Shown: positions 1-48,132 of the stretch, one piece after another
How the letters are laid out: every line of letters starts with the position of its first letter
Position numbering within the stretch: position 1 is the stretch's first letter
Source: Pseudomonadota bacterium
GTDB taxonomy: Bacteria > Desulfobacterota > Desulfobulbia > Desulfobulbales > CALZHT01
Assembly (NCBI GenBank): GCA_018823135.1
Contig: JAHJJF010000102.1
Coordinates: 1 to 48,132, forward strand
Direction of reading: 5' to 3'
DNA length: 48,132 nt
Program-made: the position numbers and the translations under genes
The notes under the pieces: generated by a model
Told to the model about the DNA's origin: nothing
What the model saw: only the letters and a program-made list of their open reading frames with translations
Databases searched by the model: none

Positions 1-430
1 CCTTGCGGTGTTTGATCTTCTGGTTCAGGTGCTTGCCGCGCCGGAACCAGATTTCCTGAGTGTGGGAAACCAGGAATCCGGGGTTGTCCACCATGGCCTT
101 GACCTGGATTTCAAGCTTCCGCTTATCAAACCGATCATCGTCATCGAGAAAGGCAATGTAATCTGAGCGGGCGGCTTTGATCCCGGTGTTTCTGGCTGCG
201 GCGGGGCCGGAATTTTCCCGGCGGATGTATCTGACCTTGCTCTCGTAAGCCTTGACAACTTCCGGGGTATCATCAGCCGAACCGTCATCCACCACGATTA
301 TCTCATATGGCGAATAGCTTTGCGCCAGGACCGAGTCTATGGCTTCCTGTAAAAAAGCGCTTCGGTTATACGTGGGAATGATGATACTGACGGCAGGTTT
401 TATGCTTGGAGTTTGTTCCAATCCCTTCAC
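1..430 (-). CDS. Family 2 glycosyltransferase, N-terminal part (runs off the window)
   Basis: Reading the minus strand from a GTG at 430 gives an N-terminus with the GT-A hallmarks of family 2 glycosyltransferases: VSIIIPTYNR, EIIVVDDGSADDTPE, GPAAARNTGIKAA and the metal/nucleotide-sugar motif FLDDDD. Such enzymes transfer a sugar from an NDP-sugar to surface polysaccharide, lipid or glycoprotein acceptors. The acceptor cannot be told from this fragment. An in-frame stop lies just upstream (455-457), so the start must be the GTG at 430 or the TTG at 421. The C-terminus is outside the window. It follows the biotin ligase gene after a 85-bp repeat-rich spacer and may or may not be in the same transcript. 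Confidence 0.85.
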   Translation of the reverse strand, partial: MKGLEQTPSIKPAVSIIIPTYNRSAFLQEAIDSVLAQSYSPYEIIVVDDGSADDTPEVVKAYESKVRYIRRENSGPAAARNTGIKAARSDYIAFLDDDDRFDKRKLEIQVKAMVDNPGFLVSHTQEIWFRRGKHLNQKIKHRK

Positions 431-515
431 CTTTGAGCCTTGAGCTTTCAGCGTTCAGCTTTATTCTCCTCACCCCTCACTCAGCACTCAGCACTCAGCC
501 CTCAGCACTATTCTC
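430..515. repeat. Degenerate heptanucleotide repeat tract between birA and the glycosyltransferase gene
   Basis: The spacer contains back-to-back 7-mers of the type CTCAGCA (clearest around 474-508: ctcactcagcactcagcactcagccctcagca). Further out it degrades into related words such as cttgagctttcagcgttcagc. There is no coding signal. It has the look of a replication-slippage heptamer tract; similar tracts are common in intergenic DNA of several bacterial groups. Confidence 0.7.
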
Positions 516-1448
516 TTAATCCAGATAGACAATCTCGCCGGAATGTTCGACATGAGTCGTGCCGTCATCAAGTTTCAGGACCAGCCCGCCTGAATTATCA
601 AGATCAACAACCCTTGCTTCAAACTGGGGTTTTTCAAAGACATTGAATCCGAAACGAACCCGCCGGCCGATTGAATCACTCAATTTGCGCCAACTTCTGA
701 AAAGCAGATGATCCGCTGGATTCTGCAGGTCGCGGTCATCGGATTCCTGCAGCAGGCGTTGTTCTTCAAAATGCAACAAACCGATATTCCATGAAAGGGC
801 AGCAAGGAGGCGTGCGGCAAACAAATTGAGGTCTGCCTCCCTTCCCAGAATGGTCTTCAATGAAACAGCATGGGGGGCAAGTTCGTCGGGAAAAACCGTA
901 TTGTTTACATTAATGCCGATGCCGATGAGCACATATTCTTCCCTGTGCAGATGACCGATGGCGGTTTCCGCAAGGATTCCGGCAATTTTCCTCCCCTGCA
1001 CATGGACATCATTGACCCATTTAATCGTCGCATCGAGGTCATAGCGACGCAGGGTTTCACAACAGGCAACCCCTGCAGCAAGGGGATATAATCGGGAGGT
1101 TTCGGGGAGGAGGGTATTGACCAGAACCAGGGTGAGCCAGACACCTCCGGCAGGGGCATGCCAGCTTCTTCGGAACCGCCCCTTGCCGCCGGTAAGCTCG
1201 TCGGCAAGGATTGCCATGCCGCTGGGGAAGGATGTCTCTTCATTCTCATGAATTCTGATCAACCCCCTGGCATGATCCATGCCCCGGGCAAGACTTTCAT
1301 GCATTTCGATGATCGAGCCAACATGACCGCCGTAACGGAAAACAACCTCAACCGTTTGCCGCGGCGAACCCTTCACCCGCAGGGGTATCTCTTCATCAAC
1401 TATGATCTGCCGAACAAGTGCTGGAGAAAGAGAAACGTCTACTCCCAT
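516..1448 (-). CDS. birA: Biotin--protein ligase without DNA-binding domain
   Basis: A 310-aa protein of the BirA catalytic family, which makes biotinyl-AMP and transfers biotin to a lysine of the carrier protein. The adenylate-binding loop appears as GGKGRFRRSW (87-96) in place of the usual GRGRRGR-W. KWVNDV (143-148, usual KWPNDI) and GRKIAGIL (152-159) follow, and a C-terminal SH3-like cap closes the protein. There is no N-terminal winged helix, so it should not act as the biotin repressor. The first 80 residues match E. coli BirA poorly: the usual DSTN segment reads EMHESLARGMD. The ATG overlaps the end of the biotin carrier gene by 10 bases, so the ligase is translated next to what is presumably its own substrate. 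Family call is firm; divergence is real. Confidence 0.88.
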   Translation of the reverse strand: MGVDVSLSPALVRQIIVDEEIPLRVKGSPRQTVEVVFRYGGHVGSIIEMHESLARGMDHARGLIRIHENEETSFPSGMAILADELTGGKGRFRRSWHAPAGGVWLTLVLVNTLLPETSRLYPLAAGVACCETLRRYDLDATIKWVNDVHVQGRKIAGILAETAIGHLHREEYVLIGIGINVNNTVFPDELAPHAVSLKTILGREADLNLFAARLLAALSWNIGLLHFEEQRLLQESDDRDLQNPADHLLFRSWRKLSDSIGRRVRFGFNVFEKPQFEARVVDLDNSGGLVLKLDDGTTHVEHSGEIVYLD

Positions 1449-2107
1449 TCGGCCTTGACACGCGTGATAATTTTCTGGATAAGGGGTAATTTCTCGGAAG
1501 AGCAGACCCCGATCAGCGGTTCACCCTGATCAACATTGACTCCGGGTTTAAAATACACCGAATGGATGATTCCGGGCTCGCCTGTATAATAGACCGGTGT
1601 GTCCCGCTTCATCAACGACATGACGAGAATTTCATCGCCAGGATTGACCGTCACTCCACGCTGGCCGTATTTTTCTATTTTTGATTGCGTTTCCAGCGAG
1701 AAAAAATATTTCGCCCGTTCAGGGGCGACAAAAGGAAACAGGACCTTTTTAAGGATGCTTTCAATGATTTCCTTCTTCTTCAGAGGATGCCGGATGGTAA
1801 GAATTTTTTCACCGGCCTCAACAAACTGCCCTTCAAGATCATCCCTGATCGACGAGACTTCACCGTTGGTCGATGAAAAAAATGATTTGGGATTTCTTTC
1901 CCGCTGCAGAATAAACAACAGCGAACCGGGTTTCTGAGTCCACTTGCCGCTTTTGCCTTCAACAGCATCGCCCTTGCTTACCTTAAATCTGATCCTTCCC
2001 GTATGGGTTGTATGGATATCAACATAATCATACGGGTCAGAGCGGTACTTGGTCAGCACCTCATCAAAATCTATTTCCTGCTCCATTTCATCCACGGCCA
2101 TACTCAC
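1439..2107 (-). CDS. Biotin carboxyl carrier-like protein with two barrel-sandwich halves
   Basis: A 222-aa protein read from a GTG at 2107 (AGGTGA five bases upstream), not from the internal ATG two codons later. Residues about 150-205 form a biotinyl/lipoyl fold: PGDEILVMSLMKRD, then PGIIHSVYFKPGVNVDQGEPLI. The lysine of MKR (K167) sits where the biotinylated lysine of the canonical AMKM would be. Residues about 36-108 (GRIRFKVSKGDAVEG ... GEVSSI ... VEAGEKILTI) look like a second, lysine-less hammerhead. The gene lies between the carboxyltransferase and the biotin ligase genes, which supports a role as their biotin carrier. It is not a standard AccB: it is longer, lacks the Ala/Pro-rich linker and has MKR instead of MKM. 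Biotinylation of K167 is inferred. Confidence 0.78.
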   Translation of the reverse strand: MSMAVDEMEQEIDFDEVLTKYRSDPYDYVDIHTTHTGRIRFKVSKGDAVEGKSGKWTQKPGSLLFILQRERNPKSFFSSTNGEVSSIRDDLEGQFVEAGEKILTIRHPLKKKEIIESILKKVLFPFVAPERAKYFFSLETQSKIEKYGQRGVTVNPGDEILVMSLMKRDTPVYYTGEPGIIHSVYFKPGVNVDQGEPLIGVCSSEKLPLIQKIITRVKAEWE

Positions 2108-2133
2108 TCAAATCACCTATAATAGTAACTACT

Positions 2134-2255
2134 GAGGTTGTTTAGACTATAGCCTGAAGGCTGTTAACTTTACCCAGTGATCGAACCGGAATACAAAAAA
2201 ACCGTCTCTTTCTTTTACAAAACACCCACAGCCTGTCAGCCTGAACAGTTACCTG
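2134..2255. repeat. Palindromic intergenic repeat element, copy 1
   Basis: The spacer between the carboxyltransferase and carrier genes has two inverted arms. The left arm (2134-2170) contains gaggttgtttagactat and agcctgaaggctgtt. The right arm (2223-2255) contains cacagcctgtcagcctgaa and cagttacctg. The reverse complement of the right arm follows the left arm with several mismatches. Words of the type TGTTTAGGCTGA and AGGCTGT recur at 9391-9420 and 25661-25800. The right arm overlaps the last codon and stop of the carboxyltransferase gene. Confidence 0.6.
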
Positions 2256-4504
2256 TAATAAAGATTCCGACCACCCATGGTGAGCAGAGACTTGTGCAGA
2301 TTGCGCCTGAACTCCCGGCGGTCCCAGATACCTTGTATATGTCCTCTTCTCAGAGCATTCCTGGACTTATGATAATCCGGTGGAATGTCTTCACCGGTGG
2401 TCTCCCTGATCACCCCTTCTCCGGCAAAACCGATGCGGCTTGACCGTATGGCGAACTGATAGGGCGAACAACCCAGGAAACTGGCCACCGGCCCGGCATA
2501 GGAATTGATATCATACACAACGATATACAATCCACCGTTATCTATATATTCCCGCACCGCCATGGTACATTTCGGCATCTGTACGACACCCAGGGTCCCT
2601 TCGTGGATTCTGATGCCGCCGGTTGTGTGGACATAGGCCAGAAGCGGCCGTCTGCGGATCTTGGCTGACTCGCAGGCCAGCACGAATTTCTCGCCTTCGG
2701 CAGCGCCCACCGTGCCGTTTCTGAAATTGCTGTACAGCAGAGCAACCACCAGATCGACCCCCATGACCTGCGCATCAAAGGTTATGATTGCGCTATTGCG
2801 GCCCGTCTTGCTGCACGCGGTTTTCAGCTTGCTTTCATATCCGAAAAAACCAAGGGGGTCCTTGGCGCAGATATCGGCATTGAACTCACGAAAGGAATCC
2901 TGATCAAATAGATTTTTCAGATACCATTCGTACTCAAGAGGAAAATGGTGCCCGCAGTTTTCACAGACGCCGCAGAATTCACCATAAAGGTCCGGCACCC
3001 AGAGATCCTTGCACCCGTGCTTTTCAGCATTGGGGCAGGACACGGTTCTGTCCTCATTGGCCAGATGGCTTGTATACTGCTCGCCGAATTTCAAATCTTC
3101 CTCGGCTCCGGCAGGTCGGCCGGCAACCGCCTTGACGATCTTATTCTCCGGTTTTCTGGATATGAAATTATATGCCGCACTGAACGGCGCAGAAACCTGT
3201 TTGATTAAAACAGAGCCTTCGCCGTGCACATCCTCAAACACTTTGCGCACCTGCTTCTGCTGGCTTTTGAGAACATCATAACGAAAAGAGTAATAGACCC
3301 TGGCCGCAAGTTTGGTTACTGTCCGAAAAAAAGCTGAGCTGGCTCCCTTTTTACCGTCAAATGCGTGGGTCGCCATATTCCGGTATTTCCTGGAGCGCTG
3401 GGCCAGAAGCCTTCTCACTTCATCGCTCTGCAATTCCCAGGAAATATTGAGATGCGGTTTTTCAACGGTGGGATCCTCGACCTTTTTCATTTTCACTTCA
3501 TAGGCTCTGAAGGCCCGCAGACTCTTGGTCTTCAACACCACTTCATCGGTGGCGCGAATTATCTCAAACCGCAACCGCTTGAAAAAAACAAAATCATCGC
3601 GCTTTGCTCCCAGGGGAGGCTCCTGAATTATCCGGTCAATGGTTCCAAGGCGCAGATTATCTTCGGCAGTAATCCGCAAACGCTCGGCGGTTGCCTCGAT
3701 CATTTCCTTGGGGACTTTTTCTCCCTCGCGGAATTTTCCGTCAATGGCCGCGCCGCCTTCAGGAGATATTACCGAATAATAACCATGGGAGAACATCATG
3801 CGCTGGTCGGCCATACCAATGGCCTCGGCGCCGCCGGAACCGCCCTCCGAGGTAACCGAGATCATCGGTACCCGTAATTTTGCCATGACATAGAGGTTTC
3901 TGGCAATCTGCTGGGCCGCGCCGGGATAGTCCTCCACTGGAAAAGCTCCCGGGGTAAATACATAAAAATGGATGGGAATGCCTTCGGTCTCGGCAACCCG
4001 CATGTAGCGCAGGGCCTTTTCATTGCCCCACGGTTTGGCGGAACCGCCGTTTCGGTATTCCTCGCCATGACCCTTTTCATGGCCGATGACCATGACCTGC
4101 CGGGTAACAACCCGGTTTTTAAAGCGGCGCAATATATTCGCCCGGGCAGCAACCATGGCCGGATCGATATTGATATCCTCCTCGCCGCCAAGCTCGGTGA
4201 AATCGTCATAGACGTTTTCAAGAATATCCTTGAGAGAAAAGCGCTGGGGATTACGGACAATCCGCACCCTTTCCATGGAGGTCAGGTTTTCTTCGCAGCG
4301 ATCTTCCAGAAAAGACAGGGAATCTTCAAGAGCCCGCACCTGTTCCGCAAGACCTTCAACTGTATGATCATAGAAAGAATCCCGCAGCTGATTGATTTTA
4401 CTTACAAGGCCAGCAAGGTTGCCCCATTCACTGCCTTCCTTAATCTGGGAAAGGTAGTTTATCCGCTCTTCAGCTTTGAGGAGCCGCTTTCTTAAATCTT
4501 CCAT
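2249..4504 (-). CDS. Fused acyl-CoA (acetyl-CoA) carboxylase carboxyltransferase, AccA-AccD order
   Basis: A 751-aa fusion. Residues about 1-330 resemble AccA: coiled-coil start, GHEKG (141-145), FTPGAFPVEDYPG, and the CoA/oxyanion segment EGGSGGAEAIG (220-230) followed by SVISPEGGAA. A linker of about 150 residues follows. Residues about 485-751 resemble AccD: a Cys cluster (C490, C498, C511, C514, C517) like the AccD zinc finger, then crotonase-fold motifs RNGTVGAAEGEKF and TTGGIRIHEG. The AccD signature SGGARMQEG is thus clearly altered. It should move carboxylate from carboxybiotin to an acyl-CoA. The order alpha-then-beta is the reverse of the AccD-AccA fusions known elsewhere. It lies 18 bp after accC. 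Acetyl-CoA is the likely substrate, but the altered motifs leave room for another acyl-CoA. Confidence 0.85.
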   Translation of the reverse strand: MEDLRKRLLKAEERINYLSQIKEGSEWGNLAGLVSKINQLRDSFYDHTVEGLAEQVRALEDSLSFLEDRCEENLTSMERVRIVRNPQRFSLKDILENVYDDFTELGGEEDINIDPAMVAARANILRRFKNRVVTRQVMVIGHEKGHGEEYRNGGSAKPWGNEKALRYMRVAETEGIPIHFYVFTPGAFPVEDYPGAAQQIARNLYVMAKLRVPMISVTSEGGSGGAEAIGMADQRMMFSHGYYSVISPEGGAAIDGKFREGEKVPKEMIEATAERLRITAEDNLRLGTIDRIIQEPPLGAKRDDFVFFKRLRFEIIRATDEVVLKTKSLRAFRAYEVKMKKVEDPTVEKPHLNISWELQSDEVRRLLAQRSRKYRNMATHAFDGKKGASSAFFRTVTKLAARVYYSFRYDVLKSQQKQVRKVFEDVHGEGSVLIKQVSAPFSAAYNFISRKPENKIVKAVAGRPAGAEEDLKFGEQYTSHLANEDRTVSCPNAEKHGCKDLWVPDLYGEFCGVCENCGHHFPLEYEWYLKNLFDQDSFREFNADICAKDPLGFFGYESKLKTACSKTGRNSAIITFDAQVMGVDLVVALLYSNFRNGTVGAAEGEKFVLACESAKIRRRPLLAYVHTTGGIRIHEGTLGVVQMPKCTMAVREYIDNGGLYIVVYDINSYAGPVASFLGCSPYQFAIRSSRIGFAGEGVIRETTGEDIPPDYHKSRNALRRGHIQGIWDRREFRRNLHKSLLTMGGRNLYYR

Positions 4505-4522
4505 CTAGTTAGTTTCCGTTTG

Positions 4523-5929
4523 TCAAAAAGTAAGTAACCTATCAATATTTGCACGAAGATAGGAGAGGTTTGTAATTATCGGATTGCCGGCGGCGTTCTG
4601 TCCTTCTATTATAATCTCATCGAGAAACCGACGGCCTCTCTGCTTCGCCTCGTCTATGGAATCTCCCCAGACAAGGGCCAGCGCGAGATTGGGATCATAG
4701 TCGCTGGGGATGACATAGGGCCGGTCCGAAGGGACGTGGGTATAAACCGCCGACCAACTGTGCTTGGGATATAGGAATTTTGAGATGGTGCCAATCCAGG
4801 GCGCAAACCCTCTTTGCGTATCTTCGGCAACTATGCGAAATTCTATGGTTGCCCCCTTGAACTCTATATCATTCTGGGTGTAGCCCAGTCTGTCACCAAG
4901 GGCCAGGCGGATCTGCTCCCGGATAAGATTCGGCTGTTTGCCGTGAATATAACTGAACCGTCCGGACACATCATTTTCAACCTGTATCCTGGTATTCACC
5001 TCAAGGAGATAGGGCTGACCGTCGCGGGCGACAATCCACTCCCAGGTGCCGACATTATCGTATCGGACATGGGATGCAAGACGCAGGGAATACTCGACAA
5101 TTTTATCAAGAACTTCGGATGCATTGAAATCATAGACGAAACAGCCGTCGTCAAAACCGGGCGCCGCTTCAAGACGTTTCTGGCGGCCGGTGCTCTGGAT
5201 GGTACAGTTTCTGGTGCCGAAATGCACCCGCTCGCCGTGCCGGCTGCAGGTCAACTGCACTTCAAGGTGATTATAATCCCTCAGGCATTGCTCAATCAAC
5301 ACGCCGGGGTCGCCGAATTGCCGTTTGGCATAATTCTGCACCTGGCGGTAAACCCGCCGGAACTGCTCGATGCGCTTGACCTCTTCAATGCCCATGCCAC
5401 CGCCACCTGCAGCGGCCTTTACCAGTATGGACGGGTTTTCGATCTTCCTGGCGATCTGGTCATCGAGTAATTGATCGGCAATCTCCTCAGCCTCGATTTC
5501 ATTATAAATAGGGCCGTCAGTTCCCGGGATTGTCGGAATTCCCAGGCGATTCGCAACCCGCTTGGTATTTATCTTATCACCAAGATCCCGGACAACTTCC
5601 CATTTCGGCCCGATAAAGGTAAGGGGCCGGTCACGGACAGTCACCCGTCTTGCAAAACGATAATCTTCTGAAAAAAAGCCGTAACCCGGATGAATGGCTG
5701 TGCATTTGGTGTGATCTGCAACTGAAAGGATATCATTGGGATCGGTGTAGCTTGAAATCCGCCAGACCTTGTCGCGGTTCTTCTTACTGTCAAGGTTGAG
5801 ACGAACATGTTTCGAATCCATGTCCGCATCAGTATAAACCAGGACATAATCAAGGCCCAGGTCCTTACATGCTTCCATGATTCTGAGGGCGATCTCTCCC
5901 CGGTTGGCTATTAAGACTTTATCTTTCAA
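4523..5929 (-). CDS. accC: Biotin carboxylase subunit (AccC family, divergent)
   Basis: A 468-aa ATP-grasp enzyme that carboxylates biotin with bicarbonate and ATP. It begins with KVLIANRGEIALR (4-16) and contains AIHPGYGFFSED (78-89), the glycine-rich KAAAGGGGMG (171-180), HLEVQL (221-226), and a C-terminal biotin-carboxylase domain with EFRIVAED. The start is TTG at 5929, supported by AGGA four bases upstream. Two usually invariant segments differ: the canonical CSIQRRHQK reads CTIQSTGRQK (242-251, one residue longer), and RIQVEHPV reads RIQVENDV (314-321). The Lys, Glu and Arg expected for catalysis appear retained. First gene of the accC, accAD, carrier, ligase cluster. Confidence 0.9.
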   Translation of the reverse strand: MKDKVLIANRGEIALRIMEACKDLGLDYVLVYTDADMDSKHVRLNLDSKKNRDKVWRISSYTDPNDILSVADHTKCTAIHPGYGFFSEDYRFARRVTVRDRPLTFIGPKWEVVRDLGDKINTKRVANRLGIPTIPGTDGPIYNEIEAEEIADQLLDDQIARKIENPSILVKAAAGGGGMGIEEVKRIEQFRRVYRQVQNYAKRQFGDPGVLIEQCLRDYNHLEVQLTCSRHGERVHFGTRNCTIQSTGRQKRLEAAPGFDDGCFVYDFNASEVLDKIVEYSLRLASHVRYDNVGTWEWIVARDGQPYLLEVNTRIQVENDVSGRFSYIHGKQPNLIREQIRLALGDRLGYTQNDIEFKGATIEFRIVAEDTQRGFAPWIGTISKFLYPKHSWSAVYTHVPSDRPYVIPSDYDPNLALALVWGDSIDEAKQRGRRFLDEIIIEGQNAAGNPIITNLSYLRANIDRLLTF

Positions 5930-6424
5930 GTTATCCTGCCCTCGTCAAAAATCGAATCTGAATTATCGCCCCAAGGAATATCTGAAATTCAGAGGCGGCT
6001 TACGCGTCGGCATTGTGCTTTCTAACGATGCCGACAAATTAAACTATCGTATAGGATTATTTCAATAAGTTTCAACAAAGATTAACGTCCCGGTGTCTCA
6101 GAGTGCCGCCAGCCTGATCCTTCCGGGAGGTTATTTACTGACAGTTACACGAAAATCATTTGTGGACGGATGATAAATATTTTTAATTACTCCTGGAAAA
6201 AAGAGAAATCGATATCCATGTCAGACATTACGTCTTTAAACAATAACCACAAATAAAAATAAAGGACGGCGTTATACCGATTTTAGCGCAAGACGTCAAT
6301 TTTTTTTCTTGACAAGCTGTCGTTTTTCTCTTAGCCATGAACTTTACTAACCACCTTGATTCAGTAATAAAAATCATGTTATAAAAACCATGATGACGAA
6401 CCAAGTCCTGCAAAACTAATAACA

Positions 6425-6458
6425 AAATCGCAAAAAGTCTCTCCGCGATCAACAGGGC
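6425..6458. repeat. 34-bp imperfect direct repeat, copy A
   Basis: Aligns without gaps to 6636-6669 with 27 of 34 bases identical. The shared blocks are AAATCGC, AAAGTCTC and ATCAACAGG. The copies start 211 bp apart in the same orientation inside a gene-free region. Confidence 0.6.
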
Positions 6459-6635
6459 ACGGTATTCTTGCCAGATTACCGCATTCTGCCTCGGAACCGG
6501 CCTTATTACGATATCGGCATCGTTGATAAACGAAAGTAACGAGACTTCGCGGCATGCGCGCTCTGCGAGACTCCGGAATCACGATTCGGACAAGATACAC
6601 CTATACCATAAATTATAAAAAGTTTAAATTTGATT

Positions 6636-6669
6636 AAATCGCTGAAAGTCTCGCAACAATCAACAGGTC
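6636..6669. repeat. 34-bp imperfect direct repeat, copy B
   Basis: Second copy of the element at 6425-6458, with the same AAATCGC, AAAGTCTC and ATCAACAGG blocks in the same order and spacing. It ends about 120 bp before the ybeX start. Confidence 0.6.
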
Positions 6670-6787
6670 CAGACACATTGAATCGTATCCTGACGAAGTC
6701 CCTTTTGCAATCATGCTTTTCGGTGTGCAGATACTCATGCTTCCTGGCGACTTTTACAAATAAAAACCAAGCACTTCATCAAACCTG

Positions 6788-7639
6788 ATGGACAATCCCC
6801 CTGCTCACGAATCCGGTGAATCATCACTGTTTAAACGCCTGCTTCAGTATATCGGCATAAACCGTTCCCCTGATACTGCGGAAGACCTGGAACAGGAAAT
6901 CCACGAACTTCTTGAAGAAGGCGAAGAATCCGGCCTCATCTCTTCCCGGGAAGGCCAGATGATAAGCAGCATTCTCGAATTCCGGGATACCCTTGTCCAT
7001 GAAATAATGACGCCGCGCTCTGAAATTATTTCAGCAGAAGCTTCGGAACCCATCAGTAAAATTATTTCCATAATCAACGAGAGTGGGTTTTCGCGTATCC
7101 CAATATACACGGACAATAAACCTGATGAAATTATCGGGGTTCTCCATGCAAAAGATTTGCTTACCGGTATATTTGCCGAACCTCAACCCAGTGCAGGAGA
7201 AATGGCCAAGTCGGCGTCTTTTGTTCACGAACAGCAGAAAATTGTCGATATCCTGCGTGATTTCCAGAACAATAAAAACCATATGGCCATTGTAACCGAT
7301 GAATTCGGCGGGGTGCGCGGACTGGTTACCCTTGAGGATGTTCTTGAGGAAATCGTCGGCGAAATCAATGATGAATACGACACCCTGGAGCAACCCTGGA
7401 AAATCATCAAAGACAACACCATACTCACCGACGCCAAGGTAAATGTTGAAGACATTGAATCATTTTTTAAAAACAAGCTTCCGGAAGGCCCCTATGAATC
7501 CATTGGCGGCCTGGTCATCCATAAACTCGGCCGTGTCCCGCTGAAAGGCACCGAGATTGAAATTGATGGCCTCCATATTCAAGTCATCGCGGCAACTAAG
7601 CGCCGAATACTCACCTTGAAAATTCAAAAAATCAGTTAG
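6788..7639 (+). CDS. ybeX: CBS-pair / CorC_HlyC domain protein (YbeX/CorC-like)
   Basis: A 283-aa cytoplasmic protein. An acidic N-terminal helical region (EDLEQEIHELLEEGEESG) leads into FRDTLVHEIMTPRSEI, the standard entry to a CBS pair (about 70-195, with HMAIVTDEFGGVRGLVTLEDVLEEIVGEI). A CorC_HlyC / transporter-associated domain follows (about 205-283). It has no membrane DUF21 domain, so it is the short YbeX-type. In E. coli, ybeX sits with lnt, phoH(ybeZ) and ybeY and is tied to magnesium homeostasis and ribosome function. Here lnt follows after 81 bp, and phoH and ybeY lie about 6 kb downstream. The start ATG has no clear Shine-Dalgarno. Confidence 0.9.
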   Translation: MDNPPAHESGESSLFKRLLQYIGINRSPDTAEDLEQEIHELLEEGEESGLISSREGQMISSILEFRDTLVHEIMTPRSEIISAEASEPISKIISIINESGFSRIPIYTDNKPDEIIGVLHAKDLLTGIFAEPQPSAGEMAKSASFVHEQQKIVDILRDFQNNKNHMAIVTDEFGGVRGLVTLEDVLEEIVGEINDEYDTLEQPWKIIKDNTILTDAKVNVEDIESFFKNKLPEGPYESIGGLVIHKLGRVPLKGTEIEIDGLHIQVIAATKRRILTLKIQKIS

Positions 7640-7720
7640 CATTCATCCGGAAGCTATAGGTTCCGGATGGGAACCAGTTAATTACTGTCTGTCCACCAGC
7701 GAGCCACGCCCATTAGTTAT

Positions 7721-9283
7721 TTGAAATCCACCATAACCATTAAATCAAGCCTGCCGGCCGTCCTTTCGGGTTTGCTGTTATATGCTTCGTCTCCGGGCTT
7801 CGTGGGCTTTGCGCCGCTTGCCTGGGGGGCACTTGTTCCTCTGCTGCTGATCATCAAGAATGCCGAACCCAAACGGGCATCCCTTTACGGCCTGATCTGC
7901 GGCATGGTCTTTTATACGCTGCTCCTCTATTGGATTGTCATCGTCCTGGGCAAATACGGCTATCTTCCCTTGTGGATCTCGATCCCGGCCCTCCTGCTGC
8001 TTGCTTTTTATCTGAGCCTTTATATTGCGGCCTTTGCGGGGATCTGCAGCTGGGCGATGAAAAGGACGCAGGTACTGATTATCGCGCCACCTCTCTGGGT
8101 CGCCCTTGATTACCTGCGGGGCCTGCTGTTTACCGGTTTCCCGTGGCAGGATCTGGGATATTCCCAATTCAAGTTCCCGGTTATCATCCAGCTTGCCGAT
8201 CTTTTCGGGCATCACGCCCTTACCTTTCTGATCCTTGTCGCCAATTGCATTATTTTTTCTGCCTGCTCGCTTTTCATCGAAAGGCGAAACGAACCTGCGG
8301 CCACGAATCATAGGCGGGCAATCCTCATCGGCCTGATCATCCTCACCGCTTTTATGGGATATAACCTTGTACGCTTCAATCAATTCGCAGACAAGCTCGA
8401 GTCGGCAGAATCAATCTCCGTCGCCGTTGTCCAGGGAAATGTGCCGCAGGATAAAAAATGGGTGCCGGAATTTCAGCGAAAAACATTAAATGACTATATC
8501 AGCCTTTCAGAATCAGCCCTGAAACAGGAAACTGTTGATCTTCTTATCTGGCCGGAGACTGCGCTTCCCTTCTACCCTCTGGAAAGCCATTATTACCCTG
8601 AACTCCTCAAGCGGCTGCTTAACAGGCAAAAAGTCAATCTGCTCACCGGCGCCCCTCACCGGCAGACCGCGCCTTCTCTGACCAAACGTGATTTTTACAA
8701 CAGCGCCTTCATGATCAATTCGTCGGGGATCACGGGCAGATACGACAAGCAACACCTTGTGCCCTTTGGAGAATATGTGCCGATCCGAAAATTCCTGCCC
8801 TTTCTGGCGCCGCTGGTCCAGACAATCGGCGATTTCTCCGCCGGCCAAACACCATCACTGCTTGCCGGCAATAATGCCCTGGTAGGAACCTTGATCTGCT
8901 ACGAAAGCATCTTCCCGGATCTTGCCAGGAAACAGGCCGCAGACGGCGCAAATATCCTGGTCAACATCACAAATGACGCATGGTTCGGGAGATCAAGCGC
9001 TCCGGAACAACATTTCTCCATGGCTGTATTCAGGGCCGTTGAAAACAGACGAAGCCTCGCTCGTGCCGCAAACACCGGGATCAGCGGATTCATAGATCCC
9101 CTTGGCAGGATCACTCAAAAGTCTCCCCTGTTCGAGGCGCTGTATCTGGTCGACCGCCTTCCTTTAATGGATGACTCAACATTCTTTACCAGGATCGGTC
9201 ATTATTTTGCGCCTCTATGCCTGATGGCACTCCTTGTTCTGATAATTATCCTTGCGCGAAAAAAAATTGTTTCCCATAATTAA
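7721..9283 (+). CDS. lnt: Apolipoprotein N-acyltransferase
   Basis: A 520-aa integral membrane enzyme. It transfers an acyl chain from phospholipid to the amino group of the lipid-modified cysteine of lipoproteins at the outer face of the inner membrane. The N-terminal 220 residues carry about six hydrophobic segments. A nitrilase-type domain follows with the catalytic triad in its usual motifs: E279 in WPETALP, K343 in YDKQHLVPFGEY, and C393 in LICYESIFP. NITNDAWFG and a last C-terminal TM (about 497-514) complete the family pattern. Length is typical. The start is a TTG at 7721, with no good ribosome site seen, so a few residues of uncertainty remain. It follows ybeX as in many proteobacteria. 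Confidence 0.95.
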   Translation: MKSTITIKSSLPAVLSGLLLYASSPGFVGFAPLAWGALVPLLLIIKNAEPKRASLYGLICGMVFYTLLLYWIVIVLGKYGYLPLWISIPALLLLAFYLSLYIAAFAGICSWAMKRTQVLIIAPPLWVALDYLRGLLFTGFPWQDLGYSQFKFPVIIQLADLFGHHALTFLILVANCIIFSACSLFIERRNEPAATNHRRAILIGLIILTAFMGYNLVRFNQFADKLESAESISVAVVQGNVPQDKKWVPEFQRKTLNDYISLSESALKQETVDLLIWPETALPFYPLESHYYPELLKRLLNRQKVNLLTGAPHRQTAPSLTKRDFYNSAFMINSSGITGRYDKQHLVPFGEYVPIRKFLPFLAPLVQTIGDFSAGQTPSLLAGNNALVGTLICYESIFPDLARKQAADGANILVNITNDAWFGRSSAPEQHFSMAVFRAVENRRSLARAANTGISGFIDPLGRITQKSPLFEALYLVDRLPLMDDSTFFTRIGHYFAPLCLMALLVLIIILARKKIVSHN

Positions 9284-9390
9284 CTAAAACAGTCAACCAA
9301 TGAAAGATTGGAACTTCCCGCGCCAAGGGAAATACACTGCAGTATGGATGTTCAAAACAAAAGCAAATTTTATAAATAACGATTATATTA

Positions 9391-9420
9391 ATTGTTTAGG
9401 CTGAAGCATTTCAGACTGTC
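9391..9420. repeat. Short member of the TGTTTAGGCTGA repeat family
   Basis: This segment, upstream of prfB, reads attgtttaggctgaagcatt then tcagactgtc. It shares the TGTTTAGGCTGA and CAGACTGTC words with the palindromic elements at 2134-2255 and 25661-25800. It contains a small hairpin, CTGAA-GCAT-TTCAG. Confidence 0.4.
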
Positions 9421-9521
9421 TTTAAGGCTTACGGACCTGAAACAAGATATGACTGAGAGTACTGCCTTTATTTTTCTGTATTTTTAGATAACCCCCACTA
9501 ACAATCAGGGAGAACACAGAT

Positions 9522-10617
9522 ATGTCTGCCGAACTCAAACAAAAGCTTCAAGACCTTCAAGAACGCCTCCTTGCCCTCCGAGACCATCTTTGAATTAGAT
9601 CATAAAAAAGAGCTCATCCAGGAACTCGAACACAAGACACATTCACCCAATTTCTGGGAAAATGTCGAGGAAGCTCAGAAAATACAGAAAGAAATCGGCC
9701 GTCTGCAGGCACCAGTTGATGACTGGGAAACCTCTTTTAAGAATTGGGAGGAGGCTGATCTGCTTTTACAGATGTCCATAGAAGAAAAGGACGTTGACTC
9801 TGAAAAGGAAGCATCCCAGATCATTGCCGATCTGAATGCAAAGGTTGCCTCCTTCGAGCTTGAACGCATGTTCTCAGGCGAACATGACGCCAATAACGCC
9901 ATGCTGACCATCCACGCCGGCGCCGGTGGCACGGAAGCTCAGGACTGGGTCAGCATACTTTTGCGCATGTACCTCCGATGGACAGAACAAAAGGATTTCA
10001 AGAGCGAGATACTGGACTATCTTCCAGGAGACGAAGCCGGGGTAAAAAGTGTGACGATCATGATCACCGGCAGAAACGCTTACGGACTTTTGCGATCGGA
10101 AATGGGCATTCATCGACTGGTTCGCATATCGCCCTTTGATGCCAGCGGCAGAAGGCATACCTCCTTTGCATCTGTTTTCATCTTCCCGGAACTTGACGAC
10201 ACAATCAACATCGACATCAACGATAAAGACCTTCGCATCGATACCTACAGGGCAAGCGGCGCAGGCGGTCAGCATGTAAACAAAACCAGCTCGGCGATCA
10301 GGATTACCCATCTGCCCACAGGAATTGTCGTACAATGTCAGAATGAAAGGTCCCAGCACCGGAATAAAGATACGGCAATGAAGATGTTAAAAACCCGTCT
10401 TTACGACCACGAAGAAAAATTACAGAAAAAAGATCAGCAGAAACTCCATGGCGACAAAAAGGAAATTGCCTGGGGCAGTCAGATCCGTTCCTATATCCTG
10501 CAACCATACAGGCTGATCAAAGATCACCGGACTGACCATGAAATCGGCAATGTCGACGCCGTCCTCGACGGCAACATTGACCCATTCATCAAGTCATATC
10601 TTCTCTGGCAACCATGA
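9522..10617 (+). CDS. prfB: Peptide chain release factor 2, programmed +1 frameshift
   Basis: RF2 recognises UGA and UAA and triggers peptide release. The first 23 codons run from ATG 9522 (AGGGAGA upstream) to an in-frame TGA at 9591-9593, preceded by the slippery CTT (9588-9590). A +1 slip over T9591 joins CTT to GAA at 9592 and continues to 10617, giving 364 aa, almost the E. coli length. SPF (codon recognition, in RISPFDASG) and GGQ (peptidyl hydrolysis, in ASGAGGQHVNK) are present. The joined coding sequence is 9522-9590 plus 9592-10617. The stop lets RF2 level control its own synthesis. Unlike E. coli, no AGGGGG-like internal Shine-Dalgarno is visible just before the slip site; the bases there are CGAGACCAT. 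Confidence 0.96.
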
Positions 10618-10745
10618 ACCTGATCGCTTCGGGGCTCAGGCCGGCCGCAGGGTCCCTTCAGGAAATCATAAAACATCTGCGAATTATTAAAAGCCGCATT
10701 GTATTATCAATAAATTATCGTTCAAAGCACGTTTAGCAAAACAGC

Positions 10746-11981
10746 ATGACTGAAAAAAGCAACAATGACTGCGCAAAATGCGGCGCCTGCACTTCTGTCT
10801 GTCCGGTATATCAAATTACCGGCAACGAGGCTCATACCGCCCGGGGCAAGCTGCACCTGATTTCGAAACTCCCAGGGCACAGCGATTCCGAAGTCTACGC
10901 CGAAATTCTGTCGAAATGCCTGCTCTGCGGCGCCTGCGCTAAAGTCTGCACCAGAAAAATCAATCCGCCCCTATTATTGGCCAAGGCCCGGAATCAAATC
11001 CCCAAAACATCCGGGGAACACCCTTTTCTCCAATATCTCCTGCGCAAATCTCTTTCATCATCAAACCTGCTGGCGGTCATTTCCGCCATGGGGGTCTCCC
11101 TTGATAAACTCACCAGGAACCTTCCTGCTGCTAGCGGTCTCCGCCTCCGACTTCCCCTTGCCCAGTGGAAAGCACAACCCCAAAAGAACAACACGCAACT
11201 CCCCCATGAGACAATTGCGTTTGACGAACAGACCTCAATCAATTATTTCAGCGGCTGTATGGCAACCTATCTTTGTCCGGCCATTTCCGTGGCAACCGCG
11301 AATCTCGCTCGCTCGATACGAAAAAAAACTCTGGTGAGGCAAGAAGGCCAGAACTGCTGCGGCCTTGCCGCCTTTTCAGCCGGCAAATTATCCGAAGCGC
11401 AAAATCTTGCAAAAAAAAATATCCTTGCATTTGAATCAAACCAGAAGCCGATTCTCACCTCATGCGGGTCCTGCTTCAAACATCTGAAAGATTATCCGGA
11501 GCTGCTGGCCGATGATCCGGATTGGCAAGGCCGTGCAAAAGATTTTGCAGACCGGATCTTGGAATTTTCTGCTTTTCTGCTTCAGGATAACAAGGTCGGA
11601 AGTGGGGATAAGCACGAGAAAAAAACATTCGTATCAACGAAAATCTTTTATCATGACCCGTGCCATCTTCGCCACAATGATAAATCAACAAAAGCACCCC
11701 GGACACTCCTGAATAGCATTCCCGGCGTAATCATCGTTGAAATGCCTGACGGGCCGCGTTGCTGCGGGCACGGCGGCCTTTTCCATCTCGCGCGGCCCAG
11801 ATTATCCAAAAACATCAGGAATGTTTTTATGGAGGATTTCGAGTCCCTTACGGTTGACACGCTGACCTCGACCTGCAGCGCTTGCCTGATCCAACTCCAG
11901 ACAAGCCTGGTGGAAACGAACAAATCAACGCCGGTAAAACACCTGGCCGTACTCCTTGAAGAACTTATCTCCGGCTCCTGA
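10746..11981 (+). CDS. (Fe-S)-binding oxidoreductase subunit, GlcF/CCG-domain family
   Basis: A 411-aa protein. Two [4Fe-4S] ferredoxin motifs lie at the N-terminus (C9-C12-C15-C19 in CAKCGACTSVCP, and C58-C61-C64-C68 in CLLCGACAKVC). Two CCG domains follow (SGCMATYLC ... NCCG, and HDPCHLRH ... RCCGHGG). This is the plan of GlcF of glycolate oxidase, of LldE-type lactate oxidation subunits and of related heterodisulfide-reductase-like electron carriers. It probably passes electrons from a FAD hydroxy-acid dehydrogenase to the quinone pool. No GlcD-like partner lies next to it, so the substrate is unknown. The ATG at 10746 starts a complete protein. Confidence 0.85.
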   Translation: MTEKSNNDCAKCGACTSVCPVYQITGNEAHTARGKLHLISKLPGHSDSEVYAEILSKCLLCGACAKVCTRKINPPLLLAKARNQIPKTSGEHPFLQYLLRKSLSSSNLLAVISAMGVSLDKLTRNLPAASGLRLRLPLAQWKAQPQKNNTQLPHETIAFDEQTSINYFSGCMATYLCPAISVATANLARSIRKKTLVRQEGQNCCGLAAFSAGKLSEAQNLAKKNILAFESNQKPILTSCGSCFKHLKDYPELLADDPDWQGRAKDFADRILEFSAFLLQDNKVGSGDKHEKKTFVSTKIFYHDPCHLRHNDKSTKAPRTLLNSIPGVIIVEMPDGPRCCGHGGLFHLARPRLSKNIRNVFMEDFESLTVDTLTSTCSACLIQLQTSLVETNKSTPVKHLAVLLEELISGS

Positions 11982-12133
11982 GTATGTCAAGAAACAGCCA
12001 ATATGCACCGCATCAGATTCCCGATGATCCCGATTAACGGTGGATTTTGATCACATAGCGGGCTTGCGGAAAATAAATCAAGGAGTATAATGGCCCGGAC
12101 AACACACAAAAAACCTCATAAGGATTGAAAATA

Positions 12134-13015
12134 ATGAACAAAATTATCAATTGCATCTCCTTGACATTACTTCTGCTTACAGTGTTTGCAGCCGCGGCCC
12201 TTGCTGAGATTGAATGGCAGACCCTTCACACTATTCAGAGTGAAGCAAAGCCCATTGATATTGCATCCACCGTTGACGGCAAATGGATTTATGTTCTCAC
12301 TGATGGGGGCAAAATCTCGGTGTATTCGGACAGCGGTGTACTTGAAGATACCCTTGACGTTGGCCAGGACATGGATAGAATCGCCGTGTCGGGGTTGAGC
12401 GTTGCGGGAATACCCGACAAACTTGTTTTAAGCAGCAGCAAAACCGGAAAAATCCAGGAAATCATCCTCGACTTTGTCGTCCAGATAAACACCAAAGGCG
12501 CGCCATTTATGGGACCTCCCGATATGACGCCGGAAAATGCACCGGTTGTGCTTACGGTCTTCAGCGATTTCCAGTGCCCTGCCTGTGCACGATTAAAGCC
12601 TTTGATGGAACAGGTGACCCAGCAATACCCGACCTCGCTTGTCCTGGTTTTCAAGCACTTCCCCTTGCCGAATCACCCGAAAGCCCGTCCCGCTGCCTGG
12701 GCCGCCATGGCCGCTCATCAGCAGGGGAAATTCTGGGCCTTTCACGATCTCTTGTTTGAAAACCAGAATTCTCTTACTGACGAAAAATATGAAGAACTCG
12801 CAAAAAAACTGGACCTGGATATAAATAAATTCAAAAAAGACAGCACCAGTCTTGCAATAAAAGAATATGTCGGGGATGATTTCAACGAAGGCCGCGCCCT
12901 TATGGTGAGCGGCACCCCATCTCTTTATGTTAACGGCAGAAAGCTCAAATCGAATTCAGCCGCAGGACTCAAACAAATTATTGACCGGGAGCTGGCAAAG
13001 CCCCCAAAAAAATAG
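12134..13015 (+). CDS. Exported DsbA-like thiol-disulfide protein with N-terminal extra domain
   Basis: A 293-aa secreted protein. A signal peptide (1-24, ending in AAAALA) leads to a region of about 100 residues with beta-propeller-like strands (DGKWIYVLTDGGKISVYS). A thioredoxin fold of the DsbA/DsbG class follows: FSDFQCPACARL with C148-P-A-C151, FKHFPLPNHPKA, and the cis-Pro loop SGTPSLYVNG. It probably oxidises or isomerises periplasmic disulfides. The ATG at 12134 fits AAGGA ten bases upstream; a TTG at 12125 would put the start almost on the ribosome site and was rejected. The mixed architecture is unusual, but the catalytic half is clear. A 17-bp hairpin follows the gene. Confidence 0.85.
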   Translation: MNKIINCISLTLLLLTVFAAAALAEIEWQTLHTIQSEAKPIDIASTVDGKWIYVLTDGGKISVYSDSGVLEDTLDVGQDMDRIAVSGLSVAGIPDKLVLSSSKTGKIQEIILDFVVQINTKGAPFMGPPDMTPENAPVVLTVFSDFQCPACARLKPLMEQVTQQYPTSLVLVFKHFPLPNHPKARPAAWAAMAAHQQGKFWAFHDLLFENQNSLTDEKYEELAKKLDLDINKFKKDSTSLAIKEYVGDDFNEGRALMVSGTPSLYVNGRKLKSNSAAGLKQIIDRELAKPPKK

Positions 13016-13058
13016 GATGGAGCTCTGTTTCACCGACCCTCATCCAAAAACCGGCAAG

Positions 13059-13101
13059 AGCATTTTTAATCCTCCAGGCGGACCGGAGGATTAAAAATGC
13101 T
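13059..13101 (+). terminator. 17-bp perfect stem-loop after the DsbA-like gene
   Basis: The arm 13059-13075 (AGCATTTTTAATCCTCC) is exactly complementary to 13085-13101 across a 9-base loop. There is no U-run immediately after the stem, but the stem itself has a T5/A5 stretch. It lies 44 bp after the stop codon and 90 bp before phoH. A transcription terminator or an mRNA 3-prime stabiliser is likely. Confidence 0.65.
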
Positions 13102-13190
13102 GACAACTCCGGGACGGACATGGCCTTTTCAGCTATCATTTACACAAAAACCGAAGTTGAAACCTCTTTCCAATATCGAAGCCATTAACG

Positions 13191-14153
13191 TTGACAACGA
13201 CTAAACTTACCTTTGAAGACAACGAAGCTGCCAAGCTTCTCTATGGTGACCTTAACAAAAATCTCACCGCTATTGAAAAATCGACAGGCGTCACAATTAA
13301 GGTGCGAGGCGCATCCATTTCAATTACCGGCCTGCAACATGAGACGGCAATTGCCCAAACCGCACTGAATCAGCTGTATAAACTCATCAAGACCGGTTAC
13401 CCGGTTTATCCGGCCGATGTCGTGTATGCCTTGCGGATAATCGAACGTTCTCCCAGAACAGACCTTTTAGACATTTTTCTCGACAAGGTCTATATAACCG
13501 CAAGTCAGAGAGTCGTATCCCCAAAGAGTATTAATCAGAAACTGTATATAGAAAGCATCAGGAATAATGATATTGTTTTCGGAATCGGCCCGGCCGGCAC
13601 CGGCAAAACCTACCTTGCGGTGGCCATGGCGATATCGGCTCTTGCAAGCGACCAGGTAAAACAGATCATCCTGGCCCGACCCGCGGTTGAAGCCGGCGAA
13701 AAACTCGGATTCCTTCCCGGCGATATGGCCCAGAAGGTGAACCCCTATCTCCGCCCGCTCCATGATGCATTAAACGACATGCTGGGTCTTGAAAAAAGTG
13801 CCGACCTCATTGAAAAAGGGGTCATTGAAATCGCCCCTCTGGCGTTCATGAGAGGACGCACCCTAAACAATGCTTTTGTAATTCTCGATGAAGCCCAGAA
13901 CACAACCAACGAGCAGATGAAAATGTTTCTCACCCGCCTGGGCTTTAACTCACAAGCGGTAATAACCGGCGATATCACTCAGATAGACCTGCCCTCCACC
14001 AAGAAATCCGGGCTGGTCAAGGCCACCGGCATCCTCAAGGGTATCAAAGGGATTTCCTTCTGCACCTTTACTGATGTTGATGTGGTGCGGCATCCCCTGG
14101 TGCAGAATATAATCCGCGCCTACGAAAAAAAATCCAAATCTTCAACAAAATAA
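13191..14153 (+). CDS. phoH: PhoH-like ATPase (YbeZ family)
   Basis: A 320-aa protein. It has a KH-like RNA-binding N-terminal part (about 5-65, VTIKVRGASISITG) and a PhoH P-loop ATPase domain with Walker A GPAGTGKT (133-140) and Walker B VILDEAQN (230-237). YbeZ proteins work with the YbeY RNase in rRNA maturation and ribosome quality control, and ybeY is the next gene, 52 bp on. The start is a TTG at 13191; an in-frame stop at 13158-13160 limits any extension, and the ribosome site is weak. Length and motifs are standard. Confidence 0.94.
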   Translation: MTTTKLTFEDNEAAKLLYGDLNKNLTAIEKSTGVTIKVRGASISITGLQHETAIAQTALNQLYKLIKTGYPVYPADVVYALRIIERSPRTDLLDIFLDKVYITASQRVVSPKSINQKLYIESIRNNDIVFGIGPAGTGKTYLAVAMAISALASDQVKQIILARPAVEAGEKLGFLPGDMAQKVNPYLRPLHDALNDMLGLEKSADLIEKGVIEIAPLAFMRGRTLNNAFVILDEAQNTTNEQMKMFLTRLGFNSQAVITGDITQIDLPSTKKSGLVKATGILKGIKGISFCTFTDVDVVRHPLVQNIIRAYEKKSKSSTK

Positions 14154-14205
14154 TCCAGGTCATTGGATAAAAACCAAACCACAAAAAAAGCTAAGAACAT
14201 AGATT

Positions 14206-14661
14206 ATGCCTGTCCTCATCTCGTCAGAAATAGACCTGAATACTTACAATCTCAGTCTCCAGGCTCTTGCAGCAATAGCCGAAAAACTCCTCAATTTATC
14301 CAAAAGGACCGACTGGGAACTCAGCATTCTGCTGGTCTCGGATCAACGGATGGCCGAACTCAACGGGCAATACCGAAAAAAACCGGTGCCGACTAATGTT
14401 TTAGCCTTTCCCATGGATGACGAACCTGATAAACTCTCCCAGACCATGCTTGGCGATATCGTCATCTCCGTCGATACGGCAATCAGGGAGGCCGCACAGG
14501 AAAGCATCAGCCCACTAGAACGTATTGTGAAACTTCTTATCCACGGTTTCCTGCATCTTCTGGGTCATGATCATGAACGATCCGATGAAGAGGATGATTT
14601 CATGAGGGCTGAAGAAAAAAAAATCATCAAAGAACTTGATTTGATAATAAAGGAGATCTGA
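14206..14661 (+). CDS. ybeY: Endoribonuclease YbeY (rRNA maturation factor)
   Basis: A 151-aa zinc-dependent RNase. The metal-binding signature is [12 protein letters not shown], giving H113, H117 and H123, preceded by the conserved substrate strand [11 protein letters not shown]. It acts on 16S rRNA 3-prime processing and quality control with PhoH/YbeZ, whose gene is directly upstream. The stop lies 2 bp before pdxJ, and the pdxJ ribosome site (AAGGAG) is inside its last codons, so translation is probably coupled. Confidence 0.95.
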
Positions 14662-14663
14662 CA

Positions 14664-15374
14664 ATGGCCATACTCGCTGTAAATGTTGATCATGTTGCAA
14701 CCCTTCGGCAGGCCCGCGGCATTGACGAACCAGACCCGATCCTTGCAGCGGGAATCTGCGAACTCGCTGGAGCAAAAGGCATTGTCGTCCATCTTCGCGA
14801 GGATCGACGCCATATACAGGAACGCGATGTCAGAATCCTCAGGGAAACGGTCAAAACAAAACTCAATCTGGAAATGGCTGCCTACGATGAAATAATTAAA
14901 CTGGCCCTGGACATAGTACCGGACATGGTCACCCTGGTTCCTGAAAAAAGAGAAGAACTGACCACTGAGGGCGGTCTTGATGTTGCCGGCCAGAAAAAGA
15001 AAATCAGGCAGACTATTACCAAAATGAACAAGGCCGGCATCCCGGTAAGTCTTTTCATTGACCCGGATTCGAAACAAATAACGGCAGCCAAAGAGGTCGG
15101 CGCGACATTTGTAGAGATTCATACGGGAAGATATTGTGATGCGCGCACCGATGCAGAGGTGAATAAGGAATTCGGTTTAATCGTTATTGCTGCTGAAGAG
15201 GCATTTGAAGCGGGCTTACGAGTCAACGCCGGACATGGTCTCAATTATCGTAATACCACAAGGGTTGCGGAGATTGACTGTATTGACGAGCTGAGCATCG
15301 GCCATGCAATCATGGCCAGGGCGATTTTTGTGGGGATGGATCAGGCGGTGCGGGACATGCTGGCCCTGCTCTGA
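14664..15374 (+). CDS. pdxJ: Pyridoxine 5-phosphate synthase
   Basis: A 236-aa TIM-barrel enzyme. It condenses 3-amino-2-oxopropyl phosphate with deoxyxylulose 5-phosphate to pyridoxine 5-phosphate, the last ring-forming step of the DXP-dependent vitamin B6 pathway. It starts with [13 protein letters not shown], has [14 protein letters not shown] (phosphate/substrate loop), [22 protein letters not shown] and the C-terminal HGLNYRN and [12 protein letters not shown], all as in the family. A strong AAGGAG ribosome site lies in the end of ybeY. The gene converges on the FapA-like gene. Confidence 0.97.
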
Positions 15375-15445
15375 GAAAAGCCTGTCCTGAAAGAAAAATT
15401 TTCGGGGCTGAATAGCGTTTCAATACCCATCAATTTCTCTGGCTC

Positions 15446-16936
15446 CTAGTCCTGGTCCTTGTCCAGCGGAAGTAATTTCTTGCCCTGGGCGATATCTTGA
15501 CGGGCGTCAAGCTCTTCACGCTGCATTTTGCGGATCAGTATCTGCTGGGATTGCTTATCAAAAAAAATTACGACCTGCTCTTCCGTCGCCGTCGTCATCC
15601 TCACCCCTTTGCCGATCCTGATTGTAACTCCGGGAAACACCGTGCCATACACATAAATACATTCGGTTACCATCCGGTCCAGAGTTTCCTGCAGTTCTTC
15701 AACCTGGGCCTGTAGTCCGTCAACCTTTTCCATCAATTTCGGCATAACGGTTTTATATTTGGTAAGCTTGGCAAGCCTTTCTTCGGGGAATTCATCCCCC
15801 TGTTCTTTCTTTATTTTCTCGAAGCCGCTGATGTTCTTGATGGTTTCGTTTAATCTTTCAGACCAGAGTGCAAAATCCGCATCAAGTTCCTTTTTCTGCT
15901 TCATGATGCCCGGAATCACCCCGACACCAACCTGAGTTGTCACTTCGGCATCAGAGCCAAGGTCATTGACATACATTGAAGCGCCGATGACCAACTCTCC
16001 TCCGATCACCCCACCTTTAATGGGCCCAATAAAATTTTTATTGACTCTGCCGGTGCATTGAACAAGAAAATCATTGAGAAAAAAATTACCGAAAGCCTCT
16101 ATAACGCAATTATTTTCCATGAAATCCACATGAATGTCACCTTTGGCCCTGACCAGAGCATCGGGTCCGATCACCCCACCCTTGATAATCAGATTGCTTC
16201 CCGCAATAATCTGGGCGCTGTTGACTCCTTTAAGAATTTCAATATCGCCCCGGCATTTCACCTGGAAGCCTGGATGCACCTCGCCGCTGATGCTTATGGA
16301 TTGCCCGCCAAAAACAATATTACCGACACTCATATCAACATCACCGTTAATGATATGATCCGGATACACTGCAGGTTTGCCGCCTTCCATCAGGTATTTG
16401 CCATCAACTTTAGCAAACACCTTGCTCCCGTCTTCAGACAGGTAAACTCCGGGACCGACTTTTAATTTCCTGTCCTTTCCTGGTCGGGTGCTAATTTCCC
16501 GACCGAGAACATCATGACCGGAAGTGCCGGAAGTGGGGGGGATTTTCTCGAGGAGCAGCAAATCTTTCTTCACATTAACAATATTCTGCAGTTCACGATG
16601 ATCAACTCTGGCATTTTCGCCCTGGTGCTGTCTGGGCGTGGATACTAAAGCCGGTTTGATGTGGAGCTTTACATTTGCGTCCTTACCTTTTTCGGCAGGT
16701 GTTCCCCTGGCAACACAATAGGTCCCATCCTCCTGCAGTTCTGGCTCAGACAATAAACCGAAAACAACACCGTTTCCACTGATCTCCTTGAAAAGCTGAA
16801 TCAGGTCAACCGCCTTCATACCCAATTCGTCCTTGGGCAGCAGAGTGGCTTCGAGCTTGTCGCGACTCAACTTCAAGAGAAAACGGTTGGCAAAAACCAT
16901 TACCCCCTGTTTGATCAATACACTGTTTTCGGCCAT
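15446..16936 (-). CDS. FapA-family (DUF342) polymer-like beta-helix protein
   Basis: A 496-aa protein. The centre (about 110-330) is the DUF342/FapA right-handed beta-helix: DVLGREI, KVGPGVYLSEDGSKVFAKVDGK, INGDVDMSVGNI, GEVHPGFQVKCRGDIEILKGV, IIKGGVIGPDALVRAKGDI. A coiled coil follows (about 340-425), then a short C-terminal beta domain. No signal peptide or TM is seen, so it is probably cytoplasmic. Family members have been linked to flagellar assembly and regulation in some bacteria, but their biochemical role is poorly known. No flagellar genes lie near here. It lies 80 bp downstream of the potassium channel gene on the same strand. Confidence 0.85.
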   Translation of the reverse strand: MAENSVLIKQGVMVFANRFLLKLSRDKLEATLLPKDELGMKAVDLIQLFKEISGNGVVFGLLSEPELQEDGTYCVARGTPAEKGKDANVKLHIKPALVSTPRQHQGENARVDHRELQNIVNVKKDLLLLEKIPPTSGTSGHDVLGREISTRPGKDRKLKVGPGVYLSEDGSKVFAKVDGKYLMEGGKPAVYPDHIINGDVDMSVGNIVFGGQSISISGEVHPGFQVKCRGDIEILKGVNSAQIIAGSNLIIKGGVIGPDALVRAKGDIHVDFMENNCVIEAFGNFFLNDFLVQCTGRVNKNFIGPIKGGVIGGELVIGASMYVNDLGSDAEVTTQVGVGVIPGIMKQKKELDADFALWSERLNETIKNISGFEKIKKEQGDEFPEERLAKLTKYKTVMPKLMEKVDGLQAQVEELQETLDRMVTECIYVYGTVFPGVTIRIGKGVRMTTATEEQVVIFFDKQSQQILIRKMQREELDARQDIAQGKKLLPLDKDQD

Positions 16937-17016
16937 TAATCTGATTATTCCCTAAACCAAAATGATTGCGGCAACAAAAGTACCCGACTGCTCCCACTTT
17001 TTGATCTTACTCCATC

Positions 17017-18003
17017 TTACAGCTCACTTTCAAGTCCGGCTATGTTGTCATGGGTTCCCAGGACAACAAGGATATCCCCCAGGAGAATATTCGTTTTAGG
17101 ATTCGGATTAAAGAGCATGTCACCATGTTCACGCTTTATTGCCACAACTATCAGATCATATTTTTTGCGAATATCGGAATCCATTAAGGCACTGTTAATA
17201 AATCCGGCCTTTTCCGTGACCCTTAACTCCTCAAGACGCAATCCGAGTTCCCCGCCGTGAACGGTCAAGTCCAGGAAATCCACAACCGTTGGCCTGACAA
17301 CCAACTGCGCCATCCTTACCGCGCCGATATGATACGGCGAAATCACCTTGTTGGCGCCTGCGCGAAGCAACTTGGTCTCCGTGCCTTCAATGCCACTTGA
17401 GCGGGCCATGATAAACAGAGCTGGGTTCAATCCCCTGGCTGAAAGGATTATGTAAACATTATCGGCATCCGAAGAAACAACTGCAATCAACCCCTTTGCC
17501 TCCATGATCCCGGCTTTCATCAACACATCATCATCGGAAGCCTGACCTTCCAGAACCAGGTAACCCAGTTCATCAACCCGGGTGACTTCTTGAGGATCAG
17601 TATCGATTACCACGAAAGGCCTCTGGTTCTCCTGGAGGTTCTTGCAGATAACCTTACCGATCCTACCGAAACCGCAAACGATATAATGATTCTTTAATTT
17701 GGAAACCTTCTTTTCCATGTTTCTCCTCCCAAAAATCCTCCGTAAACCGCCCTCAACAACGGCCTCAGTAACTTTACTGACAAGGTATAGAACAAATCCC
17801 ACCCCGATGAGGATGAGCAGCATAGTGAAATATTTACCCACCGGGGTCAAATGCACAACTTCACCGTAGCCGACCGTGGTTATGGTTATCATGGTCATAT
17901 AGAGACCGTCGCTAAAACTGCAGCCTTCTAAGAACATGTACCCATAAGTACCGAAAAGCAGGATCAGTAGAAGCAGTGCACTGCTTATAACAATTTTTTT
18001 CAT
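17017..18003 (-). CDS. Two-TM RCK-gated potassium channel
   Basis: A 328-aa membrane protein of the MthK/Kch kind. TM1 (about 4-25) is followed by the pore loop with selectivity filter TTVGYGE (42-48) and TM2 (about 57-80). A cytoplasmic RCK/TrkA-N Rossmann domain begins HYIVCGFGRIG (106-116), with the acidic VIDTDP at the end of strand 2. TrkA-C follows at about 235-328. It probably conducts K+ under control of a nucleotide or ion bound by the RCK ring. A full two-TM channel joined to RCK separates it from TrkA subunits. The ribosome site AAGGA lies seven bases before the ATG. Confidence 0.92.
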   Translation of the reverse strand: MKKIVISSALLLLILLFGTYGYMFLEGCSFSDGLYMTMITITTVGYGEVVHLTPVGKYFTMLLILIGVGFVLYLVSKVTEAVVEGGLRRIFGRRNMEKKVSKLKNHYIVCGFGRIGKVICKNLQENQRPFVVIDTDPQEVTRVDELGYLVLEGQASDDDVLMKAGIMEAKGLIAVVSSDADNVYIILSARGLNPALFIMARSSGIEGTETKLLRAGANKVISPYHIGAVRMAQLVVRPTVVDFLDLTVHGGELGLRLEELRVTEKAGFINSALMDSDIRKKYDLIVVAIKREHGDMLFNPNPKTNILLGDILVVLGTHDNIAGLESEL

Positions 18004-18354
18004 TCAACTATCCTTGGCTGAAAAAAAATCAGTATCAATACTATTCCTCAAAGAAATGCTTCTTACTCCCTTGCTTGTTCCGACATTTATAAATAATCAT
18101 ATTTTTCAGCGATTTCCAAGCGTTATACTTTTAGTGTAAATTTTTTTATTTATTCCATGCCATGCTTTCGCCATCAAGAATGTTGTTTTGCAAATAATAG
18201 CCAAACCTCAAAGGCAGGTTTTTCCCTATGTTTCAAAAAAAACACGGACCCACCCCTGCAAAGCCCACTGTGCTATTCAGGTATAATGAATTGTTACCGA
18301 TAAGAGTAATATACAACAAGATCAATGCAGGATAGCGCATAAGGATTACAAGAG
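18004..18354. other. AT-rich intergenic region upstream of the K+ channel gene
   Basis: About 350 bp without coding signal. It must contain the minus-strand promoter of the channel gene and perhaps a plus-strand promoter for the small ORF at 18355. I see no strong promoter match or conserved RNA motif. Confidence 0.5.
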
Positions 18355-18471
18355 ATGACACACAAACAGGCAATAAAAATACTGATGAAAAGCCCTTTTT
18401 ATTTCAGACTTGATCTGCAGGCACGAAAATTACTCGTCCGAGAATTCTGCTTGCTCTGTGCTGAATGCTGA
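18355..18471 (+). CDS. Possible 38-aa small protein
   Basis: An ATG at 18355, with AAGGA about 10 bases upstream, opens a 38-codon frame. It starts MTHKQAIKILMKSPFYFRLD and ends in LCAEC, with three cysteines in the last eight residues. The composition (helical, basic, aromatic pair FYF) looks like a real small protein rather than random AT-rich translation. I know of no function. It stands alone in a gene-poor region, so the call rests only on the ribosome site and sequence character. Confidence 0.4.
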   Translation: MTHKQAIKILMKSPFYFRLDLQARKLLVREFCLLCAEC

Positions 18472-18741
18472 TGGAGAAAAACGAAATGCATTCGGAGTAT
18501 GAGTACATCAATCCCCGACAAGGTATGCTAAAATCTGCTTAACTTTCCCAACAATGCAAACCCACTTGCTTTGAAAAACTATTTCGCGTAAATTATGAAA
18601 CAAATTATTTGTGACATGAACTGCGTCGATCTTACTTTTTTTTTTGCGAGATCGACAAATATGCTATTGAGAAAAAAATTATTCCCTTAGTTCTCGCTAG
18701 CGTCTTTTTCCAAATCTTCATTCTGGTCCCTGGGTACAGCC
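18472..18741. other. Intergenic region before the SH3 protein gene, with a T-loop hairpin
   Basis: About 270 bp without a gene. GTCGATCT (18625-18632) pairs with AGATCGAC (18649-18656) around a 16-base loop that contains a run of ten T. It could be a weak terminator for an upstream RNA or part of the 5-prime leader of the next gene. Confidence 0.4.
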
Positions 18742-19458
18742 ATGAGATATCGCTTCTTAAGTTTTTTCACACTGTTTTTTGCCTTGATAGTTGCCATAGC
18801 AACCGCACCGACAATTGCTCTGGCAAAAACCATGTATGTCTCCGATGTTCTGATTGTCACCCTCAGGGATGGAAAAGGACCGGACCATAAAATCATCAAA
18901 ACCCTGAAAACCGATACACCAGTGGAGGTCCTGGAAGAAGATGAACAATATATCCGCGCTAAAGCCTCAACCGGGGAAATAGGCTGGATACTCAAACAAT
19001 ACATGACCGTTGACCTGCCAAAAATGAAAATCATTGATCAGCTGAGCACTGAAAATGACCGGCTGAAATCAAAACTCAAAAAATTCGAACAGGACTTGCC
19101 CCCCCTCCAAAAAACCTTAGAGGAATCAAAACTGCAACACGCAAAAAACGCTAAGGAGTCCGAACAAAAAATTGCCGAAGCCCAGCAGGTAATAGCCCAG
19201 CTCAACGAACAATTAAATTTCCTTGCCGATAAATACGAAACCCTCTCCGAGCAGAGTCAGGACACCCTGCAACTGATCAATGACCGCGATAAGTTCAGGA
19301 AAAATAATACAATACTTGTTGAGGAAGTTACAACCCTTCGCCAGGAAAATTCACGAATGAAAAAGAATACAACCATTCGCTGGTTCCTCGCTGGCGGCGG
19401 GGTCTTCCTCGTTGGACTGCTTTTCGGAAAAATCCGAACAAAAAAGAAGTATTATTAA
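18742..19458 (+). CDS. SH3-domain / coiled-coil / membrane-anchor protein (YgiM-like)
   Basis: A 238-aa envelope protein. It has a signal sequence (1-28, ending IALAK), a bacterial SH3 domain (about 30-90: MYVSDVLIVTLRDGKG ... GEIGWILKQYM), a long coiled coil (about 95-210) and a single C-terminal TM (about 216-232) with a short KKK tail. This order is that of the SH3-and-anchor family that includes E. coli YgiM. It probably spans the periplasm and binds peptidoglycan or a protein partner, anchored in the inner membrane. No neighbour explains a specific role; it converges with the AP2-like gene. Confidence 0.85.
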   Translation: MRYRFLSFFTLFFALIVAIATAPTIALAKTMYVSDVLIVTLRDGKGPDHKIIKTLKTDTPVEVLEEDEQYIRAKASTGEIGWILKQYMTVDLPKMKIIDQLSTENDRLKSKLKKFEQDLPPLQKTLEESKLQHAKNAKESEQKIAEAQQVIAQLNEQLNFLADKYETLSEQSQDTLQLINDRDKFRKNNTILVEEVTTLRQENSRMKKNTTIRWFLAGGGVFLVGLLFGKIRTKKKYY

Positions 19459-19462
19459 AACA

Positions 19463-19478
19463 CCAGGGAGAAACCTGG
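19463..19478. terminator. Small hairpin between convergent genes
   Basis: CCAGG (19463-19467) and CCTGG (19474-19478) flank a 6-base loop. The plus strand has an A-run after it, and the minus strand reads T4 after the stem. It may end transcripts from both sides, but it is weak. Confidence 0.35.
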
Positions 19479-19484
19479 AAAAAA

Positions 19485-19913
19485 TCAGGAAGCGAGCCTT
19501 TCTGCTTCTTTTTCCTTTCTGATATTACACGCCAGGGCAAAAGCCTTTTTCTTTCCATGCCTTCTTATTGACACGGAGGTTTTGCCCTGTCTTCCAACCG
19601 GTGTGAGCCAACTCACTTCATAACGATTTAATTCATTATTGAACCGCACACCGACAACACCGGTATTATTGTTGCTGACGGTTACAACATGTTTGTCAGT
19701 CCTTTCCTTGCCTAATTTCTTTTCAGTTGTGTCACGCCAGGAAAGGGCTGCAAGAAGACCGGAATATCTTCCACCACATTTTTTATCGGCAAAAAATTTA
19801 GCATGTGTTTCACCCAGGTAACGAACACGGGCATACCAGCCATGTGTCCTTTTTGATACCTGATCGATTCGTGCAATCCCTTTATGTTTTTCAAGTAATG
19901 CCGTTGTTCCCAT
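19485..19913 (-). CDS. Double AP2-like DNA-binding domain protein
   Basis: A 142-aa basic protein with no nuclease domain. Residues about 80-135 (NTGVVGVRFNNELNRYEVSW, then KTSVSIRRHGKKKAFALAC) match the bacterial AP2/ERF fold: three strands and a helix, usually found appended to HNH endonucleases or integrases. Residues about 10-65 (KGIARIDQ ... GWYARVRYLGETHAKFFADKKCGG ... LLAALSWRD) have the same strand-strand-strand-helix spacing and look like a second, more diverged copy. It starts with a good GAGGTAAG ribosome site. It may be a small DNA-binding regulator; no target is evident, and it has no mobile-element neighbours. Confidence 0.72.
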   Translation of the reverse strand: MGTTALLEKHKGIARIDQVSKRTHGWYARVRYLGETHAKFFADKKCGGRYSGLLAALSWRDTTEKKLGKERTDKHVVTVSNNNTGVVGVRFNNELNRYEVSWLTPVGRQGKTSVSIRRHGKKKAFALACNIRKEKEAERLAS

Positions 19914-20067
19914 AATCTTACCTCAAGTCAGTTAAATTAATAAAAAATGAATCGCCCATGCTTTATTCCCATGGGCCTGATTTTCGCCAACCAGGGGATG
20001 TTCCTTTGATTTGACGTTTAATTTGTTCACCCGAACTGATTTTCAAACTCCGCCGTGCGGCTATGAA

Positions 20068-20460
20068 CTAATGAAAAGCCGAGACAGTCATAGTGTTCTG
20101 CATTTTTACGAGTACAGCCTGAATATCGCTGAAATCATTCGCATCATTTGAAGTCAAAAACCGAGGCCTGAAAAGATGTGCCCGGGCTATTGATTCATCA
20201 TCACAGGCATGAAGTGCGATAATAAGCCTGACATCATACAGTAGCTCCTGCACTGCGAAACAGGTTTCAAGGTCCTGTCCTGTCGAGGTCAAGATGATAA
20301 CCGCGAAGTCGGCATCGGATTTATGGTCAATGAGTCTCTGGGCAAATCGACCGATCTCATCAATAACCTCTACCTCCTCCGTAGCAATTTTCTTTAAAAC
20401 AACTGCGGCAAGTTTTTCACCGGTCTGCCGCTTGCCGGCAGAAAAAACCAGGAGTTTCAT
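20068..20460 (-). CDS. Conserved-looking 130-aa alpha/beta protein, receiver-like, function unknown
   Basis: The ATG at 20460 follows GAGGGA by seven bases, so I prefer it to the TTG five codons upstream. The protein alternates hydrophobic strands and helices: MKLLVFSAG, EVEVIDEIGRFAQRLI, ADFAVIILTSTG, VRLIIALHACD, ARAHLFRPRFLTS. This resembles a CheY-like or Rossmann fold, but no phospho-acceptor aspartate stands at the end of a strand 3 and there is no KP pair. It may be a pseudo-receiver or a nucleotide-fold protein. The nearest gene upstream on the same strand is a sigma-54 activator 635 bp away. Confidence 0.6.
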   Translation of the reverse strand: MKLLVFSAGKRQTGEKLAAVVLKKIATEEVEVIDEIGRFAQRLIDHKSDADFAVIILTSTGQDLETCFAVQELLYDVRLIIALHACDDESIARAHLFRPRFLTSNDANDFSDIQAVLVKMQNTMTVSAFH

Positions 20461-20702
20461 AACGAGATCCCTCAAACCTTTACGCCTGAAAACTATTACG
20501 AAGTCTTGCAGCCGAGAAAGATATATACGGCAAAATGCCTTTAACCCTCTTTATGAGCAAATACTGTGCCTGCCACAACTCGGCAGCTTACAAATTGATC
20601 AAACTAAATGATATTATTAAAATTATTTTTTCTGCACTCATAAAAGCGAGGCTCAACCGAAGCCCTTAAGTCTAAGAATATAGACAAACCCCCAACCCGG
20701 CG

Positions 20703-20718
20703 GTCTAATTTATTAGAC
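20703..20718. promoter_or_regulatory. Palindrome GTCTAAT-TT-ATTAGAC
   Basis: A perfect 7-bp inverted repeat with a 2-base spacer. TTTATTAGAC recurs on the minus strand at about 22655-22664, overlapping the -10 of the sigma-54 regulator promoter. It could be a dimeric operator, but chance is not excluded at this length. Confidence 0.3.
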
Positions 20719-20791
20719 AGTCTTCAATTAAGAAAAGCCAAAGGATTTCGTTGTGACAAATTTTGATTTACGGTCGACTATCCCAGATCCA

Positions 20792-20839
20792 CTGAAACGC
20801 ACCAAGAGCGGACCCAATCGGCGTTGGTGAGCCTTTCAG
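20792..20839. other. Two-step hairpin (candidate structured RNA or cis element)
   Basis: CTGAAA (20792-20797) pairs with TTTCAG (20834-20839), and inside it CACCAA (20800-20805) pairs with TTGGTG (20824-20829). Small asymmetric internal loops separate them, and the apical loop is an 18-base GC-rich segment. GAT/ATC can extend the base of the stem. Purpose unknown. Confidence 0.4.
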
Positions 20840-21095
20840 ATCCGAAAATGGACAATCCCGATAAATAGCTTATTATAAAAGGCGTTTGAGCTTTTTCAAA
20901 AGGCTACGATGGGAGAAAAACTGACTAATCAGTGTATGTGACCGATGATTTTTTCAGGCGGGGAAAAATTGGCAATTACAGTTGAGATTCTTGACTGCAA
21001 AGGATGTTGTCCGAAAAAACATTCAGGCGTCATATCACCTTTGCAATGCAAAAATTGTATCTACCTGCTCTGGCATTGAAACGTAAAAATCCGGA

Positions 21096-22490
21096 TCATC
21101 TTTGTACCATCCCGTGCTTATTCAGGAGTTGATAAATCCGGGCTCTTGAAAGTCCTGAATATTTGCAGGCGGCCTGGATGTTTCCGCCACACCGCGAAAT
21201 AAGTTTGTGAAGGTAATCTATTTCCAGAGCGTCCTTGAACTCCCGCCATACAGGCAAAGAGGTGTAAGAGCTTTTGGTTTCATCTCCGGAAACAGCTTTT
21301 TTACCGCCTTTTACCGCCGCCCTTGCCAACTGGACCCTGATTCCATCTGGCAAATGATTGGGGTAAAGGGTGGGATGATGCTGGGCCACGGCGATGACTC
21401 TTTCCAGGGTTTGAATAAGTTCCCTGACATTCCCCGGCCAGTGATACTCAGTAAGCGCAGATATGAATTCCGGAGCAAACCCCTTTGTTTCCTGATTATA
21501 GCGTTCGCAGAACTTGGCCACGTAATGCTGGACAAGTTCCTGAATATCTCCAATCCTTTCCCGGAGAGGCGGCAGATGGATTGCCATTGATTTCAGCCTG
21601 AAAAGAAGATCTTTCCTGAACTTGCCTGCATCTGCCATTTTTTCAAGATCCCGGTTGGTTGCTGCCACCAGTCTGAAATTACTTCCTTCCTCTTTATTTC
21701 CCCCCACCGGGATGAACCTTTTTTCCTGGAGAACCCGCAAAAATGATTTCTGAACATGAATGGGCAGTTCGCCCACCTCATCCAGAAAAAGAGTCCCCCG
21801 GTCTGCCTGGTGAATGAGCCCTTTCCTGGATTGAACAGCGCCGGTGAAGGCCCCTTTTTCGTGCCCGAAAAGTGTGCTTTCCACTAGAGTCTCAGGGAGC
21901 GCCGCACAATCAACAACCACAAAACTCTGCGCTGCTCGTGTACTGTTTTCATGAATTGCACGGGCAAAAAGTTCCTTGCCGGTGCCGGTCTCACCAAAAA
22001 TAAGCACATTGACTTCACTGGCGGCGGCCTTGGCAAGCAGATCCAGGCTTTTGAGGATGTTTTTACTGTTGCCGATAATGTGCTGCCGTTTCAATACAAC
22101 AGGGACCCGGGAGGTCTTTTCCTTTTCCTCCCGGAACTGCAAAGCCCTGGTAAGAGGCAGCTCTATCTCCCTGCTGATTGCCGCCTTTTCAAGATAGCAC
22201 CATGCGCCATGTTTGACCGCAAGTTCTGCGCCATCAGGGTTTCCCAGACCGGTGATAATCATAACTTCCGGTTTCGACGGCACATCCCTGAACCTGGGTA
22301 AAGACTCCAGACCATTGCCGTCCGGCATGGTGACATCAAGCAATATCACATCAAAATCTTTTGATTTTGCCGTGGAATAGCCATCCGCCAGAGTCTTGGC
22401 GATTGAAGCGTCATGGCCGAGACGGACAAGCTTGCGTCTCAGAGCTTCACTCAGAAACGGGTCGTCATCGACTATAAGAATTTGTGCCAT
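21096..22490 (-). CDS. Sigma-54-dependent response regulator (NtrC family)
   Basis: A 464-aa three-domain activator. The receiver domain (1-115) has the acidic pocket VDDD and phospho-acceptor D52 in LLDVTMPDG. The AAA+ domain has Walker A GETGTGKE (166-173), the sigma-54-contact loop GAFTGA (213-218), a Walker B-like GTLFLDEVGELP and VAATNRDL. A Fis-type helix-turn-helix lies at the C-terminus (about 435-460, GGNIQAACKYSGLSRARIYQLL). It should remodel sigma-54 RNA polymerase at distant targets when phosphorylated. No cognate histidine kinase lies beside it. A sigma-70-type promoter is visible upstream. Confidence 0.94.
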   Translation of the reverse strand: MAQILIVDDDPFLSEALRRKLVRLGHDASIAKTLADGYSTAKSKDFDVILLDVTMPDGNGLESLPRFRDVPSKPEVMIITGLGNPDGAELAVKHGAWCYLEKAAISREIELPLTRALQFREEKEKTSRVPVVLKRQHIIGNSKNILKSLDLLAKAAASEVNVLIFGETGTGKELFARAIHENSTRAAQSFVVVDCAALPETLVESTLFGHEKGAFTGAVQSRKGLIHQADRGTLFLDEVGELPIHVQKSFLRVLQEKRFIPVGGNKEEGSNFRLVAATNRDLEKMADAGKFRKDLLFRLKSMAIHLPPLRERIGDIQELVQHYVAKFCERYNQETKGFAPEFISALTEYHWPGNVRELIQTLERVIAVAQHHPTLYPNHLPDGIRVQLARAAVKGGKKAVSGDETKSSYTSLPVWREFKDALEIDYLHKLISRCGGNIQAACKYSGLSRARIYQLLNKHGMVQR

Positions 22491-22842
22491 TAGGTTTTTC
22501 TTTAAGAAAATATTAATTAAAAATTAATCTGATCACAACAATCCATTGCGACTGCCCCTGCTCTTGAAGCAGCAAAATGAGTTAAACGGCTTGAAAAACA
22601 ACGGCAGCCTATTGACCCAGTTCACCACTTATACCAACTGTTACAACAGCTACAGTCTAATAAACCAGAAACAAACGCCTTTGTCAAATAAAGTAGACAG
22701 ATAACAATATAAGAATATTAGTTTTTTAATTTCGGATCTTTCAGGTAAGCAAACTGAAAACCTTCGTCGTATGACTAAAGGTAAATGTTAAAGGTTATAA
22801 TTCAGAATGCAGAGTGAGCTTTGGAACTTTTATTATGATCAG
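22491..22842. other. 352-bp leader region of the sigma-54 regulator
   Basis: No gene. It contains the probable minus-strand promoter of the regulator (22659-22687) and about 165 nt of untranslated leader between it and the ATG. The leader is rich in short repeats of A and T near the start codon. Confidence 0.5.
22659..22687 (-). promoter_or_regulatory. Sigma-70-type promoter for the sigma-54 regulator
   Basis: On the minus strand a perfect -35 TTGACA (plus 22682-22687) is followed after 17 bases by TTTATT (plus 22659-22664). This lies about 165 bp upstream of the regulator ATG. Confidence 0.55.
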
Positions 22843-24582
22843 CTACCGATTTCCGGAGCGCTTGATGGCTATTCCCATATTGTACTGGGCACTGGGATAA
22901 TCTGGATTGATGCGCAGGGCCTGCCTGTAGTATTGCACGGCTTCATCATATCTTCCAAGAAGTTGCATGAGATTACCGAGATTATTGCTGGCCTCGGCAT
23001 ATTGAGGGTCGAACCGTAACGCCTCGCGCAGATGATAAAGCGCTTCGGTATAATTCCCCTGACGCGCAAGAAGACTGCCGAGATTATTGTGGGCCTTGGC
23101 ATTGTTGTGGTTGAATATCAATGCCTGCCTGAAATGGAGAACCGCTTCATCAAATATGCCCATGTTCTTGAGAGCAATTCCCAGGTTATTATGGGCCTCA
23201 ACAAAAGACGGTTTGAGCACCAACGCCTTCTGATAATTCTTAATTGCCGCGTCACTGTTCCCCGCTTCAGCTAATGCCAGGCCCAGATTGTTATAAGGCC
23301 TGGGATTCTGCGGCGCCTTTATCGTGCAATCGTACCAGAAGACAACAGGATTCAGCCAAAGGCTGTTTCTTTCATAAGTCCAGAAAGACAGAAACACAAT
23401 GGCGACTGCCAGCCCGGAAATCAGCAGCCAGTCTTTCCGCATCTCTCGGCAGCAAAACACCATTGCCGGCACAAAAAACATCATTGAAGGCAGATAGGTC
23501 CTGTGCTCAAAAATAATCTCGAGCCCGATAAATGATGATTCAATTACCAGGTTTCCCAGGAACCAGAAAATTGAGAAAGCCACCAGCCGATGTTTTCTGG
23601 CATTGATTGCCGCAAAAAGCAACAGAACCAGAATCAATCCAAAGGAAAACAAGGTTGACAGCGGCTCAAAAAGAGACTGTGAAACCAGAAAATCATATTC
23701 CAGACTCAGCCTTGAAGGATGAGGAAAAAAGAGCAACGAAATATAATGGACAATTACTCTGAACTCTGTAAAAACTCTTTCAGTAAGTGTGAAATCCCTG
23801 ACCTGATAGGTGGCCAATATCGTCCGGAATGGATCTTTTCCCAGGTAAAAAAAGGCCACAGCTCCCAGAAAAAGTAAGACACCGAGCAGCCACGGGGCTT
23901 TCTTTTTTAACCAGGCAAGACTTAAATCCTGGAAGAAAAACCACTCATACAGCAATATACAAAAAGGCAAGGTGGCGGCAATTTCCTTTGAGCCCAAGGC
24001 AAAGAGCCCGGAAATAAACGCACCCAGAAACCATAGACGGGAAACCCGCCCTGTTTCTGAAATGCGGCCTTGGGCGTAACCATACATCGCAACAATAAAA
24101 AACATTGCGGACAAGCTGTTCATTCTTTGAACAATGTAGGTTACCGACTGCACCTGCAGGGGATGAACCATCCATAGAAACGCCACAGCAAAGGCAATTG
24201 TATCAGGATTCGTACTTTCTGACCTGTCCCATTGGGCATTCAGAACAAGAGTTGACCTGACAAAGAAAAACAGAAAAAGAGTTGTGATCAGGTGAATGGC
24301 TATATTGACAAGATGATATCCTGGAACAGCGTTACCATGGAAATACTGGTTGACGGCAAAGCTTATATTGGCCACCACCCGCTTGGGAAGAATACTTTTT
24401 TCTCCTGCCCCCAGCAGGCTCGAGAGACTGAAATCACGCAGGTGGATTGCACGGTTCTCCTCAATATTTGACGTATCGTCAAAGTAAAACGGCACGTCCA
24501 AGGTGTTTGAGTAGATAATCCCTCCCCAGAGGATCATCGACAGCAACAGCAACGCTCTGATTATACAGGGGAGTGAGTTCAT
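22843..24582 (-). CDS. Integral-membrane GT-C-like protein with C-terminal TPRs
   Basis: A 579-aa protein. About ten hydrophobic segments fill residues 8-420. The first periplasmic loop has the acidic signature PFYFDDTSNIEEN (31-43), of the kind used by C-type glycosyltransferases and TMTC-like proteins. Residues about 428-579 are four to five tetratricopeptide repeats with the usual NNLG ... Y/F-A-L ... P spacing (for example AHNNLGIALKNMG). Such TPR-tailed proteins are frequent in delta-proteobacteria and are thought to mannosylate or otherwise glycosylate exported proteins; the real substrate is unknown. A strong AAGGAG ribosome site lies 3 bases before the ATG. The protein ends inside a repeat. 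Confidence 0.8.
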   Translation of the reverse strand: MNSLPCIIRALLLLSMILWGGIIYSNTLDVPFYFDDTSNIEENRAIHLRDFSLSSLLGAGEKSILPKRVVANISFAVNQYFHGNAVPGYHLVNIAIHLITTLFLFFFVRSTLVLNAQWDRSESTNPDTIAFAVAFLWMVHPLQVQSVTYIVQRMNSLSAMFFIVAMYGYAQGRISETGRVSRLWFLGAFISGLFALGSKEIAATLPFCILLYEWFFFQDLSLAWLKKKAPWLLGVLLFLGAVAFFYLGKDPFRTILATYQVRDFTLTERVFTEFRVIVHYISLLFFPHPSRLSLEYDFLVSQSLFEPLSTLFSFGLILVLLLFAAINARKHRLVAFSIFWFLGNLVIESSFIGLEIIFEHRTYLPSMMFFVPAMVFCCREMRKDWLLISGLAVAIVFLSFWTYERNSLWLNPVVFWYDCTIKAPQNPRPYNNLGLALAEAGNSDAAIKNYQKALVLKPSFVEAHNNLGIALKNMGIFDEAVLHFRQALIFNHNNAKAHNNLGSLLARQGNYTEALYHLREALRFDPQYAEASNNLGNLMQLLGRYDEAVQYYRQALRINPDYPSAQYNMGIAIKRSGNR

Positions 24583-24978
24583 CGGCTCCTTACCTTGAAG
24601 AGATTATTCCTGCCGTATTGCATAATATTTGACAATACTTGCAGCAACATCTCCGGAAAAATAAAAAAAATAAAGGGAAAGCATTGACACGCATCACTAA
24701 ACATACTTTATAACACTCTCAGCCGCGAAGATATTTTGTTGGCATTGACCGGTAATTGGATTATATTTTCCACACTTTTGTGTGGGGAGAGAGCAGTCAA
24801 TTTCTGGCAGTTTTCCTGGAATACAGTACTACGGCTCCAAGAACCGGCGGTCGATTTTCAGCTTTTTCAAACGTAGCCTTCTGTCCCGACCGACATGGCA
24901 ACAGCCTCCTTTGCGCATATTACACCCGGATATGATTAGGCATATTGCGATCATTAAATACAACAAAAGGAGAGATTT
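24583..24978. other. 396-bp divergent intergenic region before adk
   Basis: Holds a candidate plus-strand promoter (24684-24714) and a small CCACAC-TTTT-GTGTGG palindrome at about 24770-24785. A GC-rich stretch from 24830 to 24900 lacks a convincing ORF. Nothing else is supported. Confidence 0.5.
24684..24714 (+). promoter_or_regulatory. Possible sigma-70 promoter for adk
   Basis: TTGACA (24684-24689) and TATAAC (24709-24714) are near-consensus hexamers, but the 19-base spacer is long. They lie about 265 bp upstream of adk. Confidence 0.35.
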
Positions 24979-25659
24979 ATGAACATTCTGGTTTTTGGTC
25001 CCAATGGAAGCGGCAAAGGCACGCAAGGCGCCATAGTTCAAAAGAAATACAACATGCCCCACATTGAATCCGGGGCGATTTTCAGAGTGAACATCGGCGG
25101 CGGCACGGAACTCGGCAAAAAGGCCAAAGAGTATATTGATCGAGGCGATCTGGTTCCAGACGATATCACTATCCCGATGATCCTCAATCGCCTCAAGGAA
25201 GACGACTGCAAAAAGGGTTGGATCCTGGACGGATTTCCGCGGAACAAGGTCCAGGGAGAAACCCTGGCAAAAGCCCTCAAAGATGCAGGAATCGCCCTGA
25301 ATTACGTCATAGAAATCGTCCTGCCGCGGGATATCGCAAAACTCAGAATTACCGGCCGGAGACTTTGCGTCAATGATAACAACCATCCAAACCATATTGC
25401 CTTTGAAGCCATCAAACCCGTTGAAAAAGACGGCAAAATTGTTTGCCGGGTATGCGGCGGTGCTTTGAATACCAGGGCTGATGATCAAGATGATGCGGCC
25501 ATCGACAAACGTCACAATATCTATTACGACGATAAAACCGGAACAATGGCTGCGGTCAATTACTTTAAAACTCTGGGCGGAAAAACCAAGGTAATATCCG
25601 TTGACGGGCGATCGTCAATTAACGAAGTAAGTGAAGCAATCATGAAAAAGCTTAACTAA
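24979..25659 (+). CDS. adk: Adenylate kinase, divergent long-lid form
   Basis: A 226-aa nucleoside monophosphate kinase that interconverts ATP + AMP and 2 ADP. The P-loop is GPNGSGKGTQ (7-16). AMP-binding segments are HIESGAIFR and WILDGFPRNK. The LID begins ITGRRLC (124-130) and carries C130, D133, C156 and C159 (CRVCGG), a Cys/Asp set that could hold zinc but with a 22-residue middle instead of about 16. The usual KR..Y closing segment reads IDKRHNIYYDD. A strong AAAGGAGAG ribosome site precedes the ATG. It may be a second adk copy; the usual secY neighbour is absent. Confidence 0.88.
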   Translation: MNILVFGPNGSGKGTQGAIVQKKYNMPHIESGAIFRVNIGGGTELGKKAKEYIDRGDLVPDDITIPMILNRLKEDDCKKGWILDGFPRNKVQGETLAKALKDAGIALNYVIEIVLPRDIAKLRITGRRLCVNDNNHPNHIAFEAIKPVEKDGKIVCRVCGGALNTRADDQDDAAIDKRHNIYYDDKTGTMAAVNYFKTLGGKTKVISVDGRSSINEVSEAIMKKLN

Positions 25660-25660
25660 T

Positions 25661-25800
25661 CAGGTTGATTAGCTGTTTAGACTGTCAGCATATGAATGGC
25701 ACATAAGCCGAATCGTTCCTGAAGTGATGAGCGCTTTGCTTTGATATTTTGTTTGCTGAAAGACTAAACACCTACAGACTATTCACCTGAACAGTTGCCA
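25661..25800. repeat. Palindromic intergenic repeat element, copy 2
   Basis: The left arm (25661-25689) contains caggttgatt, ctgtttagact and gtcagc. The right arm (25755-25799) contains gctgaaagactaaacacc, cagactattcacctg and aacagttgcc. Nested pairings are CAGGT/ACCTG, TGTTTAG/CTAAACA and CAGC/GCTG. The word family matches the element at 2134-2255, and CCTGAACAGTT followed by A or G then CC occurs in both. It lies directly after the adk stop. Confidence 0.6.
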
Positions 25801-25811
25801 ATTAGCATTAT

Positions 25812-25855
25812 AACGCAAACAGGCCGATGGGAAATCCCATCGGCCTGTTTGCGTT
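25812..25855. terminator. Bidirectional terminator, 21-bp perfect stem
   Basis: The arm 25812-25832 is exactly complementary to 25835-25855 (core AGGCCGATGGGA / TCCCATCGGCCT) with only AA between. Both ends are A/T-rich (GCAAAC and GTTTGC). It lies between the converging adk and CheY-like genes, so it should end both transcripts. Confidence 0.8.
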
Positions 25856-25909
25856 TCAACTTCACTTGATGAAAGGAGTAACTCCGGATATTTCAGGAGT
25901 CAAACACGC

Positions 25910-26278
25910 CTAGCCTAAAACTTCTTTTATTGCCAGGTGCAGTTCTTTCTCTCCAAAAGGTTTCGGGAGCATGAGATCGGCGCCGATCTCCTTGGCCAGG
26001 GCAAGATACCGCTGACCGTTTATTATCCCTCCCCCTGATATGGCGATAATTTTCACCTCAGGATCAATCTTGTTTAATTCCATGATTAAGGTCAAGCCGC
26101 TCATTCCCGGCATGACCATGTCGGTTATAATCAGGTCCGCCTTCTCTTCATCGTAGGCCTTTAAAGCGTCTTTCGCATCAATCGAGCATCTCACATGAAA
26201 TCCGATATTCTCAAGGGAGATCTTCATCCAGGCAAGGATTTCTTTTTCGTCATCTACAATAAGAATTTTCACAGGCAT
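25910..26278 (-). CDS. Single-domain response regulator (CheY-like)
   Basis: A 122-aa receiver with no output domain. It has the acidic pair VDDE (8-11), phospho-acceptor D53 in LIITDMVMPG, the switch serine in IIAISGGG, and the KPF lysine near the end. The ATG at 26278 is preferred over one seven codons upstream, because GGTGAG precedes the former and nothing the latter. It could act in a phosphorelay or by direct binding to a partner. No kinase gene is adjacent. Confidence 0.9.
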   Translation of the reverse strand: MPVKILIVDDEKEILAWMKISLENIGFHVRCSIDAKDALKAYDEEKADLIITDMVMPGMSGLTLIMELNKIDPEVKIIAISGGGIINGQRYLALAKEIGADLMLPKPFGEKELHLAIKEVLG

Positions 26279-26442
26279 GCGACTCACCACTCCAACCATC
26301 AGAGGTTACAATTTTCAACCTTTTCCATTAAAAGGCCAGCTGCGCCGAACTCATGAATCGAACCTCCAAGCAAGACCGACAGCTCAATAAAATTTAATTA
26401 AATGTAATGTAGCATATTTTTCAACCACTACAAACATTGAAA

Positions 26443-27120
26443 TCAATGATGCTCCTTACCGAACTCACTCCAGGCTTCTAAATAAAGGGCATTCAACCTA
26501 GTCTCCAGTTCGAGCCTGTAGACTTCAATATCCTTGGAACGGATATCCGGTGGAACTTGCATCGCTTCACCGCAGGTAAAAATAATATTGGCAAAGGGTT
26601 TTGGCAGAATAGTCCGGTCCCAGCTCGTAAACGCCCAGTACCTGTCCACCGCGCAGATAAACGGCAGGATCGGCGCCCCAGTCCTGCTGGCAAGCAGAAT
26701 CATCCCGGCCTGAACCACCAGGGCCGGACCTTTTGACCCGTCCGCCACAATAGCTGCATTTTTCCCTTCCTGCATGTGCGCCGCCATCTCCCTGAGCGCC
26801 TTGAGCCCGCCTTTGCCCCGGGAACCGCGCACCGTTTCATTTCCCAGTTTATTGAGGAGATGAGAGACGTATTCGCCGTCCTTGCTGGCACTGACCATGG
26901 CAACCCAGGAACGTCCCCGGCAAAAATGCATGACAAAAAAAACCGAGTAATGCCAGAAAACCGCGATAAAAGGCCTTGAACCTTTTTCACATTCTTCCAA
27001 ATTATTGAAACCCTTGTAATCAACTCGACAGGTTGCAAATAAAATTCTGGTCAGCCAGATAAACATGGTCGGCACAAACAACAACAAGAAATCATAAATA
27101 AATTTCTTTTTCAGAGCCAC
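26443..27120 (-). CDS. Lysophospholipid acyltransferase-like membrane protein (DUF374)
   Basis: A 225-aa protein. An N-terminal hydrophobic anchor (about 8-30) is followed by [10 protein letters not shown], which sits where the H-x4-D region of acyltransferases lies. [27 protein letters not shown] and [30 protein letters not shown] are the standard signature of DUF374, a family related to lipid A late acyltransferases and PlsC. It probably acylates a lipid at the inner membrane. The ATG overlaps the end of uvrB by 10 bases, so it is translationally coupled to it. Confidence 0.85.
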
Positions 27121-29135
27121 TCGAGTTCCTTTTTTCTGAGAGATTTAAGCTGATCGCGAAGCTTTGCGGCAAGCTCGAATTCAAGATTTTCCGCAGCAGA
27201 GTACATCTCCTTTTCAACTATTTTAATTTCCCTTCTCAATTCCTCAACCCCATCCCACTGTTTTTTGCGGGATACCCCATAGCCATATCCAGGCTCTGCC
27301 GCCTCAAGCTCCACGGTAACGTAATCCTGCTCATAAATTGTTCCGACAAGATCTTTAATCTTAGCCCGGATGGTCTCCGGCGTTATACCATTTTTTTTGT
27401 TGTAGGCCATCTGCAGCGCACGTCTTCTTGTGGTCTCGTCAATTGTATACTGCATCGCATTGGTTATTTTATCAGCGTAAAGGATAACTTTTCCTGCGGC
27501 ATTACGCGCCGCCCGACCGCAAGTCTGGATCAAAGACCGCGCACTGCGAAGGAATCCCTCCTTGTCGGCATCAAGGACCGCGACCAAAGAGACTTCCGGG
27601 ATATCAAGCCCCTCGCGCAACAGGTTAATCCCCACCAGCACGTCAAACTCCCTTTTCCTGAGATTCCGGATGAGTTCGACCCTATCCAATGTCTTAATAT
27701 CAGAATGCAGATAACGCACCCTGACACCGAGTTTTTCGTAATATTCCGTCAGATCCTCGGCCATTCTCTTGGTCAGGGTGGTAACCAAAACAGCATCCCC
27801 CTGTGATGTTCTGGATCGTATTTGCCCCAGCAGATCATCAACCTGTGATGTTGCCGGACGCACCTCGATTTCAGGATCCATGAGACCGGTGGGACGAATG
27901 ACCTGTTCCACGACTTTCCCCTGAGCCTTGTCCATTTCAAAATCACCGGGTGTTGCGGATACATAAACGGTCTGATGAATCCGCGCGGCAAACTCATCGA
28001 ACCGCAACGGCCGATTATCCCTGGCGGAAGGAAGACGAAACCCGAAATCCACCAGAGTCTGTTTGCGGGATCTGTCGCCCAGATACATGCCGTGCAGCTG
28101 GGGCACGGTTATGTGGCTTTCATCAATGATCAACAGAAAATCCGGCGGAAAATAATCCAATAATGTCGGCGGCGGTTCACCGGATTTTCTGCCGGTGAAA
28201 TGGCGGCTGTAATTTTCAATGCCGTGGCAATAGCCGAGCTCCGAAAGCATTTCCAGATCAAAGTCCGTGCGCTGTTCAAGGCGCTGCGCCTCCACAAGCT
28301 GATTGCTGTCGGTTAATTCTTTCAGTCGCTGGATTAATTCCGCCTTTATAGTCCCGGTTGCAGTCTGCAATCTTTCCTTTGAGGTCACAAAATGGCTGCC
28401 GGGAAATACCGTCAACTCAATGACTTCTTCCAATACCGATCCCCGCAGCGGATCAATAAACGAAATCCTGTCAATGGTATCTCCAAAAAGTTCAACCCGC
28501 ACTGCCCGGTCATCTTCATAGGCCGGGAAAATCTCAAGCACATCGCCCCGCACCCGGAAAACGCCGCGATGAAAGGAAATGTCATTACGCTCATAGAGCA
28601 TATACACCAGCCGGCGCTGGATTTCCTCCATGGGATATTCTTCATCGGTCTTGAGAAAAAGATGCATATTGCGATATTCGTCAGGAGATCCAAGGCCATA
28701 GATGCAGGAAACACTGGCAACGATGAGCACATCCTTTCGGGTAAGTAATGACCGGGTGGCGGAATGGCGCATTTTATCAATGGTATCGTTAATCGCCGAA
28801 TCTTTTTCAATGTAGGTATCCGACTGCGGAATATATGCTTCAGGCTGATAATAGTCGTAATAGCTCACAAAATACTCCACGGCGTTTTCCGGAAACAGAT
28901 CCTTCATTTCTGAAAAAAGCTGCGCGGCAAGTGTTTTGTTGGGTGCGATAATCAGGGTCGGTCTCTGAACATTTGCGACAGCGTGGGCAATGGTGAAGGT
29001 TTTACCTGAACCGGTAACACCGAGGAGAACCTGATCGCAGGCGCCGGCCAGAATCCCTCTGGTCAGAATATCTATGGCGCGGGGCTGATCGCCTGCAGGT
29101 AAAAAATCCGAAACCAGTTTAAATTCCGTAGTCAT
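27111..29135 (-). CDS. uvrB: Excinuclease ABC subunit B
   Basis: A 674-aa DNA-damage-verifying helicase-like subunit of nucleotide excision repair. It has Walker A GVTGSGKT (39-46), [12 protein letters not shown], the beta-hairpin segment [13 protein letters not shown] (91-103) that clamps DNA, the DESH box, and conserved helicase motifs up to [13 protein letters not shown]-terminal UVR motif (about 635-670) binds UvrC. Length is typical. A perfect palindrome, ACATCGATGT, lies upstream at about 29196-29205; I cannot tie it to LexA. Confidence 0.97.
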
Positions 29136-29308
29136 TTCCTTTCCACTTTGAGGTAAAAGACTTCACTGTCAAAATGCTGTTAGCAAGATAAATCACATCG
29201 ATGTAGATGTAACCTCGAAAATTCTAGTGATCAGATGAGGGATGGGAGATATCAGAGATAACGCCGGAACAAAAAAGGGTGCACGAAAAAATATCAGCGA
29301 AAAAAAAA

Positions 29309-29497
29309 TTATTTTTTCTTCAAGACCAGAATAGGCCTTTCTTGATTGGATTTTTGTGGATCACTGTCACTTTTTGTCCCAGTATTAATGGAACTCAAAC
29401 CATCAAGGACATCGAGTTCTTTTTTGTTGACCCCTTCATTCTCGGCCGGCTTGAAAGAACGGGCTCCATGAAGTCTTAAGCGGCTGATGTCACCCAT
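29309..29497 (-). CDS. Small 62-aa protein coupled to the ExeA-like ATPase gene
   Basis: The ATG at 29497 overlaps the last codons of the ATPase gene (ATGGGTGA contains both the new start and the TGA stop). GGAG lies six bases upstream, so translational coupling is likely. The product starts MGDISRLRLHGARSFKPAEN, is hydrophilic and lysine-rich, and ends PILVLKKK. It has no TM or signal. I do not recognise the family. It may be a partner or regulator of the ATPase. Confidence 0.55.
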   Translation of the reverse strand: MGDISRLRLHGARSFKPAENEGVNKKELDVLDGLSSINTGTKSDSDPQKSNQERPILVLKKK

Positions 29498-30317
29498 TAA
29501 CAACTCCAATTTTCCGATCCGCTTTCATGAGTATATCCGTATTGACCAGGGAATTATCCCCTGACATCGCTTCCATAAAAGAATTATAAAGCAGCCTGTT
29601 GATCTCGCGGGGTATGCCGCCGCTCAGTTTATGCAAAACCTTAAAGGCGTCGCCGGGGATAAGATCAGTTGTGGCGCCGCATTTCAGCAGCCGGAATTTT
29701 ACATACTGCTCAGCTTCCTCCGGGGTCAAAGGATCAAGGTTGATCCCGAAAGTGATCCGGCTGCGCAGAGAAGCGTAGGAGGGGGCGCTCAGTCGACGAG
29801 TAAGGGATCTTTCCGCAACGAGAATTACGGTGATGAGCTTTTCCTGCTCTGTCTCAAGATTTGACAGGGTCCGGAGAATATGAAGGGCATCAGCTTTCAA
29901 AAAATGAGCTTCATCGATAACTACTACAATCCTTTGCCCCTTGGAGTAAAAGCCAAGGGCGGCATCCTGCAACTGCGCCAGACGGTCACCGGTATACCTT
30001 GCAATTTTCTCAACCTCAAGCTCCTTGAGAATTGCCCCAAGAAGGGGTCCTTTGCCCATTCCAGGATGCACAAAAACAAAAACCGGCAGTACATCTGCTG
30101 CACCGAGAGAGCGTAAAGCGGCCTGCGAGACAATGGTTTTCCCGGTGCCTGAATCCCCGGAAAGAAGAATCAGGGCATGGCGGTCATAAATCCCCAGCCG
30201 CAATTTCACCAAAGCCTCTTCATGCTGCCGGGTCCGGTAAAAAAGTGTTGTATCCAGCGTATCTTTAAAAGGGTTTCGCGTCAGTCCGAATTTGTCAGGC
30301 CAGGGCAGGATATTCAT
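29490..30317 (-). CDS. ExeA/GspA-family AAA ATPase
   Basis: A 275-aa AAA ATPase. It begins with FGLTRNPFKDTLDTTLFYRTRQHEEAL, the usual ExeA opening. It has Walker A GDSGTGKT (54-61), Walker B VVVIDEAH (131-138), sensor-1 ILVAERSL, the arginine-rich LRSRITFGINLDPLTPEEAEQYV and the sensor-2 segment SGGIPREINRL. Family members energise peptidoglycan remodelling for type II secretion or act in transposition and regulation. There is no C-terminal peptidoglycan-binding domain or TM here, so the protein should be cytoplasmic. Two ATGs (30320, 30317) are possible; GGAG seven bases before favours 30317. Third gene of the HDOD/FlhG/ExeA operon. Confidence 0.85.
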   Translation of the reverse strand: MNILPWPDKFGLTRNPFKDTLDTTLFYRTRQHEEALVKLRLGIYDRHALILLSGDSGTGKTIVSQAALRSLGAADVLPVFVFVHPGMGKGPLLGAILKELEVEKIARYTGDRLAQLQDAALGFYSKGQRIVVVIDEAHFLKADALHILRTLSNLETEQEKLITVILVAERSLTRRLSAPSYASLRSRITFGINLDPLTPEEAEQYVKFRLLKCGATTDLIPGDAFKVLHKLSGGIPREINRLLYNSFMEAMSGDNSLVNTDILMKADRKIGVVNG

Positions 30318-30344
30318 CATAAAACTCCATGGGTGTTACCTGGA

Positions 30345-31472
30345 TTAGGCTCCGGTCTTTATCCGACCGATGTTTGCAGCCGTTACATCTTTTGATGCAG
30401 CCCCGCTGGTAACTTCGGAACCGATGCCGTTAACTTCCATTTTTTTTTCAAGAATCTCGCCGCTCACCGCTCGCATATATCGCCTGAAGGCGGAACTTGC
30501 AAGAAGTTCAGGCATTTCATTGGCCAACAGTACCTTGGCAATATTATGTATGTTGCGACTGGCGCGCGCCTGGGGCTTGAAAACCGAGAAAGGTGTTCTT
30601 CTGGCAGTTGCAGCACCTATTGCCGAGTCCCTCATGATGTAGCCGACATTTTCCACTTTTCTTCCCAAGAATTCATCGGCGCATAATGAAAACCTAGTGG
30701 CAATATCAACCGCCTGTTTCAAGGTCTGTACCATATTTATAACTGAATACAGTTTACACTGCCGCATTTTCTCCCGATGCAGGGATTTCAACAGGCCGTA
30801 GGCATCGGCAAGAGATGTGATTTCAGGCACCAGGACAAAAAGAATCTCATCGGCGCACATCAGAAAATCACGCACCGAAGGCCCCATCCCGGCTCCGGTG
30901 TCAACCAGGATGATATCTGCCTGCCGTTCGACTCTTTCCAGGGAGCGCATGATCTCCATGCGCTCGCCGCGAGTACTGTCGGAAAGCGACAGAATACCGC
31001 CGCCGCCGGGAATAATGCCGATTCCTTCCGGGCCTGGAGCAATAATATCGGCAATATCAACGCCGGAATTAATCACATCAGCAAGGCCCCGCCCCGGGTT
31101 AAGCCCGGCGAGAAGGTGGATATTCGCCATGCCCATGTCTGCGTCCAGTATCAGACTCATACTGCCCTGGCGCTGAAATTCTATCGCCAGGTTCAGGGCG
31201 ATATTGGTTTTCCCCACTCCGCCCTTGCCTGAGGTGACAGCAATGACCCGGGCATAGCGGTTGGCGCTTTCAGGCACGTTTTTCTTGTCCGGGGCATGCA
31301 ACGCATGGATCTGCTTAAAGGCCTGGACCGCATCGGCAGAATATACCAGGGAATCGCCGTGAAGAATCTTATCCGGCAGACGGTGCGAATATTCGGATTC
31401 ATAAAAACGCAACAGACTTTCTTCAAGTCCGGTTGCCCGGGAAATCTCGGTTATGCTTAATAATTCTTTCAC
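30345..31472 (-). CDS. MerR-type HTH fused to a MinD/FlhG-like ATPase
   Basis: A 375-aa fusion. Residues about 5-60 (SITEISRATGLEESLLRFYESEYSHRLP) read as a MerR-family winged helix-turn-helix. Residues about 74-340 are a deviant-Walker P-loop ATPase: VIAVTSGKGGVGKTNIALNLA, LILDADMGMANIHLLAGL, DIILVDTGAGMG. AD-MG-AN is the FlhG/FleN/YlxH version of the MinD switch. No C-terminal amphipathic MinD helix is obvious. FlhG proteins place and count flagella or polar machines, and the HTH suggests direct DNA or partner binding. It lies 6 bp after the HDOD kinase gene and 27 bp before the ExeA-like gene. Confidence 0.85.
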   Translation of the reverse strand: MKELLSITEISRATGLEESLLRFYESEYSHRLPDKILHGDSLVYSADAVQAFKQIHALHAPDKKNVPESANRYARVIAVTSGKGGVGKTNIALNLAIEFQRQGSMSLILDADMGMANIHLLAGLNPGRGLADVINSGVDIADIIAPGPEGIGIIPGGGGILSLSDSTRGERMEIMRSLERVERQADIILVDTGAGMGPSVRDFLMCADEILFVLVPEITSLADAYGLLKSLHREKMRQCKLYSVINMVQTLKQAVDIATRFSLCADEFLGRKVENVGYIMRDSAIGAATARRTPFSVFKPQARASRNIHNIAKVLLANEMPELLASSAFRRYMRAVSGEILEKKMEVNGIGSEVTSGAASKDVTAANIGRIKTGA

Positions 31473-31478
31473 AAGAGG

Positions 31479-34232
31479 CTATTCATCCATATACGTGGAA
31501 CACACATCTTTGAGTGCCGCACTCACCGTTTCCAATACCCTTTCCAGTTTGAAGGGTTTTTTCAAACATGCATAGGCACCGTGACGGACGGTCTCTGCAA
31601 CTTCTTCCTTTGAGGCCAGCCCGGTAATAATCACCACTTTCAAGTCCGGAAATTCTTCTGTGACAAATTTCAATACCTCAAGCCCGTCTTTTCTGGGCAT
31701 CCGGATATCCAGGAGAACAAGGTGATATCTCTTAAACCGCAGCAAGCCGATACCTTCAACCCCGTCATAGGCCCCGTCTACTTCATACCCTACGGATTTA
31801 AGATTTTCCTGCAGCATGTCATTGATGAACCTTTCATCATCGATTACCAGTATGCGACATTTTTCAGGGACAGCCGTTGCATCCGAATCTTTTCGACCCA
31901 GGGCCCGTTTCATTTTCTGCAGCCTGCTGCTCTTGTCCACGGGCAGGGCGATGATAAATGTCGTACCCACTCCGACTTCGCTTTTGACCCGCATATATCC
32001 GCCGTTATGTTCGACAATGGAATGACAGATTGCCAGGCCGAGGCCGGTGCCCTCGCCTTCCTTCTTGGTGGTGAAAAATGGATCGAATATCTTCCCGAGA
32101 TTTTCTTTGGATATTCCCTCCCCGGTGTCTGCAACAATAACGTTTACCAATCCATCATTGATTTCAGCGGAAAGAATAATCTTCCCGCCGGCGGGCATCG
32201 CATGGTTGGCATTGATCATCAAATTCATGAAAACCTGCTCGATCTGCAGAGGATCAACCATCACCATCGCCATATCCTCCGGGATCTGATTCTCCACCTT
32301 CACATCTTTCATGGAAACACGGTCACCGATCACCGATAAAACCTTATTGATGATATTGCCCACCGATGCCTGGCAGAACTGGGGTTCAGTGGGACGCGCA
32401 TAGCCCATGAGGTCCTGGATAATCTTGGATATCCTTTCCTCCTGCTCGGAAATAATTTTGAGTCGGTCAACTATTTCGGGTTGCTCATCCTTCTGCTTTG
32501 CAAGCATGCGCTCAAGGATCTGAATATTCAACGAGATGATTGTTAAAGGGTTGTTGATTTCATGGGCGGCGCCAGCTGCAAGCCTGCCCACCGTCGCCAG
32601 GCGATGCGAATGGAAAAGCTGATGCTGGCTTTCCTCCATTTTCCGGGAAGTGGCGGCCATTTCCTGGGTCTGCCGGGTGAGATCCTTTTCAAGGATCAGA
32701 CGTTCAATGGCGTTTCCAGCGGCAAGGGCAATGGTTTCAAAATTCGTTTTTAAAGATTCAAGGCTGCTGCCACGGATATCAAGGTCCTCGGAAAAATCAA
32801 CGATCAATTCGCCGAAAATATGATCTTCCGACATTCCTGATTTATTATCCGAAACAAAAAAAGTCGCTAAAAAATTCGAACCTGCGACCATATTTATAAC
32901 CCCTGACTCTAAGATAGCGCCTTTGGATAAGTCAATGGCCGTCTGTTCAAGGCGTTCAATCGCCTCGCTTTCAATTTCTGAGATCTTGCCCCTGCCAGAA
33001 AATTTCTTTTTCATTTCAGAAAGATGCGCAGGAATATTCAAGGTGTGCATCTTCCTGCCGTCAGAAAATCTCCCGACATAGGCGCAAGCCTCCGGGTCAC
33101 GTAACATGCAGAGGCACCGCTCAACCCCGAAAGCCTTTATAACCGAATCAACAACCACTTCCGCCGCCGCCTCCAGAGAAACGCCTGGTTTCAACCTGCG
33201 GGTCATTTCGCATGTAGCACCGCAGACCAGATTCATTTCCTCAAGCTGTCGGTTGTTCTTTTCCAGGTACATGCTCATCCTGCCGAGGCTAACATTGGCG
33301 GAACTGATAAGCTTCCGGTACTCATCTTCATCCCAGAAACCGAGAACACTGCCGACATCCTTGACTTTCCCTGAGACCTCTTCGATTATTTCCAACAAAT
33401 CATTGGAAGTAAAATGATGATGCAGCAGAAGATTTTCCAGCGCATAATGAAAATGCTCATGACATTGGGTGCCGCTTGCCAGGAAATAGCTTGAACCGAT
33501 ATTATGGGTAACACAAAGAACATCGGCAAATCGGATCAACTTGGAAAGGTTTGCGGTTTCAGGTTCTATGGTTTCAAAAACCGGCTGATGATGCAGCCAC
33601 ATGACCTTTCCGAGTGATTCAGGAATCCGCCAGCAATCGGCGATTTGCTTGCCGGCATCAATGTGATTGAATCCAAGTTTTGCATATTCAATATCAAGGG
33701 GCAGATTTCCTTGTAAGGCATAGGCACCTTTCCGGTCAATCTCCAGGCAGATTTCTTCAAACTCACTGGGAAATTGAATATAGATCGCTAATTTGCCAAG
33801 ATCATGAAGCAACCCGGCAATATAAGCCTCCTCAGGCGATGGAAATCCAAGCTTTTCTGCAAGAGCTTCGGCAGTGACTGCAACCCCGATGGAGTGCAAC
33901 CAGAAATTCACCAGCTTGTCCCGGTGTTCTGAAAACTGCCCTTTGAAACAATCAAAAATCGATACGGAAAGAATAATGCTGCGGACTGAATTAAAGCCGA
34001 GAAGAGATATAGCCTGCGCGTTGGATGTAATTTTTCGCTGGGCACCGACATAAGCGGAATTCGCATAATGGAGAATTCTGCCGGTCAGCACCTGATCATT
34101 TTTTAACAGATCAGCGATTGATTCAAAACTTGAATCTTCGCCTTCCATAAGCCGGATTGCTTCAATAGCCACGGAAGGCAAAGTCGGGAGACTGTCAACA
34201 TCTATGATCCGGTTCGTTTTTTTAGGCGTCAT
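31479..34232 (-). CDS. HDOD-GAF-histidine kinase-receiver hybrid protein
   Basis: A 917-aa cytoplasmic signalling protein. An HDOD domain (about 12-210) has H143-D144 in [12 protein letters not shown]-like region spans about 340-515. HisKA has the phospho-acceptor H557 in [11 protein letters not shown]. The HATPase has its N box (NLMINANHA), [15 protein letters not shown] and GTGLGLAI (about 665-765). The C-terminal receiver has D842 in [13 protein letters not shown]. There are no TM segments. It is likely to autophosphorylate on H557 and pass phosphate to D842 and onward. The ATG follows AAGGGA. First gene of a four-gene operon, with FlhG-like and ExeA-like ATPases and a small ORF. Confidence 0.93.
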
Positions 34233-34598
34233 TAATATCCCTTGAAAAGCCGCAAGCCCAAAAAAGCCGGTATGAGGATGCTGAAAATAAATGAAAAGGA
34301 AATGTGAACACAGGCACCATGAATGGCTTTATCTTTCCGGACAGAATCAAGTCCATTATCGATAGAAAGATTTTATAAATCCAGGGCCATTCCTTTAGCC
34401 CCGGAGAATTTATCAAATCAGCGGAATCCAACAGCTGAAAAACCGAATTCAGGGCCTGCCTCCAATTCTTGGCGGGGAGTCAGACGTAAAAATTATCAAT
34501 AATATAAACTATAAAGCGAAAAATAACTGTATTTTTTTTAATTGAAGAACAGGGGTTTGCAGATTGAAGCCTGCCGTTCTAAAAAAGTGTGAGCCATC
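34233..34598. other. Promoter region of the HDOD kinase operon
   Basis: About 370 bp with no convincing gene. A 69-codon frame overlapping the kinase start lacks a ribosome site. The AT-rich stretch 34490-34550 is the likely promoter area, but no clear hexamer pair stands out. Confidence 0.45.
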
Positions 34599-34623
34599 AA
34601 GCCCCCCATGCTTTCGGGGGCTT
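34599..34623 (-). terminator. Terminator after thiL
   Basis: AAGCCCCC (34599-34606) pairs with GGGGGCTT (34616-34623) around a 9-base loop, 8 bp after the thiL stop on the minus strand. A T6 run follows about a dozen bases further on. Confidence 0.6.
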
Positions 34624-34630
34624 TCCATCT

Positions 34631-35632
34631 TCACCGGCTGAAATGGTCAAATCCCTGATAGCCGATTTCAACCGCCCCGCCTTCCTCGATGAGTCGCACG
34701 CCAGGTTCTTCAACTATCCTGCCGACGCAGAAAATATCCGAACCAAGTGTATCTTTGACGAGTCGGGACAATGAATCATCAGCATATCCGGGAGCTGTAA
34801 AAAGTAAATGATAGTCTTCCCCGCCTTTTAATGCCCAATCAAAGGGGGAATACCCCAGCAAAGTTGCGGCTCTGGCCATTTGTGTTGAAACGGGAATCCG
34901 GCTTGAAACGATTTCGGCGCCAACATTGCTTGCAGTACATAGATGTGCAAGATCGGTGGCAAGCCCATCGGACAAATCCATCATCGCACTGACAAGCCCG
35001 CTTGCTGCCAGAAGGCCGCCCAACTGGATCTGCGGGCTGGGATTAATATGGGCTGAAACCAGCGACTGCCATTCCGCCCCACCGCGCAATCGGGGATTCC
35101 TGCACAATTCAAGACCAGCGGCTGCCTCACCCAGAAAACCGCTCACCCATACCGAGTCATCTTTTTTTGCGCCCGAACGATACAAAACCTTATCAGCGTC
35201 CACTTCTCCGTAAACCGTTACCGAAAGCATGATCCGCCCCGGACTTTTCACTGTATCTCCGCCGATGAGCTTTGCGCCATACTCATCAAGAACCGCGGTA
35301 AACCCTCTGATGAATGCGTCCACCCATCCGTCATCCTGATCTCCAGATAGCCCCAGGGATAAAAGCACAAACCGCGGCTTTCCCCCCATGGCGGCGATAT
35401 CACTAATGTTAACCGAAGCGGCTTTCCGCCCTAAAAGATCCGGCGGATGCCAGCTCAAGTCAAAATGAACCGACTCGATCAAGGTATCCACGGTCATTAA
35501 TGAAAGCGACTGACTATCATGCATAAAGACCGCGCAATCATCACCGATTCCCCGAACCAGAGTCGGAGCAGCACAATCCACCTGTTTCCTAATCGATTCA
35601 ATGAGTTGTCTTTCTGATGAGTGAGTTCCCAT
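34631..35632 (-). CDS. thiL: Thiamine-monophosphate kinase
   Basis: A 333-aa AIR-synthase/PurM-fold enzyme that phosphorylates thiamine monophosphate to the active cofactor thiamine diphosphate. It has IGDDCAV (29-35), TVDTLIESVHF (47-57), NISDIAAMGGKP, LIGGDTVKSP and MDLSDGLATDLAHL, all family motifs binding Mg-ATP. Length and start are typical. It is monocistronic, divergent from the zinc-ribbon ORF. Confidence 0.96.
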   Translation of the reverse strand: MGTHSSERQLIESIRKQVDCAAPTLVRGIGDDCAVFMHDSQSLSLMTVDTLIESVHFDLSWHPPDLLGRKAASVNISDIAAMGGKPRFVLLSLGLSGDQDDGWVDAFIRGFTAVLDEYGAKLIGGDTVKSPGRIMLSVTVYGEVDADKVLYRSGAKKDDSVWVSGFLGEAAAGLELCRNPRLRGGAEWQSLVSAHINPSPQIQLGGLLAASGLVSAMMDLSDGLATDLAHLCTASNVGAEIVSSRIPVSTQMARAATLLGYSPFDWALKGGEDYHLLFTAPGYADDSLSRLVKDTLGSDIFCVGRIVEEPGVRLIEEGGAVEIGYQGFDHFSR

Positions 35633-35788
35633 ATTACTCCATACCTGTTTCAGACAAACTGCCGCACATCACCAACAAGCACGCTATCTCCCTGAGATAT
35701 ATAAAAAAAAATCAAGCGAACAGTAAAGTTATCATAAAAACCGCCGATAAGTCTTTACACAAGCAGTTGCAAAAAAAGGAGAAAACCA

Positions 35789-35962
35789 GTGACTACCGTT
35801 TGTTGTGTATGCAATAAAACCAAAAAAGAACAGGGGTGGGTAAAACAACCACTCCCCCCCAAGATGATACTTTCACACGGCTACTGCCCTGAATGTTTCT
35901 GGAAAGTCATGGAGAAACTCCAGGCAACCCAGCCCCTCATGCAAAATCAATCAGCCTTCTGA
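35789..35962 (+). CDS. 57-aa zinc-ribbon-like small protein
   Basis: A GTG start at 35789 lies eight bases after a strong AAAGGAG. The product has two pairs of cysteines about 25 residues apart: CCVC (5-8) and CPEC (33-36, in SHGYCPECFWKV). This is the treble-clef or zinc-ribbon layout. A short C-terminal tail follows. There is no signal peptide or TM. I do not know the function; similar mini zinc-ribbons bind RNA, DNA or a partner protein. The gene stands alone between thiL (divergent) and the 120-aa unknown (convergent). Confidence 0.65.
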   Translation: MTTVCCVCNKTKKEQGWVKQPLPPKMILSHGYCPECFWKVMEKLQATQPLMQNQSAF

Positions 35963-36038
35963 TTCATTCCCCCTGCACCGAATCCCCACGAGAAAATCAA
36001 TCACAAAACTTTCCGCAACTCCCCTAAATCTCTTGAAC

Positions 36039-36401
36039 CTATTTTACCACCCGCAGAACAGTCTTTTTCTTTTTGCCCTTCACCTGCAAATCTTTTTCCT
36101 CTCCAGGGGAATCAAATCTTATCGCCTGAATGAAACGACTTTCACCTCCCATGGTAAAAAACTCCTTGCCGGTGAATTGCGGCAATCGCAGAGTCCACAT
36201 GGTTTTCTTCGGCGGGAAAGACAGAACCTGCAGTGACACATGCCACCATTCATCGAGCCTTGATTCGTCCCTTTGGATATCCGTTACCAGCGCATAGAGC
36301 ATGGCCTGGGGCTTTTCCGCGACAATCAATACAATATCCCCGACAAGGGTGTTATCTTTGAACAGAAAGACACTTCTCAATTCTTTTATTATTTTTTCCA
36401 T
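36039..36401 (-). CDS. Conserved-looking 120-aa protein of unknown function
   Basis: The ATG at 36401 (AGGG nearby) gives MEKIIKELRSVFLFKD ..., a compact alpha/beta protein with the aromatic centre EWWHVSLQVLSFPPKKTMW and a basic tail KGKKKKTVLRVVK. A longer reading from a TTG at 36506 adds 35 poorly formed residues and was rejected. There is no signal peptide or TM. I do not recognise the family. It is divergent from the ECF sigma gene and shares an upstream region of about 440 bp. Confidence 0.6.
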   Translation of the reverse strand: MEKIIKELRSVFLFKDNTLVGDIVLIVAEKPQAMLYALVTDIQRDESRLDEWWHVSLQVLSFPPKKTMWTLRLPQFTGKEFFTMGGESRFIQAIRFDSPGEEKDLQVKGKKKKTVLRVVK

Positions 36402-36843
36402 GAATATCGCCCTGATACATTTATATAGCCACGGCACTTGAAGCTCCCCGCGGCAGGAAAGCACGTGCTCCGAACCACGGGGAATGAACTCCCTGTTCCT
36501 GTTCAACTCATTATAAAAAAATAAAACATAATCAGTTATTGATGCAATTGTGAAATGATATTTCTGATTCCCAAAAAAAAAACATTGTGGTTTAACCGTA
36601 TTACACTTTTTAATATACGATTAACCAGGGAGTTGCCGATTGGCCTTTCTGCCGACTTCTGTTTTACACAGAGGCTCAAATCAAGAATATTGACCGGTGT
36701 TGCAAACGGCATAGTTGTATTTTTTCACATTACCGAGAAAAAAAATATCATCTGGAACTTTTATTTACTATCCATTGTCATAAAGATTAACTGGTTGCTG
36801 TCCACAAAAGCCCGGATAGCCTCAGAGTCAGGCGTCACTTATA
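36402..36843. other. AT-rich divergent region upstream of the ECF sigma gene
   Basis: About 440 bp. An open frame of 98 codons (36555-36851) overlaps the sigma start and has no ribosome site or protein-like composition, so I reject it. The only clear signal is the sigma-E-like promoter at 36754-36782. Confidence 0.5.
36754..36782 (+). promoter_or_regulatory. Sigma-E-type promoter for the ECF sigma operon
   Basis: GGAACTT (36754-36760), then 16 bases, then GTCATA (36777-36782). The -35 equals the sigma-E consensus, and the -10 matches four of six bases of GTCTAA. It lies 61 bp before the sigma ATG, so positive autoregulation is likely. Confidence 0.7.
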
Positions 36844-37404
36844 ATGTTTAAACATGATACGGCAGAGATAGTCCGGGCATTCCGAAATGGGAACCAGCAG
36901 GCATTCAACCAATTAGTCCTGCTCTGCCAGGCAACCATATACAACCTTGCGTTGAATTACGTCAAACAGGAGGAAGAGGCCAAAGATCTAACCCAGGACA
37001 TCTTTGTTGCGGCCTACAAGTCTTTACCGCAGTTGCGTGAAGAATCAAAATTCTCATCCTGGCTCTATCAGATAGCCCTGAACCGATGCAGAAATCGTTA
37101 CAAGCAGCTTTACCGAAAAGGCTTTTTCACTTCCTTATCAATTGATGACCCGGACACTTTTATACAACTTCAATCAGATACATCCCCGGAGAAAGAACTC
37201 GAGAAGAAACGCATTATCAACCTGGTCAGAGAAACTATTTCCGACATGCCTGAAACCGAAAAAGAAATACTCATCCTGCGAGATCTTCAAGAACTCTCCT
37301 ACGAAGAGATAAGCTCAACCCTGGACTTACCCCTGGGAACCGTTAAATCAAAACTTAACCGAGCCAGGACCTCTCTTAAAAACAGACTCAAGAACAGGAT
37401 TTAA
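36844..37404 (+). CDS. rpoE: RpoE-type ECF sigma factor
   Basis: A 186-aa ECF sigma factor. Sigma-2 (about 25-90) contains NYVKQEEEAKDLTQDIFVAAYKSL and FSSWLYQIALNRCRNRYKQ. Sigma-4 (about 130-182) contains MPETEKEILILRDLQELSYEEISSTLDLPLGTVKSKLNRAR. It directs RNA polymerase to envelope-stress promoters of the GGAACTT/GTC type. The next gene is a membrane anti-sigma factor and the following one a DegP protease, the classical sigma-E regulon core. The ribosome site is weak. Confidence 0.93.
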   Translation: MFKHDTAEIVRAFRNGNQQAFNQLVLLCQATIYNLALNYVKQEEEAKDLTQDIFVAAYKSLPQLREESKFSSWLYQIALNRCRNRYKQLYRKGFFTSLSIDDPDTFIQLQSDTSPEKELEKKRIINLVRETISDMPETEKEILILRDLQELSYEEISSTLDLPLGTVKSKLNRARTSLKNRLKNRI

Positions 37405-37421
37405 ATTACCGGGACATCATT

Positions 37422-38351
37422 ATGGAATGCACAAAAATTCAGCATCAATTTTCAGATTTTTTCGAAAGCGACTTAAATGCAGAGGAATCGTCCTCCGTAA
37501 AAGAGCATCTCGATTCCTGCTCCCAATGCGCAGAGGAATGGAAATATTTCAGGGACACTCTCCATCTCCTTCACTCCATTGAACCGGAACCGGTCCCAAG
37601 GGGTATGCTTGCCGGCATCCATGCGAAACTCGAAAAGAAAAATATGCTCCTGCGCTTCCTCCTTTGGTTCCGACATGCCAATCCCACCATGACCATCCCT
37701 GCCGCGGCCACAACTATCGTTATTGCGTTTACCTGCATGGCCCTTTATAAAACCGTGCTTCAGGAAAAGCCTTTCATGGAAAACCAATCCATCCCGAAGC
37801 AGAATATCGCTCAGAAACCAGGCGACGGACCATCCATCACTGTTGCAGATGCGACCCCTTATTCCGGCGGCAACAACCCCTTACAGAACTTCTCCATCTA
37901 CAATGGCCCGGCCGAACAATATCCAGGATTTTTCCAGAATAATATTACTCCCCATGGACTCGCATTCGCCCCTGATATTTCCTTTGCTTCAACAGGAAGG
38001 TCAGCAAGAGGCATTTATCAACGTCCTGGAAATCATCTGCTCAACCGATATGTAAACAATTTTCTCGGGTCCGATTCAACAAACCATGTACCCCCTGATC
38101 TGCTGATAACGGTCCAAGCCACAAACCAACGTCCTCCGACAAAACTCTATCATTCTCTCCTTGCTGAAAAAACGTGGAACCCTCGCGTCCTTGACGGCAA
38201 CCTTCTGATACTTTTTCTTCCCCCCGAGGATCTGCCTCATCTGCAACTTTCTCTTAAGAATTATCACGTCCAGGTATCACCTCCTGGCGCCCAGGCAATT
38301 CTCTCAAGCTACAACCGCGACATCATACGAGTGGCTATTTTGATCAAGTAA
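37422..38351 (+). CDS. Membrane anti-sigma factor with zinc-finger (ZAS) domain
   Basis: A 309-aa protein starting 17 bp after the sigma gene. The N-terminal ZAS motif is H29-x3-C33-x2-C36 (KEHLDSCSQCAEEW), which binds and inhibits ECF sigma factors. A single TM spans about 90-109. The 200-residue periplasmic part is Pro/Asn-rich at first and ends in a compact domain with LLILFLPPEDLPHLQLSLKNYHVQVSPP. It should release the sigma factor on envelope stress through proteolysis. It is functionally like RseA but not similar outside the N-terminal region. Confidence 0.88.
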   Translation: MECTKIQHQFSDFFESDLNAEESSSVKEHLDSCSQCAEEWKYFRDTLHLLHSIEPEPVPRGMLAGIHAKLEKKNMLLRFLLWFRHANPTMTIPAAATTIVIAFTCMALYKTVLQEKPFMENQSIPKQNIAQKPGDGPSITVADATPYSGGNNPLQNFSIYNGPAEQYPGFFQNNITPHGLAFAPDISFASTGRSARGIYQRPGNHLLNRYVNNFLGSDSTNHVPPDLLITVQATNQRPPTKLYHSLLAEKTWNPRVLDGNLLILFLPPEDLPHLQLSLKNYHVQVSPPGAQAILSSYNRDIIRVAILIK

Positions 38352-38520
38352 ACTTTTTTATGCGTTCATTGCTTGCCGCTATTTCACCCCGGAAAAGCTG
38401 AAACTCCCAGGCGATGACAATACCCCGGCACAACACTCTTTTCCGTCCCCTTAAAAAAGTTCAAACCCTGCTGATCATTTTCAGCAATCCAAAAAATATT
38501 TAAACGAATTATTTTTTCCC

Positions 38521-38548
38521 GGAACTTTTCATTTACCGCAATGTCTAA
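38521..38548 (+). promoter_or_regulatory. Perfect sigma-E-type promoter, intergenic
   Basis: GGAACTT (38521-38527), a 15-base spacer and GTCTAA (38543-38548) match both consensus boxes of sigma-E promoters exactly. A start near 38554-38556 is expected. The next feature downstream on this strand is a terminator, not an ORF, which points to a small RNA. Confidence 0.75.
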
Positions 38549-38553
38549 TTTAT

Positions 38554-38664
38554 AAATGCAACATTTCATGTAGCATTGTTTTTTACTCCTCCTTCCCTCA
38601 GGAACCATTCCCTGGTTCCACTGGGGTCGCATGGTTGCCCAGCCATGCGACCCCATTCTTTTAT
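38554..38664 (+). ncRNA. Candidate sigma-E-dependent small regulatory RNA
   Basis: About 110 nt from the predicted start to the end of the T-rich tail. There are three hairpins. Hairpin 1 (38555-38577) has AATGC/GCATT and ACAT/ATGT stems with an A-A mismatch. Hairpin 2 (38601-38619) is GGAACCA-TTCCC-TGGTTCC. Hairpin 3 is the terminator (38622-38655). The single-stranded linker 38578-38600 contains T6 and CTCCTCC (38586-38592), complementary to strong Shine-Dalgarno sequences. No ORF of note lies inside. The layout resembles sigma-E RNAs such as MicA and RybB, but the sequence is unlike them. It could instead be a leader with an attenuator for degP. Confidence 0.6.
38622..38664 (+). terminator. 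Rho-independent terminator, 13-bp stem
   Basis: TGGGGTCGCATGG (38622-38634) pairs perfectly with CCATGCGACCCCA (38643-38655) across 8 bases, followed by TTCTTTTATTT. It ends the sigma/anti-sigma transcript, the candidate small RNA, or both. Confidence 0.85.
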
Positions 38665-38689
38665 TTAAGTAAACAGAAGCGAGCCCCCC

Positions 38690-38717
38690 TTGACAAAGGA
38701 TGTATAGGCCATATTAA
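38690..38717 (+). promoter_or_regulatory. Possible sigma-70 promoter for degP
   Basis: A perfect TTGACA (38690-38695), 16 bases, then TATTAA (38712-38717), located after the terminator and 92 bp before the degP ATG. It would give degP a basal supply independent of the stress sigma factor. Confidence 0.5.
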
Positions 38718-38809
38718 ATACGATATATCTATCTTGATCAGACAAACCGAAACAATCCCTGAGTATTACAATCCATAACAATCAGGAAATGCATTACAGA
38801 GGAGCACCG

Positions 38810-40288
38810 ATGAAAGCCATAACAACATCCTTGACAGCCGTTTCTCCCATCCGTTTATTCCACGGTCTCTTAATACTGGCATTTATACTGCCGGTTACTT
38901 TGCATCGGGAAGCCCTGGCGCTGACCAATCCTAACTCGACCTTTGCCGATCTTGCTGAAAAACTCGGTCCCACAGTGGTCAATATTTATACAACACAGGT
39001 ATTAAGCCCTCCCAAAAAACAACTCCAGAGACACCCCCAGAAACAACCGTTTAACAATGAAGAAATCCCGGAGTTCTTCAAACGTTTTTTTGAGATCCCC
39101 CCTCAGGAATTCGGCGAACATCCTCACCAGCAGCAGGACAAAAAAACAACAAGCCTGGGCTCTGGGGTAATCAATTCCGCCGACGGCTATATTATCACCA
39201 ATAACCATGTCATTGAGAACGCCGATAAAATCAAAGTACGGCTGACAAATTTAGAGGAATATGAAGCTGAAATAGTTGGCAGGGATCCAAAGACCGACAT
39301 TGCGCTGATTAAAATCACTCCGGAGAAAGCCCTGCCCTTTGCGATATTTGGTGATTCCGATTCTTTACGTGTCGGGGATTGGGTCATGGCCATCGGCAAC
39401 CCCTTCGGCTTCGAGCATACAGTTACAGCAGGCATTGTCAGCGCCAAGGGTCGATCAATCGGTGGCGGCCCTTACGAGAACTTCATTCAGACCGACGCGT
39501 CCATTAACCTGGGAAATTCCGGGGGGCCGCTTTTCAATATGAACGGAGAAATGGTTGGCATCAACACGGCGATTTACAGCAGAAGCGGTGGCAATATCGG
39601 CCTGGGTTTTGCCATACCGGTCAACATGGCTAAATGGGTCATAAAACAGCTCAAGGAACATAAACAGGTCAGCCGGGGCTGGCTGGGAGTAATGATCCAG
39701 GATGTTACCACCGAACTGGCCAAACAGTTCGGTCTGACAAGACCCATCGGCGCCCTTGTCGGCGAAGTCTCAAAGGACAGTCCCGCAGAAAAGGCCGGCA
39801 TCCTCCCCGGCGATGTGATCATCAAATACCAGGATAAAGAAATAACCCACATGACCCAGCTGCCGGCCATGGTGGCCCAGACAACTGCGGGTACTCATGA
39901 AAAAATAACGATTATCCGCAAAGGCAAGGAACAGGTAATATCGGTTACCATCGGCAAACTGGAAGAAGAGAAAATCAATTATGGAGATGCCGGGGAAGAA
40001 CCTCAACAGACCGCCGGTCTCACCGTCCAGGAACTGACTCCGGAATTGGCAGAATCTCTGGGGATTGAGGAAAAGAAAGGACTGCTGGTCACAGACGTCG
40101 AAGCGGGCTCCCCTGCTGCAGAAGCCGGCATGCGAAGAGGCGACCTGATCCTTGAAGTCAATCAGATGCCGGTTGGCGACTTGAACGCCTATAATGCAAT
40201 ATTGAAAAATACCAAGAAGTCAGAAAACATTCTGTTCCTGATCAACCGGAACAACCACACCAGGTTTATTGTTGTGAAAAACGAATAG
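38810..40288 (+). CDS. degP: Periplasmic serine protease DegP/HtrA
   Basis: A 492-aa secreted protease/chaperone. It has a signal sequence (about 15-38), a trypsin-like domain with H133 (ITNNHVIENA), D163 (KTDIALIKI) and S237 (GNSGGPLFN), and two PDZ domains (about 290-370 and 395-490). It degrades or refolds misfolded envelope proteins. The ATG at 38810 follows AGAGGAG by five bases and is preferred to the ATG seven codons upstream. It is the third gene of the sigma-E module, converging on trpF. Confidence 0.95.
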   Translation: MKAITTSLTAVSPIRLFHGLLILAFILPVTLHREALALTNPNSTFADLAEKLGPTVVNIYTTQVLSPPKKQLQRHPQKQPFNNEEIPEFFKRFFEIPPQEFGEHPHQQQDKKTTSLGSGVINSADGYIITNNHVIENADKIKVRLTNLEEYEAEIVGRDPKTDIALIKITPEKALPFAIFGDSDSLRVGDWVMAIGNPFGFEHTVTAGIVSAKGRSIGGGPYENFIQTDASINLGNSGGPLFNMNGEMVGINTAIYSRSGGNIGLGFAIPVNMAKWVIKQLKEHKQVSRGWLGVMIQDVTTELAKQFGLTRPIGALVGEVSKDSPAEKAGILPGDVIIKYQDKEITHMTQLPAMVAQTTAGTHEKITIIRKGKEQVISVTIGKLEEEKINYGDAGEEPQQTAGLTVQELTPELAESLGIEEKKGLLVTDVEAGSPAAEAGMRRGDLILEVNQMPVGDLNAYNAILKNTKKSENILFLINRNNHTRFIVVKNE

Positions 40289-40322
40289 TTCACAGAGGAT
40301 ACGGATTGTGAACAGGTCGGCC

Positions 40323-40961
40323 TTATGATTGCCGGTCGGCCTTCCCGACTTCCTGGACAAACATACGAATTCTTTCAAGCAGCTTCCTGCCGGGCTCAAT
40401 TTCTACTCCGGAATTAACATCCACTGCAAAAGGGGAGGTCTGTCTGATTGCTTCGCTGACGTTTTCAGGGGCAAGTCCCCCGGCGAGGATTATCGGCCCG
40501 GGAGCTTCTATCCCTTCAAGGATAGACCAGTCAAAAGTCTCCCCCGTCCCTCCAGCGATTTTTTCATGAAAGGTGTCAAAAAGAAAGCCGGAAACAATCC
40601 CGGCATATGGGGATAAATCCGGTGCCTGCCTGCCTGCCCCGACGCTGAATGTTTTTATAATTCTGGTGGTTATTTTCTGACAGTATTCCGGGGGTTCGTC
40701 CCCGTGCAGCTGAACCATGGTAAGCCCGCAATACTGGGCGATCTCTCCCACAACGTCAGGATCTTCATTGACAAAAACCCCCACCGCATCTACAAAGGGC
40801 GGCAGAATCCTAATAATGTTTCTGGCCAGATCCGGGTCAATATAACGGGGGCTTTGTTTGACAAAAATAAATCCCAGTGCATCCACGCCTGCTTCTGCCG
40901 CACCTCTGGCTTCCGCCATATCCGTCATACCGCAAACCTTAATCCGCGTCCTGGCGGTCAT
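40323..40961 (-). CDS. trpF: Phosphoribosylanthranilate isomerase
   Basis: A 212-aa TIM-barrel enzyme that isomerises phosphoribosylanthranilate to the CdRP precursor of indole-glycerol phosphate. It has catalytic C10 in KVCGMT, GFIFVKQSPRYI, VQLHGDEPPEY and the phosphate loop ILAGGLAPENV, and the acidic FAVDVNSGVE. GGAGG lies six bases before the ATG. Last gene of the trp cluster; 49 bp after trpC. Confidence 0.96.
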   Translation of the reverse strand: MTARTRIKVCGMTDMAEARGAAEAGVDALGFIFVKQSPRYIDPDLARNIIRILPPFVDAVGVFVNEDPDVVGEIAQYCGLTMVQLHGDEPPEYCQKITTRIIKTFSVGAGRQAPDLSPYAGIVSGFLFDTFHEKIAGGTGETFDWSILEGIEAPGPIILAGGLAPENVSEAIRQTSPFAVDVNSGVEIEPGRKLLERIRMFVQEVGKADRQS

Positions 40962-41010
40962 AAAATTCCTCCCGGTTAATCCGTTTCTGATTATGATTTT
41001 CTTGACCGGC

Positions 41011-41778
41011 TCACCAGCCCATCAATTCTCTTACCGCGGCCGCCTTGTCTGCCGACTTCATGAGGGTTTCACCAACCAGAACCGCGGCAACTCCTGCTTC
41101 AGCAAGTTTCCTGACGTCTTCATTACTCCTGATCCCGGACTCGCTTACCACCGGAATAGTGGCAGGGATTTCCCGCATCACTTGAAACGTCGTGTTGAGA
41201 TCAACGGTAAATTCCCTTAAATTCCGGTTATTGATCCCGATAAAATCACTGCCGGCGGCAAGGGCCATCTCCGCTTCATGTTCGTCGTGTACCTCGACCA
41301 GAACATCAAGGGATAATTCCCGGGCAAACTCCAGATAATCCCTCATCTGGTATTGATCAAGAATTGCGGCAATGAGCAGAATAGCGTCAGCGCCGTATTG
41401 CCGCGCCTGCACGATCTGCGACTCATGAATAATAAAGTCCTTACGCAACACCGGCAGATCCACGACGGACCGGACCAGCGGAATATAATCCAGGGAACCC
41501 TGAAAAAAATTTTCATCGGTGAGCACCGACATTGCCTGTGCTCCGGCAAGCTTATACTGGCGGGCGATCTCTGCCGGATCAAAATCAGCGCAGATAACCC
41601 CTTTTGACGGCGAAGCCTTTTTAGCCTCTGCTATAAGCGATATGCCTTTACCTGCCAGCAGGGCCTGCTTGAATCCCCGGGGCGGATCAACTTTGCCGAT
41701 GTCCCTACCTGGAACTCGCGCATTCAGCAGATCTTTCACTTCCAACCGCTTAACTTTAACTATCGAATCGAGAATCAT
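41011..41778 (-). CDS. trpC: Indole-3-glycerol phosphate synthase
   Basis: A 255-aa TIM-barrel enzyme. It carries AEAKKASPSKG, SVLTDENFFQGS, VLRKDFI (catalytic Lys), GINNRNLREF and VVSESGIRS, the standard motifs for ring closure of CdRP to indole-glycerol phosphate. It is a monofunctional TrpC, not fused to TrpF. It lies between trpD and trpF on the same strand. Confidence 0.97.
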   Translation of the reverse strand: MILDSIVKVKRLEVKDLLNARVPGRDIGKVDPPRGFKQALLAGKGISLIAEAKKASPSKGVICADFDPAEIARQYKLAGAQAMSVLTDENFFQGSLDYIPLVRSVVDLPVLRKDFIIHESQIVQARQYGADAILLIAAILDQYQMRDYLEFARELSLDVLVEVHDEHEAEMALAAGSDFIGINNRNLREFTVDLNTTFQVMREIPATIPVVSESGIRSNEDVRKLAEAGVAAVLVGETLMKSADKAAAVRELMGW

Positions 41779-41830
41779 CTATCTATTTTTATCATGATTT
41801 TTATAACTGATTAACAAGACAAACCAGTAA

Positions 41831-42850
41831 TTATTTTCTGCAGAAAGCAACCATTGCATCCAGTGCAGCCATTGCTTTTCCTGAACGGACGATATCACGG
41901 GCTAATTCCACTCCGTCTTTCAGGTCTTCGCTCTTTCCGGCGGCCATCAATGCGGCGCCGGCATTTACCAGGACCATATCAAGGCAGGCGCCCTGTTTGC
42001 CGCCGAGAATCTCCTTGAGCTGCGATGCTGCGGCCTGGGCATTTTCTCCACCCTTAATGTCTTCAATTTTCGCCCGGGACAGCCCGAAATCTTCAGGTTT
42101 TACCTGATAGGTCGACACCTTCTCGCCGTCCCAATCCGCTATTGTCGTTTCTCCGGTGACAGTGATTTCATCCATATTGCCAGCGCCGCAGACCACCAGG
42201 GCCCTTTTTGACCCAAGTTTTCCGAGAACCGTTGCCAGTTTTTCCGTCAGACCCGGATCAAAGACTCCCATGACCTGAACATTTGCTCCTGCAGGGTTGG
42301 TCAGGGGACCAAGTATATTGAAAATGGTCCGCACGCCGATTTCACGCCGTGGTCCGATTGCGTATTTCATGGCTCCGTGCATCAGCGGTGCAAACATAAA
42401 TCCGATCCCTACTTCCCGGATACATTGTGAGATTTTATCCGGGGTGAGACTGAGATCAACGCCCAGGGCCTCGAGAACATCGGCACTGCCGCAATGACTT
42501 GATACCGACCTGTTGCCGTGCTTGGCAACGGATACCCCGGCGCCGGCAACCACAAACGCCGCGGCGGTGGAGACGTTGAATGTTCCGGTGCCGTCCCCCC
42601 CGGTACCGCAGGTATCAACGAGGATACCGCTTGGGGGCATTGCGTCAATCTTTTCCGCCTTCCGGCGCATGACAATGGCCGCCCCGGTAATTTCATCAAT
42701 GGTTTCGCCCTTCATGCGAAGCGCGGTAATAAAAGAACCTATCTGTGCCTCGGTGGCAGCCCCACTCATTATTTCATTCATGACGTCAACCATCTCTGGC
42801 TGGGTCAGATCAATGCCGGTAATGACCTTGCCGATTGCTTCCTTAATCAC
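41831..42850 (-). CDS. trpD: Anthranilate phosphoribosyltransferase
   Basis: A 339-aa enzyme that joins anthranilate to PRPP. It has the PRPP-binding GTGGDG (82-87), KHGNRSVSSHCGSADVLEALG and FMFAPLMHGAMKYA and GPLTNPA. The start is GTG at 42850, giving MIKEAIGKVI as in the family, with GGAGG seven bases upstream. Longer readings from 42907 are not supported. It follows trpG after 69 bp. Confidence 0.96.
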   Translation of the reverse strand: MIKEAIGKVITGIDLTQPEMVDVMNEIMSGAATEAQIGSFITALRMKGETIDEITGAAIVMRRKAEKIDAMPPSGILVDTCGTGGDGTGTFNVSTAAAFVVAGAGVSVAKHGNRSVSSHCGSADVLEALGVDLSLTPDKISQCIREVGIGFMFAPLMHGAMKYAIGPRREIGVRTIFNILGPLTNPAGANVQVMGVFDPGLTEKLATVLGKLGSKRALVVCGAGNMDEITVTGETTIADWDGEKVSTYQVKPEDFGLSRAKIEDIKGGENAQAAASQLKEILGGKQGACLDMVLVNAGAALMAAGKSEDLKDGVELARDIVRSGKAMAALDAMVAFCRK

Positions 42851-42919
42851 TGCCGTCCTCCAATTCATGTAACGTGTTACACGGTGAATTCCGCCCAAAA
42901 ACAACAAAGGAAAAAATTG

Positions 42920-43504
42920 TCATTTCCATAATGCGGTATACCCCGGGTCAATGAAATTCTTCAATAACCGTACACCATCCGGAGTCATTATCGATTCAGG
43001 GTGGAACTGCACGCCCTCCACCGGAAATTCCTTGTGACGGAGTCCCATAAGTTCACCCTGGTCCGACCTGGCAGAGATCTCAAGACAGTCAGGCATTCCC
43101 TGTTCTTCAACCACCAGCGAATGATAACGCATAGCTTCAAAGGGATCGGGCAACCCGGAAAACACCCCTTTTCCGTCATGAGAAATCATGCTGGTTTTGC
43201 CATGCATCAGACGTCCGGCACGCACCGTTTTACCTCCGAATGCCTCACCCATTGCCTGATGTCCGAGACAAATCCCCAGAATCGGTATTTTTCCACTGAA
43301 ATAACTGATGGCCTCAATAGAAATCCCGGCCTTTTCTGGTGTGCAGGGCCCCGGCGAAATAATCAGCCGCTCCGGTGCAAGGTTCTCAATGGTCGCCAGA
43401 TCAACCTGATCATTGCGGAAAACCGTGAGTTCCGCCCCGAGACCGCCGAGACGCTGCACAATATTATAGGTAAATGAATCGTAATTATCTATGAGGACAA
43501 TCAT
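42920..43504 (-). CDS. trpG: Anthranilate synthase glutaminase subunit
   Basis: A 194-aa class I glutamine amidotransferase that supplies ammonia to TrpE. The ATG at 43504 gives the usual MIVLIDNYDSFTYN. The nucleophile is C79 in GICLGHQ, and the His-Glu pair is in QFHPESI. It lies 123 bp after trpE, a rather long gap for this pair. Confidence 0.96.
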   Translation of the reverse strand: MIVLIDNYDSFTYNIVQRLGGLGAELTVFRNDQVDLATIENLAPERLIISPGPCTPEKAGISIEAISYFSGKIPILGICLGHQAMGEAFGGKTVRAGRLMHGKTSMISHDGKGVFSGLPDPFEAMRYHSLVVEEQGMPDCLEISARSDQGELMGLRHKEFPVEGVQFHPESIMTPDGVRLLKNFIDPGYTALWK

Positions 43505-43627
43505 GATGGTTCCGTAAAATATCCAAAGCTGAATTATCGCCCCCAATGATTCCAAAAATCAGAAACAGGAAGCACAGAGGCCTGGGCCAACCAAACAGCC
43601 GACGATTAACAATCGTGTTCATTACCA

Positions 43628-45109
43628 TCAAAAGCCCTGCTCAACAAGAGCGACTGCACGCCGTAAGCCTTTGGCCTTATTAAGGGTTTCCTCGTATTCT
43701 CTCTGCGGGTCTGAATCAGCAACAATTCCGGCACCGGCCTGAACCCAAAGGTTCTTTCCCTGCATTACAAAGGTCCGGATGGTTATGCAGAAATCCATAT
43801 TCCCTGAAAAACCAAAATATCCCACGGCACCGGCATAAGGTCCGCGTCGTTGGGGTTCAAGCTCCTCAATGATTTCCATAGCCCTGATCTTGGGCGCCCC
43901 GGAAACCGTCCCCGCAGGGAAACAGGCCTTGAGTACATCAAACTGATCCTTGCCGTTATCCAACACACCGTGCACCCCGGAAACAATATGCATCACATGG
44001 CTGTATCGCTCGACAACCAGCTGCTCCCTGACCTCGACTGTGCCATATCTGGCAACACGTCCCGCATCATTTCTGCCGAGGTCGACCAGCATAAAATGTT
44101 CCGCCCGCTCTTTCGGATCTGCAAGCAGCTCTTTTTCAAAAGCCAGATCTTCTTCCGGGGTCTTGCCCCTGGGCCTTGTCCCGGCGATGGGGCGAAGTTC
44201 TATTTCTTCATTTTCCAAACGGACAAGTATTTCCGGAGAAGAACCGATCTGAATGATATCGCCCATTTTCAGATAAAAAAGATAGGGGCTGGGATTTATA
44301 TGCCGCAATGCCCGATACAGCGTAAACGGCGGGATCGTGGTTTCCGCATGAAATCGCTGGGAAAGCACCACCTGGAAAATATCACCGGCAGTGATGTATT
44401 CCTTGGCCTTCCTGACCATTTCCTTAAATGTTTCTTCCTCCATATTGGAGGTGAATTCATGGGGGGTAATATCAGCAGGCTCACTGTAGGATAATGACCG
44501 CGCCAGTCGTTTGACTATTCCGTCAATACCGGCAATCGCCTTCCGGTACAGATTCGGGAGATCAGCCTGAGCGCTTACTTCCACACAATTGACGATGGTG
44601 AGTGTCTGCTTGAGGTTGTCATAAATGAGAACCATGCGCGGCACCATGAATGCACTGTCCGGGAAATTTTCGAGAATGGCATTCTGCTCAGGAAGACGCT
44701 CCATGAACCGCACCATGTCATACCCGAGATAGCCGACGGCCCCGCCATAAAACCGCGGCAGAAATTCCGAGTCGCCCTTCAGTTGGAAAGATGCAAGCAG
44801 ATCCTTTAAAGCATTCAGCGGATCGCCGTGTAATTCATCAGTGTGATTGTCACGGGAAATCCGGAGATTTTCTCCCCGGCTTTCAAACACCACAATCGGG
44901 TCGAAACCGATGAAGGAATACCGGCCCCATTTTTCGCCGCCCTCAAGGCTTTCGAGGAGGAAGGCATGCTTTTCTTCCCCTGCTACCTTGGCAAAAACCG
45001 TAAGCGGCGTATCAAGGTCGGCAATAATTTCCCTGAAAACCGGAATTAATCCGTTATCCGTTGCCAGCTTTTTAAAATCTCCGAATTCCGGCTGGTGTCT
45101 GACTTTCAT
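43628..45109 (-). CDS. trpE: Anthranilate synthase component I
   Basis: A 493-aa chorismate-using enzyme. The feedback site LLES (in AFLLESLEGG) is present, as are YLGYDMVR, IFQVVLSQRF, IAGTRPRG, ERAEHFMLVDLGRND, FPAGTVSGAPKIRAMEII and the C-terminal QAGAGIVADSDP. The ATG at 45109 is the family-like start; an ATG eleven codons upstream is possible, and neither has a strong ribosome site. First gene of the cluster trpE-G-D-C-F; trpB and trpA are not in the window. Confidence 0.96.
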   Translation of the reverse strand: MKVRHQPEFGDFKKLATDNGLIPVFREIIADLDTPLTVFAKVAGEEKHAFLLESLEGGEKWGRYSFIGFDPIVVFESRGENLRISRDNHTDELHGDPLNALKDLLASFQLKGDSEFLPRFYGGAVGYLGYDMVRFMERLPEQNAILENFPDSAFMVPRMVLIYDNLKQTLTIVNCVEVSAQADLPNLYRKAIAGIDGIVKRLARSLSYSEPADITPHEFTSNMEEETFKEMVRKAKEYITAGDIFQVVLSQRFHAETTIPPFTLYRALRHINPSPYLFYLKMGDIIQIGSSPEILVRLENEEIELRPIAGTRPRGKTPEEDLAFEKELLADPKERAEHFMLVDLGRNDAGRVARYGTVEVREQLVVERYSHVMHIVSGVHGVLDNGKDQFDVLKACFPAGTVSGAPKIRAMEIIEELEPQRRGPYAGAVGYFGFSGNMDFCITIRTFVMQGKNLWVQAGAGIVADSDPQREYEETLNKAKGLRRAVALVEQGF

Positions 45110-45142
45110 AAAAAAATAATTTCCCAATGATAACACCCGCAT

Positions 45143-45462
45143 TAAACACTATCTGCGAGCGTTTATTCCCCGCAAGGGGGTAATGGAAAGACTGCCCCGG
45201 GTATTTTCACCACAGCCGGAAGTCTTAGATTTCGGGCTGCGGCAAGCTTCAACCAATAGAAAGCAGGTCCACCCAAAAAAAAAAGCCATGGGCTCTACGA
45301 GCTTTCCATGGCTTTAATCAGATTTATGCTATTGCGCAATACAAATGAAAAACTGTCCCACACTCATCATTTTTCGATTATCCACCAAAAAATGATTTAT
45401 TCCAAGAGCATTTACACAAAAAGACGCATACGCCCTTCTATCCGACAGGTCAACTTCCGAGT
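45143..45462. other. Region between rpsT and trpE
   Basis: About 320 bp. It contains the strong minus-strand terminator at 45275-45315 and then about 130 bp upstream of trpE. I looked for a trp leader peptide and saw no run of TGG codons. A GC hairpin around 45163-45182 (ccccgcaaggggg) could be part of a leader. Confidence 0.5.
45275..45315 (-). terminator. Strong Rho-independent terminator (rpsT)
   Basis: On the minus strand AAAGCCATGG and CCATGGCTTT form a 10-bp stem. An inner GCTC/GAGC stem lies within the loop, and the stem is followed directly by a T-run of about ten bases (plus 45275-45284 A-run). It sits 148 bp after the rpsT stop. A trp attenuator is less likely, because no leader peptide is seen. 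Confidence 0.85.
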
Positions 45463-45747
45463 TCATGCATCCGCTTGTATGCTGTTTACAAAAGCATTCA
45501 CGCGCCTGGTCAATCTGGATACTTTCCTTGAGGTGGTTTTTTTATGCAGCGACCCTTTGACGGAAGTCCTGTCAATAACCTTGATCGCATCGCGCAGGGC
45601 GTCTTTAGCCTTGTCTACGGATTGCTCCTCGATTGCGGCGGTGATTGCCTTGATAGTCGTTTTCATCTTGCTCTTGTTCGCCTTGTTCCGTTCACGTCGG
45701 ATCTGGCTCTGTCGATTTCTTTTCAGTGCTGATTTATGATTAGCCAA
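45463..45747 (-). CDS. rpsT: 30S ribosomal protein S20
   Basis: A 94-aa basic helical protein, MANHKSALKRNRQSQIRRER ... KGSLHKKTTSRKVSRLTRRVN, standard S20, which binds 16S rRNA early in 30S assembly. The start is TTG at 45747 with GGAGAG six bases upstream. E. coli rpsT also uses UUG, where it is tied to low initiation and autogenous control, so the rare start may be a conserved feature. It has its own promoter and terminator. Confidence 0.97.
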   Translation of the reverse strand: MANHKSALKRNRQSQIRRERNKANKSKMKTTIKAITAAIEEQSVDKAKDALRDAIKVIDRTSVKGSLHKKTTSRKVSRLTRRVNAFVNSIQADA

Positions 45748-46321
45748 GTTGTCTCTCCTGTATTAATCGCTAACAATCTCAATCTCATAGCTACCCGAAA
45801 CAAACGGGTTTCATTTTTAAATTTAAAATATGGTTTCGGGAAATATATAATCAGACGGCCACGTGGCCGCAATTACGCACACAAAGTTTTGAAAATTGGC
45901 TAACATAAATCAAATTCAGAGGTATGTCAACACCCAAGCAAAATGTATATTATTTTTTCACAAAAACTACGGGACCCGATCGCATGCGGCCCTTATGCAT
46001 CCAAAAACAGACACAACTAGCCATTTTTTTTAAAAAAAATCAACATCTCCCCTTGATGAAGATCGCTAATTATTGTTTTATATATATGAATCATACAATC
46101 TCCCGTATCAACTGAATGGCATGATGCACAAGACACAGAGTAAAAAAGCACCGAATCAGTCGCTTACTGAGAGCCTTAATGCCTGTTAGGCCGGTCACCC
46201 GGCAAAACCGTCCATTAATAAAAAGATCCATCGTAATTGAACGATGCAAGGAATGCATTCCCGATTATGCCATCCAATTCATACAGAAAACCTGCAGGCG
46301 AAGTAAGTCCGAGGTTGATTA
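45748..46321. other. 574-bp divergent region between rpsT and cdaA
   Basis: It holds the rpsT promoter (45902-45930), a 14-bp perfect palindrome CGGCCACGTGGCCG at about 45857-45870 in the rpsT leader, and a small ACCCG/CGGGT hairpin nearer the rpsT start. The cdaA side (46130-46321) shows no clear promoter. A 63-codon frame at 45924 is not protein-like. Confidence 0.55.
45902..45930 (-). promoter_or_regulatory. Sigma-70 promoter for rpsT
   Basis: On the minus strand TTGACA (plus 45925-45930), 17 bases, TATGTT (plus 45902-45907). It lies about 155 bp upstream of the rpsT start codon, leaving a structured leader. Confidence 0.7.
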
Positions 46322-47116
46322 ATGCTTGAAGTATTAAAATCCCTTCGCTGGCAGGATGTCGTCGATATTCTTATCGTCGCCTACATCATTTATCGGATTA
46401 TTTTATTCATCAGGGGCACCCGCGCAGTCCAGATGCTGGCCGGCATCACCGTATTAATTGTCGTATATTTCGGCGCCCGGGAGCTTGAATTCCTCACGCT
46501 TTATTGGCTTCTGGGGACATTACTCAGTTCAATCTTTTTGATCATCATTATTGTTTTCCAGCGTGATATCAGGCGCGCCCTTACCCAGGTCGGCCAAACT
46601 CCCTTTACAAAATCCTATGATGACACAATTCATTCTCTCGGAGAAATCGTCAGCGCCGCAAACTACATGGCCCAGAAAAAAATCGGCGCTCTCATTGTTA
46701 TTGAAAGAGAAACAGGTCTTAAGGATTTTATTGAATCAGGACAGACAATTGACGCGGCCCTCAGCAGACCTCTTATCCTGAGCCTCTTCCACACGAGCTC
46801 ACCGCTCCATGATGGCGGCCTTATCATCCGCAACAACCGAATCATGACTGCAGGCTGCGTACTGCCGCTTACCAAGAATCCCTACATCAGCAAACAACTC
46901 GGCACAAGACACCGGGCGGCCATCGGCCTCTCAGAGGAAACCGATGCAGTTATTATTGTGGTATCCGAAGAAACGCAGCAAATTTCCCTTGTACAACATG
47001 GCGCGATCACCTCAAATCTTGACGTGAAGGCGCTTAGAAGCCGGCTTGACGCGATTTTTATTCCCAAAGATCATCAGACACAGGCATTATGGAAAAACTG
47101 GTTAAACAAATCATAG
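46322..47116 (+). CDS. cdaA: Membrane diadenylate cyclase (c-di-AMP synthase)
   Basis: A 264-aa CdaA-type enzyme that makes the second messenger c-di-AMP from two ATP. Three TM segments (about 13-30, 37-52, 64-79) precede the DAC domain. The catalytic motif, normally DGA, reads DGG (164-166 in PLHDGGLII), and the second motif GTRHRAA (194-200) is canonical. The next gene, cdaR, overlaps it by 28 bp, as in the usual cdaA-cdaR(-glmM) operon. Confidence 0.94.
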   Translation: MLEVLKSLRWQDVVDILIVAYIIYRIILFIRGTRAVQMLAGITVLIVVYFGARELEFLTLYWLLGTLLSSIFLIIIIVFQRDIRRALTQVGQTPFTKSYDDTIHSLGEIVSAANYMAQKKIGALIVIERETGLKDFIESGQTIDAALSRPLILSLFHTSSPLHDGGLIIRNNRIMTAGCVLPLTKNPYISKQLGTRHRAAIGLSEETDAVIIVVSEETQQISLVQHGAITSNLDVKALRSRLDAIFIPKDHQTQALWKNWLNKS

Positions 47117-48090
47117 ACATTTTTTCGAGTCTCCAGAACTTGAGCTGGCCGAAAAACTGGTTTCTTCGCCTGGTATCGCTGCTGTTCGCCATTTTCCTCT
47201 GGTACTTTGTGGCAGGCGAAGACAAAGTGGATGTGAATGTCATCATCCCGGTTGAGATCGTAAATATCCCGCGGAATCTGGTGATCTCCAATCAATTCAA
47301 GAAACAGCTGGATGTTACGATCAGCGGACCCCGTGGACTGGTCCGTGGACTTTCCAATCAGCACATCTCGCGATCCATCGATCTTTCCAATGCAACTCCC
47401 GGAACTTTTGTCGTACGCAATGATGAAGATTCCATCCCATTTCCCCGGGGCATCAGGACCTTGCGTGTACAACCCTCGCACATGACCCTGCTTTTAGACA
47501 GTCTCGTTCATCAGGATCTGCCAATCAAACCCGTCACCCGCGGTAAACCTGCTGAAGGTTTTGAATTAAACAACATCACCCTTACCCCGGCGACAATCAC
47601 CGTTAACGGGCCGAAATCCATCCTTGGGAATCAGGTCTTCCTCCCCACCAAACCCATTGATATCGGTCAACTCAAAGAACCTGCCGAAATGCAGGTTGCA
47701 TTAGATCTCGAGGATGCGGTGGCCGAATTGATCGGCGAGTCGGTGGTCACCGCCAGGATCAATATTTCCGAAAAAATCGTCAAGAAAACTTTTACCAATG
47801 TATTTGTCGACTTTGATCATAGCGCTGAAAGGACAACCTATATAATTACCCCGAACAAGGTCAGTGTCGACCTCGAACTTCCCTTTGGCATGGGCAACAG
47901 TTCAATTGATCTCAATGAACAGATCAAGGCAAAGGTTGATGCAGGCAACCTGTCGCCGGGCGAGTACCAGCTCGCGATTTCCGTAACTCCGCCACCACGG
48001 ACAAAGATGATCAAGGTGATGCCGGAAAAAGTATCAATTACCATAAGCCACCCGAAACCGGCCAAGAAAAGAAAACCCACTCCTGAATAA
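47089..48090 (+). CDS. cdaR: CdaR/YbbR-domain regulator of CdaA
   Basis: A 333-aa protein. It has an N-terminal TM (about 24-43, FLRLVSLLFAIFLWYFVAG) followed by three to four YbbR repeats (for example KPVTRGKPAEGFELNNITLTP, TNVFVDFD ... TPNKVSVDLELPFG), ending in a basic Pro-rich tail. YbbR proteins bind and modulate CdaA at the membrane. The ATG lies inside the end of cdaA. A glmM gene often follows, but the window ends 42 bp after the stop. Confidence 0.92.
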   Translation: MEKLVKQIIDIFSSLQNLSWPKNWFLRLVSLLFAIFLWYFVAGEDKVDVNVIIPVEIVNIPRNLVISNQFKKQLDVTISGPRGLVRGLSNQHISRSIDLSNATPGTFVVRNDEDSIPFPRGIRTLRVQPSHMTLLLDSLVHQDLPIKPVTRGKPAEGFELNNITLTPATITVNGPKSILGNQVFLPTKPIDIGQLKEPAEMQVALDLEDAVAELIGESVVTARINISEKIVKKTFTNVFVDFDHSAERTTYIITPNKVSVDLELPFGMGNSSIDLNEQIKAKVDAGNLSPGEYQLAISVTPPPRTKMIKVMPEKVSITISHPKPAKKRKPTPE

Positions 48091-48132
48091 ACATTATTTT
48101 CTCGCTACCTTGTCAGAATCGTAACCAAGCGA

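Follow-up and report, generated by a model that had tools for sequence, protein, structure and literature searches.

The window analyzed here, a 48,132-nt stretch of DNA from a Desulfobulbales genome, carries an ECF sigma factor gene, an anti-sigma factor gene, a candidate small RNA (sRNA) gene, and degP, in that order (Table 1). Against NCBIfam, the sigma factor has its best match to the RpoE model TIGR02939, under that model's cut-off, and exceeds the cut-off of the sigma70-ECF model TIGR02937. degP, which has an alternative in-frame start at 38789, lies on the same strand as the sRNA and 145 nt downstream of it.

Table 1. Features of the sigma/anti-sigma/sRNA/degP locus, numbered from the first nucleotide of the window; class A denotes RNA genes inside the sigma locus.
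Feature	Position	Strand	Basis
Sigma-E-type promoter of the sigma gene (putative autoregulation)	36754..36782	+	GGAACTTTTATTTACTATCCATTGTCATA; same type upstream of this gene in most relatives
RpoE-like ECF sigma factor gene, 186 aa	36844..37404	+	Pfam Sigma70_r2 and Sigma70_r4_2
Anti-sigma factor gene, 309 aa, N-terminal zinc-finger motif	37422..38351	+	Pfam zf-HC2; homologs in 36/96 genomes of the order
Sigma-E-type promoter of the sRNA	38521..38548	+	Sole match in window; none in 100 shuffles; precedes 28 class A loci
Hairpin I (AAUGC...GCAUU)	38555..38577	+	Fold; 5/5 pairs with two-sided changes among homologs
Exposed pyrimidine linker CUCCUCCUUCCCUC, SD-complementary, proposed pairing region	38586..38599	+	Unpaired probability 0.99; tract in 18/18 homologs
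Hairpin II (GGAACCA-UUCCC-UGGUUCC), C-rich loop	38601..38619	+	Fold; 6/7 modeled pairs with two-sided changes
Rho-independent terminator, 15-bp stem, GCCC loop, U-rich tail	38622..38666	+	Fold, covariation
TTGACA-N16-TATTAA, candidate sigma-70-type degP promoter	38690..38717	+	Sequence read; TTGACA also after the sRNA terminator in relatives
degP/htrA, Do-type serine protease; SD GAGGAG 38799-38804	38810..40288	+	TIGR02037 above cut-off

The sRNA promoter consists of GGAACTT (38521-38527), a 15-nt spacer, and GTCTAA (38543-38548), with transcription predicted to start near 38554-38555. An initial annotation of this DNA had read both sigma-E boxes as exact at this spacing and had put the chance expectation of such a match far below one in the window, and both statements held: the full pattern occurs once on the two strands of the 48-kb window, and dinucleotide shuffles yielded no match even with a 14-16 nt spacer allowed. 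As in Hfq-dependent sigma-E sRNAs such as MicA, RybB, and MicL, the promoter appears to lie directly upstream of the RNA. Because the sRNA and the sigma gene share a promoter type, control by this sigma factor is the natural inference, and transcription of the sRNA by the product of the ECF sigma gene, which lies two genes upstream, is very likely.

The predicted transcript spans about 109 nt, from about 38554 to 38663. Its fold, computed at -45.8 kcal/mol versus -21.2 kcal/mol in shuffles (z = -7.4; equaled by 0 of 200 shuffles), runs 5' to 3' through hairpin I, the exposed CUCCUCCUUCCCUC, hairpin II with its UUCCC loop at 38608-38612, and the terminator, recovering the arrangement of 5' hairpin, unpaired linker, second hairpin, and terminator that had been predicted. 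The linker, CTCCTCCTTCCCTC, has a mean unpaired probability of 0.99 in this fold. The terminator, whose stem (38622-38655) is followed by TTCTTTTATT, is strong, and its stem has 15 bp rather than the 13 bp first assigned. A comparison of the sRNA with Rfam gave no match at gathering, and a relaxed search gave chance matches only, with E up to 10.

We found a single syntenic homolog by DNA search, in another genus of the same family, with 84% identity over the linker, hairpin II, and terminator. Searching with the anti-sigma protein located loci in 36 of 96 Desulfobulbales genomes, and in many of these the gap between anti-sigma and degP holds a sigma-E-type promoter, a hairpin, a pyrimidine tract, a second hairpin, and a terminator. 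Since a single MAFFT alignment of all homologs misaligned hairpin II, covariance models were built stepwise. Model R1, built from six sequences of family f5 only and with the window excluded, found the sRNA locus as its only match in the window's genome (E = 6.9e-6). Model R2, for which 33 aligned matches (27 of them distinct) were used, added families f9 (L146 in genome G010) and f14 (L142 in G033), both outside its training set, and at both loci sigma, anti-sigma, RNA, and degP follow in order, with the promoter. The promoter, which the covariance model does not include, is present at 13 of the 16 further loci that only the model brought in (12 recognized by pattern and L142 by eye), the exceptions being L140, L058, and L048, the last of which differs in its 5' part. 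We judged the R2 matches L058 and L140 to be chance, as they have no promoter and a different neighborhood and L140 falls outside the order. Among 395 genomes sampled from the phylum, no convincing sRNA match was found outside Desulfobulbales.

The order sigma/anti-sigma, sRNA, degP recurs in at least six families of Desulfobulbales, an order of sulfur-cycle bacteria (f1, f3 in one genus, f5, f9, f10, and f14), and f7 (L007), with no recognizable promoter, is a possible seventh. A genome scan with degP returned seven close loci (L060-L066), six of them with the RNA, which were the same matches as in genomes already covered. Most f3-family loci are without the sRNA and have degP directly next, or a similar promoter just before it; L013 and L017 are two such loci with a sigma-E-like promoter immediately upstream of degP. 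This arrangement suggests that over evolution the promoter may have been reassigned between degP and the RNA. In genome G011, locus L034 has group II intron matches (Rfam RF02001 and RF01998) at 2881-3167, just downstream of the sRNA, and degP was not found within the sequence examined there.

Among the 27 distinct rows of the alignment, 22 of 26 base pairs have two-sided changes, 93.6% of cells pair, and 86 cells are changed on both sides, whereas shuffles gave 17 such cells and slid structures no more than 25. We take these figures as support and not as strict significance because the alignment rests on a fit to the model, consists mainly of f5 sequences, and contains the chance match L058. 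Individual minimum-energy folds have the same architecture in nearly every sequence, with L012 and L007 lacking hairpin I. The initial annotation had made its reading depend on conservation of the stems and linker in relatives; both are conserved, and the promoter is too. It had also called the RNA lineage-specific, which agrees with its occurrence in the order Desulfobulbales as an independent gene behind a sigma-E-type promoter. Judged by these sequence comparisons, the locus is a conserved RNA gene, apparently representing a conserved, undescribed family behind sigma-E-type promoters. A search of a literature collection found no paper joining Desulfobulb*, small RNAs, and rpoE.

Scanning 11 genomes with the promoter pattern gave 32 sites versus 42 for a reversed-pattern control, and because the raw count is not above the control, only the context of the sites carries weight. 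By context, 8 sites belong to class A, 5 to a sigma gene, 10 to what we call class B, and 1 to an htpX-like gene, with 8 coding or unassigned. Whereas class A genes lie inside the sigma locus, class B genes lie elsewhere, unlinked to degP: they are other CU-rich RNA-like genes with a sigma-E-type promoter and a terminator, and are more heterogeneous. They carry CUCCUCC in a hairpin loop plus a second CU-rich linker, the typical class B RNA combining a CUCUCCUCCUUC-like hairpin loop with a single-stranded CCCUCUCUCCUUCC and a terminator. Loci of this class are L199 (G006), L202 (G028), L170/L192 (G036), L164/L200 (G002), L177 (G081), L190/L201 (G069), L184 (G051), L195, L196, and L197. In G006 and G028 they form tandem pairs spaced 158-159 bp apart, and the G006 pair is convergent with two Hsp20 genes. 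Several class B loci lie beside Hsp20 genes, and L184 and L190 lie between chemoreceptor-like genes. The strict promoter pattern revealed no class B gene in the genome of the window.

A pyrimidine run of 11-27 nt (median 20) is present in 18 of 18 homologs analyzed and is longer than in shuffles (p < 0.04 each). The tract in f1 and f14 contains CCUCCUU, which matches the anti-SD of 16S rRNA; in many f5 homologs it reads CUUCUUCCUUUCC in place of CCUCC and is a poor pairing partner for the AAGGAG sites before degP. Thus, of the exposed CTCCTCC linker first described, the exposed, SD-complementary pyrimidine segment stands, but the exact CTCCTCC is not invariant; the conserved feature is the all-pyrimidine tract. 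Pairing of the linker with the GAGGAG before degP, also part of the initial annotation, did not hold up: a species' own sRNA/degP pairs (mean -7.9 kcal/mol) are no better than pairs swapped between species (-8.6 kcal/mol). We rejected degP as a conserved sRNA target on this result and do not favor it as a target. When the genome was searched for 12-nt stretches complementary to the linker, no plausible target at a ribosome site emerged. Because the genome yielded no long complementary match at a ribosome-binding region, short seeds, as in Listeria LhrC, are the likely mode of pairing.

By analogy of build, the closest functional analog is this LhrC family. In Listeria monocytogenes, LhrC RNAs are 111-114 nt long, induced by envelope stress, and encoded in several copies per genome; they carry redundant CU-rich UCCC sites in a stem-loop, a single-stranded linker, and the terminator loop, dispense with Hfq, are controlled by the two-component system LisRK, and have a known mRNA target (PMC4132741). 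The sRNA described here is of similar length and has CU-rich, UCCC-type sites in loop and linker (38608-38612 and 38586-38599). Its promoter points to induction by envelope stress. A single copy was found in the window's genome, and relatives carry further RNA-like genes of class B. LhrC differs in its Gram-positive host and in answering to LisRK and not to a sigma factor, and there is no homology or Rfam match between the two, so the sRNA would work like LhrC without being a member of that family.

Hfq itself was not found: the NCBIfam Hfq model had no match in the window's genome (~95% complete), and the Pfam model matched 0 of 96 Desulfobulbales genomes, complete ones included, while controls such as E. 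coli were positive. The analogy to the Hfq-dependent MicA and RybB that had first been drawn is therefore a poor one. In enterobacteria these RNAs, each with its own sigma-E promoter and terminator, form a repressor arm of the envelope stress response (PMC4651636). What they share with the Desulfobulbales sRNA is the control logic, a short, trans-acting-type RNA with its own sigma-E promoter and terminator; they depend on Hfq, use other seeds, and have no homology to it, whereas the gene here sits inside the sigma/anti-sigma/degP locus.

Starting from the computed promoter, terminator, fold, conservation, and synteny and from the failed Hfq search, we infer, with moderate confidence, a stand-alone regulatory RNA gene of ~109 nt that is transcribed by the upstream sigma factor and whose product pairs with mRNAs and blocks their translation without Hfq. 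In our model, envelope damage would free the ECF sigma factor from its anti-sigma factor, and the freed sigma factor would raise expression of its own operon and of the sRNA. Rigid hairpins would keep CU-rich segments single-stranded, namely those in the linker, in hairpin II (its UUCCC loop), and possibly in the loop of the terminator. Independently of Hfq, these segments would most likely base-pair with the purine-rich ribosome-binding regions of a group of mRNAs, probably encoding envelope proteins, and so block their translation. CU-rich repression at ribosome sites is the probable activity, and the sRNA probably shuts off translation of other genes upon envelope damage.

The main rival is a protein-binding role, in which the same stand-alone, sigma-E-dependent RNA would use its tract to sequester a protein, such as a KH- or S1-type RNA-binding protein or Rho, and would not act as an antisense RNA. 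Such a role could explain why the tract is kept in composition and not in exact sequence, why it is CU-rich without a fixed CCUCC in f5, and why pairing with degP is not conserved. However, known sRNAs of the same anatomy, the LhrC RNAs, pair with mRNAs (PMC4132741). The f1 and f14 RNAs and the tandem class B RNAs also expose CUCCUCC or CCUCCUU, and we consider protein sequestration unlikely.

Less probable still is that the sRNA is a conditional 5' leader of degP, with the sigma-E promoter serving degP and the hairpin acting as an attenuator whose read-through is regulated. In E. coli, degP belongs to the classical sigma-E targets; here it follows the sRNA on the same strand, and in some f3 genomes without the RNA (L013 and L017) a sigma-E-like promoter stands just before it. 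Yet the terminator is very strong, the distance from the RNA end to degP ranges from 77 to 540 nt among loci, and a TTGACA element lies between terminator and degP in the window and again in relatives; together, these features favor an independent RNA over a degP leader. degP seems to have its own TTGACA promoter. No degP, moreover, follows any of the comparable CU-rich RNA-like genes with sigma-E-type promoters.

That the transcript encodes a small protein is highly improbable. Several homologs do have an ATG in hairpin I, with a frame open through the pyrimidine tract, whose composition leaves no stops, but there is no SD and almost no leader, the frame closes after five codons in the window and after two in L142, and the ORF is not conserved. 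Homolog lengths differ by non-multiples of three and the stems covary, so a coding function appears unlikely; the original description had no ORF in this RNA, and there is no plausible sense ORF. A 90-aa antisense ORF (38384-38656, minus strand) overlaps the sRNA, and nothing supports a gene there. Finally, a functionless chance pairing of promoter and terminator in an intergenic region is barely credible: consensus matches alone are weak evidence, but there were zero promoter matches in shuffles, and conservation of promoter, stems, and linker in at least six families already contradicts chance.

For the preferred reading, an Hfq-free antisense RNA, two further systems are instructive. RepG of Helicobacter pylori, a Gram-negative bacterium lacking Hfq, recognizes a G-rich 5' UTR by base pairing and modulates an envelope (LPS) gene (PMC8322730). 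It offers a precedent for Hfq-free sRNA action on an envelope gene, and differs in sequence, control, and lineage and in targeting homopolymeric G repeats. The CcsR RNAs carry CUCCUCCC loops. In Rhodobacter sphaeroides, CcsR1-4 ("cuckoo" RNAs) are tandem, stress-sigma-controlled RNAs with a role in stress defense; they arise by processing of a precursor that also contains the DUF1127 gene ccaF1, under RpoHI/RpoHII (PMC10253847, PMC8307010). Stress-sigma control, predicted for the RNAs described here, and tandem arrangement are common to both systems, but in Desulfobulbales each copy has its own promoter and terminator, and the neighbors are sigma, anti-sigma, and degP, with no DUF1127 co-transcription.

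The known role of sigma-E sRNAs is that of a repressor arm based on Hfq. Here, a conserved, covarying sRNA is built into the sigma-E locus of an order in which no Hfq was detected. If our reading is right, these RNAs and the unrelated Gram-positive LhrC have converged on CU-rich, ribosome-site-directed control of envelope stress. More tentatively, the output of the RpoE-like sigma factor in Desulfobulbales may consist largely of Hfq-independent CU-rich sRNAs of classes A and B, an SD-masking brake on translation with an origin independent of the Hfq-based response. Among the relatives carrying class B genes is G006, which we take to be Desulfurivibrio alkaliphilus AHT2, and this cultured species with a complete genome would be suitable for testing. 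Its class A gene lies at 1,754,148-1,754,259, and its class B promoters are at 505,928 and 506,086. A candidate protein-coding member of the regulon lies in another relative, where a sigma-E-type promoter (G036:C37:54600, L203) stands directly upstream of an htpX-like membrane protease gene.
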